Shown in pieces: positions 1 to 64,000 of a stretch of DNA of 64,000 bases (position 1 is the stretch's first letter; each line of letters begins with the position of its first letter). Origin of the DNA: Cryphonectria parasitica EP155 (Eukaryota; Ascomycota; Sordariomycetes; Diaporthales; Cryphonectriaceae); the NCBI RefSeq assembly GCF_011745365.1, contig NW_024468912.1, positions 496,001-560,000 on the forward strand. The letters run 5' to 3'. Position numbers and translations under genes: made by a program. The notes under the pieces are model-generated. The model made no database searches and was not told the DNA's origin. It saw only the letters and a program-made list of their open reading frames with translations.

Positions 1-594
1 GGCATGGACCGACTCGCCGTCGTGGCTGACACTGCCCGCCTCCCTGGCCAGACGAGCAGCCAGCTTCGGGTTCCCAGGAGCAACCATCGCCCACCCATCG
101 ATAAAGATCTGCGCCCCGATCTGCTCGGCCACCGTGCGGCCGTTGGTGGCGATGGCGCCGCTCCGGGGGCCGGGGATGCCGTTCTTCAGGTTCAGATACG
201 CTGTGTGCTCCGTCGAGACACCCTTTCCGCCCCACCAGAGGATCGTCTGTCCCTCGATGATCTGGTTGAGCCACGTCTTCCCGATCTGCTCGCTCGTGAT
301 TTCGGCGTCGAAGCCGTGTTCCTCCAGTGCGCGGACAAAGGTGAAGGTCCCTGAGACGTCGTCGTCTGTGACCACCAGCGGCAGGCCGTGGTCCCGGGCG
401 GAGCCGAGGGCCGGGTTGAAGGGGGACGCTGGCACGTTGGGGTGGTCGTGCACGTAGAAGCGGATCTCTCCAAGCGTCTCCATGATCTTTTGGTGCGTCC
501 ATCCTTCGAAGGGGCGGCCTAGATAGACGCCAATGAGTTTTCCCAGGACGCCGGCGTAGACGCGTTCGAGATAGTCATCTGGGAGTGGAGCCAT
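1..594 (-). CDS. ADP-ribosylglycohydrolase family protein, N-terminal part
   Basis: Minus-strand frame open from an ATG at 592-594 to the window edge (198 codons), so the C-terminus is missing. The product begins MAPLPDDYLERVYAGVLGKL. It shows the features of the ADP-ribosylglycohydrolase (DraG/ARH) fold: an N-terminal GxLGxLIGxxLGxPFEG-like segment (residues about 15-32), an acidic TDDDVSGT stretch near residue 78 where the family binds metal, and a SHDGE motif near residue 190 that matches a second conserved block. Family members remove ADP-ribose from proteins or related substrates using two Mg ions; the substrate here cannot be told. Base composition and codon use are normal and there are no RIP stops, so this is a live host gene. 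It lies about 0.6 kb from the A+T-rich block, with its promoter facing the transposons. Plus-strand ORFs over this interval are shadows. Confidence 0.85.
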   Translation of the reverse strand, partial: MAPLPDDYLERVYAGVLGKLIGVYLGRPFEGWTHQKIMETLGEIRFYVHDHPNVPASPFNPALGSARDHGLPLVVTDDDVSGTFTFVRALEEHGFDAEITSEQIGKTWLNQIIEGQTILWWGGKGVSTEHTAYLNLKNGIPGPRSGAIATNGRTVAEQIGAQIFIDGWAMVAPGNPKLAARLAREAGSVSHDGESVHA

Positions 595-1200
595 GGGAAC
601 ACAAGATGAGGCCTGTGGAAGCCTGGGTAGAAGAGGCAGAAGTATGTAGGCTTAGACTTTTCTAGAAGCAAGAAAAGCGTTACATGGGTTGATGGCTGTT
701 TCTTAAAGTCATCCCCGCCGCAACAGTAGCCCAAAGATGGCAAAGTTCAAGTATGCGGGGTGACGGGCTTGACGTCGGCTTTAACTACGGTTTGTAGGCC
801 GACTTGGTGAGCATTCAATCGAATGATCGCCGATTACAAGCGTTTCTACATGTCTAACGATTCACCCGCGTGTTTGTAATTAGAAATACCGTAGAGCCTC
901 CGCAAGCAAGCTTACTCCGGTTGCGGGCGCCATTTGTTACTATAATAGACTGTGGATAGCTGTATCCATTCCTGTTTTTCTTTCCTTATCTTCATACCCT
1001 CCATTTTTTCTGAAGAGGGGCCCCTACTTCGCAAGCCCCCCCTCGCTTCGCTTCGCTCAGCTCTCTCCCCAACCCATCCGCCAGGAAATAGCTGCTATCC
1101 TCAGAAACACAAAGACGCACGTGGACCACCCGGTTTGTTGGGATGCCTATGAAAAGTCGCTTCATCTCAAGTCTGCCACACTAGGCAGACGCATCCAGAC
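595..1200. other. Intergenic, 5' flank of the ADP-ribosylglycohydrolase gene
   Basis: G+C-balanced sequence between the minus-strand gene start at 594 and the A+T-rich block. It should hold the promoter of that gene. I see no convincing ORF, tRNA or repeat. A short C/T-rich tract lies near 1020-1075. Composition changes to A+T-rich between about 1160 and 1260. Confidence 0.6.
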
Positions 1201-2534
1201 TACTCAGCTCTATAGCTTCACCTGCAACAGAACTAGCATATAGCGCATTAACTGCAGCAATCCGCTCTATTCCATATATCGAATGCCTCAAAATAGAGCT
1301 CTAATAAATGGAAAATACAATTGCTATTATAGCTAATGCAAACTAATCATATATGCAAAACATTTGTGCTATTAATCAGCTACAAAATCTAATATTCTAT
1401 AGTAAAAAATACTAAGTTCTGCTAGGCATGTGTAGATTGAAAATGCATATGCATTACTGCAGATATAAAGAACAAATATATTAAAGAATAGCTTAAGGTT
1501 AGAGATATGGTCAGCGTTATGAATGAACTAGAATGCTTTGAGAAGAATTACCGGTTACTGCAACACCTCCAGCAAGAATCAGCTTCTCATTCAGCGCTGC
1601 AGGAAACTACTGCAAAGATAGTTGCAAATAATATCAACTGTATGAAAATAACTATAATGCTATTAAAAACGATTTTTGTATATATTAAGCATCAGATAGT
1701 AATAACTATGCTAACAAATCTAGCAGGAGAAAATCTTAGATTCTCTAGCAGTATACAAGAATCATCTTCCTTCTAGTCATCCGATCCTTCACAGTACAAT
1801 ACTCGAGCAAGTTGGAAGCGGATATCTAATCTTCAGAGTATAAAGAGTTTGGAAAATATCTTCATAAATATTAGTAATGAATATATAATCACTACAGAAA
1901 AGATAAATATAATACAGAGTCTACTACTAGTAAATCATCATTCAAACATCAACCCTTTCAACTAGATTATTGAATAACATATAATAGAAAAGCCTTAATA
2001 ATAGCAACATCAATTATAACTAGAAGATGGATCTCATCTAAATCATTATAGAGCCATGCACTGAAGAACTATAGAAAATTGAAAGATTGCTCTTACTGCT
2101 ATCAGATATCCGCTCCAGCTATACCTCTAGAATATAAGACATTCTCTAACTTTCTTCAAGTTTGTTTTTCCTATCTGATGTGCTACCAGGCTATCTCATA
2201 TCTCAAACAGCATCATACTCGCAGATTATTATACTGTCTCTCTCCCATATAGCTTCTCACTCTTGCAATTCCTGGATTACAGATATTGCAGAAGCTACTA
2301 AGCTCCCACCAACAGACAGCAGCACGGATAGCACATGCTTAAGTAAAGAAAAGAGCGCTTTTGCAAATTCCCAACCTTGTTGCATACAATCTTTCCGAAT
2401 CTCTATGCTTATTATTTGGCTATCATCCTCAAGACAGGGAAAGTTGTGAAAATCTTTCAAGCGTTTAGTAAGACTCATATTACTACCCGATGATATATCA
2501 TGGAAGCGAAGCCCTATCAGTATTCTTGCTACAG
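1200..2534. other. RIP-degraded sequence of unknown origin, older than element M
   Basis: A+T-rich sequence with many TAA/TAG in all frames, lying left of the M LTR and matching no other element in the window by eye. Two short open stretches stand out: 1507-1776 (+), and 2257-2534 (-) with a hydrophobic LLSVGGSLVASAIS segment. I recognise neither. It is either an older mobile element or a duplicated gene killed by RIP. It is cut at 2535 by element M, so it predates M. Confidence 0.4.
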
Positions 2535-3015
2535 TATTATAACTCATCCAATATACAGATCACGAAAACAGATTACAGGCAAACAAGAACTAGATATTAT
2601 AACTCAATATCAGATAACTCACAAGGATTATGTAACCCAGGGTTAGGATTACGGGCCAACTAATCAGGCAATAGAGCAATTACTAGTAATCACCAGCGCT
2701 CAGTAATCAGTAGTAATCCGGAATAATCAGTGGTGATCTGAAATAATCACCAGCAAGCAAGAAACTGAAGAACCAGATATATAAAGATTTACGTTTCTTA
2801 CTACCAGATAGATTTCCTTTAGATAGTTCTTCAGTTATCAATCTAAGTATCAGATTATTCTCTACTCTAATAGCTCCAAAGGCAGTGAATACTTGCATTG
2901 CTTATTGAGACTTGTATAGTTCTGTATTCAAGAATTTAATATTTTAATACTGCTCTTGTTAGCATAAACCTCTTGTATACTTAGAAATCTTCAGATTACT
3001 GCAGTACTTATTACA
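2535..3015 (+). repeat. M left (5') LTR
   Basis: 481 bp, starting TATTATAACTCATCC (RIP form of TGTTATGACTCATCC) and ending CTTATTACA. The 5' and 3' portions match the L, D and E LTRs. The U3 middle differs: it has repeated AATCAG/AATCACCAG-like units at about 2695-2755 instead of the 43-bp repeats. A TATA-like ATATATAAAG lies near 2780 and a GTTATCAATC segment near 2836. Confidence 0.85.
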
Positions 3016-3276
3016 TTTTGATAACTTTTGTTCAAGAATGGTTCAGTATTACTCCTTGAGCAATACGGAATACGATAGCTTCTCCAGGAATCCCTTCGTT
3101 CTTGCACGCCTCTACTCAGGAAGAACTGGTTAACCAGGTATACTAGCTTATTCAGCGTATTCAGGATCTGTATGAATAACAGCAGGCTCAAAGCGCTACT
3201 ATTGCTAATCAATAAGCTCAGCTAGCTTAATAAGCTCAGCAGGCGCAGTCTATCTCTGCAATCACCAGTAGCGCTG

Positions 3277-3490
3277 TGTCAGGGCTGATTGTGCTAGCAA
3301 GGCTCAGAGCCAGCTAAGCCAGCTGGATTACGGATGACTAAGCAATATGCGGCTATAAAGCAGCTTTCTAGCCACGTCAGCACTGCTGAGCAGAACTTAG
3401 CTCCTTAGGCCTCAATATTATTCTGGTTGTATACCCCTGAAAGAGAGAAAAGATCTCGCTACATTGCCTTTGCAACCTTTCCATCTGACA
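3277..3490 (+). repeat. K left LTR
   Basis: 214 bp, TGTCAGGGCTGATTG to CCATCTGACA. The ends form a short inverted repeat (TGTCAG/CTGACA). Confidence 0.9.
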
Positions 3491-3702
3491 GTTTGAAACC
3501 TAGCCCTTTTAAAGGAGGCAATCCAGCGAGGCTTTCTATCTTTTTTTTTCCCTAGGAGCAGCGCTAATACTAAGCAGGAGCAGAGCAAATAATCAGACTA
3601 CTATTCTTTTCGAACCTTTGAGCCTTTAACCTTCAAGCCTTTAATCTTCGAATCTTTAACCTTCGAGCTTTCGATTTTCGAGCTTTCAAGCCTTGAATAC
3701 AG

Positions 3703-4315
3703 CGAGCAAGCAGTGCTGAGCAAGCAGTATGCAAGCAGCATGCGAGAAGCGTTCAGAAGAGATTCAGAGCATTCGAGTTGCTAAGCTAGAGCAAATAGCG
3801 AGCAAGCAGTATGCAAGCAGCGTGCAAGAAGCATTCAGAAGAGATTCAGAGCATTCGAGTTGCTAAGCTAGAGCAAACAGCGAGCAAGCAGTATGCAAGC
3901 AGCATGCAAGAAGCGTTTAGAAGAGATTCAGAGCATTCGAGTTGCTAAGCTAGAGCATACAGCGAGCAAGCAGTATCGAGCAAGCAGTATGCAAGCAGTA
4001 TGCGAGAAGCATTCAGAAGAGATTCAGAGCATTCAAGTTGCTAAGCTAGAGTATATAGCGAGCAAGCAGTGTTGAGTAAGCAGTATGCAAGCAGCATGCA
4101 AGAAGCATTCAGAAGAGATTCAGAGCATTCGAGTTGCTAAGCTAGAGCAAACAGCAAGCAAGCAGTATGCAAGCAGCATGCAAGAAGCATTCAGAAGAGA
4201 TTCAGAGCATTCGAGTTGCTAAGCTAGAGCAAATAGCAAGCAAGCAGTATGCAAGCAGCATGCGAGAAGTGTTCAGAAGAGATTCAGAGCATTCGAGTTG
4301 CTAAGCTAGAACAAA
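3703..4315. repeat. Minisatellite 1 in K, about 82-bp unit
   Basis: About seven tandem copies of a unit containing AGCAAGCAGTATGCAAGCAG, then CATTCAGAAGAGATTCAGAG and CATTCGAGTTGCTAAGCTAG. Unit starts at 3801, 3883 and 3965 are 82 bp apart. Because 82 is not a multiple of 3, the short open frame at 3893-4075 cannot persist through the array and is not taken as a gene. Confidence 0.85.
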
Positions 4316-4700
4316 GTATGTTCTTCGCTATTCAAGCAAGAGAGCAGAGTAAGCAAGCAGTAGATCTGAGTATCTTCTATTTTCGAGAGTATGTTCTTCG
4401 TTATTCGAGTGAAAGAGCAGAGTAAGCAAGCAATAGATCTGAGTATTTTCTGTTTTCGAGAATGTATTCTTCGCTATTCGAGCAAAAGAGCAGAGTGAGC
4501 AAGCAGTAGATCTGAGTATCTTCTGTTTTCGAGAGTATATTCTTTGCTATTTGAGCGAGAGAGCAGAGTAAGTAAGCAGTAGATCTGAGTATCTTCTGTT
4601 TTCAAGAGTATATTCTTTGCTATTCGAGCGAGAGAGCAGAGTAAGTAAGTAGTAGATCTGAGTATCTTCTGTTTTCAAGAGTATGCTCTTTGCTATTTGA
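4316..4700. repeat. Minisatellite 2 in K, about 73-bp unit
   Basis: Five to six tandem copies containing GTATGTTCTTCGCTATTCGA, then AGAGCAGAGTAAGCAAGCAG and TAGATCTGAGTATCTTCTG. Unit starts fall near 4316, 4389 and 4461. It directly abuts minisatellite 1. Confidence 0.8.
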
Positions 4701-5099
4701 GTGAGAGTGCAGAGCTGAAGCGGAGTATTTGCTTAGCAACTGAAGTTGCTTGGATATTAAGTTGCAAACTAATTATTCTTCTGCGTTTAGTAGTGAAGCG
4801 AAATGTAGTAATAGCTTTAGAGTTGCTAGAGAGCAACTTTCAAGATGGAAAGCTATAATTATCTGTTATAGCTGCAGGGATGCTGTTCTGGATGCTGAGC
4901 TTCTTAGCTACAAATCAAGTTCCTGGTAGAAGGCTTGCAATCTATATCAAATAGCTTTAAGTTCTGAAGAGTGCTTGGATAAAGCGCTGAGGGAATAGCG
5001 ACTAAGCAGCGTATATAGCACGGATATTGCATTCGGAAAACTTATATCTGGAATGTGATTAAAAAGAGATTTTTTTTTTACAGGCTTTGGGGATGAAGC

Positions 5100-5610
5100 C
5101 AGAAGAGAAGGAGGGAGATGGTTGAGAAGCTTTGAGAGGCCTGAGGCACTGAGAGATCTTGAGAGACCTTGAGTGGCTTAGAAGCCTGAGGCACTGAGAG
5201 ATCTTGAGAAGCCTTGAGAAGCTTGAGGCACTGAGAGATCTTGAGAGGCCTTGAGAGGCCTGAGGCACTGAGAGACCTTGAGAGATCTTGAGAAGCCTTG
5301 AGAGGCTTGAGGCACTGAGAGATCTTGAGAGGCCTTGAGAGGCCTGAAGCACTGAGAGATCTGAGAGGCTTTGAGAAACCTAAAGCACTGAGAGATCTTG
5401 AGAAGCTTTGAGAAGCCTGAAGCACTGAGAGATCTTAAGAGCCTGAAGCATTGAGAAGGCGTAGGAGCAGCTAGGAAGCAGCGAAAGCCTGGAAGCAGCG
5501 AAAGCCTGGAAGCAACGGAAGCTTGAGAGCAACGAAAGCCTGGAAGCAACGGAAGCCTGAGAGCAACGGAAGCCTGGAAGCAACGAAAGCTTGGAAGCCT
5601 CAAAGGCCTT
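5100..5610. repeat. Minisatellite 3 in K, 36-46 bp and about 20 bp units
   Basis: Tandem units built on GCACTGAGAGATCTTGAGA and GGCCTTGAGAGGCCTGAG, grading after about 5455 into shorter AAGCCTGGAAGCAACGG units. The strand is strongly purine-rich. Minus-strand Ser/Leu-rich frames here (5059-5618) are translations of the repeat. Confidence 0.8.
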
Positions 5611-5640
5611 GAGAACAAGGCCTGATAAGGGAGGATAATC

Positions 5641-5854
5641 TGTCAGGGCCGATTATGCCAGCAAGGCTCAGAGCTAGCTAAGCTAGCTGGATTACGGATG
5701 ACTAAGCAATATGCGGCTATAAAGCGGCTTTCTAGCTACGTCAGCACTGCTGAGCAGAACTTAGCTCCTTAGGCTTCAATGTTATTCTGATTGTATACCC
5801 CTGAAAGAGAGAAAAGACCTCGCCACATTGCCTTTGCAACCTTTCCACCTGACA
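5641..5854 (+). repeat. K right LTR
   Basis: 214 bp, TGTCAGGGCCGATTATG to CCACCTGACA, followed directly by TSD CGCTG. Same length as the left copy. Confidence 0.9.
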
Positions 5855-6853
5855 CGCTGGAAAAGCATATAAGATGAATAAGCTTGCTATATATAATAGC
5901 AACCAAAAGACACTGCATGAATTCCTTACCTATTGCAGAGCATATTTCCTGTATTACAAAACTCAGTTTATTAAGAAATCTGAGAAAGTTATTCTTGCAG
6001 AAACTTATCTCAAAAAGAATGCTCTCATCTAATACAAGCCTTCTCTATGCAACTACTTAGAGCATCAGAACAATCCCAGCATACATACTCAAGATATTAA
6101 GAATATATTCGATTTCTTTAAGAGCTTTGAAAAAGCTTTCAAAGAGATCTTTAGTAATTCTAACAAAGAATGCATTACAGCTCAACAGCTTATAAATCTC
6201 AAGCAGATCAAGTTAGCTTCTGCTTATACAATTAGATTCAAGCAACTCTTAGCGCAACTCTTATAAGAAGATAAGAATCTTATAAAGTACTATTATAAGG
6301 AACTCAAGAATAATATTAAAGATGAAATCTTCAAGCAGAATTAGCTGAAGAACTTTGCAATATTCTCCAATCAAGCTATCTGCATTAATAACTATTTGTA
6401 TGAATAATGAATGAAGAAGTTTAAGAAAGAAGAAAGCTAGATTTGGAGATTTCCAGCTAATATAAGCAAGAAACTTCAAAATAAGAATAGCAATTAATAT
6501 AGCAGTATAGCTTAAAGCAGTACTATACATACTAATTCCATAGAACTCAATATAGCTAACAAATAGTATAGCAAGAGAAATAGCATTACTTGCTACAACT
6601 GCAATAAATAAGAATATATTGTATGCAATTGCTATCAACTTCGAAAGAATAAATAGCAATTAGTTCAGAAAGAATATCAGATAAATATTGCTTAATAATA
6701 AAAATCTAATTAACTGAGCAAAAATATCTCTTTAAAGCAAGTATTAAACTCTATTAATTACAGAAGTCTTAGCTGAATATTCTGCTATAATAACAACTGC
6801 TTAATATATCTCTTGAGTAAGAAAGATTCAGAATAGTTTTCTCAGAAATCTAG

Positions 6854-7349
6854 TGTTATAACCCATCCAACATGCAGGTTACGAAAACAAGTTACAAGTA
6901 ACAAGAATCAGATATCAAGAACCCAACGTTCTAACAAAGCATTGATTATATAATCCAGGATTAGGGTTGTAAAGAAGGGAGGATCGTTGAGCTCGCTAGC
7001 GATCCCAACGAGCTTCACACCTTGAATCGTTAAGCTCGCTAGCAATCCCAACAAGCTTCATACCTTGAATCGCTAAGCTCGCTAGCAATCCCAACGAGCT
7101 GTACTGAAGAGATGAATATATAAGAATACGTTCATTACCATTAGATGGATTCAATACATAGCTCTTCAGTTATCAATCTAAGTATTCAGTTTCATATATT
7201 AAGTAGCTTCAAAAGCAGTAAATACTTGCATCACTTATTAAGACTTGTATAGTTCCATATTCAAGAACTTAATACTTTGATACTGCTTTTATTAGCATAA
7301 ATCTCTTTGTATACTTAGGAATCTTCGGATTGCTATAATACTTATTACA
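6854..7349 (+). repeat. L left (5') LTR
   Basis: 496 bp, TGTTATAACCCATCC to CTTATTACA. It contains three 43-bp repeats (about 6984-7104) with a GCTCGCTAGCGATCCCAACG core. A TATATAA box lies at 7117-7123, and AGTTATCAA at 7168-7176 may be near the transcript 5' end. Confidence 0.9.
7117..7123 (+). promoter_or_regulatory. TATA box of the family B LTR
   Basis: TATATAA, 45-51 bp upstream of the conserved AGTT(G/A)TCAATC segment. The same arrangement is found in the other family B LTRs. Start site inferred only. Confidence 0.5.
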
Positions 7350-7362
7350 TTTTAATAATTCT
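7350..7362 (+). promoter_or_regulatory. Putative primer-binding site of L
   Basis: The first internal bases TTTTAATAATTCT correspond to TTTTGACAACTCT in the least mutated copy (B1, 32867-32879 on the minus strand). It does not start with TGG, as a tRNA-primed site would. It contains TTGACAACT, complementary to AGTTGTCAA inside the same family's LTR, which suggests self-priming. Confidence 0.45.
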
Positions 7363-7406
7363 TGTTCAAGAATAGTTCAGTATTATCCCCTTAAGCAATA
7401 CGGAAT

Positions 7407-10400
7407 ACAATAGCTTCTCCAGAAACCTCTTCATTCTCATGCACTTCTACTCAGGAAGAACTGATTAACCAGATATACTAGCTTATTCAGTATATCCAGA
7501 ATCTGTGCGAACAATAGCAGGCTCAGAGCGCTACCATCGCTAACTAACAGGCTTAGCTAGCTTAACAAGCTCAGCAGGCGCAGTCTATCTCTGTAATCAT
7601 CAGTAGCGCTGGAAAAGCATATAAGATGAATAAGCCTGCTATGTATAACAGCAATCAAAAGATACTATATGAATTCCTTATCCACTGCAGAGCATATTTC
7701 CTGCACTATAAAACTCAGTTTATCAAGGAATCTAAGAAAATTATTCTTACAGAAACTCATTTCGAAAAAAATACTCTTATCTAATACAAGCCTTTTCTAC
7801 GCAACTACTTGGAGCATCAGAACAATCCCAATATATATATCCAGAATACCAAGAATATATTTGATTCTTTTGAAAGCTTCGAGAAAGCTCTTAAGAAAAT
7901 CTTTAATAATTCTAATAAAGAATATATTACAGCTTAGCAGCTTATGAATCTCAAGCAGATCAAATCAGCTTCTGTTTATATAATCAGATTTAAGCAGCTT
8001 TTAGCATAATTTCTATAGAAAGATAAGAATCTTATAAAGTATTATTATAAAGAATTCAAGAATAATATTAAAAATGAAATCTTCAAGCAGAATTAGCTAG
8101 AAAACTTTGTAATATTTTCCAATCAAGCTATTTGTATCAATAATTATCTGTATAAATAATGAATAGAGAAGTTTAAGAAGGAAGAAAGCTAGATTTGAAG
8201 ATTTTCAGCTAATATAAGCAAGAAACTTCAAAATAAGAATAGCAGATAATAGAGCAGCATAGCTTAGAGCAGCACTATGCATGCTAGCTCTATAGAACTC
8301 AATACAGCTAACAAGCAGTATAGCAAGAGAAATAGCATTACTTGCTATAATTGCAACAAATAAGAATATATTGTATGCAATTGCTATCAATCCTAGAAGA
8401 ACAAATAGCAATTAGTTTAGAAAGAATACTAGATGAATATTGCTTAATAACAGAAATTCAATTAACTGAGCAAAAATACTTCCTCAGAGCAAATATCAAA
8501 CTCTGTTGATTACAGAAATCTTAGCTAAATATTCTGCTATAATAACAACTGCTTAATATATCTTTCGAGTAAGAAAGATTCAGAATGGTTTCCTTAGAAA
8601 TCTAAGCGCTGCAGACAAATAGCAACAGCAGGATAAGAGTGCATACTCAGCACTCTCACGAGTAGCAGCTCGAATTGCTCTAATATTGTGAAACAGAGCA
8701 TTTAGGCATTGGAAGAAGAGCTTAGCAACAATACCTTTCAACATTCTTCATTGCTTATACTAAGCACTATAACTAGGAACATGAATAAGGAATAATACCT
8801 TCTTAGCTACTAGTACGAATATCTAAGCAATACAGAGAATGCTTCTCAAGCAACAGAAGGATTAAATCAGAGCAGACAACCTAGCAGCCTGCAGAAGCTT
8901 CCTGCAAACAACATGCTTAACAAGCTTAAAGAAAGATTTCCCTTTAGCATTAGATAGAATAAGGAAACAACATGAGTTGAATATCTCATTTATAGGATAG
9001 AGCTAGAGGAACTCTTTACCTGCATTCCCTTGCAGAACATTGAAGTATGAGAAGATAAGAACTCTTGAATCAGCTTACTTTACAATCTATACTACGAATT
9101 AGCTTGAATCTTCTGCATCTATTATAGCTGCAGAATGCATTTCTCAGATAAGATGCAATACAAATAGTTCCCTATTAGAAAGCTAGAACAAATTCTTCAG
9201 GCTATTAAAGAATAGAAATTCTGCTTCAGAGAGATTCTTAATAAGCAATACTATAATGTATATATCGAGCTATTGGATAATTGCTCTATACAATGTATGA
9301 ATAAGAAGATAGAGTGATAATAATGCAAAATAATACTTTATATGATTTATATCAATAACAAGATTTGCAATTAGTATTAATAGAAGAAAGATTAGAAATA
9401 ATAATAATATAAGCAAAAGCAAGCTAAGAAGCTTGCTTAAGAAGCAGCAAAGCAGGCTTAGAAGAACAAATAGTTTTTAATGAATTCAAAAGAATAGAAT
9501 TGCTTATAAAGAAACTGCAGATAATTAGACTGAAACAGTTTCTATATAAAGCTTCTAAAACAGATTATGCTTATATCAAGTTCAATATATATATTCAAGA
9601 ATATAAATATAGCATATTATTAAATAGTAGCACTTAAGGAAACTTTATATTCTTATATATTGTTAATTAAGCATAATTACAATAAAGATGAAAAAGATAC
9701 TTATATACTTTCAGTACTATAAAAGAACAATCTGTTACATATAACTAAGAAGTAATCAATAAGAAAACTAATTATCTATCTGTTTTAATTCAAGAATGTA
9801 TAATCAGAGCTTCTTTTGATATTATGGATATAGTATAATATAAGCTAATTATGAAGCTTCTATAGCTTAAGAAGCATAATTCTCGAATTGATTGAACTAC
9901 TAGCTAGATCTCATAAGAATAAGCTATATCCAAAGAGATAATTACAATCAATAGCGCAGAATCGAAGCTAGTAATTGAAGAATACTCCGGAAAAGAAGCT
10001 TCATACAACTTTATACATATCTTCAAGTTAGTAAAGCTAGCAGTTCAAGGAGAAGAATCTAGTAATAAGCGAACTCAAATAGTGCTAAAGCGCTAGTAGA
10101 TTAGCAAAATAATGGAAGCGAGATTCTCAGCAAGTTAGTCTGCTTTAGAGCAACAAGGAAAAGCTTCAGAAAGTGAGTTGTGAATCTATACAGGGGAAAC
10201 CTCGAAACCAAGCTCTCAAGCGCTCAATCCAGCCCGGAGCGAACGCTTAAGGCTCTCAAAAACGCTATCAGAAAAGAAGCACGCTTAATAGTATCTACTA
10301 TTTCTTCAGATAGCAGAAACAGCACAAGGATCAGAATTAATACTCGCAAATATATTACAAGAATACTATAAGTTCAAGAAACTATTCCAGAAAGAATTGG

Positions 10401-13147
10401 ATATAGAATTGCTAGAATACAGCTCATATAACTACGAAATCCTACTATAAGAAGAGAAACAGCTCAAGTTCTTTCCTATTTATAAACTAAATAAGGCATA
10501 GCTAGAAGCACTTAGGAAATATCTTAATGAGAATCTTAAGAAAGAATATATATAATTATTATAATTATTAGCAGAATATCCTATCCTATTTGTATCTAAG
10601 AAAAATAGCAAGCTTAAGCTATGTATTGATTATAAGCAATTCAATAATATTATAATTAAGAACTAATATTCGTTACTACTTATTAAAGAATTATAAGATA
10701 GATTGCAAGGAGCATAGTAATTTATAGTTCTGAATCTGAAAGAAGCTTATAATCTGATTAGAATAAAAAAAGGAAAAGAATAAAAAACTGCTTTCAGAAT
10801 ATGCTATAAATACTACGAATATTTAGTTATGCTCTTTAGTTTAACAAATACTCTAGCTTTATTCCAAGAAATAATTAATTATATTCTATATAAGCATCTG
10901 AATTAATTCATTATTATCTACTTCAATAATATTCTTATTTACTCTTAAATATTAAAAGAATACAAGAAATACATGGAAATAGTATTGCAAACGCTCTAAG
11001 ATACAAAACTCCTTATAAAACCTGCAAAGAGCTACTTTTACATACAAAAAGTTGATTACCTCGGATTCATGATTAAGCTAAAATGCATTAAGCTACAGAA
11101 AAACAAGGTAGAAGCTATTAGAAATTAGCTAATTCTCAGAAACATCAGAAATATTAAATCTTTTCTCGAATACATCAACTTCTATAAGCAGTTTATTAGA
11201 AACTACAGCTAAATTGCACACTTTCTTACAAATCTTACTAAAAAGAAGCAATCTTTCAAATAAATCTTCAAGATATAAGAAGCTTTCAACAAGATTATTA
11301 AGCATATCATCTTAGAGCTAGTTCTATATAAAGCAGATTCCTACAAACTCTTTGAAATTGAAACTGATATATCAGAATATATACTCGGAAAACAACTTAA
11401 TCAGCAAGATAATTAAGAATATCTAAGAATTATAAGCAACTTCTCAAAGAAGTTGAATAGCTCAGAAATCAATTACAGAATCCCTAATCAGAAACTCATA
11501 GCAATAGTAAAAGCCTTCGAAGAGTAGCAATACTATCTCATTAGCGCACAACATTCAATTATAATTCATTCAGATTACAAGAATCTGATTACATTCATAA
11601 CAACTAAGGTTTTGAATAAGCAATAAGTTAGATAAGCAGAATTCCTTTTACAGTTCAACTTCAAGATTGTATACTGCAAAAGCTTGGAGAATGAATAAGC
11701 AAATGCTTTCAGCAAAAAATCAAACTATCAAGATGTAAACTCTTCAGATATATAGAATATCTTTGCTCAAAATGAATCAGAAAATCTTGTTAATGCATAT
11801 AGAGAATTAAATGCTGCTCTTAGAATAGAATCTTCAGAAAGGAATCTAGAATTAATAATTTCAGAAGAATAAGATAATTATATTAAGAATATATACAGTA
11901 TACTAGCATATAAGCATCAGAGAGTTAGAGCAATTTATAAATGCATCAAGAGATATTAGAATCTACTAAGCTTTAGAAAAAGAATTGAGAATATCTTATA
12001 ATAATATAATAGCTGCAAGAAGAATAAAGCAGAAAGATATAAGCTTTACAGACTACTGCACTTCTTATCAGTACTTATAACTATTTAGCAATTCATCAAT
12101 CTAAACTTTATTATTAAGCTATCTCTCTTATAAGAACTCTTAACTAAGATGCAATATAATAGCATTCTAGTAATAGTTTGCAAACTAAGCAAGTATGCTT
12201 ATTTTCTTCTCTATAAGAAAAGCAGTATAGCAAAGGAACTTATATATATATTTCTCAGAATAATCATTGCTAACTACAGCATATCAGAAGAAGTAATCTT
12301 CAATAGAAATAGAAAGTTTAATTCAAAGTTTTAAACTTTGCTTATAAAATAGCTTGAAATACATTATAGAATGTTTATAGCATTTTACTTACAAATAGAT
12401 AAATAAATAAAAAGAATAAATCAGATTATTAAATAATATCTTCAATACTATATTAACTAGAAACAGAATAACTGAATTAATCTATTGCTTTTTATACAAT
12501 TTGCTTATAATAATGCAGATATAAGTATAATAAAGAAATTGCTATTCTTTATACTCTATAAATATAATTCAATAGCTTACTATAAAGTATTGCTAGAAGC
12601 AGATGCAGAAGCTATAAATAAAAGGATTAAGAAGATTAAGAAAGTTCAGAAAGAACTCTGATTAGAATTATAATTCGTTCAAGAATGAATAATGCAGTAT
12701 GCAAACTCTAAAAGAATTGAAAAATCAATCCTATAGAAAGGAGATAAGATCTATCTATTTCGAAAAAACATTAAAATAATAAGATCTAGCAATAAACTCA
12801 ATTATAAGAAGTTAGAATTATTCAAAATCTTGCAATAGACTTCCTCAGTTAATTACAAGTTAGCATTATCTTATAGAATAAGGATATATTCGGTTTTCCA
12901 CATCTTATTGCTGAAATCAGCAGTACAGAAAATACTAGCAGATAATACAGCAGAAGTGGAAAATAATGAATCAGAGTATGAGGTAGAGAAGATCTTCAGA
13001 TATAGAGGCACAGACAATACAAGGGAATATCTTGTTAAATGGAAAGATTATCTAGCAAGCGAAAATTCTTGGGAATTAAAGAAAAACGTTAAGAATGCTC
13101 AGGAAAAGATAGCTGAGTATTGGAAAAGGAAGGAAACCAGTATCTAA
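7407..13147 (+). pseudogene. L gag-pol polyprotein remnant (chromovirus)
   Basis: Relic of a Ty3/gypsy polyprotein. Gag begins near 7407 (ATG altered to ACA) and ends after a CCHC knuckle, CYNCNK..EYIVCNC, at about 8337-8390. A protease relic (LLNSST.GNF for LLDSGA.GNF) lies at about 9613-9650. RT spans about 10430-11130, with YFNNILIYS at about 10915-10941 where the catalytic motif should be YLDD, so both Asp are lost to RIP. RNase H is at about 11330-11700. The integrase core begins near 12149 (MQYNSILVIVCKLSKYAYF). A chromodomain at about 12960-13130 (YEVEKIFRYRG, EYLVKWKDY, ENSWE) ends with TAA at 13145-13147. Many TAG/TAA stops make it dead. A chromodomain would direct integration into modified heterochromatin, consistent with the nesting. 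Confidence 0.88.
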
Positions 13148-13770
13148 AACGATCGCTCTGCCCCGAACCGAAACTCAGAAGCTTCGGAAACCTCACTCTC
13201 CAGAAAGCTTGACTAATCTATCACAGAATTCCCTAGATCTACAGAATTCCAGTCAAAACCTTCAAAAGAAGAATCTCCAGCTACAACAGCAGATTCCTCA
13301 GCTATCACAGCCTGCACTTCAGCAGCAATACAAACCCTTTCAGCTTTAGCTTTCTCAGCCTTTTCTTTCTCAAGCTCTTCGAGATTCTTAAGATCTCAAC
13401 GAATAGCTCGAAACATTCTCTCATGCTATATCTTCTTTTGTTAATGCAATTGAAGCAACTTCAATTCCAACTCTTCTATCTTATCTTCCAGCTTTTGATG
13501 CTAAGTAGAGATAAGAAGAAGTTCAGCAGCGTTCGTTAGCTTTAGAATATTATACTTAGTACAATTCTGGGAAATATATTCCAAGCAATGAGATAAATTG
13601 TAAGGAGAAACGATATACGATTGCAGACTTCAACTATTGCAATAAGAACAGGAATGCATATCAAAACTGTTTGAAAGAATGAATTGAAGAAGAAGATCTT
13701 TCTGCTTCTTTTTGTTAGAGCGAGAATTCAAGGATTTCAGTTTCGCAACTTTGTTGATTTTGTTCAGCAT
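13144..13770 (-). pseudogene. L antisense Cys-rich accessory ORF (208 codons), RIP-broken
   Basis: Opposite to pol, running from an ATG at 13768-13770 to a TAG at 13144-13146 that overlaps the pol TAA by 4 nt. The same ORF of 627 bp is in D and of 621 bp in E. It begins MLNKINKVAKLKSLNSR, then carries a Cys cluster (CSYC, C.EY..QNC.KYN; better kept in D and E), a helical Glu/Lys/Leu-rich middle, and a conserved C-terminal SSFEGFDWNSVDLGNSV motif. The Cys pattern suggests a zinc-binding module; function unknown. Several in-frame stops (TAG, TGA) fit RIP at Trp, Arg or Gln codons. Confidence 0.65.
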
Positions 13771-13848
13771 TTCGATTAGAAAAGCAAGATTATAAATATA
13801 GAGACTTGCTAGAATACTTACAGAAGATTATTGGGAATAATGACTGAT

Positions 13849-13861
13849 AGAAGGGAGATGA
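13849..13861 (+). promoter_or_regulatory. Polypurine tract of L
   Basis: Purine-rich AGAAGGGAGATGA immediately upstream of the 3' LTR, the expected plus-strand primer for reverse transcription. Confidence 0.7.
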
Positions 13862-14357
13862 TGTTATAACTTATCCAATATGCAGATTATGAAAACAAGT
13901 TATAAGTAATAAGAACTAGATATCAAGAATCCAATATTCTAATAAAGCATTGATTATATAATTCAGGATTAGGATTGTAAAGGAGGGAGGATTGTTGAGC
14001 TCGCTAGCGATCCTAACGAGCTTCACATCTTGAATCGTTAAGCTTGCTAGCAATCTCAACGAGCTTTACATCTTGAATTGCTAAGCTTGCTAGCGATCTC
14101 AACGAGCTGTACTGAAGAGATGGATATATAAGAACACATTCATTATCATTAGATGGATTCAGTATATAGCTCTTTAGTTATCAATCTAAGTATTCAGTTT
14201 TATATACTAAGTAGCTCCAAAGGCAGTGAATACTTGCATTGCTTATTAAGACTTGTATGGTTCCGTATTCAAGGACTTGATACTTTGATACTGCTCTTGT
14301 TAGCATAAATCTCTTTGTATACTTAGGAATCTTCGGATTGCTGCAGTGCTCATTACA
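13862..14357 (+). repeat. L right (3') LTR
   Basis: 496 bp, TGTTATAACTTATCC to GCTCATTACA, the same length as the left LTR, with the three 43-bp repeats. It is followed by TSD TCTAG. Confidence 0.9.
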
Positions 14358-16322
14358 TCTAGGTGCTACAGATAAATAGCAATAGCAGAACAAGAATGCA
14401 CGCTCAGCATCCCTACAAGTAGCAACTCAGACTGCTCTAACATTGCGAAATAGAGCATTTAGGCATTGGAAGAAGAGCTTAGCAATAATATCTTTTAGCA
14501 TTCTTTATTGCTTATACTAAGTACTATAATTAGAAATATGAATAAGAGATGATACTCTTTTGATTATTAATATGAATATCTAAACAATACTGAAAACGCT
14601 TTTCAAGCAATAAGAAGATTAAGCTAGAATAAGCAATTTAATAATTCACTAGAATCTCTTATAAATAATAAATCTAAGAAACCTATAGAAAGATTTCTCT
14701 TCAGTATTGAGTAAAATAAGGAAATAATATGAATTGAATATCTTGTTTATAGAATAGAGCTGAAAAAGCTCTTTACTTGCATTCCTTTGCAGAACATTGA
14801 GATACAAGAAGATAAGAACTCTTAGATCAGCTTACTTTACAATCTGCACTACAAATTAGCATGAATCTCCTGCACCTATTATAGCTGCAGAATGCATTTT
14901 TCGAATAAGATGCAATACGAATAGTTCTCTATTAGAGAATCGGAATAAATTCTTCAAGCTATTAAAGAAAAGAAACTTCGCTTTAGAGAAGTTTTCAACA
15001 GATAGCATTACAATGCATACATTAAGCTATTAGATGATTGCTCTATGCAATATATAAATAAGAAAATAGAATAATAGCAATGCAAAACAATACTCTATAC
15101 AATTCATATTAATAATAAGATTTGTAACTAGCATTAACAGAAGAAAGAATAGGAATAATAATAATACAAGCAAAAGCAAGCTAAGAAGCTTGCTTGAGAA
15201 GCAGCAAAGCAAGCTTAGAAGAACAAATAGTTTTTAATAAACTCAAAAGAATAGAATTGCTTGTAAAGGAACTGCAGATAATCAGATTAGAATAGTTCCT
15301 ATATAAAGCTTCTAAAACAGATTATACTTATATCAAGTTTAATATATATATTTAAGAATATAAGTATAGCATACTATTGAATAGTAGCGCTCAGAGAAAC
15401 TTCATATTTCCATATATTATTAATTAAGTATAATTATAATAGAGAGAGAAGAAATGCTTATATACTCTCAGTACTATAGAAAAACAATCTGTTGCATACA
15501 ATCAAGGAATAATCAATAAGAAGACTGATTATTTATCTATCTTAATTCAAGAATGCATAATCAGAGCTTTCTTTAATATCATGAATATAGCACAGCATAA
15601 GCTGATTATAAAGCTTTCATAGCTCAAGAAGCATAATTCTCGAATCGATTGAACTATTAGCTAGCTCTCATAAGAACAAGCTATACTCAGAGAAATAGTT
15701 ATAATTAATAGTATAGGATTGAAGCTAGTGATTGAAGAATACTTAGAAAAAGAAGCTTTATATAACTTTACAAATACTTTCAAATCAGCAGAGCTAGCAA
15801 TTCAAAGAAAAGAACTTAGTAATAAGCAAACTCAAATAGTACTAGAGCGCTAACAGATTAGCAAAATAATGGAAGCGAGACTCTTAGCAAGTTAGTTCGC
15901 TCCGAAGCAATAAGGAAAAGCTTCAGAATGTGAATTATAAACTCATACAGAAAAAATCTTGAAATCAAGCTTTCAAGCGCTCAGTCCAGCTCGGAGCGAA
16001 TGCTTAAAGCTTTCAAAAATATTACCAAAAACAATGAACAAAAAGAAGCATGCTCAGCAGTACCTACTATTCCTCCAGATAGCAGAAACAGTATAAAAAC
16101 TAGAACTAATACTTGCGAATATACTATGAGAATACTATAAGTTCAAGAAACTATTTCAGAAAGAATTGAATACAGGATTGTTAGAATACAGCTCATATAA
16201 CTACAAGATTCCACTATAAGAAGGAAAATAGCTCAAATTCTTCCTTATTTATAAACTAGATAAGGCATAGCTAAAGATACTCAGAAAGTATCTTGATAAG
16301 AATCTTAAGAAGAAATATATAT

Positions 16323-16642
16323 TGAATCAGAACTAGAGCGTCATTGCCCTTGAAAGAAAAAGGAACAAACAGCTGCTGAAGCAATGAGCAAGAGCTCGTG
16401 CAACCCAAGCATGCCTGTGCAGATAAGGACAGCAAACTAAAGCTACACAAGCACAAGAACAGAGTGAAAAACCTGTCTTAGATCTGTTCAAAGGGTTCAA
16501 AAATTGAAAAGAAGAGAAAGAATGCTTTATTATTGCTTATAGCTAAAGAATTTGAAAAGTGAATAGTATTCTTTATATGTATAAGAACCCTTAACCCACT
16601 GTACTTCATATTTCACAGACTATCACCCTGGCCACTACAACA
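16323..16642 (-). repeat. A left LTR (3' LTR of the minus-strand element)
   Basis: 320 bp, TGAATCAGAACTAGAGCG to CCACTACAACA. It matches the 319-bp LTRs of G and C1 and is followed by a PPT-like CCTCCC tract (G-rich on the element strand). Confidence 0.85.
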
Positions 16643-16892
16643 GTCCTCCCTCAGCAATTTTCTTCCAAAGTTGCAACAAGTTCAATAGTATGCTAGGTTT
16701 GATCAGAGGAAGATGAAGTAAAGAAATAAAGAATTCATTGCAAACTGCTAAAGGAAATACTGCAAACCAAACTATTCTTCCAATTCAACCCTCATGCTTC
16801 TCCCTATTGCTTAAGCTATTATTCAAATCAATGCAGGAGTATCAATATTCATTTTCAGTTCATTTGTAATATGGGTATAATCTGGATAGATT

Positions 16893-18557
16893 CTAATGCT
16901 AACCTCTTCTCTGTTCCTGTTTGCTTTCAAACTCTGCTTGAGTAGTAGCAGCAGCAGCAGTTCTCTTCTGATTCTGCATCCTCACTCAACAGATCCTTTT
17001 GCAGTTCGCTTCATATATATTCATCTTAATAGCATGATCGAATTCTGTTCAGTTCGGAGAACCTACTAAGAGCTTAATAGGATTAAAGCTATAAAGCTCA
17101 TTTCATAGAAGCATACGAAGCTTCTGAGGTTTATTAGGAAAACTGAAAAGCATGATGTTGCTGCTTCTCAGTCTCTAATGCAATAAAGCTTCAGTAGTAT
17201 ATTCAGGCTTAGCTGTTTGCTGCATTAATAGATTGATTATTAGTTCTGAATCGATAGGCGTTTCTTGAGATGAAAAGGAGTAAGGATTAGTAGAAATTCC
17301 GGATAGAAATCGATTTAATTCTAAGCTAATACTATATCCTCTTAATAAATGCAAGATTAAGCTAGCTGAAGCTGTGCTCTCTTGAAACTATTGTTTTAAT
17401 GGAACTAGGCTGGATGCTTTACTCGCTCTGAAATCCTTTAGAGCAAAAGCTGATATATCTCTTCTTATTCTATCGAAATCGCCTTCAATAAACAGTTCAA
17501 ACAAATCTGCAACTTCTCTTATAAAGAAGATAATATTCAGCTTATAGATTATATTCAGTATCTTATCAGCTTTTACTTATACAGCCTTGTATTCTTAAAG
17601 TAAGATACTCCTTCTTAATAGCTGATTAGAATATTGTATATAGTTGCTATATTCCAGCTTATAGAAGAAAGCTTAATAGTATAAGCTCATTATAGCTATC
17701 TCTGCACCCCATTCTTCTACATTTTGTATAATCTCTTTATAATTAAGATAAAAAGCTTGCTTCTAGTCTGAATAGCTATTAGATGATTAGTAGAAATTAG
17801 TAGATTTCAGAATTTGAAAGCGAAATAGTTTGATTGCATAAAGCAGAGCTGTATTCGAATTATTATCCAGCAGCATAATTGGAACATTCTCGAAATCCCA
17901 ATCCTGATTAGCTCTAGCACTTCTGAGCTAACTATTCAGATAGTGCTTGCTTGTATAAGCTAGTAGGATATCGCTGAATTTGTATATAGCAATGTAAAAT
18001 CCTTTTTCAGTCTTTATATTGAGCTAAGACAGAGTATAAGCTAAAGTTGCTATATTAACTGAAAGGAGAATTCATAAGCGCTTTTATCTAGCTTCATATC
18101 TGAGCAGATTCTGCTTATTAAGAATATTAGAAAAGCTAGATAAATAAGCTATTAATAGAATATAAAAGCATTCCATCAAGAATACATCTTATTAGTTATA
18201 CTGAGCATAATAACGAAAAGCAGCTACAGCATGCTACAGACTAATATCTTGAGAAATTCCTATATCTAAGAATTCAGCCAGATTATAGATATTAAGAAGA
18301 TATCTGAAAGAATTAGCGCTAAAGATTGTAAGTAAGTATAACTTGCAAAGGAATAACTCTGGAAAGTACTTCTCAACGAGTTCTGCTGCTAGATGATTTT
18401 CTTTATTCCTTAGACTGAAGTAGAGCAGATAACTCTTAATCACTTCAGTTGGATACAGCGCTCTGGGAAAGATAGTTCGAAAGCAGTAAGCCTTGATTAT
18501 CCAGTTTCCTCAGCTATGCTGAACAGATGGGAACAGAGAGTACTTGAATTCGGCTAT
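16893..18557 (-). pseudogene. A copy of the 554-residue ORF, RIP-inactivated
   Basis: Exactly 1665 bp, as in G (58222-59886), and colinear throughout. The start ATG reads ATA (TAT at 18555-18557) and many Trp, Arg and Gln codons are stops. No indels were noticed, so the ORF was whole when this element inserted, and its presence is not peculiar to G. Confidence 0.8.
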
Positions 18558-19174
18558 TGCTGCTAAGTTGAAAGGAAAGTAAAAAGAAAAGAATAGCTTT
18601 GTTGGAAGATAAGCAATTATGAAAGAGATTTGCAAAGATATAAAATCAAGAAACTGAGAGGGTATTAACTAAGGAAGAAAGATAGAGAAGAATACAGCTT
18701 CAGCTTAAGAATCTATCGAGGAAGATAATATTATATAAGCAGAGCAATTAACAATTTGCTCTGATGTTAGTATATAGATCTGAAGCAGCGTTAATAAGAA
18801 AGAAAAAAAGTATATATATGCTTGAGAAAGGTAATTATAAAGAGATTGAAGAAGGAAGAAGAATAGCTAGCTGCAAGTATAGATAAAATAGCTAATTTAT
18901 CTTATCTAGCAATTATTCAAGTAATTCACTGCTTTTCATTTATTACAAAGCAAACAGCTTCACCCTTAGCTAGATAAAAGCTATTCAGCAATAAACTAAA
19001 TAGAAAGCATAGTAACTCAGTTGGATGTATTTATTATTCATTGCTATTTCATCAATCTTTAGCAAACTATTCAACAACCTCTCTCTCAGTTCACCTTGCC
19101 TTTCAATTCATCCTTCGCACAACAACTTCTCCTTCTATCAACCTTTCCTTGCTCAGCTCTGCAATATACTCAAG

Positions 19175-20409
19175 ATATCTCGAATTATTATCAATGCTAT
19201 TTTCTCTTTGCAGATAAATACTGCTTCTTAAAAGATTAACAAGATCTGAATCTAGTTTTCTTCTTTAATTCCTTCTTCTCAGAGCAGCAACTATTACTAG
19301 CTCAAGAATATTCATATTAACTTTCTTAATATTATAAACTTTAATATTATTAAGAAAGATCTTAGCTTAATATATACTTCTTAAGATATTTAAAGCAATA
19401 TTATATTTTGGAATAACTTACTGCTAAGCTCTAGCTTTGCTGCTTATTTTGCAAAGCTAAACAATAAGAATTTTATTAAACTAAATCCTATTATGATATA
19501 TAAAGCTAGTTGAAAGCTCTTTAGCAAGTATCTTACTTGCATCTTCTCCTGCCCTAAGCAAGTAAATTCTCTTCTCATTCAGTTCTATAATCAGTATAAT
19601 CTAATTTCTTGCAATTGCTGCTTCTATCAGTATGCTACTGCTTGCATGCTTATACAGGAACAGCAGATCAATATTAACTAGCCTTTCCTAGAATGTATTT
19701 CAATGAAGAGCTTCTTTAATGAAAAGTGTAATAACTGCATTTATTATGCAGAGTCTGAATATAATTATACTAAAGACTTTTCTTGTATCAAAGAGTGCAG
19801 TATACAAGTAAGATTTTCATTTCAATATCTTTGATTAGATTTAAGCATATACTAATTATTATTCTTTTTGCAGTATTAATACTTGTTTTACTAATTCAGC
19901 TCTTAATGTATAATTGAGATAGATTCTCAAGTTAACTTCAATACCGATGTTGAATATATTATCAAAGCTCAATACAAGCTTATATAGAATAAAAGTATTG
20001 TATATAATCAGATTAAATGAATTTCTTTTATATTAAGAAAATAATACTTATAAAATACTATGAGTTTTATAATCAATTATGATTGCAATGCTTAAGGAGA
20101 TCACTGCTAACTTTATCTGCATAGATTAGCAAGAAGAGTACTGCTTCTTCTGCTTTCAAGAAGGGAGTATCTGAATCTGAGCAGGCAGCTCTACAATCTA
20201 TATCTCGCAGCAAGAATAAAAGCAAGAGCAAAGCTGTAGTAAAATCTTATATTGAGAAATGAGCTAAGTTTGTTTAATCTCAAGATTCTTTCTCTGTTTT
20301 TAATAACGATTCTTCAGTAGATAATATGAATAATATAAATCTGAATAGAATAAGAAGAGAGCTATTGGATGATATTTATAGATATTCCAGTAATGAGAAT
20401 GATATATAA
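19175..20409 (+). pseudogene. A copy of the antisense two-intron Cys-rich gene
   Basis: 1235 bp, the same length as the intact gene in G (60504-61738). The start ATG is ATA at 19175-19177. Intron 1 still has GTAAGA (19808), a CTAATTA branch-like site and a TTTGCAG end. Coding TGG, CAG and CGA codons have become stops or otherwise changed. Confidence 0.8.
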
Positions 20410-21808
20410 AAGTAAGGAGTTTCTATAGATTGCAGTGTTTCTTCAGCGCTCTGCATTTTTCATGCATTGCATTTCAATATACTGCAATTTTTGAATAATG
20501 AAAATAGCTTCAAAGCTAGTCAACATATTCTATGCTGAATGCTTTGAAATTTTTAGATGGATTTATAGTATTCTATAGCAAGTAGTAGCAAACAACACTT
20601 TATCCCTTTTTTTTCAGCAAAATATATGAAATGAAATAAGAAAAATGAAAAGAAAATATATTTTGCAAACAAAAAGAAAATATGAACAGAAAGAAATCAA
20701 TCTTCCTTACAAGCTAGAAATGCTAATTTAGTTAGAATTAGTATAAACATCCTATTTCTATCTGCTTTCTTCTATTCTCACTTCTTCTTCTCTACTGCTT
20801 ATATAAAATATTCACTGTTACTAACTCCATTTCCATTCTCAGTATTATTATCCGCTTCAGTTGCTAAATTAACAATCTCTAGATTAGAACTGATTTAGCT
20901 AGGCATAGGATTGTGCTTAATGATATCTGAAATCCAGAATATAGCATTATTGCTTGAATCTGCTTTCTAAATTTCAAGAATATTATTATTTAGTTCTTCT
21001 TGCTAGAAAGCTCTCATCGAATCCAGCTTTTCTACTAATAATTAGCTAGATTAAAGCTTAACATCTTCTTCCCAGAGTATAAGCATCTCGGATTTCCAAA
21101 TGCTATTTATATTCTGTATGAACTTTTTGAGATTAGTAGCTGAATATATATCTTTTAGCAGAACTCTATCTGTAGTCTTAAGCTTATAAGCATATTTGTT
21201 TAGAATCTGAATAATCAGATATAAACTCTTCTATTTATAAGAGATCTTAGCATTATACAAGTAGCTTATTTTCCAAATATAATTATAGATAAGTATAAGA
21301 TTTCTAATATTCAATCGAGATTTTCGTATCAGATCTTGCATTTGATTTTTAGCTGCGATTTTTTGATAGTATGCTTGGATAGCTTCAATTGCCTTCTGCA
21401 TATTATCTTTCTTAGCTGCAATTATTCTCAACTGCATTTCAAATGCTTTCTAAGAGGATTGGTTTTCAGTTTATATAAGAACTCTCTATATCAGGATTTC
21501 AGTTTTAATTGAAATAAGCAGCTCTCAATCGAAAATCAAATAGAAGAAGCTGTATCTATGCAACTAGCGAATTGTAGTTCTTTCAGCAAAGAGTGCAAGT
21601 CTCAAGTACTGCTTCTATCTTTAGAATTGAATATTAGCTAGCTTAGCAAAAGCACTTGCTAAGAAAAGATAACCAGCTTCTATTTATTCTTAAGTATAGG
21701 AATTGTAATTAGAGATCTGAATAAGCAGAATTCCAAAAGCTCTAATAATCTTAGCTATTTCAGCCTTGTTTTCTAGTTCTTTATTAACAGTAATTTTGAG
21801 AGAATACT

Positions 21809-22263
21809 TGTAATGAGCACTGCAGCAATCCGAAGATTCCTAAGTATACAAAGAGGTTTATGCTAACAAGAGCGATGCCAAGTACAGGCCTTGAATACGA
21901 AAATACAACTGAAGTAATCGTGCAAGTATTCACTGCCTTTGGAGCTATCAGAGTAGGAGAGTAATCTGATACTTAGATTGATAACTGAAGAGCTATATAC
22001 AATAATCTGTTTAATAGTAATAAATATATGATTATATATCCAGCTCTTCAGTATGGCTTGCTAATGCTTACTAAAGCTCATTGCTGCTCAGTAATGCTTA
22101 CTAAGGCTCGGTAAGCACAGATAAGCTCTTCTGATTAGTTAGCTTATAACCCTAATCCTGAGTTACATAATTCCTATAGATTGTCTGATATTGCATCATA
22201 ATATCTGGTTCTTGTTTGCTTGTAATCTGTTTTCGTAATCTGTATATTGAATGAATTATAATA
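21809..22263 (-). repeat. B1 left LTR (3' LTR)
   Basis: 455 bp, TGTAATGAGCACTGC to ATTATAATA (RIP form of CATAACA). The U3 carries TGCTTACT/CTCGGTAAGC units rather than the 43-bp repeats of L. Confidence 0.9.
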
Positions 22264-22327
22264 TCATCTCCCTTCTATCAATCATTATTCTCAACGATCT
22301 CCTATAAGTATTTAGCGAGTTTTCTGC

Positions 22328-23029
22328 ATACATGATTATGCTTTTCTAATCAAGATATCGAATAGAATCTTAAATTCTCGCATCAGTAAATCTTCTTTCT
22401 CTGTTCCTTCCAAGAAAAGCTTTGCTTATTGGAAACGTTTCGATTATATTGAATCTAATGGATACAAGATAATGCTGTATTCTTCGTATTTGGAAGAAGA
22501 AGTATTGTGCAAGATGGTAGATAGAATAAAGAGTTGTTTGCAATGTATCAAGCGGAGTTGTTTCTGCAATGCAGGTTGTATGCTTATTTCTTTCTATTAG
22601 TATTTCCTTCTGAATATCTTTCTTTACTAACTAGAACTTCTCCTTTTAATATCTCGGATTACTAATGAATTAATCCATATTGATGAGCGCAAGCTTGAGA
22701 AGGAGAAGCAGTTATTAGAACTTCAGGCTTGCATAAACGAATTGCTAGCTCGTCTGTCATAGTTGAAGAAGCAGCAATGCTTTCTTTAGGAGAAGGAAAT
22801 AAAGCTGATAAACAAGAGCTTGGAGGAGGAGGAGTGCAAGCGCATGGCTGCTAAGATGCAGGCTGTAGCTTCTGCAAAGCTTGTTATTGCTTCTGAAAAT
22901 CCTTCCTCTGAAGGTTTTGACTGGAATTCTGTAGATATGGGGAATGCAGTGGTGGATTAGTCGAGTTTTCTGGAGAGCGAGGTTTCCGAAGCCCCTGGAT
23001 CTCGCTCCGGGGCGGAGCGATCGTCTTAG
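22328..23029 (+). pseudogene. B1 antisense Cys-rich accessory ORF (long type, 233 codons)
   Basis: 702-bp frame opposite to pol, the same length as in F (38114-38815). The start reads ATA and the end is TAG at 23027-23029, overlapping the pol stop. It carries Cys residues (LC, SCLQC, FCNAGC), a Glu/Lys/Leu-rich helix, and the same C-terminal EGFDWNSVDMGNAVVD motif as the short type in L, D and E, although the N-terminal half has diverged. In-frame stops (TAG, TAA) are few and explained by RIP. Confidence 0.65.
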
Positions 23030-26000
23030 GTACTGGTTTTTGGTTTTTTTTTTTCTTTTCCAATACTCAGCTACTCTTTCTTAAGCATTCTTAACGTTTT
23101 TCTGTAGTTCCCATGAATTTTCGCTTGCTGGATAACCTTTTCATTTGATAAGGTATTCTCTCGTGCTATTCATGCTTCTATATTTAAGGATTTTTTTCAC
23201 CTCATACTCTGATTCATTATTTTCCACTTCTGCTATATTATCTGTTAATATTTCCTATACTGCTAATTCCAGCAGTAAGATATGAAAAACCGAGTATATT
23301 CTCATCTTATAAGATAATGCTAATTCATAATTAACTGGAGAAATCTGTTGCAAGATTTTGAATAATTCTAACTTCTTATAGTTAAGCTTATCGCTGGATT
23401 TAATTATTTTGATATTTTTTCGAAATAGATAGACTTTATCTCCCTTCTGTAGAATTAATCCTCCAATCCTTTTGGAGTTTGCATATCGCATTATTCATTC
23501 TTGAATGAATTGTAATTCTAATCGGAGTTCCTTCTGAACTTTCTTAATCTTCTTAACTCTTTTATCCGCAGCTTCTGCATTTGCTCCTAGCAGTATCTCA
23601 TAATAAGCTATTGAGTTATATCTGTAGAGTATGAAAAATAATGATTTCTTCGTTATGCTTATATCTGCACTATTATAAGCGAACTATGCAAGAAGTAATA
23701 GATCAATCCAGTTATCCTATTCCTGATTAATATAATATTGAAGATACTATTCAACAATCTGATTTATTCTTTCTATCTATTCATCTATCTGCAAGTGAAA
23801 TGCTGTAGATATTCTATAATATATTTCAAGCTATTTTATAAGCAAAGTTTAAAACTTTAAGTTAAACTTTCTATTTCTATTAGAGATCACTTCTTCTAAT
23901 ATGCTATGATTAGCAATAATCGTTCTAAGAAATGCATATATGAGTTCTTCTGCTATACTGCTTTCCTTGTAAGAAAGAAAGTAAGCATACTTGCTCAATC
24001 TGCAAACTACTACTAGAATGCTATTATATTGCATCTTAATTAAGAGTTCTTGTAAGAGAAATAGCTTGATAATAAAATCTAAGCTGATGAATTGCTAAAT
24101 AGCTGTAGATACTAGTAAGGATTGTAGCAGTCTGTAAAGCTTATATCTCTCTGCTTTATTCTTTTTGCAATCATTGCAGTATTGGAGAATATCCTCAATC
24201 CTTTTCCTGAAACCTAATAGATTTCAAAATCTCTTAATTCATTCATAGATTGCTCTAACTTCCTAGTATCCATGCACCAATATGCTGTATATATCCCGGA
24301 TATACTTATCTTATTCTTTTAGAATCATCTATTCTGAATTCTTGCCCTGAGAACCGATTCTAAGAGCTGCATTCAGTTCTCTATATACATTGATAAGATT
24401 TCCCAACTCATCTTAAACGAAAATATTCTATATATCCGAGAAATCTACATCTTAATAGTCTAATCTTCTGCTAAAAGCATCTACTTGTTCATTCTCCAAG
24501 CTTTTGCAGTATACAATCTTAAAATCGAATTATAAGAAGAATTCTGCTTATCTAACTTATTGCTTATTCAAAATCTTGATTATCATGAATATAGTTAGAT
24601 TCTTATAATCCGAGTAAACTATAATCAAGTATTATATGCTAATAAAATAGTATTGCTACTTCTTGAAAGCTTTTACTATTGCTATAAGTTCCTAATCAGA
24701 GATTCCATAGTTGATTTCCGAGCTATTCAACTTCTTTAAGAAGTTGCTTATAATTCTTAAATATTCTTAATTATCTTGCTAGCTAAATTGTTCTCCGAAT
24801 GCATATTCTGATGTATTAGTTTCAATTTCAAAGGGTTTATCAGAATTTGCTTTATATAGAATTGGTTCTGAGATAATATGTCTGATAATCTCGTTAAAAG
24901 CTTCTTATGCTTTGGAGATTTATTCGAAAAGCTATTCTTTCTTAGTAAGATTTATAAGAGAATGTGTAATCTGGCTATAATTCTTAATGAACTGCTTATA
25001 AAAGTTAATATATTCAAGAAAAAACCTAATATTTCTAACATTTCTAGGAACTAGCTAATTCCTAACAGCTTCTATCTTGTCTTTCTGTAGCTTAATGTAT
25101 TCCAGCTTGATCGTGAATCCGAGGTAATTAACTTTTTGTATATAAAAGTAGCTCTTTGCAGATTCTACAAGAAGTTTTGCATCTTGAAGCATTTGCAATA
25201 CTATTTCCACATATTTCTTATATTCTTCAAGTATTCGAGAGTAGATAAGAATATCATCAAGATAAGCAATAACGAACTGATTCAGATGCTTGCATAGAAC
25301 ATAGTTAATCATTTTCTGAAATAAAGCTGGAATATTTGTTAGATTAAAGAGCATAATCAAATATTCGTAGTATTTATAGCATATCTTGAAAGCAGTTTTC
25401 CATTCTCTTTCTTTCTTTACTCTAATCAGATTATAAGCTTCTTTCAAATTCAGAACTATAAACCATTATGCTCCTTACAACCTATCTTATAATTCCTTAA
25501 TGAATAGTAATAAGTATCAGTTCTTAATTGTAATATTATTGAATTGCTTATAATCAATATATAGCTTAAGCTTGCTATTCTTTTTGAATATAAACAGAAT
25601 GAAATATTCTGCTAATAATTGCAATAATTATATATATCCCTTTTTGAGATTCTTGTTAAGATACTCCCTGAGTACTTCTAGTTATGCTTAATCTAGTTTA
25701 TAAATAGGGAAGAACTTGAGCTGTTTCTCTTCTTATAGCAGAATCTTGTAATTATATAAGCTGTATTCTGATAATCTTATATCTAATTCTTTCTAAAATA
25801 GTTTCTCAAACTTGTAATATTCTTGTAGTATATTCGCAAGTATTAATTCTGATCTATATGCTGTTTCTGCTATCTGGAGGAATAGTAGATACTGCTAAGC
25901 GTGCTTCTTTTCATTCATTGTTTTTAGTAATGTTTTTGAGAGCCTTAAGCATTCGCTCCGAGCTGAACTGAGTATTCGAAAGCCTAGTTTCGAAGTTTTT

Positions 26001-27745
26001 CCTGTATGGGTTTACAATCCACATTCTGAAGCTTTTTCTTGCTGCTTCAGAGCAAACCAACTTGCTGAGAGTCTTGCTTCTGTTGTTTTGCTAATCTGTT
26101 AGCATTCTAGCATTGTTTGGATTCGCTTGTTACTAGATTCTTCTTCTTGAACTGCTAGCCTTGCTAACTTGGAGATATGCATGAAGTTGTATAAAGCTTC
26201 TTTTCCTGAATATTCTTCAATCACTAGCTTCAATCCTGCACTATTAATTATAACTATCTCTCTGGATATAGCTTGTTCTTATGAAATCTGGCTAGTAATT
26301 CAATTAATTCGAGAATTGTGCTTCTTGAGCTATGGAAGTTCTACAATCAGCTTGTGCTGTGCTGTATCTGTGATGTTAAAGGAAGCTCTGATTATACGTT
26401 CTTGGATTAAGATAGATAGATAATCAGTCTTCTTATTAATTACTTCTTGATTGTATATAACAGATTATTCTTTTATAGTACTGAGAATATATGAATATCT
26501 TTTTTATCTCCATTGTAATTGTATTTGATTAATAATATATAGAAATATAAAGTTTCTTTAAGCATTACTATTCAATAGTACGCTGTACTTATATTCTTAA
26601 ATATATATATTAAACTTAATATAAGCATAATCTGTTCTAGAAGCTTTATATAAAAACTATTCCAGTCTAATTATTTGCAGTTCCTTTATAAGCGATTCTA
26701 TTCTTTTGAATTTGCTAAGAACTGCTTATTCTTCTAAGCCTGCTTTGCTGCTTCCTAAGCAAGCTTCTTAGCTTGCTTTTGCTCATATTGTTATTATTCC
26801 TAGTTTTTCTTTTATTAATGCTAGTTGCAAATCTTGTTATTAATGTGAATTGTACAGAGTATTGTTTTATACTACTATTACTCTATCTTCTTATTCATAT
26901 ATTGCATAGAATAATCATCTGGTAGCCTGATGTATGTATTATAGTATTGCTTATTAAGAATCTCTCTAAAGCAGAGTTTCTGTTTTTCAACAGTCTGAAG
27001 AATTTATCCTAGCTCTCTAATAAGAAACTATTCGTATTACATCTTGTTTGAGAAATGCATTCTGCAGCTATAGTAGATATAAGAAATCTAAGCTAATTTG
27101 TAATATAAATCGTAAAGTAAGCTAACTCGAGAATTCTTATTTTGTTATACTTCGATATCTTGCAAGGGAATACAAGTAAAGAGCTCTTCTAATCCTATCC
27201 CATAAACAAGATATTCAACTCATATTGTTTCCTTATTTCATTCAATACTAAAGAAGAACCTTTCTATAAGCTTCTTGAATTCATTGTTTATGAGAGACTC
27301 CGGTAAGTTGTTAGATCATTCATTCTAGCTTAATCTTTCTGTTGCTTGAGAAGCATTTTCAGTATTGTTTAGGTATTTATACTAATAACCAAGAGGATAC
27401 TATCCTTTGTTCATATCTCTGATTATAATGCTTAGCATAGATAATAAGAAATGATGAAAAATATTATTGCTAAGCTCTTCTTCCAATGCCTGAATGCTCT
27501 ATTCCACAATGTCAGAGCAATCCGAGTTGCTACTCATGAGGATACTGAGCATGCACCTTCCTCCTGCTGTTGCTATTTGTCTGCAGCGCCTAGATTTCTA
27601 AGAAAACTATCCTAAACTTTCCTTACTTGAGAGATATATTAAGCAGTTATTATTATAGCAGAATATTCAGCTAAGATTTCTGTAATCAACAGAATCCGAT
27701 ACTTGCTCTGAAGAAGTATTTTTGCTCAGTTGATTGAATTCCTGT

Positions 27746-28064
27746 TGAACCAGAACTAGGGCGCCGTCGCCCTCGAAAGAAAAAGGGATAAACAGCTGCC
27801 GAAGCAATGGGCAAGGGCTCGTGCAACCCAAGCGTGCCTGTGCAGATGAGGACAGCAAACTAAGGCCACACGGGCACAAGAACAGGGTGAAAAACCTGTC
27901 TTAGACTTGTTCAAAGGGTTCAAAATTGAAAGGAAGAGAAAGGATGTTTCATTGTTGCTCATAGCTAAAGAATTTGAAAAGTGGGTAGTATTCTTTATAT
28001 GTATGAGGATCCTTGACCCACTGTACTCCACGTCCTACGGACTACCACCCTGGCCACTACAACA
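27746..28064 (-). repeat. C1 left LTR
   Basis: 319 bp, TGAACCAGAACTAGGGCG to CCACTACAACA, close to the G LTR. Confidence 0.9.
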
Positions 28065-29320
28065 GTCCTTCCCCAGCAACTTTCTTCCAAAGTTGCAACA
28101 AGTCCAATGGTGTGCTAGGTCTGGTCAGATAGAAAGGAAAAGAAAGAACTAAAGAATCCATCGCAAGCTGTCAAAGGAAGCACTGCAACCCAAACCATTT
28201 CGCAATCCGATCTCTGCACCCAGTTTGATTGTCTGAGTTCTTACTCAAGTTAACGCAGTATTACCAATATCCGCCCATGATCTGTTTGCAGCGCGGGCGC
28301 AATCTGGATACATTCTAATATCGATCTTCCTTTCGTTCCTGTCTGTTCTCGAACTCTGCCCGGGCAGCAGCAGTAGCAGTAGCCCTCTCTCTATTCTGAA
28401 CTACTGTTCGTTCAATTCTTTTACAGTCTGCTCTCCATATATCCATTCTGATAGCATGCTCGAATCCTATCCAATTCTCAAGACCTACTGAGGATCTAAC
28501 AGGAGCAAGACTATGGAGCTTACTCTACAAAGGCATATGAGGTTGCTAAGATCTATCAGGAAGATTAGGATATATGATATTGCTGCTCTTCAATCTTCAG
28601 TACAATAGAATATCAGTAGTCTGACCAGGCTTGGCTGTTTGCTGCATTAATAGCTGGATTGTTGCTCCTGGACCAGCTAGCGATCTTCGAGGTAAGCTAG
28701 CATAGAGGTTGGAAGGAGTTCTTTTAGGTTGCAGTATTCTTCAATGCTTTGCATCTTCATGCTTTGCATTCCAATACATTGCGTTTCTGCAGCTGTGGTC
28801 TTCATAGTAAAATGGTTTCAGAGCTGGTTAATATGCTCTGTACCAGGTGCTTTTAAAATTTGAGTGATTTTATAGTATTCTGTAATGGGTAGTAGCAGAT
28901 AACACTTCGTTCCTCCTCTCCCAGCAAAATACACGAGATAATATAGGAAAGACAAAAGGAAAACGTATTTTGCGAACCAAAGGAAATATGGATAGAAAGA
29001 AATCAGCCTTCCCTATGAGCTAAGAAGGCAGACTTGGTTGGAATTATTATAAATATCCCGCTTCTATCCGCTTTCTCCTATTCTTGCTTCTCTTTCTTTC
29101 TTGCTCGTATAAGATGTCCATTGTCTCTATCATTATTTTCTTCCCTGATATTATTATCGGTCTCAGTTGTTAGATCTATATCTTCTGGATTTGAACTTGG
29201 TTGATCAGATATAGGATCATAGCCAATGATATCTGGAATCCAGAATGTAGTGTCGTCGCTCATGTTCATCTTCCGAATCTCGAGGGTGTTGTTGTCTGGT
29301 TCACTCCGCTAAGAAGCTTG
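28065..29320 (-). pseudogene. C1 fused remnants of the 554-residue ORF and pol C-terminus
   Basis: 28065-28720 matches G 57972-58620 (3' UTR and C-terminal part of the 554-residue ORF). The match then continues at G 61745, leaving out the rest of that ORF and the whole antisense gene. 29075-29320 matches the acidic C-terminal tail of the G integrase. The two deletions relative to G are clean. Confidence 0.7.
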
Positions 29321-29399
29321 CATAAGCAGTGCTTATCTGCAAAGAGTTTGTACTCTCTTGAAGAGGATTTCTTGCAGAGATGGTTTGGGGGCGCCTGAT

Positions 29400-30720
29400 C
29401 AGCTGTAAGATCTCTTGCAGAGCTTTGGTTTGATTATACGAGACATTCCGAGTCTGCTTAAGAGTATCTAACTACAGTTTCAGGGATTGTGCTATGGCGA
29501 TCTGGTTAATGCGGAGTTGCTCTATCATTGAGGCTAACTGATTGTACTCTTAGTTATTCTTCCGGACAGGCTCTGCTTTCAAGATTTGTTTAGCTGGTTC
29601 AGGCTGTGCTTGCTAGTTATGAGTTGACTGCTGAGGTGGTTGGTAGTATGATAGTTTTACTGTCTGTTCTGATGGGTGTGTTAGTTGACTGGGAATGCTG
29701 TGCATTGGATGCGGAACAGGGATGGGTTGTGTCTGATTAAGAACCGGTTGAGGTGGAGGCATAGGAGGACCTTGGAATTGGGCCTGTTGGTGAAGTTGAA
29801 GGTTGGTAGCACTAGAGGCAAGTTGATCTTGTATCTCCTCTTGGAGTGCTTCATGATGAACCTCCAACAGCTTTTCCATAAGATAAGGCCACTTCTTGTT
29901 GCTAACGCTTTCAGCAGTAATATCATGATCAGCTCGGAGGCGCTTAATCCAGGTTGAAGGAAGCTTTATCCATGCTTCTGCTACAGATTGACTGTCTCTG
30001 ATCTTAAGATGAGTAAGAGCATTGTTATAGTTTATAATGAATGATTAGAGGCTAGCAGCATTGGTAATGAAACGGTTATTGATGATATTCAGGCGCTTCT
30101 GCTCGGGGGTATATACCTGGAGATGGTTCTAAGGGCGATAAGCAACTAATAGTTGCTCCTTCTGTTTATCCCAAGTTTTGGCACTTATAGTGAATTTCTC
30201 TACTTCTCCAGTAATGATTGTATCTGCATAGAAGCTTTTCATGAAGTTGAGTGCTTGAGTATCATTAATCCCTTTGATCTGATGCTACCAGTTGAATTGT
30301 TTCAGCTACAAGGAGACTTTCACACGGGCAAACAATGTTAATCCACCATTAGCAAGCTTACTGTAAGAGGGGAATCTGAAGTTCTGACTATAGTGGTTGT
30401 TGGCTAGGTGATCAGCCGAACTGGGTGTCTGATTGGAAGAGCTCTCAGACGTAAAGGCTATCTTCCCTCTTGATTATTGCTTTCTCCGATGTTTCTTTGC
30501 CTTTCTGGTTCGAGGTTCTTGAGTTAAGGATGCTACAGCTGGAATGTCTTCTGTATTCTGCGGAAAACAATACTGTGGAGATTGAGGGAGTTCAGGTGCT
30601 TGAAGGAGGTTTAGTTTGTGAGTGGAGTGTGCATAAGATCTGTCTTGTAATAAACAACAAGGGATTGAGTTAGCTATTCTGTGCTGTACTAGGATTTTCT
30701 TTATCAATAGTCCTGCTAAT
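29400..30720 (-). pseudogene. C1 gag-like polyprotein remnant
   Basis: The minus strand from about 30340 to 29613 reads a mostly open protein with a few TAG/TAA. It includes NDTQALNFMKSFYADTII, YTPEQKRLNIINNRF, IKLPSTWIKRLRADHDI, then LLEVHHEALQEEIQDQLAS and a Pro/Gln-rich tail (29613-29800). Hydrophilic, helical then Pro/Gln-rich, and placed next to the 5' LTR, it fits a retrotransposon gag. I could not match it to the region upstream of pol in A, so it may come from a different element. No zinc knuckle was found. Confidence 0.55.
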
Positions 30721-31447
30721 CAATAGAGGCATTTCTGATCAGATATAAGGCGTTGATTAAAGTTCGATATCGGATGATATTATTGTAATCCTCGATCTCT
30801 ATTCCTTGTATGTACTAATAGTTTCTCATCTTTACCTTTCTGTGTTCTTCGCTTTTGGGATAATGCAATCAGCAAGCTTTTAATCCAAAGGATTAATGTA
30901 GCCAGACGTATCCAGGTAGAGCGTACTGATTGGATTATTGCAAGGAGCACAGATCTTGTTAATCATGCTACTTTTCTCTACAGAGTACTATCTACCAAAA
31001 GCATTCCACTCTGTAATTTAATCATGAACCTACATCCAATATAATTAAACTTTCCGCTGCAGTCTATACAGATCTAAGCTGTATCAGCTTCTGTATAGAA
31101 TCGTTGATTGATATGGGAAATGTTGGAAAAAGGAATTCGTTTCTTCGTAATATTAGCCTGCAGGCTCAATGCATTGTTCACCAGCCTACGATCAGAACTT
31201 ACACTACTCCTTCTCTATCTATCCATTTCCCCTCCACGAGAGGTCTCAGGCATGATCCAGAGTTCAGATATGATGTACAGCCCATTGTATAAGCATGATA
31301 GATAAAGGAAATAAAAGAGCTCAGCAGGGAAAAAGAGTGCGCCCGTCCATAGAGTAAATTTGCTGCTCTTACTAATCCTTACGAACTGTGATGCAAACAG
31401 CTCTGAGCTACCAGCCTGAACAGCTAAGTTCACACTCACCGCACTAT

Positions 31448-31766
31448 TGAACCAGAACTAGAGCGCCGTCGCCCTCGAAAGAAAAAGGGACAAACAGCTG
31501 CCGAAGCAATGGGCAAGGGCTCGTGCAATCCAAGCGTGCTTGTGCAGATGAGGATAGCAAACTAAGGCCATACGGGTACAAGAACAGGGTGAAAAATCTG
31601 TCTTAGACTTGTCCAAAGGGTTCAAAATTGAAAGGAAGAGAAAGGATGTTTCATTGTTGCTCATAGCTAAAGAATTTGAAAAGTGGGTGGTATTCTTTAT
31701 ATGTATGAGGACCCTTGATCCACTGTACTCCACGTCCCACGGACTACCACCCTGGCCACCACAACA
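31448..31766 (-). repeat. C1 right LTR (5' LTR)
   Basis: 319 bp, TGAACCAGAACTAGAGCG to CCACCACAACA. In element orientation the interior begins ATAGTGCGGTGAGTG, which is not a TGG-type primer-binding site. Confidence 0.9.
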
Positions 31767-32879
31767 CTGTTATTAAGCAATATTCATCTAGCATTCTTTC
31801 TAAACTGATTGCTATTTATTCTTCCGGGATTAATAGCAATTACATGCAATATATTCTTATTTGTTACAATTATAGCAAGTAATGCTATTCCTCTTGCTAT
31901 ACTGCCTGTTAGCTGCATCGAGCTCTATAAAATCAGCATATATAGTACTGCTCTGAGCTATATTGCTATATTAACTGCTATTCTTATTTTAGAATTTCTT
32001 ACTTGTATTAGCTGAAAACCTCCAAATCTAGCTTCCTTTCTTCTTAAACTTCTTTACCTATCATTCATATAGATAGTTATCAATACAGATAGCTTAATTG
32101 AAAAACATTACAAAGTTCTTTAGCTAATTCTGCTTAGAGATTTCATCTTTAATATCATTCTTGAATCTCTTATAATAATGCTTTATAAGATTCTTATCTT
32201 TCTATAGAAATCGCGCTAAGAATTATTTAAATCTAACTATATAAGCAGAAGCTGATTTAATCTACTTGAGATTCATAAGCTGTTAAGCTGTAATACATTC
32301 TTCGTTAGGATTATCAAAGATTTCTTTGAAAGCTTTCTTAAAGCTTTTAAAGAAATTGAATATATTCTTAATACTCTGAATACATACATTGAGATTATTC
32401 TGATGCTCTAAGTAGTTGTATAGAAAAGACTTGTATTAAATAAGAGCATTCTTTTTGAAATAAATTCCTGTAAAAATAATCTTTTCAGATTTCTTAGCAA
32501 ACTGAATCTTGTAATGCAGGAAATACATCTTGCAGTAAGTAAGAAATTCATGCAGCGTTTTTTGATTGCTATTATATATAGCAAGCTTATTCATCTTGTA
32601 TGCTTTTCCAGCACTACTGGTAACTGCAGAAGTGAACTGCGCCTGCTGAGCCTGTTGAGCTTGTTAAGCTAGCTGAGCTTGTTAGTTGGCGATAGTAGCG
32701 CTCTGAGCCTGCTATTGTTCGCACAAGTCCTGAATATGCTGAATAAGCTAATATATCTAATTAATCAATTCCTTCTGAGTAGAAGCGTGTGAGAACAAGA
32801 AGATTCTTGGAGAAGCTATCATATTCCGTATTGCTCAAGAGGATAATACTGAACCGTTCTTGAACAAGAGTTGTCAAAA

Positions 32880-33334
32880 TATAATAAGCACTGCAGCAAT
32901 CCGAAAATTTCTAAGTATACGAAGGGGTTTATGCTAACAAGAGCAGTACTAAGTACAAGCCTTGAATACGGAAACACAACTGGGATAATCGTGCAAGTAT
33001 TCACTGCCTTTGAAGCTATTAGAGTAGGAGAGTAATCTGATACTTAGATTAATAACTAAAGAGCTATGTATGATGATCTGTCTAATGGTAATGAACATGT
33101 GGTTATATATTCAGCTCTTCAGTATAGCTCGCTGATGCTTACTGAGGCTTACTGCTGCTCAGTAGTGCTTACTGAGGCTCGGTAAGCATAGGTGAGCTCT
33201 TCTGATTGGTTAGCCTGTAATCCTAACCCTGGGTTACGTAATTCCTGTGAGTTGTCTGATATTGCATTATAACACCTGGTCCTTGTTTGCCTGTGACCTG
33301 TTTTCGTGACCTGCATGTTGGATGAGTCATAACA
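32880..33334 (-). repeat. B1 right LTR (5' LTR)
   Basis: 455 bp, TATAATAAGCACTGC (RIP form of TGTAATGAGC) to GAGTCATAACA. The terminal 100 bp are nearly free of RIP changes. Confidence 0.9.
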
Positions 33335-35999
33335 ATACTCAAATATAAGAATAATCTCTTTCAAAATGAATTTCCTTATTTCTGTAGCTATAGCTTTCTT
33401 GAGAAATCTTGCAAGCATATAGCCAATCAGATTACAGCAAGCCTTTGCAAGATATCTGTAACTGCTATTCTCAGCTATATATTGAATATTGATACTAATT
33501 CTTGTAAAGAGTTGATTTGGAAAAGTTGGGATTACTTCTTCCTTTCACATCTTTGAATCGAACTTTGCATACTTCTTGCAACCCGAGATAGCATTAGCTA
33601 TATCTATTCAGAAATCTCTCCAGTAGTAGAGTTGCTTGATACAAGCTATTGTAAAATCTCAATCTCAATATTCAAACTTAGCATAATATTCTCTAATGAT
33701 TTAGCAATAAAGATTAGAATCATTTACTATTCATTAGCATAGGAGTTTTATACTAGCGCAGCGCTATAGAGTCTGATCAAGTACTTGATACTTTAATGCT
33801 TTTATTATAAAATTCTTGCAATCCCTCTTGAAGAGTTTTAATAGAATAATTCTATAGTATAAGAACTCTGTATATCATTTCAACTATTTCATCTACTGAA
33901 AAGTTGGATTTAGTAGTAATACTAGATTAGCTTTATCTAAGTTTACGCTATTAAGCTAAGCATTATATTAGTTTTCAACATTGCTATCTTTATTTTTCTT
34001 AAATAGTATTGAGTATGAAGATTGAGAAAGAGCATCAGCTACAGAATTCTTTAATCTAGGAATATATTTGATAATAAAATCAAATATCTTGATCACTGCT
34101 ATTCATCTATTCAAAAGAGCACTGAATATATTATTCATTTCTCCATTGAGTTAGTTTACCAGAATATAAGCATTGATTTCCAGAATGAAATAGCAACTAT
34201 AGAAATGCTGCTAAAGAGACTATAAAGCATAGAGAATAGCGCAATACTCCCTCTTAGTAGCATTATACTTCTATATTGCAACTATTCAGATTCTGCTAAC
34301 GAAATATGCTAGCTTTCATTTATTCTTTATCATCTGTATCAGTATAGTACTCCAGCCTAACAAGCTTGCATTCATCATAAGAACAATCTTTCTAGCATTA
34401 GTGCTATAATCAATTGAAATAATAATTAAACAAAATATAAGTATTCGAATAAGTATAGTAATAGCTTCTTTCTATTCCTTCTTCCATCTTTATACAGCAT
34501 CTTTCTTAAGAAGATTATAGAGTAGTTAAGCAATGATTGCAAAGTTTCAAATCCAAGCTGCATAATAGATAATCAGTCCAATGAAAGAGCAGATATTCTT
34601 AATATTCTTGCATTCTATCCAAGTTAGAAGCTTTTCTATCTTTCTATTCTAAGATTATTATCTGCTAGAACTAATAATATAATTAATTATATTAACTTTT
34701 ACTTAGTACTATTCTAACTTAAATGCTGAAATTATAGCTTCAGCTAGCTCTGCATTTATAAGAATCTTGTTAAGATTTTCGATGTGCTTAGCAATATATC
34801 TATATACTTCGGAAAAGCTTGAAATCTTTTTATTTCTATAGATTATTATAAAACTATAAACAGAAATATTATTGAAAAAAAGCTAGTATATATAAGGAAT
34901 AAGATCATATAAAAGTCTAACTATTATTTTCATAAACTGAGCAATAAAGTTAGTAGCACTTTGGAATAGAATATACATTCTGAATAAGCTTAAGAGCATT
35001 GAAAAGATTATTATATCCCTGCTATTAGAATACAGTTGTACTTAATCGTATTCGGAAAAGAAATCGAATAGTAAAAGAATCTTGCATATAGCGAACTTTT
35101 CCAAGAATTCATCTGAAGCAAGCAGCATGAAAGCATCCTTAAAGCTATACTTATTATACTTTTGAGCATTATTGATCAGATATAAGCTACTATCCTTTTT
35201 GATAATCAGAAACTAGTTGTTTTTATATAATATATAGCTTTCCTTAATAATCTTTCGCTTAATATATTATTTCAGAAGCTCTATTAATTTTAGCTTAAGA
35301 GCATTGGGAATTGGAATGTATCTTGCTTGAAAGATCTTGTAGAATATAGTTCTGATTTCTTGCAAGGAAGCTACTTTCTCAATAATCTTTCCAATCTTAG
35401 TAAAGTTCTATATAAGAGCTTTAATTCTGTTTCTTAACATATATTTGAACATTTTCTTCTTAGCTTCAGAAAACTCTTTACAGTTTTTCTCTTGTATAGC
35501 AGCCTACTAATCAGATCTTAAGTGCTAATCAGAATCCAGATTGCTGAACTTAAGCTCAATCCACTTATTATACTTGATAAGCTTTGTAAATCGCTAAGCT
35601 TATCTCATCTTCTTAACCTTAGCAAGCTTCCACCCGATCATTTCTTCCAGTACTAAATCATTAAGCTGAGAATTATTAATTAGTTTAATCTTCTTATCTT
35701 TGAACTTGTAAAGAATATTAACTAAGCTTAAAACATTTTTTCTTTCCTTTCCTACACAATATAGCTAGCATGAATAGCGCTAGCTGCTATACATTCCATA
35801 CAGATAAGACTCTCGAATCGCTCCTTTCTTATTCATTATGAAGCAACTCTTCTTCAACTTCCTTTCCATCAGTTCCATCATTAACTCGTTTACAATAGCT
35901 GCAATATCTTATTCAGATATAGATATTATAGCTGTATCTCCTTCCTTTAACAATACTCACTCTGGAACGATTTCTCCGCTGATAGCCCTGCATCCCTCA

Positions 36000-37594
36000 G
36001 AGTAGCTGCTAGCACTCAGTTTTTTAGTATAGTTCTGTATAAACTCTTCTCTTCAAGGAGTTTCTAACTGCTGATTATAATAACCAGTTATACTTCTCTA
36101 AAGGCAAAGCTTGCATGGAGAAATTCGGAGATGGAATGATTAAAGGAAAGCTTGGTTTGTATTACAAATAGCATTTCTAATAGCATAGAATGATTTAGCA
36201 ATATCAATCTGTTATTAATAATATAGAATATTACTTATTCAGAGAAGCTGCTACAGAAAATATTAATTTCAAGAATTCTAATAAGCGCTATATCTAATCT
36301 ATTGTATATACATAAGATAATATTCGATATTAGCATATAAAACAAGTATATGCTCGAATATAGAGAGAGAGCTATTAAGCTTATTTCAGCATCTGTATTC
36401 AGCATTGCTTATACAGATTCATTTTCTTTATCTCCTAGCTGCAGAGGAATATATGCTACTGAAGCAATGCTTCTATCTCGAATGCTGCTAAGAGCAATCA
36501 TAGAAGCTGTTATAGGAGGAAATGAGGATTTGTTGAAAGCTCGAATTATATTAATAGTAAGCTTAATATAGCCAGATTCAGCAATAAGAAATAAAGCTTG
36601 AACTGTGAATGATTGAGCTAATCTCGAAAGATACTCAGTAATATTCCGAGTATTAATAATCTAATTATCAATAAGCTCTTCAGATTGAAAAAGCATTGAG
36701 ATTTCGAATTTATGCTATAATGAATTAGCTGATCCAGCAGTATTTGCCTTGTATAGATCCAAGCTGGTTTGATTATTAAGATTAATAACTTTTCAAGCTT
36801 CAGAACTAACTTCTTGAAAACTATGAATCAGATAAGCTTCTCATTCTAATAATATAACTATTATCTTTTAGCCTGAAACCTTCAACAAGTAATCTAAGAA
36901 TTAATTCAGAAGCTTATTACTAATAGCTTGAACTATTAGCTTTCTATCCAAACTATTGAATTGCTTGTTGGATTCCTCCAATCTAATATTCCCGAAATAT
37001 ATAAAGATCTCAATAATCCTCATACTTGCATCTCCTTCAACCTTACTATTATTATATCCAGCCTTCTCAATACAGCATTTCTTTGCTTCATCCACATTTA
37101 CCTGAGCTTGAACAGATCCAATACTTACAGCATTAATGCTAAAAAGCTTTAGTAAATACAGTTTAGCTTGAGCTAAAATAAGATATAACTTCCTTACTTA
37201 AATCTTGCTAGCATTGCTAAGAATCTCAATATTGTTAATTCTATACTAATTATTGCATCTGAAAACGAGATCAATCTCTTCCTACAGTATCTTATTCTTA
37301 GCTATCTCAGAATCTCCATACTATTTCTTGTTCTCTTAAATCAAGCTAATATATTAAGAAATCTAAGAATTCTCAATACTCTTCAGCTGCTAATCCTTAC
37401 AGAAACTAAGAATCAAACGGATTATACTGCCTTTGGGATTATCTCGAGCGGATATAATCTAGCTATATAATACTAGTTTTGATCTAGAGTTCAGAAATTC
37501 TAAGCAATTGCTAAGATACTACTCTAGCTTCGCTAATGCTAAAGCATAGCAAATACTACAATCCATAACAGTATAGAGTTTTATATACTCATGA
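36000..37594 (-). pseudogene. A upstream region, probable gag relic
   Basis: A+T-rich, upstream of RT in the element orientation. The minus strand has fragmentary coding potential, for example an EYLSRLAQSFTVQALFLIAE segment and a Lys/Glu-rich stretch (36901-37095). Assignment to gag rests on position only. It is cut by F at 37595. Confidence 0.4.
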
Positions 37595-38049
37595 TGTAAT
37601 GAGCACTGCAGCAATCCGAAGATTCCTAAGTACACAAAGGGGTTTATGCTAACAAGAGCGGTGCCAAGTACAGGCCTTGAATACGGAAACACAACTGGAA
37701 TAATCATGCAAGTATTCACTGCCTTTGGAGCTATCAGAGTAGGAGAATAATCTAATACTTAGATTGATAACTGAAGAGCTATGTATGATGATCTATCTAA
37801 TAGTAATGAACATGTAATTATATATTCAGCTCTTCAGTGTAGCTTGCTGATGCTTACTAAGGCTTACTGCTGCTCAGTAATGCTTACTGAGGCTCGGTAA
37901 GCACAGGTGAGCTCTTCTGATTGGTTAGCCTGTAACCCTAACCCTGAGTTACATAATTCCTATAAGTTGTCTGATATTATATTATAATACCTAGTTCTTG
38001 TTTGCTTGTAACCTGTTTTTGTAACCTGTATGTTGAATGGATTATAATA
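37595..38049 (-). repeat. F left LTR (3' LTR)
   Basis: 455 bp, TGTAATGAGCACTGC to GGATTATAATA. It contains TAACCCTAACCCTGAG near 37931-37947 and the TGCTTACT/GGCTCGGTAAGC units of the B1-type U3. Confidence 0.9.
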
Positions 38050-38113
38050 TCATCTCCCTTCTATCAATCATTATTCTCAACGATTTCCTGTAAGTATTCA
38101 GCAAGTTCTCTGC

Positions 38114-38815
38114 ATGTATGATTATGCTTTCCTAATCGAGATGTTGAACAGAATCTTAAATTCTTGCATTAGTAAATCTTCTTTCTCTATTCCTTCCAAG
38201 AAGAGCTTTGCTTGTTGGAAACGTTTCAGTTATATTGAATTCAATGGATATGAGATGATGCTGTATTCTTTGTATTTGAAAGAAGGAATATTATGCAAGA
38301 TGATAGATAGGATAAAGAATTATTTGCAATATATCAAGCAGAATCGTTTCTGTAATGCGGATTGCATGCTTATTTCTTTCTATTAATATTTCCTTCTAAA
38401 TATCTTTCTTTGCTAACTAGAACTTCTTCTTTTAGTATCCCGGATTACTAATGAATTAATTCATATCGATAAGTGCAAGCTTGAGAAGGAGAAGCAGTTA
38501 TTAGAACTTCAGGCTTGCATGAATGAATTGCTAGCTCGTTTATCATAGTTGAAGAAGCAGCAACGCTTTCTTCAGAAGAAGGGAATAAAGCTGGTAAACA
38601 AGAGCCTGGAGAAGGAGGAGTGCGAGCGCGTGGCTGCTGAGGTGCAGGCTGTAGCTTCCGCAGAGCCCGTTGTTGCTTCTAAAGGTTCTTCCTCTGAAGG
38701 TTTTAACTGGAATTCTGTAGATATAAGGAATGCAGTAGTAAATTAGTCAGGTTTTCTGGAGAGCGAGGTTTCCGAGGCTTCTGAACCTCGCTCCGGGGCG
38801 GAGCGATCGTCTTAG
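38114..38815 (+). pseudogene. F antisense Cys-rich accessory ORF (long type)
   Basis: 702 bp from ATG at 38114 (MYDYAFLIEMLNRILNS) to TAG at 38813-38815. It is open for 90 codons, then has a few in-frame TAA/TAG (for example near 38384 and 38428), and is open again from 38549 to 38743. It keeps KIGI-like basic helices, the SSEGFNWNSVDIRNAV motif near the end, and Cys at CKM, FCNADC. It is in one frame with no intron needed. Sense pol ends at 38812, a 4-nt overlap. Function unknown; the Cys spacing suggests metal binding. Confidence 0.65.
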
Positions 38816-41800
38816 GTACTGGTTTTTTTTTTTTTCTTTTCCAATACTCAGCTACTCTTTCTTAAGCGTTCTTAACGTTTTTCTGTAATTCCCATGAATT
38901 TTCGCTTGCTGGGTAATCTTTCCATTTGATAAGATATTCCCTTGTGCTATCCGTGCTTCTATATTTGAGGATTTTTTCCACCTCATACTCTAGTTCGTTG
39001 TTTTCCACTTCTGCTGTATTGTTTATTAGTATTTCCTGTACTGCTAGTTCCAGCAGTAAGATATGAAAAACCGGATATATCCTTATCCTATAAGGTAATA
39101 CTAATTCGTAATTAACTGGAGAAATCTATTGCAAGATTTTGAATAATTCTAACTTCTTATAGTTAAGCTTATCGCTAGATCTAGTTATTTTAATATTTTT
39201 TCAAAGTAAGTAGACTTTATCTCCCTCCTATAAAATTAATCCTCCAATCCTTTTGAAGTTTGCATATTGCATTATTCGTTCTTGAACGAATTATAATTCT
39301 GATCAGAATTCCTTCTAAACTTTCTTAATCTTCTTAACTCTTTTATCCATAGCTTCTGCATCTGCTTCTAGCAATACTTCGTAATAAGCTATTAGATTAT
39401 ATCCGTAGAATACAAAGAATAATAATTTCTTCATTATGCTCATATCTGTACTATTATAAGCGAACTATACAAGAAGCAACAGATCAATCCAGTTATTCTA
39501 TTCCTAATTAATATAGTATTGAAGATACTGTTTAATAATCTGATTCATTCTTTCTATCTATTCATCTATTTGCAAGTAAAATGCTATAAATATTTTATAA
39601 TATATTCCGAGCTGTTTCATAAGCGAAATTCAAAACTTCGAGTTGAACTTTCTATCTCTATCAGAGATTATTTCTTCTAATATACTGTAATTAGCGATAA
39701 TCATTCTGAGAAACGCATATACAAGTTCTTCTGCTATACTGCTTTTCTTATAGGAAAGAAAGTAAGCATACTTGCTCAGTCTGCAAATCACTACTAGAAT
39801 GCTATTATATTATATCTTAGTTAAGAATTCTTATAAGAGAAATAGCTTAGTAATGAAATCTAAGCTAATGAATTGCTAAACAGCTGTAAATACTGATAAG
39901 GATTATAGCAATCTGTAAAGCTTATATCTTTCTGCTTTATTCTTCTTACAGTTATTGCAGTATCGGAAAATATTCTTAATTCTTTTCCTGAAATCTGGTA
40001 GATTCCAAAATCTCTTAATTCATTCGTAAATTGCTCTAACTCCCTGATATTCATGCGCCGATATGCTGTATATATCCCGAATATACTTATCTTATTCTTC
40101 TGAAATCATCTATTCTAAATTCTTGCTCTAAAAATCAATTCTAAGAGCTGCATTCAGTTTTCTATATGCATTGATAAGATTTCCCAACTTATCTTGAGCG
40201 AAGATGTTCTATATATCCAAGAAATCTGCATCTTAATAATCTGATCTTCTGCTAAAAGCATCTGCTCATCCATTCTCCAAGCTTTTACAGTACATAATCT
40301 TGAAATCGAACTATAAAAGGAATTCTGCTCATCTAACTTATTGCTTATTCAAAATCTTAGTTATTATAAATGTAATTAGATTCTTGTAATTCGAGTAAAC
40401 TATAATTGAATATTATATGCTAATAAGATAGTATTGCTACTTCTCAAAAGCTTTCACTATTGCTATGAATTTCTAATCAGAGATTCTATAATTGATTTCC
40501 AAGCTATTCAATTTCTTTGAGAAGTTGCTTACAATTCTTAAACATTCTTAATCATCTTGCTAGCTAAATTATTCTCCGAATATATATCCTGATATATTAA
40601 TCTCAACTTTAAAGAGTTTATCAAGATTTGCTTTATATAGAATTAGTTCTAAGATAATATACTTAATAATCTCATTAAAAGCTTCTTATGCTTTAAAGAT
40701 TCATTCAAAAGGCTGTTCTTTCTTAATAAGGTTTATAAAAGAGTATGCAATTCAGCTATAATTCTTAATAAACTGCTTATAGAAGTTAATATATTTAAGA
40801 AAAGATCTAACATTTCTAATATTCCTAAGAACTAGCTAATTCCTAACAGCTTCTATCTTATCTTTCTATAGCTTAATACATCTCAGCTTAATCATAAATT
40901 CGAAGTAGTTAATTTTTTGTATATGAAAGTAGCTCTTTGCAGATTCCACAAGAAGTTTTGCATTTTGAAGCATTTGCAACACTATTTCCATATATTTCTT
41001 GTATTCTTCAAGTATTCGAAAATAGATAAGAATATTGTTGAGATAAGCAATAATAAACTGATCTAGATGCTTGCATAGAATATAGTTAATCATTTCCTGG
41101 AACGAAGCTGGAGCATTTATTAAACCAAAGAGCATAATCAAATATTCGTAGTATTTATAGCGTATTCTGAAAGCAGTTTTCCATTCTTCTTCTTCCTTTA
41201 TTCTAATCAGATTATAAGCTTCTTTTAGATTCAGAACTGTAAACTATTATACTCCTTGCAATCTATCTCATAATTCTTTAATAAGTAGTAATAAGTATTA
41301 GTTCTTGATTATAATATTATTAAATTGCTTATAATTAATATATAGCTTAAGCTTACTATTCTTTTTAAGTACAAACAGGATGGAATATCCTGCTAATAAT
41401 TGCAACGATTATATATATCCCTTTTTGAGATTCTTATCAAGATATTCCCTGAGTATCTCTAGTTATGCTTAATCTAGTTCATAGATAGGGAAGAATTTAA
41501 GCTATTTCCCTTCTTGTAGCAGAATCTCGTGATTGTATAAGCTGTATTCTGGTAATCCTGTATTCAATTCTTTCTGAAATAGTTTCTCAAACTTGTAGTA
41601 TTCTCGTAATATGTTTGCAAGTATTGGTTCTGATTCATGTACTGTTTCTGCTATCTGGAGAAACAGTAGATATTGCTGAGCATACTTTTTTTCGTTCGTT
41701 GTTTTTGGTAACGTTTTTGAGAGCTTTGAGCGTTTGCTCTGAGCTAAACCGAGCATTCAAGGGCCTGGTTTCGAGGTTTTTTCTGTATAGGTTTATAATT

Positions 41801-42167
41801 CACATTCTGAAGCTTTTCCTTGCTGCTTCAGAGCGGATCAACTTGCTAAGAATCTCGCTTTCATTATTTTGCTAACCTATTAGCACTTCAGCACTATTTG
41901 AGTTCGCTTATTACTAGATTCTTCTCCTTGAACTGCTAGCCTTACTGATTTGAAAGTATACATGAAATTGTATAAAGCTTCTTTTTCTAAGTATTCTTCA
42001 ATCACTAGCTTCAATCCTGCACTATTAATTATAATTATCTCTCTAAGTATAGCTTATTCTTATAAGATCTAGCTAGTAGTTCAATCGATTTAAGAATTAT
42101 GCTTCTTGAGCTATGAAAGTTCTACAATCAGCTCATGCTATGCTATATCCGTAATATCAAAGGAAGC
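38812..42167 (-). pseudogene. F pol remnant (chromodomain to protease)
   Basis: From the stop near 38812 going upstream: chromodomain relic (about 38830-39010), integrase C-terminus (about 39100-39300), integrase core (about 39600-39815), zinc-binding region (39860-40054), RNase H (about 40240-40650) and RT with YLNNILIYF in 40866-41141. The homopolymer at 38823-38835 may have changed the last codons. Stops make it non-functional. It continues at 57060 after D. Confidence 0.8.
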
Positions 42168-42620
42168 TATAATGAGCACTGCAGCAATCCGAAGATTCCT
42201 AAGTACACAAAGGGGGTTTATGCTAACAAGAGCGGTATCGAAGTATTAAGTTCTTGAATACGGAACCATACAAGTCCTCATAAGCAATGCAAGTATTCAC
42301 TGCCTTTGGAGCTACTCAGTATAGAAGACTGAATACTTAGATTAACAACTGAAGAGCTATATACTAAATCCGTCTAATGATAATGACTGTATTCTTATAT
42401 ATCCAGCTCTTCAGTATAGCTTGTTGGGATCGCTGGCAAGTTTAGCAATTCAAGATATAAAGCTTGTTAGGATTGCTAGCAAGCTCAATAATCCTTCCTC
42501 CTTTACAACTCTAATTCTAAGTTATATAATTAATGATTTGTTAGAATATTAAGTTCTTGATATCTAGTTCCTATTACTCGTAATCTGTTCTGTAACCTGC
42601 ATATTAGATGGATTATAACA
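42168..42620 (-). repeat. D left LTR (3' LTR)
   Basis: 453 bp, TATAATGAGCACTGC to GGATTATAACA. It has two 43-bp repeats instead of the three in L, which accounts for the 43-bp length difference. Confidence 0.9.
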
Positions 42621-42711
42621 TCATCTCCCTTCTATTAGTTATTATTCTTAATGATCTTCTGTAAGTATTCTAGCAAGTTTTCGTATTTATAATCTTGCCT
42701 TTCTAATCAAG

Positions 42712-43338
42712 ATGCTGAATAGAATTAATAAAATTGCAAAACTAAAATCCTTGAATTCTTGCTCTAACAAAAAGAAGCAGAAAGATCTTCTTTTTTAGTT
42801 CATTCTTTCAAACGGTTTCAATATGCATCCCTGTTCTTATTGTAATAATCGAGGCCTGCAATTATATATCGTTTCTTCTTACGATTCATTCTGTTGCTTG
42901 GAATGTATTTCTTAGAATTGCGCTAAATGCAATGTTCTAGAGCTGATGAATGCTACTAAACTTCTTTTTATCTCTATTCAGTACTGAAAGCTGGAGAATG
43001 AGATAGAAGAGTTGGAGTTGAAGTTGCTTTGATTGTGTTAATAAAAGAAGATGTAGCATGAGAGAATGTCTCGGGCTATTCATTGAGGTTTTAAGAATCT
43101 TGAAGATCTTGAGAAGGAGGAGGCTGAGGAGGCTGAGGCTGAGAGGGTTTGTGTTGCTGCTGAAGTGCAGGCTGTGATAGCTGAGGAATCTGCTGTTGTA
43201 GCTGGAGATTCTTCTTTTGAGGGTTTTGACTGGAATTCTGTGAATCTGAGGAATTCTGTGGTAGATTGGTTAGGCTTTCTGGAGAGTGAGGTTTTCGAAG
43301 CTTCTGGGTTTCGCTTCAGGGCGGAGCGATTGTCTTAG
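42712..43338 (+). pseudogene. D antisense Cys-rich accessory ORF (208 codons)
   Basis: 627 bp, ATG 42712 to TAG 43336-43338, the same length as in L. It reads MLNRINKIAKLKS, then CSYCNNRGLQ, a CLECI..NCAKCNV block, a Leu/Glu-rich coiled-coil-like stretch (about residues 95-150), and SSFEGFDWNSVNLRNSVVDW near the end. C-x2-C...C-x2-C...C-x2-C spacing suggests a zinc-binding fold of unknown role. About ten in-frame stops (TAG, TGA, TAA) are of RIP type. Pol ends at 43335 on the other strand, overlapping by 4 nt. Confidence 0.7.
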
Positions 43339-46300
43339 GTACTGGTTTCCTTCTTTTTCCAATACTCAGCTACTCTTTTCTGAGCGTTCTTAACGTTCTT
43401 CTGTAGTTCTCATGAATTTTCGCTTGCTGAGTAATCTTTCTACTTGATGAGGTATTCTCTTGTATTATCTGTATCTCTATGCTTGAGGATCTTCTCTATC
43501 TCATACTCTGGTTCATTGTTTTCCACTTCTGCTGTATTGTTTGTTAGTATTTCCTATGCTGCTGGTTTCAGCAGTAAGATGTGGAAAACTGAATATATCT
43601 TTATCTTATAAGATAATGCTAACTTGTAGTTAACTGGAGAAATCTGTTGCAAGATTTTGAATAATTCTAACTTCTTGTGATTAAATTTGTTGCTAGATTT
43701 AGTTATTTTGATATTTTTTCGAAGTAGATAGATCTTATTTTCCTTCTGTAGGATTGATTTCTCAATTCTCTTAGAGTTTGCGTATTATAATATTCGTTTC
43801 TGGATGAATTGTAATTCTGATCAGAATTTCTTCTGAATTTTCTTGATTTTCTTAATTCTTTTATCTGCAGCTTCTGCATCTGCTTCTAGCAGTGCTTTGT
43901 AATAAGCTGTTGGATTATATCTATAAAGTATAAAGAATGATAATTTCTTCATTATGCTTATATTCGCATTATTATAAGCGAACTGTATAAGAAGCAATAG
44001 ATTAATCCAGTTATTCTGTTTCTGGTTAATATAGTATTATAAATACTGTTCAACAACTTGATTCATTCTTTCTGTTTGTTTATCTATTTGTGAGTAAAAT
44101 GCTGTAGATATTCTGTAGTATATTCCGAGTTATTTTATAAGTAAAGTTTAAAACTTTGAGTTGAACTTTCTATTTCTATTGGAAATTACTTCCTCTGATA
44201 TGCTATAGTTAGCAATAATCGTTCTGAGAAATGCATATGCGAATTCTTCTGCTATACTGCTTTCCTTATAGGAAAGAAAGTAAGCATACTTGCTTAGTTT
44301 GCAAACTACTACTAGAATGCTATTATATTGCATCTTAGTTAAGAGTTCTTATAAGAAAGATAGCTTAGTAATAAAGTCTAAACTGATGAATTGCTAAATA
44401 GTTATAAGTACTAATAAGGGATGCAGTAGTTTGTAAGGCTTGTATCTGTCTGCTTTATTCTTCTTGCAGCTATTGCATTGTTATAAAATATTCTCAATTT
44501 TTTTTCTAAGATCTGATAGATTCCAGTATCTTTTAATACATTTGTAGATTGCTCTAACTCTCTGATATCCGTATGCTAGTGTACTATATATATTCTTAAT
44601 GTAATTATCTTATTTGTTTGGAGTTATCAATTCTGAATTTTTTTCCGAGAATTCGATTCTGAGAGCAGTATTCAGTTCTCTGTATACATTAATGAGATTT
44701 CCTGATTCATCTTGAGCGAAGATGTTTTATATATCCGAAGAGTTTGCATCTCAATAGTCTGATCTTCTGCTGAGAGCATCTGCTCGTTCGTTCTCTAAGC
44801 TTTTGCAGTATATAATCTTGAAGTTGAACTGCAAGAGAAATTCTGCTTATCTGATTTATTATTTGTTCAAGATTTTGATTATTATAAATATAGTTAGATT
44901 CTTATAATCTGAATAAACTATAATTGAGTATTATATGCTAATAAGATAGTATTATTACTTCTTGAAAGTTTTTACTATTGCTATGAGCTCTTGATTAGGG
45001 ATTCTGTAATTGATTTCTGAGCTATTTAATTTCTTTAAGAAGTTGCTTACAATTCTTAAACATTTTTGATTATCTTGCTAATCAAGTTGTTTTCCAAATG
45101 TATATTTTGATGCATTAGTTTCAACTTTAAAGAGTTTATAGAAATCTGCTTTATACAGAACTAGCTCTGAGATAATATGCTTAATAATCTTATCAAAAGC
45201 TTCTTATATCTTGGAGATTCATTCAAAGGATTGCTTCTTTTTAGTGAGATTTGTAAGAGAGTATGCAATTCGGCTATAGTTCTTAATGAACTGCTTGTAG
45301 AAATTGATATATCCGAGGAAGGATCTAATATCCCTGATGCTTCTGGGAACTAGCTAATTCCTAACAGCTTCTATCTTATTCTTCTATAGCTTGATGCATT
45401 CTAGCTTGATTATGAATCCAAGATAGTTGATCTTTTGTATATAAAAGTAATTCTTTGCAGATTCTATAAGGAGTTTTGCATTCTGAAACGTTTGCAATAC
45501 TATTTCCACATGCTTCTTATATTCTTCCAGTATTCAAGAGTAAATAAAAATGTTATTAAGATAAGCAATAACGAACTGATTTAGATGCTTATATAGAACA
45601 TAATTAATCATTTCCTGGAATGAAGCTGGAATATTCATTAAATCAAAGAGCATAATCAAATATTCATAGTATTTATAGCATATTCTGAAAGCAGTCTTCC
45701 ATTCTTCTTCTTCCTTTACTCTAATCAGATTATAAGCTTCTTTTAGATTTAGAACTATAAATCATTATGCTTCTTGCAATCTATCTCGTAATTCCTTAAT
45801 GAGTAGCAACAAGTATCAGTTCTTGATTATAATATTGTTGAATTGCTTGTAATCAATATATAGCCTGAATTTGCTATTCTTCTTAGATATAAACAGGATG
45901 GGATATTCTGCTGGTAATTATAATGATTATATATATTCTTTCTTAAGATTCTTATCGAAGTATTCTCTAAGTATCTCTAGCTATACTTTATTTAGTTTGT
46001 AGATAAGAAAGAATTTGAGCTGTTTCCCTTTTTATAGCAGAATCTTATAATTATACAAGCTATATTCTAGCAATTCCATATCCAATTCTTCTTAGAATAG
46101 TTTTTTAAACTTGTAATATTCTTATAATATATTCGCAAGTATTGATTCTGGTTCTTATGCTGTTTCTGCTACCTGGAGGAACAGTAGATACTATTAAGCA
46201 TGCTTCTTTTCATTCGTTGTTTTTAGTAACGTTTTTAAAAGCTTTAAGCATTCATTCCAAGCCGAACTGAGCGCTCGAGAGCCTGATTTCGAGGTTTTTC

Positions 46301-47620
46301 CCGTATGAGTTCACAATTCACATTCTAAAGCTTTTCTTTATCGCTCCGGAACGAACTAACTTGCTAAGAATCTCGCTTCCATTGTCTTGCTAATCTATTA
46401 GCGCTCTAGCACTGTTTGGGTTTGCTTATCACTAGATCCTTCTCCTTGAACTGCTAGCCCTGCTGGTTTGAAGATATGTATGAAATCGTATAAAGCCTCT
46501 TTTCCTGAGTATTCTTCAACCACTAGCTTTGATCCTGCGCTATTAATTATAACTATCTCTCTGAGTACAGCTTGTTCTCATAAGATCTAGCTAGTAATCC
46601 AATTGATTCGCAAATTATGCTCTTTAAGCTATGAAAGTCTCATAATTAGCTCATACTATGCTATATTCATAATATTAAAGAAAGCTCTGGTTATACATCT
46701 TTGAATCAAAACAAGTAGATAATCAGTTTCCTTATCAATTACTCCTTAATTATATACAACAGATTATTCTTCTACAGTGCTAAGAATATATAAGCATCTC
46801 TTCCATCTCCATTATAGTTATACCTAATTAACGATATATGGGAATATGAAATTTCCCTGAGCGCTACTATTCAATAATGCACTGTATTTATATCCTTGAA
46901 TGTATATATTGAACTTAATATAAGTATAATCTATCTTAACAGCTTCATATAGAAACTGTTTCAGTCTAATCATCTGCAGTTCCTTTACAAGCAATCCTAC
47001 TCTTTTGAATTCATCAAGAACTGCTTATTCTTCTAAGCTTACTTCGCTACTTCTTAAGCAAGCTTCTTAGCTTGCTTTTGCTTGTATCATTATTATTCCT
47101 AATCTTTCTTCTATCAATGCTAATTACAAACTTTATTATTAATATGAATCATACAGAGTATCATCTTATACTGCTATCATTCTATCTTTTTATTTATATA
47201 TTGCATAGAGCAATCATCTAGTAGTCCGATATATGCATTGTAATACTATCTATTGAGAATCTCCCTGAAGCAGAGTTTCTGTTCTTTAACAGCCTGAAGA
47301 ATTTGTTCTAATTTTCTAATAGAGAACCATTCGTATTGCACCTTGTCCGAAAAATGCGTTCTGCAGCTATGATAAATGCAGAAGATTCAAGCTAGTTTAT
47401 AGTATAAATCGTAAAGTGAGCTGATTCAAGGATTCTCGTTTTCTTGTATCTTAATATTCTGCAAGGGGATACAGATAAAGAGCTCTTCCAGCTCTATTCT
47501 GTAGATGAGATATTCAATCCATATTGTTTCCTTATTCCATCCAATGCTGAAGGGAAACCTTCCTTTAAGCTTGTTGAGCGTATTGTTCGCAGGAAGCTTT
47601 TGCAGGCTGCTAGGTTGTTT

Positions 47621-48073
47621 TGTAATGAGCACTGCAGCAATCCGAAGATTCCTAAGTACACGAAGAGGTTTATGCTAACAAGAGCGGTATCAAAGTGTTA
47701 CATTCTTGAATACGAAACCGTACAAGTCTTAATAAGCAATACAAGTATTCACTGCCTTTGGAGCTACTCAGTATATGAAACTAAATACTTAGATTAATAA
47801 CTGAAGAGCTATATACTGAATCTATTTAATGGTAATAAATGTATTCTTATATATTCAGCTCTTTAGTATAGCTCGTTAGGATTGCTAGCGAGTTTAGCAA
47901 TTCACGGTATAAGGCTTGTTGGAATCGCTAGCAAGCTTAATGATTCTTCTTTCTTTATAATCCTAACTCTGGATTATATAATTAATACTTTATTAGAATG
48001 TTGAGTTCTTAATATCTGATTCTTATTATTTGTAACTTGTTTTAATAATCTGCATATTGGATGAGTTATAATA
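47621..48073 (-). repeat. E left LTR (3' LTR)
   Basis: 453 bp, TGTAATGAGCACTGC to GAGTTATAATA, L-type U3 with two 43-bp repeats. Confidence 0.9.
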
Positions 48074-48164
48074 TTATCTTTCTTCTATCAGTTGTTATTT
48101 CTAACAATCTTCTGTAAGTATTCTGATAAGTCTCTGTATTCATAATCTTGCTTTTCTAATCAAA

Positions 48165-48785
48165 ATGCTAAATAGAATCAACAAAGTTGCGAAACTGAAA
48201 TTCTCGAATTCTTGCTCTGATAAAAAGAAGCAGAAAGATCTTCTTCTTCAGTTTATTCTTTCAAATGGTTTCAATATGCATTCCTGTTCTTATTGCAATA
48301 GTTGAGGCTTGCAATTGTATATTATTTCTTCTTATGATTCATTCCGTTGCTTGGAATGCGTTTTCCAGAATTGCGCTAAGTGCAACGTTCTGGAGCTGAT
48401 AAATGCTGCTAAACTCCTTCTTATTTCTACTTAGTATTGAAAGCTGGAGAATAAGATAGAAGAGTTAGAATTAAAGTTGCTTTGATTGTATTAATAAAAG
48501 AAGATGTGGTGTAAGAGGATATCTTGGGCTATTTGTTGAAGTTTCAAGAATTTCGAAGAGCTTGAGAAAAAGGAAGCTGAGGAGGCTGAGGCTGAGAGGG
48601 TGTGTATTGCTGCTGAAGTGCAGGCTGTAGTGGCTGAGGAATCTGCTGTTGTAGCTGGAGATTCTTCTTTTGAGGGTTTTGACTGAAATTCTGTGGATCT
48701 GAGGAATGATATGGTAGATTAGTTTGGATTTTTGGATGAGATGGTGAGCTTTGGGCTTCTTTTTGAGCTGGAGCGGTTGTCTTAA
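48165..48785 (+). pseudogene. E antisense Cys-rich accessory ORF
   Basis: 621 bp, ATG 48165 to TAA 48783-48785, two codons shorter than in D and L. It begins MLNRINKVAKLKFSNSC and keeps CSYCNS, CLECVFQNCAKCNVLEL, a Glu-rich helix, and SSFEGFD.NSVDLRNDMVD. Eight or so in-frame stops remain. The better-preserved Cys block makes this, with D, the best copy for reconstructing the family motif. It overlaps the pol stop (48782-48784). Confidence 0.7.
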
Positions 48786-51700
48786 GTGCTAGCTTTCCTT
48801 TTCCAATATTCAGCTATCTTTTCCTAAGCGTTTTCGATATTCTTTCGTGGTTTTCATGAATTTTCACTTGCTAGGTAATCTTTTCATTTGATAAGATATT
48901 CCCTTGTATTGTCTGTGCTTCTATGCTTGAGGATCTTTTTTATCTTATACTCTGGTTTATTGTTTTCTACTTCTGCTGTATTGTTTGTTAGTATTTTCTA
49001 TACTGCTAGTTCCAGCAGTGAAATGTGGAAGACTGGGTGTATCCTTATTTTATAAGATAATGCTAACTCATAGTTAACTGAGGAGATTTGTTGCAAGATT
49101 TTGAATGATTTTAACTTTTTATAGTTGAGTTTGTTGCTAAGTCTGGTTGTTTTGATGTTTTTTCGAAGTAGATAGATCTTATCTTCTTTCTGTAGAATTG
49201 GTTTCTTAATTCTTTTGAAGTTTGCATACTGCATTATTCATTTCTGAACGAATTGTAATTCTGATTGGAATTTCTTCTGAATTTTCTTGATCTTCTTAAC
49301 TCTTTTTTCTGCAGCTTTTGCATCTGCTTCTTGCAGTGCTTTATGATAAGCTGTTGGATTGTATCTGTAGAGTATAAAGAATAGTGATTTCTTTATTATG
49401 CTTGTATTTGCGCTATTATAAGCGAATTGTGCGAGGGGTAATAAGTTAATCTAGTTGTTCTGTTTCTAGTTGATATAGTATTGAAGGTATTGTTTGATAA
49501 TCTGATTTATTCTTTCTGTTTGTTTATTTGTCTGCGGGTGAAATGCTGTGAATATTTTGTAGTGTATTCCGAGCTGTTTTATAAGTGAAGTTTAAAACTT
49601 CGAGTTGAACTTTCTATCTCTATTGGAGATTACTTCTTCTAGCATGCTATGATTAGCGATGATTGTTCTGAGGAATGTATATGCGAGTTTCTCTGCTATA
49701 CTGCTTTTCTTATAGGAAAGAAAATAAGTATACTTGCTTAATTTGCAAATCATTATTAGAATGCTATTATATTGCATCTTAGTTAAGGGTTCTTATAAGA
49801 GAGATAGCTTAGTAATGAAGTTTAGATTGATGAATTGCTAAATAGTTGTAGATATTGGTAAGAGATGTAGTAGTTTGTAAGGCTTGTATTTCTCTGCTTT
49901 ATTCTTCTTGCAGCTGTTGCATTGTTATAGGATGCTCTCAATTCTTTTTCTAAAATCTGATGAATTCTAGTGTTTTTTGATGTATTTGTAGGTTGCTCTA
50001 ATTCTCTGGTGCTTATATGCTGGTGCATTGTATATATTCTTAATATAGTTATTTTGTTCGTTTGGAGTTATTGATTCTGGATTTTTTTCTGAAAGTTTGA
50101 TTCTGAGAGCAGCGTTTAGTTCTCTATATGTATTAATGAGATTTTCTGATTTATTCTGAGCGAAGATGTTCTGTATGTTTGAAGAATCTGCGTTTTGATA
50201 GTTTGATCTTCTGCTGAAAGCATCTGCTTATTCGTTCTCCGAGCTCTTGCAATGTATAATCTTGAAATTGAACTGTAAGAGAAATTCTGCTTATCTAACT
50301 TATTGCTTATTTAAGATCTTAGTTGTTATGAATGTAGTTAGATTCTTGTGATCTGAGTGAACTATGATTGGGTGTTATATGCTAATAAGATAGTATTGCT
50401 ATTTCTTGAAGGCTTTTATTATTGCTATGAGTTTCTGATTAGGGATTCTGTAATTAATTTCTGAGCTATTTAACTTCTTTGAGAAGTTGCTTATAATTCT
50501 TAGATGTTCTTGATTATCTTGCTGATTAAGTTGTTCTCTGAGTGTATATTTCGATGCATTGGTTTCGATTTCAAAGGGTTTGTAGGGGTTTGCTTTATAT
50601 AGAACTGGTTCTAAGGTGATGTGCTTAATGATCTTGTTGAAAGCTTTTTGTACTTTGGAGGTTTATTCGAAAGATTGTTCTTTTTTGATAAGATTTGTAA
50701 GAGAGTATGCAATTCAGCTGTAGTTCTTAATGAATTGCTTATAAAAGTTGATATATTCGAGAAAAGATCTAATATTCCTGATGTTTCTGAGAATTGGCTA
50801 ATTTCTAATAGCTTCTATCTTATTCTTCTGTAGCTTAATGCATTCTAGCTTGATTGTAAATCTGAGATAATTGATTTTTTGTATATAGAAGTGGCTTTTT
50901 GCAAGCTTTATAAGAAGCTTTGCATTCTAAAGCGTTTGCAATACTGTTTCCATGTATTTCTTATATTCTTCTAATGTTTGAGAGTAAATAAGAATGTTGT
51001 TAAGATATACAATAATGAACTGATTTAGATGCTTATATAGAATATAATTGATTATTTTCTAAAATGAAGCTGAAATATTTATTAAATCAAAGAGTATAAC
51101 TAAATATTTATAGTATTTATAGCGTATTCTGAAAGCAGTTTTCCATTCTTCTTCTTTCTTTATTCTAATCAGATTGTAAGCTTCTTTTAGATTTAGAACT
51201 GTAAACTACTATACTTCTTGCAATCTATCTTGTAATTTCTTAATGAGTAGCAATGAATATTGGTTCTTGATTGTAATATTGTTGAATTGCTTGTAATCAA
51301 TATATAGCCTGAGCTTGCTGTTTTTCTTAGATATAAATAGGATGGGATATTCTGCTGGTAATTATAATGATTGTATGTATTCTTTTTTAAGATTCTTGTT
51401 GAGATACTCTCTAAGTGCTTCTAGCTGTACTTTGTTTAGTTTGTAGATAGGGAAGAATTTGAGCTGTTTTTCTTCTTGTAGCGGGATCTTGTGATTGTAT
51501 GGGCTGTATTCTGATAATTCTGTATTCAATTCTTTCTGGAATAGTTTCTTGAACTTATGATATTCTTGTAGTATGTTTGTAAGTATTAGTTCTGGTTTTT
51601 GTGCTGTTTCTGCTATCTGGAGGAATAATAGGTACTGTTGAGCGTGCTTCTTTTCGTTCGTTGTTTTTGGTGATGTTTTTGAGAGCTTTGAGCATTTGCT

Positions 51701-54567
51701 CCGGGCTGAAGCGATTGCTTGAGGGCTTGGTTTTGAGGTTTTTTCTGTATGAGTTTACAATTCATATTCTGAAGCTTTTTCTTGTTGCTCTGGGGCGGAT
51801 TGACTTGCTAAGGGTCTCGCTTCTGTTATTTTGCTAATCTATTAGCGCTCTAGTACTATTTGAGTTTGCTTATTACTAGATTCTTCTTCTTGAATTGCTA
51901 GCTCTGCTGACTTGGAGGTATGTGAGAAGTTGTGTGAAGCTTCTTTTTCTGAGTATTCTTCAATTACTGGCTTCGATCCTGCGTTGTTAATTGTGATTAT
52001 CTCTCTGAGTATAGCTTATTTTCATAAGATCTGGCTAGTAATTCAATCGATTCGAGGATTGTGCTTCTTGAGCTATGAAAGCTTTATAATTAGCTTATAC
52101 TATGCTGTATTCATAATATCAAAGGAAGCTCTGATTATATATTCTTGGATTAGAATAGGTAAATGATTAGTCTTCTTATTAATTATTCCTTGGTTGTATG
52201 CAACAGATTGTTCTTTTATAATGCTGAGAGTGTATGAGCATTTCTTTCATCTCTATTGTAGTTGTGCTTGATTGATGATATATGGGAATATAAAGTTTCT
52301 CTGAGCGCTATTGTTCAGTAGTGCGCTGTATTTGTATTCTTGAATGTATATATTGAACTTGATGTAAGCATAATCTGTTCTAGAAGCTTCATATAGGAAT
52401 TGTTCCGGTTTGATTGTTTGTAGTTTCTTTATAAGCAATTCTATTCTTTTGAGTTTATTGAGAACTGCTTGTTCTTCTAAGCTTGCTTTGTTGCTTCTTG
52501 AGCAAGCTTTTTAGCTTGTTTTTATTTATATTATTGTTATTTCTGATCTTTCTTTTATTAATGCTAGTTGCAAACTTTATTATTAATATAAATCATGCAG
52601 AGTATCATCTTGCACTGCTACCATTTTATCTTCTTGTTTATATATTATATGGAATAGTTATTCAGTAGCTTGATATATATATTGTAATGCTATCTATTGA
52701 GAACTTCTCTAAAGCGAAGTTTCTTTTCTTTAATAGCTTGAAGGATTTGTTCTGATTCTTTAACAGAGAATTATTTGTATTGCATCTTATCTGAGAAATG
52801 TATTCTGCAGCTATGATAGATGCAGGAGATCTAAGCTAGTTTGTAGTATAGATTGTGAAGTAGGCTAATTCGAGAGTTCTTATCTTCTTATGCTTCGATG
52901 TTTTGCAAGGGAATGTAAATGAAGAGCTCTTTCAGTTCTATTCTATAAACAAGATATTCAATCTATATTATTTCCTTGTTTTATTCAATGCTAAAGGGAA
53001 ACCTTTCTATAGGTTTCTTGGATTTATTGTTTATGGGAGATTCCAATGAATTATTAGATTATTTGTTCTGGCTTGATCTTTCTGTTGCTTGAGAAGTGTT
53101 TTCAGTATTGTTTAAGTATTTATACTAGTAATCAAGGAAGTATTATTTCTTATTCATGTTCCTGGTTATAGTGCTTGGTATAGGTAATGAAGAATATTAA
53201 AGGATATTATTGCTAAGCTCTTCTTTCAATACTTGGATACTCTGTTCTATAATATCAGAGCAGTTCGAGTTGCTACTCATAGAAATGCTAGGTATATACT
53301 CTCGTTCTGCTATTGCTATCTGCTTATAGCGCTTAGATTTCTGAGAAAACTATTCTGAATCTTCCTTATTCAAGAGATGTATTAAGCAGTTATTGTTATA
53401 GCAGAATATTCAGCTGAGACTTTTATGATTGATAGAGTTTAATACTTATTCCAAGAAGATATTTTTGCTTAGTTGATTGGGTTTCTGTTATTGAGCGATA
53501 TTTATCTAGTATTCTTTCTAAACTAGTTGCTATTTATTCTTCCGGAGCTGATAGCAGTTGCATACAATATATTCTTGTTTGTTGCAGTTATAGCAAGTAA
53601 TGCTGTTCCTCTTGCTATACTGCCTGTTAGTAGTATTGAGTTTCATGAGATTAGTATGCATAGTGCTGCTTTAAGCTATATTGCTATATTAACTGCTATT
53701 CTTATTTTGGAGTTTCTTGCTTATATTAGCTGGAAACCTCCAAGTTTAGCTTTTTTCCTTCTTAAACTTCTCTATCTATCGTTCATACAGATGATTATTA
53801 ATGCAGATAGCTTAATTAGAGAATATTGCAAAGTTCTCCAGCCAATTCTGCTTGAAGATTTCATCTTTAATATCATTCTTAAGTTTCTTATAATAGTATT
53901 CCATAAGATTCTTATCTTTCTACAGAAGTTATGCTGAGAATTGCTTAAATCTAATTGTATAAGCAGAAGCTAATTTGATCTGCTTGAGGTTCATAAGCTG
54001 CTAAGCTATAATGCATTCTTCATTAGGATTATTAAAAGTTTTTTTAAGAGCTTTCTTGAAGCTCTCAAAGGAATTGAATATATTCTTGGTATTTTGGATA
54101 TGTGCATTGGGATTGTTCTGATGCTCTAAGTAGTTGTATAGAGAAGATTCGTATTAAATGAAAGTATTCTTTTCGAAATGAGTTTCTGTAAGGATAATTT
54201 TCTTAGATTTCATAGTAAACTGAGTTGTATAATGCAAGAAATATGCTCTACAGTAAGTAAGGAATTCATATAGCGTTTTCTGATTGCTATTGTATATAGC
54301 GAGCTTGTTCATCTTATACGCCTTCCCAGCACTGCTGGTGACTGCAGAAGTGAACTGCGCCTGTTGAGCCTGTTGAGCTAGCTGAGCCTGTTGGGCTAGC
54401 TGAGCCTGTTGAGCTAGCTAAGCTTGTTGGTTAGCGATAGTAGCGCTCTGAGCCTGCTGTTATTCGCGCAGATCCTGGATATGCTGAATAAGCTGATATA
54501 TCTGGTTAACCAGTTCTTCCTGAGTAGAGGCGCGTAGGAATGAAGAGATTTCTGGAGAAGCTATCAT
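48782..54567 (-). pseudogene. E gag-pol remnant
   Basis: The gag ATG is legible at 54565-54567. The knuckle lies at about 53595-53650 on the minus strand. The protease relic is within 52253-52438 (ALLNNSAQRNF in place of LLDSGAxGNF). RT is about 50790-51400 with YLNNILIYS at about 51000. RNase H is about 50200-50620, the HHCC region about 49822-50028, the integrase core 49592-49777, the integrase C-terminus 48998-49234 (LQKEDKIYLLRKNIKTT), and the chromodomain about 48800-48980. Stops throughout. Confidence 0.85.
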
Positions 54568-54624
54568 ATTCCGTATTGCTCAAGAGGATAATACTGAACT
54601 ATTCTTGAATAAGAGTTATCAAAA

Positions 54625-55077
54625 TGTAATGAGCACTGCAGCAATCCGAAGATTCCTAAGTATACGAAGAAGTTTATGCTAATAAGAGCAGTATTAAAGT
54701 ATTACGTTCTTGAATACGGAACTGTATAAGTCTTAATAAGCGATGTAAATATTTACTGCTTTTGAAGCTACTTAGTATATGAAACTGAATACTTAGATTG
54801 ATAACTGAAGAGCTATATACTGAATCTATTTAATGGTAATGAATGTATTCTTATATATTCAGCTTTTCAGTATAGCTCGTTGGGATTGCTAGCGAGTTTA
54901 GCGATTTACAGTGTAAGGCTCGTTGGGATTGCTAGCAAGCTCAATGATCCTCCCTTCTTTACAATCCTAATTCTGAGTTATGTAATCAATGCTTTGTTAG
55001 AATGTTGAGTTCTTAATATCTGGTTCTTGTTATTTGTAACTTGTTTTGGTAACCTGCATGTTGGATGAGTTATAACA
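54625..55077 (-). repeat. E right LTR (5' LTR)
   Basis: 453 bp, TGTAATGAGCACTGC to GAGTTATAACA. The internal flank reads (element strand) TTTTGATAACTCTTATTC, the putative self-priming site. Confidence 0.9.
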
Positions 55078-56606
55078 TGTTTGCTCTAGCCTAATTCTTC
55101 TGTTGCTCGAGAAGCATTCTCTATATTGCTTAGATATTCATATCAGTAGCTAAGAGAGTATTATCCCTTATTCATATCCCTGATTATAATGCTTAGTATA
55201 AGCAATAAAGAATATTGAAGAGTATTATTGCTAAGCTCTTCTTCCAATAACTGAATGCTCTGTTCTACAATGTTAAAGCAGTTCAAGTTGCTACTTGTAG
55301 GAGTGCTGAGCATATACTTTCGTTCTACTGTTGCTATTTGTCTGCAGCATCTAGGTTTCTAAGGGAATCATTCTGAATCTTTCTTATTCGAGAGATGTAT
55401 TAAGCAGTTATCATTATAGCAGAATATTTAGCTGAAACTTCCGTAATCAATAGAGTTCGATACTTGCTTCAAAAGAGTGTTTTTGCTTAGTTGATTGGAT
55501 TTCTGTTGTTAAGCAATATTCATCTAGCATTCTTCCTAAATTGATTGCTATTTATTCTTTCAGAATTGATAGCAATTGCATGCTATATGTTCTTATTTGT
55601 TGTAGTTATAGCAAATAATACTGTTCTTCTTGCTATACTGCTTATTAGCTGTATTGAGTTTCATGAAACTAGTATGTATAGTGCTGCTCTAAGCTGTACT
55701 GCTATATTAACTGCTATTCTTGCTTTGAAGTTTCTTGCTTATATTAGCTGGAAATTTCTAAGTTTAGCTTTCTCTTTTCTTGAATTTCTCTATTCATTAT
55801 TCATACAAATAATTGTTAATGCAGATAGCTTGATTGGAGAATATTGCAAAGTTCTCCAGCTAATTCTACTTAGAGATTTCATTTTTAATGTTATTCTTAA
55901 GTTTCTTGTAATAATGCTTTATAAGATTCTTATCTTTCTATGAGAATTGCGCTAAGAGTTGCTTAAATCTGATTGTATAAGCAGAAGCTGATTTAGTCTG
56001 CTTGAGATTCATGAGCTGCTAAGCTGTAATATATTCTTCATTAGGATTATCAAAAGTTTTCTTAAGAGCTTTCTTGAAGCTCTTAAAAGAATCAAATATA
56101 TTTTTGGTACTCTGGGTATATATGTTAGAATTGCTCTGATGCTCCAAGTGGTTATGCAGAGAAGGTTTGTATTAGATGAGAGTATCTTTCTTAAGATGAG
56201 TTTCTGCAAGAATAATCTTTTCAGATTCTATAATGAACTGAATTATATAATGCAAGAAATATGCTCTGTAGTGAATGAGAAATTCATACAGCATTTTCTG
56301 ATTATTATTGTATATAGCAAGCTTATTCATCTTGTATACCTTTTCAGCACTGCTGGTAACTGCAAAGGTGAACTGCGCCTGCTGAGCTTGTTGAGCTAGC
56401 TAAGCTTACTGGTTGGCGATGGTAGCGCTCTAAGCCTGCTATTATTTGTGCAGATTCTGGATATGCTGGATAAGCTGGTATATCTGGTTGATTAGTTCTT
56501 TCTGAGTAGGAGTATGCAAGAACGAAGGAGTTCCTAGAGAAGCTATCATATTCTGTATTGCTTAAGGGGATAATACTGAACTGTTCTTGAATAAAAATTG
56601 TTAAAA

Positions 56607-57059
56607 TGTAATGAGTATTATAATAATCCAAAGATTTCTAAGTATACGAAGGAGATTTATACTAACAAGAGCGGTATTGAAGTATTAAGTTCTTGAATAC
56701 AGAACTGTATAAGTTTTTATAAGCAATGCAAGTATTTACTATCTTTAGAGCTACTTAGTATAGAAGACTGAATACTTAGATTAATAACTGAAGAGCTATA
56801 TACTGAATCTATCTAATAGTAATGATTGTATTTTTATATATTCAGCTCTTCAGTATAGCTCGTTGGGATTGCTAGCGAGTCTAGCGATTCAAGGTGTAAA
56901 GCTCGTTGGAATTGCTAGCGAGCTCAACAATCCTCTCTCCTTTACAACCCTAACCCTGGGTTATGTAATCAATGATTTGTTAGAATGTTAAGTTCTTAAC
57001 ACCTGGTCCCTGTTACTTGTGACTTGTTCTGTGACCTGCATGTTGGATGAGTCATAACA
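56607..57059 (-). repeat. D right LTR (5' LTR)
   Basis: 453 bp, TGTAATGAGTATTATAATAA to GAGTCATAACA. It includes ACAACCCTAACCCTGGGTTA at about 56941-56960. Confidence 0.9.
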
Positions 57060-57652
57060 GAAGCTCTGGTTGCACATTCTTGAATCAAAACAGATAGATA
57101 ATTAGTTTTCTTATCAATTACTTCTTGATTGTATGCAACAGATTATTCTTCTACAGTGCTAAGAGTATATAAGCATCTCTTCTATCTTTATTATAATTAT
57201 GCTTGATTAATAATGTATGAGAATATAAAGTTTCTTTAAGCATTACTATTTAATAGTATGCTATACTTGTATTCTTAAATATATATATTGAACTTAATAT
57301 AAGCATAATCTATTCTAGAAGCTTTATATAGGAACTATTTCAGTCTAATCATCTGCAGTTCCTTTATAAGCAATTCTATTCTTTTGAATTTGCTAAGAAC
57401 TGCTTGTTCTTCTAAGCTTGCTTCGCTGCTTTCTAAGCAAGCTTCTTAGCTTGCTTTTGCTTGTATTATTATTATTTCTAATCTTTCTTCTGTTGATGCT
57501 AGTTGCAAATCTTATTATTAATATAAATCATATAGAGTATTGTTTTGTACTGCTATTATTCTATCTTCTTATTTATATATTATATAGAGCAATCATCCGA
57601 TAGCTTGATGTATACATTGTAGTATTGCTTATTGAGAATCTTTCTGAAGCGG
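57060..57652 (-). pseudogene. F gag/protease-region remnant after D
   Basis: Resumes F with GAAGCTCTGGTTGCAC, the TSD copy plus the sequence interrupted at 42167. It matches E 52121-52715 and B1 26370-26985. It codes on the minus strand for the region around the protease and the Lys/Gln-rich segment upstream of it. It is cut by G at 57653. Confidence 0.75.
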
Positions 57653-57971
57653 TGAACCAGAACTAGGGCGCCGTCGCCCTCGAAAGAAAGAGGGACAAAC
57701 AGCTGCCGAAGCAATGGGCAAGGGCTCATGCAACCCAAGCGTGCCTGTACAGATGAGGACAGCAAACTAAGGCCACACGGGCGCAAGAACAGGGTGAAAA
57801 ACCTGTCTTAGACCTGTCCAAAGGGTTCAAAATTGAAAAGAAGAGAAAGGATGCTTGATTGTTGCTTATAGCTAAAGAATTTGAAAAGTGGGTGGTATCC
57901 TTTATATGTATGAGGACCCTTGACCCACTGTACTCCACGTCCCACGGACTACCACCCTGGCCACCACAACA
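57653..57971 (-). repeat. G left LTR (3' LTR)
   Basis: 319 bp, TGAACCAGAACTAGGGCG to CCACCACAACA (element strand TGTTGTGGTGG to TTCTGGTTCA). Nearly identical to C1 LTRs. Confidence 0.92.
57901..57906 (-). promoter_or_regulatory. TATA box in the family C LTR
   Basis: Minus-strand CATACATATAAAGG context. The TATAAA is conserved in A (about 16572-16577) and both C1 LTRs. It probably positions the element transcript start about 30 bp downstream. Confidence 0.5.
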
Positions 57972-57985
57972 GTCCTCCCCCAGCA
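57972..57985 (-). promoter_or_regulatory. Polypurine tract of G
   Basis: Element strand GCTGGGGGAGGAC directly precedes the 3' LTR TGTTGTGG. This fixes the element orientation as minus. Confidence 0.7.
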
Positions 57986-58221
57986 ACTTTCTTCCAAAGT
58001 TGCGACAAGTCCAATGGTGTGCCAGGTCTGATCAGAGGGAGATGAAGTAAAGAAATAAAGAATTCATCGCAAACTGCCAAAGGAAACACTGCAAACCGAA
58101 CCATCCCCCCAATTCAACCCTCATGCCTCTCCCTATCGCTTGAGCCATCATTCAAATCAACGCAGGAGTATCAGTATCCATCTTCAGTCCATTCGTAACA
58201 CGGGCACGACCTGGACAGATC

Positions 58222-59886
58222 CTAACGCTGACCTCTTCTCTGTCCCCGTCTGCTCTCAAACTCTGCTCGAGCAGCAGCAGCAGCAGCAGTTCTCTCCTGA
58301 TTCTGCATTCTCACTCGACGGATCCTTTCGCAGTCCGCTTCATACATATCCATCTTGATAGCATGATCGAACCCTGTCCAGTTCGGAGAACCCACTGAGG
58401 GCCTGATAGGGTTAAGGCTATGAAGCTCATTCCATAGAGGCACACGAGGCTCCTGAGGTCTATCAGGAAAACTGGGAGGCATGATGTTGCTGCTTCTCAG
58501 TCTCTGATGCAATGGGGCTTCAGTAGCACGTCCAGGCCTAGCTGTTTGCTGCATTGACAGGTTGATTGTCGGTCCTGGACCGACAGGCGTTCCTCGAGGT
58601 GAAGAGGAGTAAGGATCGGTAGGAGTTCCGGATGGGAGTCGACTTAACTCTGAGCTGATACTACGTCCTCTTGATGAACGCAAGATCGGGCCAGCTGGAG
58701 CTGTGCTCTCTCGGGACTGTTGTCTTGACGGAACTAGGCTGGGTGCCCTACTCGCTCTGAAATCCTCCAGGGCAAAGGCTGATATGTCCCTCCTCATCCT
58801 GTCGAGATCGCCTTCAATAGACAGTTCAGGCAAGTCTGCAACTCCTCCCACGAAGAAGGTAACATTCGGCTTGTAGGTTATGTTCAGTACCCTACCGGCT
58901 TCCACTTGTACAGCCTTGTATTCTTGAAGTGAGGCACTCCTTCTTAATGGCCGATCAGGATATCGCGTATAGTTGCTGTGTCCCAGCTCATAGGAGAAGG
59001 CCTGGCAGTGCAGGCTTGTCATAGCCATCTCCGCACCCCATTCTTCCACATTTTGTGCAGTTTCTCTATGGTTAAGATAGAGAGCTTGCCTCCAGTCTGG
59101 ACAGCCACTAGGTGATTGGTAGAAATCAGTAGATTCCAGGATTCGAAGGCGAAACAGTTCGATTGCATAGAGCAGAGCTGCATTCGAATCGTTATCCAGC
59201 GGCGTAGTTGGAACATTCTCGAAATCCCAATCCCGATTGGCTCCAGCACTCCTGAGCTGACTGTTCAGATAGTGCTTGCTTGCATGAGCCAGTAGGGTAT
59301 CGCCGGATTTGTGCACAGCGATGTAAAATCCTTTTTCAGTCTTCATATCGAGCCAAGACAGAGCACAAGCTGAAGTCGCTGTATTGACTGAGAGGAGAAC
59401 CCATAGGCGCCTCTGTCTAGCCTCATGTCTGGGCAGATCCTGTTTATTGAGAATATCAGGAGAGCCAGGTGGATGGGCTATCGATGGAACACGAAGGCAT
59501 CCCATCAAGAATACGTCTTGTTGATTGTACTGAGCGTAATGACGAAAGGCAGCCACAGCGTGCTGCGGACCAATATCTTGAGGGACTCCTGCATCTAAGA
59601 ATCCGACCAGATCATAGATATCGAGAAGGTGTCTGGAAGGATTGGCGCCGAAGATCGTGGGCAAGTACGACTTGCGAGGGGGTAACCCTGGGAAGTACTT
59701 CTCGACGAGTCCTGCTGCCAGATGATTTTCTTCGTCCCTTAGACTGAAGTAGGGCGGACGACTCTTGATCACTTCAGTTGGGTACGGCGCTCTGGGAAAG
59801 ACAGTCCGAAAGCAGTAGGCCTTGGTCATCCAGTCCCCTCGGCTATGCTGGACAGGTGGGAACAGAGAGTACTTGAATTCGGCCAT
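58222..59886 (-). CDS. Retrotransposon accessory ORF, 554 aa, unknown function (possible degenerate Ulp1-like fold)
   Basis: Intact single-exon frame from ATG (59884-59886) to TAG (58222-58224), in pol orientation, between the antisense gene and the 3' LTR. No signal peptide or membrane segment, so not an envelope protein. The N-terminal 330 residues look globular. The C-terminal third is Ser/Pro/Arg-rich and low-complexity (about 385-460) and ends in a basic Ala/Arg-rich helix (about 515-554). Residues about 155-250 resemble the outline of a Ulp1/C48 SUMO-protease core: LWVLLSVN, then LSWLDM, then DWDFENVPTTPLDNDSNAAL. The expected catalytic His and Cys (HW..., DCG) are absent. This is a weak, by-eye resemblance. 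Copy A has the same 1665 bp under RIP decay. It shares a 617-bp head-to-head intergenic region with the antisense gene, so it may have its own promoter. Confidence 0.75.
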   Translation of the reverse strand: MAEFKYSLFPPVQHSRGDWMTKAYCFRTVFPRAPYPTEVIKSRPPYFSLRDEENHLAAGLVEKYFPGLPPRKSYLPTIFGANPSRHLLDIYDLVGFLDAGVPQDIGPQHAVAAFRHYAQYNQQDVFLMGCLRVPSIAHPPGSPDILNKQDLPRHEARQRRLWVLLSVNTATSACALSWLDMKTEKGFYIAVHKSGDTLLAHASKHYLNSQLRSAGANRDWDFENVPTTPLDNDSNAALLYAIELFRLRILESTDFYQSPSGCPDWRQALYLNHRETAQNVEEWGAEMAMTSLHCQAFSYELGHSNYTRYPDRPLRRSASLQEYKAVQVEAGRVLNITYKPNVTFFVGGVADLPELSIEGDLDRMRRDISAFALEDFRASRAPSLVPSRQQSRESTAPAGPILRSSRGRSISSELSRLPSGTPTDPYSSSPRGTPVGPGPTINLSMQQTARPGRATEAPLHQRLRSSNIMPPSFPDRPQEPRVPLWNELHSLNPIRPSVGSPNWTGFDHAIKMDMYEADCERIRRVRMQNQERTAAAAAARAEFESRRGQRRGQR

Positions 59887-60503
59887 TGCTGCTGAGTCGA
59901 AAGGAAAGTGAAAAGGGAAGAACGGCTTTGTCGGAAGGTGGGCAATTGCGAGAGGGGTTTGCGAAGGTGTAAAGTCAAGGGACCGAGAGGGTGTTGACTG
60001 AGGAAGAAAGGTAGAGAAGAATGCAGCTTCAGCCTGAGGATCTGTCGAGGAAGGTGATGTTATGTAAGCAGAGCAGTTGACAATTTGCTCTGATGTCGGT
60101 GTACAGGTCTGGGGCAGCGTTGACGAGGAAGAAAAAGGGTGTGTGTATGCTCGAGAAAGGTGGTTGTGAAGAGGTTGAAGGAGGAAGAAGAATAGCTGGC
60201 TGCGAGTGTGGATGGAATGGCCAATTTATCTTGTCTGGCAACTACCCAAGTGATTCACTGCTTTCCGTTTGTCACAAGGCAAACAGCTTCACCCTTGGCC
60301 AGGTAGGAGCTGTCCAGCAACAGACTGGATAGAAGGTGTGGTGACTCAGTTGGGTGTGTTTGTTACCCATTGCCATCTCATCAATCTTCAGCAAACTGTT
60401 CAACAATCTCTCCCTCAGTTCACCTTGCCTTTCAATTCATCCTTCGCACAACAACTTCTCCTTCTGTCAACCTTCCCTTGCCCAGCTCTGCAACACACTC
60501 AAG
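59887..60503. promoter_or_regulatory. Head-to-head intergenic region of the two accessory genes
   Basis: 617 bp between the starts of the 554-codon ORF (minus) and the Cys-rich gene (plus). Stretches rich in C/T with CACAACAAC-type motifs precede the plus-strand ATG (about 60430-60500), as is common upstream of filamentous fungal starts. The spacing is retained in A (18558-19174, also 617 bp). Likely a bidirectional promoter; no defined element was identified. Confidence 0.45.
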
Positions 60504-61738
60504 ATGTCTCGAATCGTCACCGACGCTGTTTTCTCTTCGCGGGTAAACACCGCTCCTCAAGAGGTTGACAAGGTCTGGATCTGGTTTTCTTCTTCGGTTC
60601 CTCCTCCTCAGGGCAGCAACTACCACTGGCTCAAGGATGTCCATGTCGACTTCCTTGACGTTACAGACTTCAACACCATCAAGGGAGACCTTGGCTTGAC
60701 ATACGCTTCTTGGGATATCCAAGGCGATATCATGTTTTGGAACAACTCACTGCCAAGCCCTGGCTTTGCTGCTCATTTCGCAAGGCTGGACAATAAGGAT
60801 TCTATCAAACTGAATCCTATTGTGGTGTGTAAAGCCGGTTGGAAGCCCTTTGGCGAGTACCTTACCCGCATCTTCTCCCGCCCTGAGCGAGTAAATTCCC
60901 TCCTCGTTCAGTCCTATGGTCGGCGTAACCTAGTCCCTTGCGATTGCTGCTCCCGTCGGTACGCCACTGCTTGCATGCCTGTACAGGGGCAGCAGGTCAA
61001 CGTCAACTGGCCTTTCCTAGAATGCATCTCAATGGAGGGCTTCTTCAATGGGAAGTGCGGCAACTGCATTTATCATGCAGAGTCTGGGTGTGACTACACC
61101 AAAGACTTCCCTTGTGTCAAAGAGCGCAGTGCACGAGTAAGATTCCCATTCCGATGTCTTTGACCAGGTTTGAGCACACACTAATCATTGTCCTTCTCGC
61201 AGCGTCGGCACTCGTTTTACCAACTCGGCCCTCGACGTGTAATCGAGATAGATTCTCAAGTCAACTCCAATGCCGACGTCGAGCGTATTGTCAAAGCTCA
61301 ATACAAGCTCATGCGGGATAAAGGTATTGCGCATAACCAGATCAAATGGGTTCCTCTTGTGCCAAGGAAGTGGTACCCACAGGATACTGTGAGTCTCATA
61401 ATCAACTATGATTGCGATGCTCAAGAAGACCATTGCTAACTTTATCTGCACAGATCGGCAAGAAGAGTACTGCTCCTTCTGCTCCCAAGAAGGGAGTATC
61501 TGGGTCTGGGCAGGCAGCTCCACGACCTGTATCTCGTGGCAAGGATAAAGGCAAGGGCAAGGCTGTAGTAGGATCTCGTGTCGAGAAACGAGCCAAGTCC
61601 GTTCAATCTCAAGGTTCTTCCTCTGTTTTTGACGACGATTCTTCAGCGGATGATACGGATGACATGGATCTGGACAGGACGAGGAGAGAGCCATCGGATG
61701 ACATTTACGGGTATTCCGGTGATGAGGATGATGTGTAA
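60504..61738 (+). CDS. Antisense spliced Cys-rich accessory gene of the retrotransposon (367 aa)
   Basis: Three exons, 60504-61136, 61203-61388 and 61454-61738 (211 + 62 + 95 codons, all phase 0). Intron 1 (66 bp) has GTAAGA, a CTAATC branch site and CGCAG; intron 2 (65 bp) has GTGAGT, GCTAAC and CACAG. The product begins MSRIVTDAVFSSRVNTAP. Residues about 150-205 carry a Cys cluster: CDCCSRRYATAC, then LEC, GKCGNC, GCDY and FPC, suggesting zinc binding. After that come a basic Lys/Gly/Ala/Pro-rich linker (about 274-320, nuclear-localisation-like) and an acidic tail (DDDSSADDTDDMDLD). No family recognised; the layout suits a nuclear DNA- or RNA-binding regulator (inference). It runs opposite to pol, convergent with it across a 286-bp spacer. 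The same gene, RIP-mutated, is in A. Confidence 0.8.
61137..61202 (+). other. Intron 1 of the antisense accessory gene
   Basis: GT...AG intron of 66 bp with GTAAGA donor, CTAATC branch-like site 19 bp from the end, and CGCAG acceptor. Splice signals are legible in the decayed copy at 19808-19873. Confidence 0.8.
61389..61453 (+). other. Intron 2 of the antisense accessory gene
   Basis: 65 bp, GTGAGT donor, GCTAAC branch site, TGCACAG acceptor. Removing it joins exons in frame and avoids the stop read at 61437-61439. Confidence 0.8.
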
Positions 61739-62024
61739 AAGTAAGGGGTTTCCATAGGTTGCAGTGTTTCTTCGGCGCTCTGCATTTTTCATGCGTTGCA
61801 TTCCAATATACTGCAATTTTTGAACAACGAAAATGGCCTCAGAGCTGGTCAACATGCTCTGTGCCGGGTGCTTTGAAATTTTTAGGTGGGTTTACAGTGT
61901 TCTGTGGCGAGTGGTAGCAGACGACACTTCGTCCCTCCTCCCCCAGCAAAACACACGAGATGGAATAGGAAAGACGAAAAGAAAACGTGTTTTGCGAACA
62001 AAAAGAAATATGGACAGAAAGAAA
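61739..62024. other. Convergent 3' spacer between the antisense gene and pol
   Basis: 286 bp holding both 3' UTRs. T-rich runs (for example ATTTTTCATGCG and GCAATTTTTG) could serve 3'-end formation on the plus strand. It is retained in A and in the deleted derivative C1 (about 28720-29075). No ORF. Confidence 0.5.
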
Positions 62025-64000
62025 TCAACCTCCCCCACGAGCTAGGAACGCTGATTTAGTTGGGATTGGTATAAACATCCCACTTCTATCTGCTTTCTCC
62101 TGTTCTCGCCTCTCCTTCTCTGCTGCCCGTGTGAAATGTTCACCGTCACCAACTCCATTTCCATCCTCAGCATCATCATCCGCTTCAGTTGCTAGATTGA
62201 CAGTCTCTGGATCAGGACTGGTCTGGCCAGGCGTGGGGTCGTGCTCGATGATGTCTGGAACCCAGAATGTGGCGTCGTCGCTTGAATCTGCTTCCTGAAC
62301 TTCGAGGATATTGTTGTCTGGTTCCCCCCGCCAGGGAGCTCTCATCGAATCCAGCTTTTCTGCCAATGGTTGGCCAGGTTGAAGCTCGACATCTTCTTCC
62401 CAGGGCATAGGCACCTCGGGTTCCCAAATGCCATCCATATTCCGCATGAACTTTTTGAGATTGGTAGCTGAATATGTGCCTTTTAGCAGAACTCCGTCTG
62501 TGGTCTTGAGCTCATAAGCATGTTTGTCTAGGACCTGAGCAATCAGGTATGGACCCTTCCACTTATAAGAGATCTTGGCATTGCGCGAGTGGCTCATTTT
62601 CCGGACGTGGTCATAGACAAGCACGAGATCTCCGACACTCAGTCGAGATTTTCGTACCAGACCCTGCGTTTGACTTTTGGCTGCGATCTTTTGACGGTAT
62701 GCCTGAACAGCTTCAATTGCCTTCTGCACATCATCTTCCTTGGCTGCGATCATCCTCAACCGCATTTCAAACGCTTCCTGAGGGGATTGGTCTTCGGTCC
62801 ATGTAAGAACTCTCCACGTCGGGATTTCAGTTTCAATTGGGATAAGCGGCTCCCAACCGAAAATCAAATAGAAGGGGCTGTATCCATGCGACTGGCGGAT
62901 CGTAGTCCTTTCAGCGAAGAGTGCGAGTCTCAAGTACTGCCTCCATCTCCAGGGTTGAGCATCAGCTAGCTTAGCAAGGGCACTTGCTAAGGAAAGATGA
63001 CCAGCTTCTACTTGTCCTTGGGCATGGGGATTGTAACTGGAGACCTGGACAAGCAGGATCCCAAGAGCTCTGATGGTCTTGGCCATCTCAGCCTTGTTTT
63101 CTGGTCCTCCGTCAACAGTAATTTTGAGAGGGCACCCGAACACAAGAATGATCTCTTCCAAAATGAACTTCCTCATTTCCGCAGCTGTAGCTTTCTTGAG
63201 GGGTCTTGCAAGCACATAGCCGGTCAGGTCACAGCGAGCCTCCGCAAGGTATCTGTAACCGCCATCCTCGGCCATGTGTTGAATGTCGATGCTGATCCTC
63301 GTGAAGGGTTGACTTGGAAGGGTCGGGATCACTCCTTCCTTCCACATCTTTGGATCGAACTTTGCACACTTCTCGCAACCCGAGACAGCATTGGCCACAT
63401 CTGTCCAGAGACCTCTCCAGTAGTAGAGTTGCTTGACACGAGCTACCGTAGAGTCTCGACCTCGATGTCCAAACTTGGCATGACATTCTCTGATGATTCG
63501 GCGACGAAGATCAGGATCATCTACTACCCGTCGGCGTGGGAGTTTCGCACCAGCGCGGCGCCACAGAGCCTGGTCAAGTACTTGATGCTTTAATGCCTCT
63601 ACCATGAAGTTCTTGCGATCCCTCTTGGAGAGTTTTGGTGGAATGATCCCGTGGCATAAGAACTCTGCATACCGTTTCGACTGTTCCGTCCACTGAAGAG
63701 TTGGATTTAGCAGTGGTACTAGGTCAGCTCCATCTGAGTTCACGCTGTTAAGCTGAGCATCACACCAGTCCTCAACATTGCCATCTTCGTCTTCCTTAGG
63801 TGGCGTTGAGTATGGAGGTCGAGAAAGGGCATCAGCCACAGGATTCTTTGACCCGGGAATGTGTTTGACAGTGAAGTCAAACATCTTGATCACTGCCACC
63901 CATCTGTTCAGGAGAGCACCGGGTATGTCGTTCATTCCTCCATTGAGTTGGTCCACCAGAACGCGAGCATCGGTTTCCAGAATGAAATGGCAACCATAGA
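62025..64000 (-). CDS. Ty3/gypsy pol: RNase H C-terminus and integrase (intact, 5' end outside window)
   Basis: Open minus-strand frame from the window edge to TGA at 62025-62027, over 650 codons. At the edge it reads the end of RNase H (ETDARVLVDQLNGG, HIPGSKNPVADALSRPP). Next is the integrase zinc region (ECHAKFGHRG...CEKCAKF), then the catalytic core with ISIDIQHM, ITVDGGPENK and QGQVEAGH supplying the D, D and E. The integrase C-terminal domain follows (YKWKGPYLIAQVLDKHAYEL). The last roughly 120 residues form an acidic, low-complexity tail (EADSSDDATFWVPDI, TEADDDAEDGNGVGDG) with no chromodomain, unlike family B. No premature stop. The true start of the polyprotein is further upstream, beyond the window. 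Confidence 0.92.
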   Translation of the reverse strand, partial: YGCHFILETDARVLVDQLNGGMNDIPGALLNRWVAVIKMFDFTVKHIPGSKNPVADALSRPPYSTPPKEDEDGNVEDWCDAQLNSVNSDGADLVPLLNPTLQWTEQSKRYAEFLCHGIIPPKLSKRDRKNFMVEALKHQVLDQALWRRAGAKLPRRRVVDDPDLRRRIIRECHAKFGHRGRDSTVARVKQLYYWRGLWTDVANAVSGCEKCAKFDPKMWKEGVIPTLPSQPFTRISIDIQHMAEDGGYRYLAEARCDLTGYVLARPLKKATAAEMRKFILEEIILVFGCPLKITVDGGPENKAEMAKTIRALGILLVQVSSYNPHAQGQVEAGHLSLASALAKLADAQPWRWRQYLRLALFAERTTIRQSHGYSPFYLIFGWEPLIPIETEIPTWRVLTWTEDQSPQEAFEMRLRMIAAKEDDVQKAIEAVQAYRQKIAAKSQTQGLVRKSRLSVGDLVLVYDHVRKMSHSRNAKISYKWKGPYLIAQVLDKHAYELKTTDGVLLKGTYSATNLKKFMRNMDGIWEPEVPMPWEEDVELQPGQPLAEKLDSMRAPWRGEPDNNILEVQEADSSDDATFWVPDIIEHDPTPGQTSPDPETVNLATEADDDAEDGNGVGDGEHFTRAAEKERREQEKADRSGMFIPIPTKSAFLARGGG

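What the first reader, a model, noticed from the sequence alone, without database searches (positions are those of the whole stretch)
58222..61738. Divergent accessory gene pair carried inside a Ty3/gypsy retrotransposon
Between integrase and 3' LTR, element G carries two intact genes arranged head-to-head: a 554-codon sense ORF and a 367-codon, three-exon antisense gene, sharing a 617-bp intergenic region. The same pair, at identical length and spacing, is in copy A (16893-20409) under RIP decay, so it is a fixed part of the family and not a chance capture in one copy. Neither protein has membrane features of an env. Extra ORFs 3' of pol are known in some plant and fungal gypsy elements, but I do not recognise this pair.
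Basis: partly seen in the sequence, partly recalled or inferred. Interest (0 to 1): 0.78.

Follow-up and report, generated by a model that had tools for sequence, protein, structure and literature searches.

The report
Two-gene cassette in fungal retrotransposon
A fungal jumping element carries, besides its copying genes, a fixed pair of back-to-back extra genes, one of them on the opposite strand with introns intact and a cysteine-rich domain also found elsewhere in the host genome; extra genes of this sort are known, but this pair looks like a new arrangement.

Summary
A 12.3-kb Ty3/gypsy element on the minus strand carries, between integrase and 3' LTR, an intronless 554-codon sense ORF (58222-59886) and a divergent three-exon, 367-codon gene (60504-61738) with a 617-bp spacer. 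The pair is fixed in the family: six cassettes in this genome are identical over 3517 bp, all six in insertions with perfect 4-bp target duplications, and 40 of 40 scored places (87 candidates) are contiguous from pol into the antisense gene. The 20 decayed copies aligned keep layout and both introns.

The antisense protein holds a DUF3716 domain, found at 13 other places in the genome. The sense protein matches no family. A diverged sister element keeps the sense ORF and a remnant of the antisense gene, so the pair predates their split. A 14-bp copy of the polypurine tract sits just after pol, so the cassette lies between two such tracts.

Likely a regulatory accessory cassette with its own divergent promoter; function is inferred, not shown. 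Antisense accessory genes 3' of pol are known from plants and Botrytis Boty; this two-gene, intron-bearing DUF3716 version is a new variant.

The parts
57649..57652 (.). 4-bp target site duplication GCGG (outer flank of the 3' LTR)
   Evidence: GCGG on both sides of the element
57653..57972 (-). 3' LTR (TG...CA, about 320 bp)
   Evidence: 100% identical over 320 bp to the 5' LTR at L009 5841-6160
57973..57986 (-). terminal polypurine tract TTGCTGGGGGAGGA next to the 3' LTR
   Evidence: position and sequence; in the sister element only G-to-A changes
58222..59886 (-). sense accessory ORF, 554 aa, intronless, no known family
   Evidence: third-position bias in one class of changes against the sister element
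59887..60503 (.). 617-bp divergent spacer, presumed bidirectional promoter
   Evidence: C+T 0.62-0.72 in the 50-nt bins of the 300 nt before the sense ATG and of the last 150 nt before the antisense ATG; no TATA pattern found, no shuffle control run; promoter function inferred
60504..61136 (+). antisense gene exon 1 (211 codons)
60900..61085 (+). DUF3716 (PF12511) domain, residues 133-194
   Evidence: 25.7 bits in the 219-aa exon-1 frame, 23.9 in the spliced protein, cut-off 22
61137..61202 (+). intron 1 of the antisense gene
   Evidence: GT-AG, frame closes; kept in the 20 decayed copies aligned
61203..61388 (+). antisense gene exon 2
61389..61453 (+). intron 2 of the antisense gene
   Evidence: GT-AG; kept in the 20 decayed copies aligned
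61454..61738 (+). antisense gene exon 3, ends in an acidic tail
   Evidence: remnant in the sister element
61936..61949 (-). internal copy of the polypurine tract, 75 bp after the pol ORF
   Evidence: exact 14-bp repeat of 57973-57986; in the sister element only G-to-A changes
62025..63956 (-). 3' part of pol: integrase zinc-binding and core domains
   Evidence: Integrase_H2C2 58.7 bits (cut-off 25.5); rve E 3e-6 but 27.8 bits, below its cut-off 32.6
16893..20409 (.). decayed copy A of the same 3517-bp cassette
   Evidence: 80% identity; 697 C-to-T/G-to-A changes, 11 reverse transitions, 0 transversions, no indel (L045)

Best explanation
A Ty3/gypsy retrotransposon with a built-in two-gene accessory cassette. 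SHOWN: the cassette is a fixed part of the element, moves with it, and predates a diverged sister element. SHOWN: its antisense gene keeps two predicted introns through RNA-mediated copying. ESTABLISHED LOGIC: the genomic RNA carries that gene as reverse complement, so its splice sites are not recognised; a spliced gene can persist in a retrotransposon in this orientation. INFERRED: the 617-bp spacer is a divergent promoter that expresses both genes independently of the LTR. INFERRED: the antisense product (DUF3716 cysteine domain, basic middle, acidic tail) is a nuclear DNA- or chromatin-binding regulator of element or host transcription, comparable in role to the nuclear protein of plant Grande gene23. 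INFERRED: the sense product is a fast-evolving partner acting with Gag.
For: Fixation and mobility. Introns kept in the 20 decayed copies aligned. DUF3716 domain above cut-off, also at 13 non-cassette places in the genome. Net charge +4 and +8 in residues 201-250 and 251-300, then 0, then -6 at the end; no membrane segment. Pyrimidine-rich leaders, purine at -3 before both ATGs. Sense ORF against the sister: reverse transitions 28/21/70 by codon position (p 4e-7 after correction for base content), and of five indels (1, 3, 3, 33 and 16 bp, the last near the 3' end) three are multiples of three. Both pol-deleted derivatives seen keep the gag frame and the sense ORF.
Against: No transcript, protein or localisation data. 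Transversions in the sense ORF show no codon-position bias (100/87/110, p 0.26), so constraint is weak or the protein changes fast. The sister has lost most of the antisense gene, so that gene is dispensable at least in a non-autonomous copy; the sister's sense frame also has a 1-bp shift. The sister is one decayed copy. The family copies are too young to test selection among themselves. No TATA pattern was found in the spacer.
Confidence: 0.5

Rival explanations
1. The antisense transcription unit matters as RNA, not protein: transcripts from the spacer pair with genomic RNA, make double-stranded RNA and limit copy number; the proteins are secondary.
For: The antisense gene lies wholly within the region that genomic RNA must cross. 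A dsRNA role is proposed for antisense accessory ORFs in a review (PMC7264820, part 2).
Against: The antisense frame is open over three exons with consensus splice sites and a recognisable protein domain, which an RNA-only role would not need.
Confidence: 0.2
2. Passenger genes: a host divergent gene pair was picked up once, is carried neutrally, and is seen intact only because the active copies are very recent.
For: DUF3716 occurs at 13 non-cassette places in the genome. The 20 decayed copies compared show 0-7 transversions over 3517 bp, so the family is young. The sister has a large deletion in the antisense gene. Sense-ORF transversions show no codon-position bias.
Against: The pair predates the sister split (sense ORF 0.19 transversions per site), yet reverse transitions in the sense frame fall mainly at third positions, and both genes are intact in the six recent copies. 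The rows found for the sense ORF look like element copies or the sister; no host relative was recognised.
Confidence: 0.22
3. The sense ORF is an env-like or additional structural (Gag-like) protein.
For: Position 3' of pol in sense orientation, as for env-like ORFs; retained together with the gag frame in both pol-deleted derivatives.
Against: No 19-residue hydropathy window above 1.6; no similarity to the element's own gag frame; no Pfam match and no credible PDB match.
Confidence: 0.06

Closest known systems
Boty-like elements of Botrytis cinerea with antisense gene brtn (Zhao et al. 2011, Virology 417:248; not held, title seen in reference lists)
   Same: Fungal gypsy element with an additional antisense gene, placed between pol and 3' LTR by the review PMC7264820
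   Different: One antisense gene is named in the passages seen; the Boty-like copy in PMC4227169 has a chromodomain, and a solo LTR there has a 5-bp TSD (passage). Here: two divergent genes, no chromodomain found, 4-bp TSDs, spliced DUF3716 gene. Homology of brtn to this gene could not be tested.
Maize Grande (gene23), rice RIRE2, PvRetro13
   Same: Antisense accessory ORF between pol and 3' LTR; Grande's product is nuclear and transcribed from its own promoter (PMC7264820, parts 1-2 of 3 read)
   Different: Plant elements; the parts read describe antisense genes without a DUF3716 domain and do not describe a divergent pair
Retand lineage of plants (PMC11963269, passages incl. parts of the abstract)
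   Same: Long pol-3'LTR region with antisense ORFs, in 97% of clusters with a TRP28 domain that probably binds DNA; sense ORFs there encode no known domain
   Different: TRP28 instead of DUF3716; the passages seen do not describe a spliced divergent pair
Other DUF3716 (PF12511) loci of this genome
   Same: Same Pfam domain; the stretch before the cysteines is alike by eye (LLVQ/LIVQ in L059, L060, L061; LFAQ in L058)
   Different: Direct pairwise matches are weak (tblastn E 0.04-0.42, none for L061). The element version has extra residues between the cysteine pairs, shared with a decayed relic at C3:8595-8876 (E 6e-5)

Membership tests
Ty3/gypsy LTR retrotransposon | paired LTRs (TG...CA) and target site duplication | tested here: met
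   LTRs 320 bp, identical; perfect 4-bp TSDs in 6 of 6 intact-cassette copies
Ty3/gypsy LTR retrotransposon | protease, then RT-RNase H, then integrase; RT closest to Ty3 | tested here: met
   Pfam order; best PDB matches 4ol8 E 4.9e-39 (Ty3 RT by recall) and 7q5b, Transposon Ty3-G Gag-Pol, E 1.2e-38
Ty3/gypsy LTR retrotransposon | gag domain | tested here: inconclusive
   the 1272-aa frame matched Pfam only in its protease part; gag is named from its position
Ty3/gypsy LTR retrotransposon | tRNA primer binding site | not tested
   sequence after the 5' LTR was printed but not compared with tRNAs
Chromovirus (Boty-like) | chromodomain after integrase | tested here: not met
   none found by Pfam at E up to 1; weak SH3_Tf2-1 only
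[quoted passage not shown]
   40 of 40 scored places contiguous, 87 candidates
Elements with antisense accessory ORF (aORF-3R) | antisense gene transcribed from its own promoter | not testable with these tools
   no RNA data; only sequence features
DUF3716 (PF12511) | score above the Pfam gathering cut-off | tested here: met
   25.7 and 23.9 bits against 22
Env-carrying element | transmembrane or fusion features | tested here: not met
   maximum 19-residue hydropathy 1.38 and 0.56; no dedicated TM or signal predictor was run
Ulp1/C48 peptidase (considered by eye) | profile similarity | tested here: not met
   hhalign against four host C48 peptides, probability 0.1%; no Pfam match

The most novel reading that the evidence does not exclude
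The cassette is a host-type divergent gene pair captured by a retrotransposon in one step through the polypurine tract, which was duplicated and now brackets it. The antisense orientation is what let a spliced gene survive RNA-mediated copying, and the retained internal tract serves as a second plus-strand start (a central-PPT analogue) for the lengthened 3' region. The element is thus a complex retrotransposon with an intron-bearing, DUF3716-type nuclear regulator.
Probability: 0.25. Interest if true: 0.72.

Novelty: new variant of a known kind. Interest (0 to 1): 0.5.

Why it matters
Antisense accessory genes have been found in plant and Botrytis elements without a known role (review PMC7264820). 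This element offers, in one genome, identical intact copies, dozens of decayed ones, a sister that lost most of the antisense gene, and pol-deleted derivatives, so gain, loss and retention of the genes can be compared. The antisense domain also occurs elsewhere in the host genome, which gives a concrete handle on function. The intron argument is general and testable: spliced genes should be found in LTR elements chiefly in antisense orientation.

Tried and rejected
Ulp1/C48-like protease idea for the sense ORF, from motifs seen by eye: hhalign against four of five host C48 hits gave probability 0.1%, and Pfam and PDB gave nothing; rejected as unsupported.

Structure prediction without an alignment gave mean pLDDT 32 and 31; no fold search was run on them.

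Protein database: the sense ORF found only a copy from this genome (7998 candidates scored), the antisense protein nothing (1010 candidates). A control with the RT found 196 proteins, including named Fusarium and Penicillium ones, so fungal proteins are held; but word-based sensitivity is limited, so these negatives are weak. Viral contigs: no relative of either.

Sense ORF as a relative of the gag frame or of the antisense protein: no similarity. The bacterial promoter scan does not apply to a fungus and is not used.

A first alignment of the sister misplaced the post-pol block and the spacer; those rows (post-pol, antisense, promoter) were dropped and the block redone piecewise. A second DUF3716-exon match at C6:3942645 (28%, E 2.5e-4) gave no hit when re-examined and is not used.
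Full report
WHAT IS THERE. The window is C4:496001-560000 of an unnamed 43.8-Mb genome in 17 contigs. An element lies on the minus strand. Its 3' LTR is 57653-57972; the partner LTR lies outside the window and is identical over 320 bp, so the element is about 12.3 kb. Reading along the minus strand: LTR, a 1272-aa frame (called gag by position; its end matches aspartyl protease), RT-RNase H, integrase, the antisense gene, the 617-bp spacer, the sense ORF, a polypurine tract, LTR. The best PDB matches of the RT include Ty3-G Gag-Pol (E 1.2e-38).

FIXED IN THE FAMILY. Of 40 DNA places scored (115 candidates), six match 3517/3517 bases at 100%. All six have perfect 4-bp target duplications: ATAG, GCAG, ATAG, CTAG, GCGG and ATAC. 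The C6 copy is flanked by what reads by eye as a decayed copy of the same sense ORF. A query spanning pol end and antisense exon 3 is unbroken in 40 of 40 scored places (87 candidates). Three integrase copies that seemed to lack the pair in the lists were read, and all three ran into antisense exon 3; others were not checked this way. The sense protein gives 80 match rows, fragments and one sister row included, six without stops. Antisense exon 1 gives 77 rows, six full-length without stops.

AGE AND DECAY. In 20 decayed copies aligned (of the 34 non-identical rows), C-to-T/G-to-A changes number 162-786 each, transversions 0-7, reverse transitions 3-17. Only L038 has a real indel (6 bp); L043 and L052 were fetched trimmed. 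The intron stretches are present in all 20. So these copies descend from one recent lineage, and none is a spliced retrocopy.

THE PROTEINS. The antisense protein has a DUF3716 domain (25.7 bits in the exon-1 frame, 23.9 in the spliced protein, cut-off 22). PF12511 matches 19 places in this genome: the six intact cassettes and 13 others, two of these with stops. Four of the other loci were compared; the stretch before the cysteines looks alike, but direct tblastn matches are weak (E 0.04-0.42, none for L061), so the kinship rests on the Pfam score. Net charge is +4 and +8 in residues 201-300, then 0, then -6 at the C-terminus. The sense protein has no Pfam match and no credible PDB match, and the protein database gave only a copy from this genome. 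Neither has a 19-residue hydropathy window above 1.6.

SISTER ELEMENT. At C10:30500-40000 (L010) a decayed relative has LTRs 80-83% identical, a gag frame abutting the pol tail with RT and most of the integrase missing, and a 37%-identical sense ORF. Its pol tail, post-pol region and the end of antisense exon 3 align; about 1.66 kb (59902-61558) is missing; then the sense ORF follows. The exon-3 remnant scores 156 against a maximum of 121 in 200 shuffles; the controls exon 1 (5 of 100 shuffles as good) and exon 2 (38 of 100) are at or near chance. So the antisense gene is ancestral and was lost there. Transversions per site are 0.008 in the pol tail, 0.047 in the LTR, 0.19 in the sense ORF and 0.17 in its 3' region, and about 0.085 in gag (197 of 2320 sites); they rise from the pol tail through the post-pol region into exon 3. 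The accessory region is the most diverged; whether by fast evolution or by recombination between families is not resolved. Coding constraint on the sense ORF: reverse transitions 28/21/70 by codon position (p 4e-7), but transversions 100/87/110 (p 0.26); for comparison gag transversions 59/42/96 (p 9e-6).

POL-DELETED INTACT COPY. At about C9:913975-923081 the first 1245 gag residues and the last 221 pol residues are 100% identical to the window's element, RT and most of the integrase are gone, and the cassette is intact. The gag frame runs out of frame after the junction. The junction is spanned in 1 of 40 places scored (114 candidates). Whether the deletion arose before or after insertion cannot be told.

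SECOND POLYPURINE TRACT. The 14 bases TTGCTGGGGGAGGA beside the 3' LTR recur exactly 75 bp after the pol ORF; it is the only perfect direct repeat of 14 or more bases reported in 57973-62030. Local alignment of the two 3' regions scored 28 against a maximum of 27 in 300 block shuffles, so the match is notable but not overwhelming. In the sister both copies differ only by G-to-A. It may be a scar of capture or a working second plus-strand start; neither is shown. Against capture of a whole host pair: no host relative of the sense ORF was recognised.

MECHANISM. Fixation, co-mobility, intron retention and ancestry are shown. That the antisense orientation protects the introns follows from established splicing logic. 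Divergent promoter activity rests on pyrimidine-rich leaders and a purine at -3 (A before the antisense ATG, G before the sense ATG), with no TATA pattern found, and is inferred. A nuclear regulatory role for the antisense protein and a Gag-linked role for the sense protein are inferences.

LITERATURE. [quoted passage not shown] PMC11963269 (passages) gives the Retand case. PMC4227169, PMC8365987 and PMC5987419 (passages) mention brtn. Passages of PMC3248453 and PMC2774666 mention additional domains or genes in general; a term search in PMC11540331 found nothing. No held paper names DUF3716. Searches listed no paper on such a pair in a fungal element, but only the top of long lists was shown (30 of 135, 20 of 22, 15 of 183, 15 of 503, 12 of 89), and most subscription papers are not held.

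Noticed in passing
20 decayed copies of 58222-61738 (L033-L052): The C-to-T decay has an unusual context: pooled over the copies, 0.47-0.62 of C mutate in ACA, CCA, TCA, ACC, CCC, TCC, ACG, CCG and TCG, but 0.01-0.20 when G precedes or T follows. This differs from the CpA > CpT > CpG > CpC order given for Neurospora RIP (passages).
   Followed up: partly
LTRs of the six intact-cassette copies (L013-L026): Two LTR haplotypes, three copies each, differing at 5 columns (3 substitutions, 2 indels), with the compared parts of both LTRs of a copy agreeing, although the 3517-bp cassette is identical in all six. Suggests recombination during reverse transcription.
   Followed up: partly
about C9:913975-923081 (L026, L003, L017): Recent pol-deleted, non-autonomous-looking copy with intact cassette and a perfect ATAC target duplication.
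   Followed up: partly
L011:8595-8876 (C3, near the contig end): Decayed relic resembling the antisense DUF3716 exon, with the same extra residues between the cysteine pairs; no gag, pol or sense ORF match in the 10 kb read.
   Followed up: partly
window 3615-4787: Tandem arrays with 82-bp and 73-bp spacing near the left end of the window.
   Followed up: no
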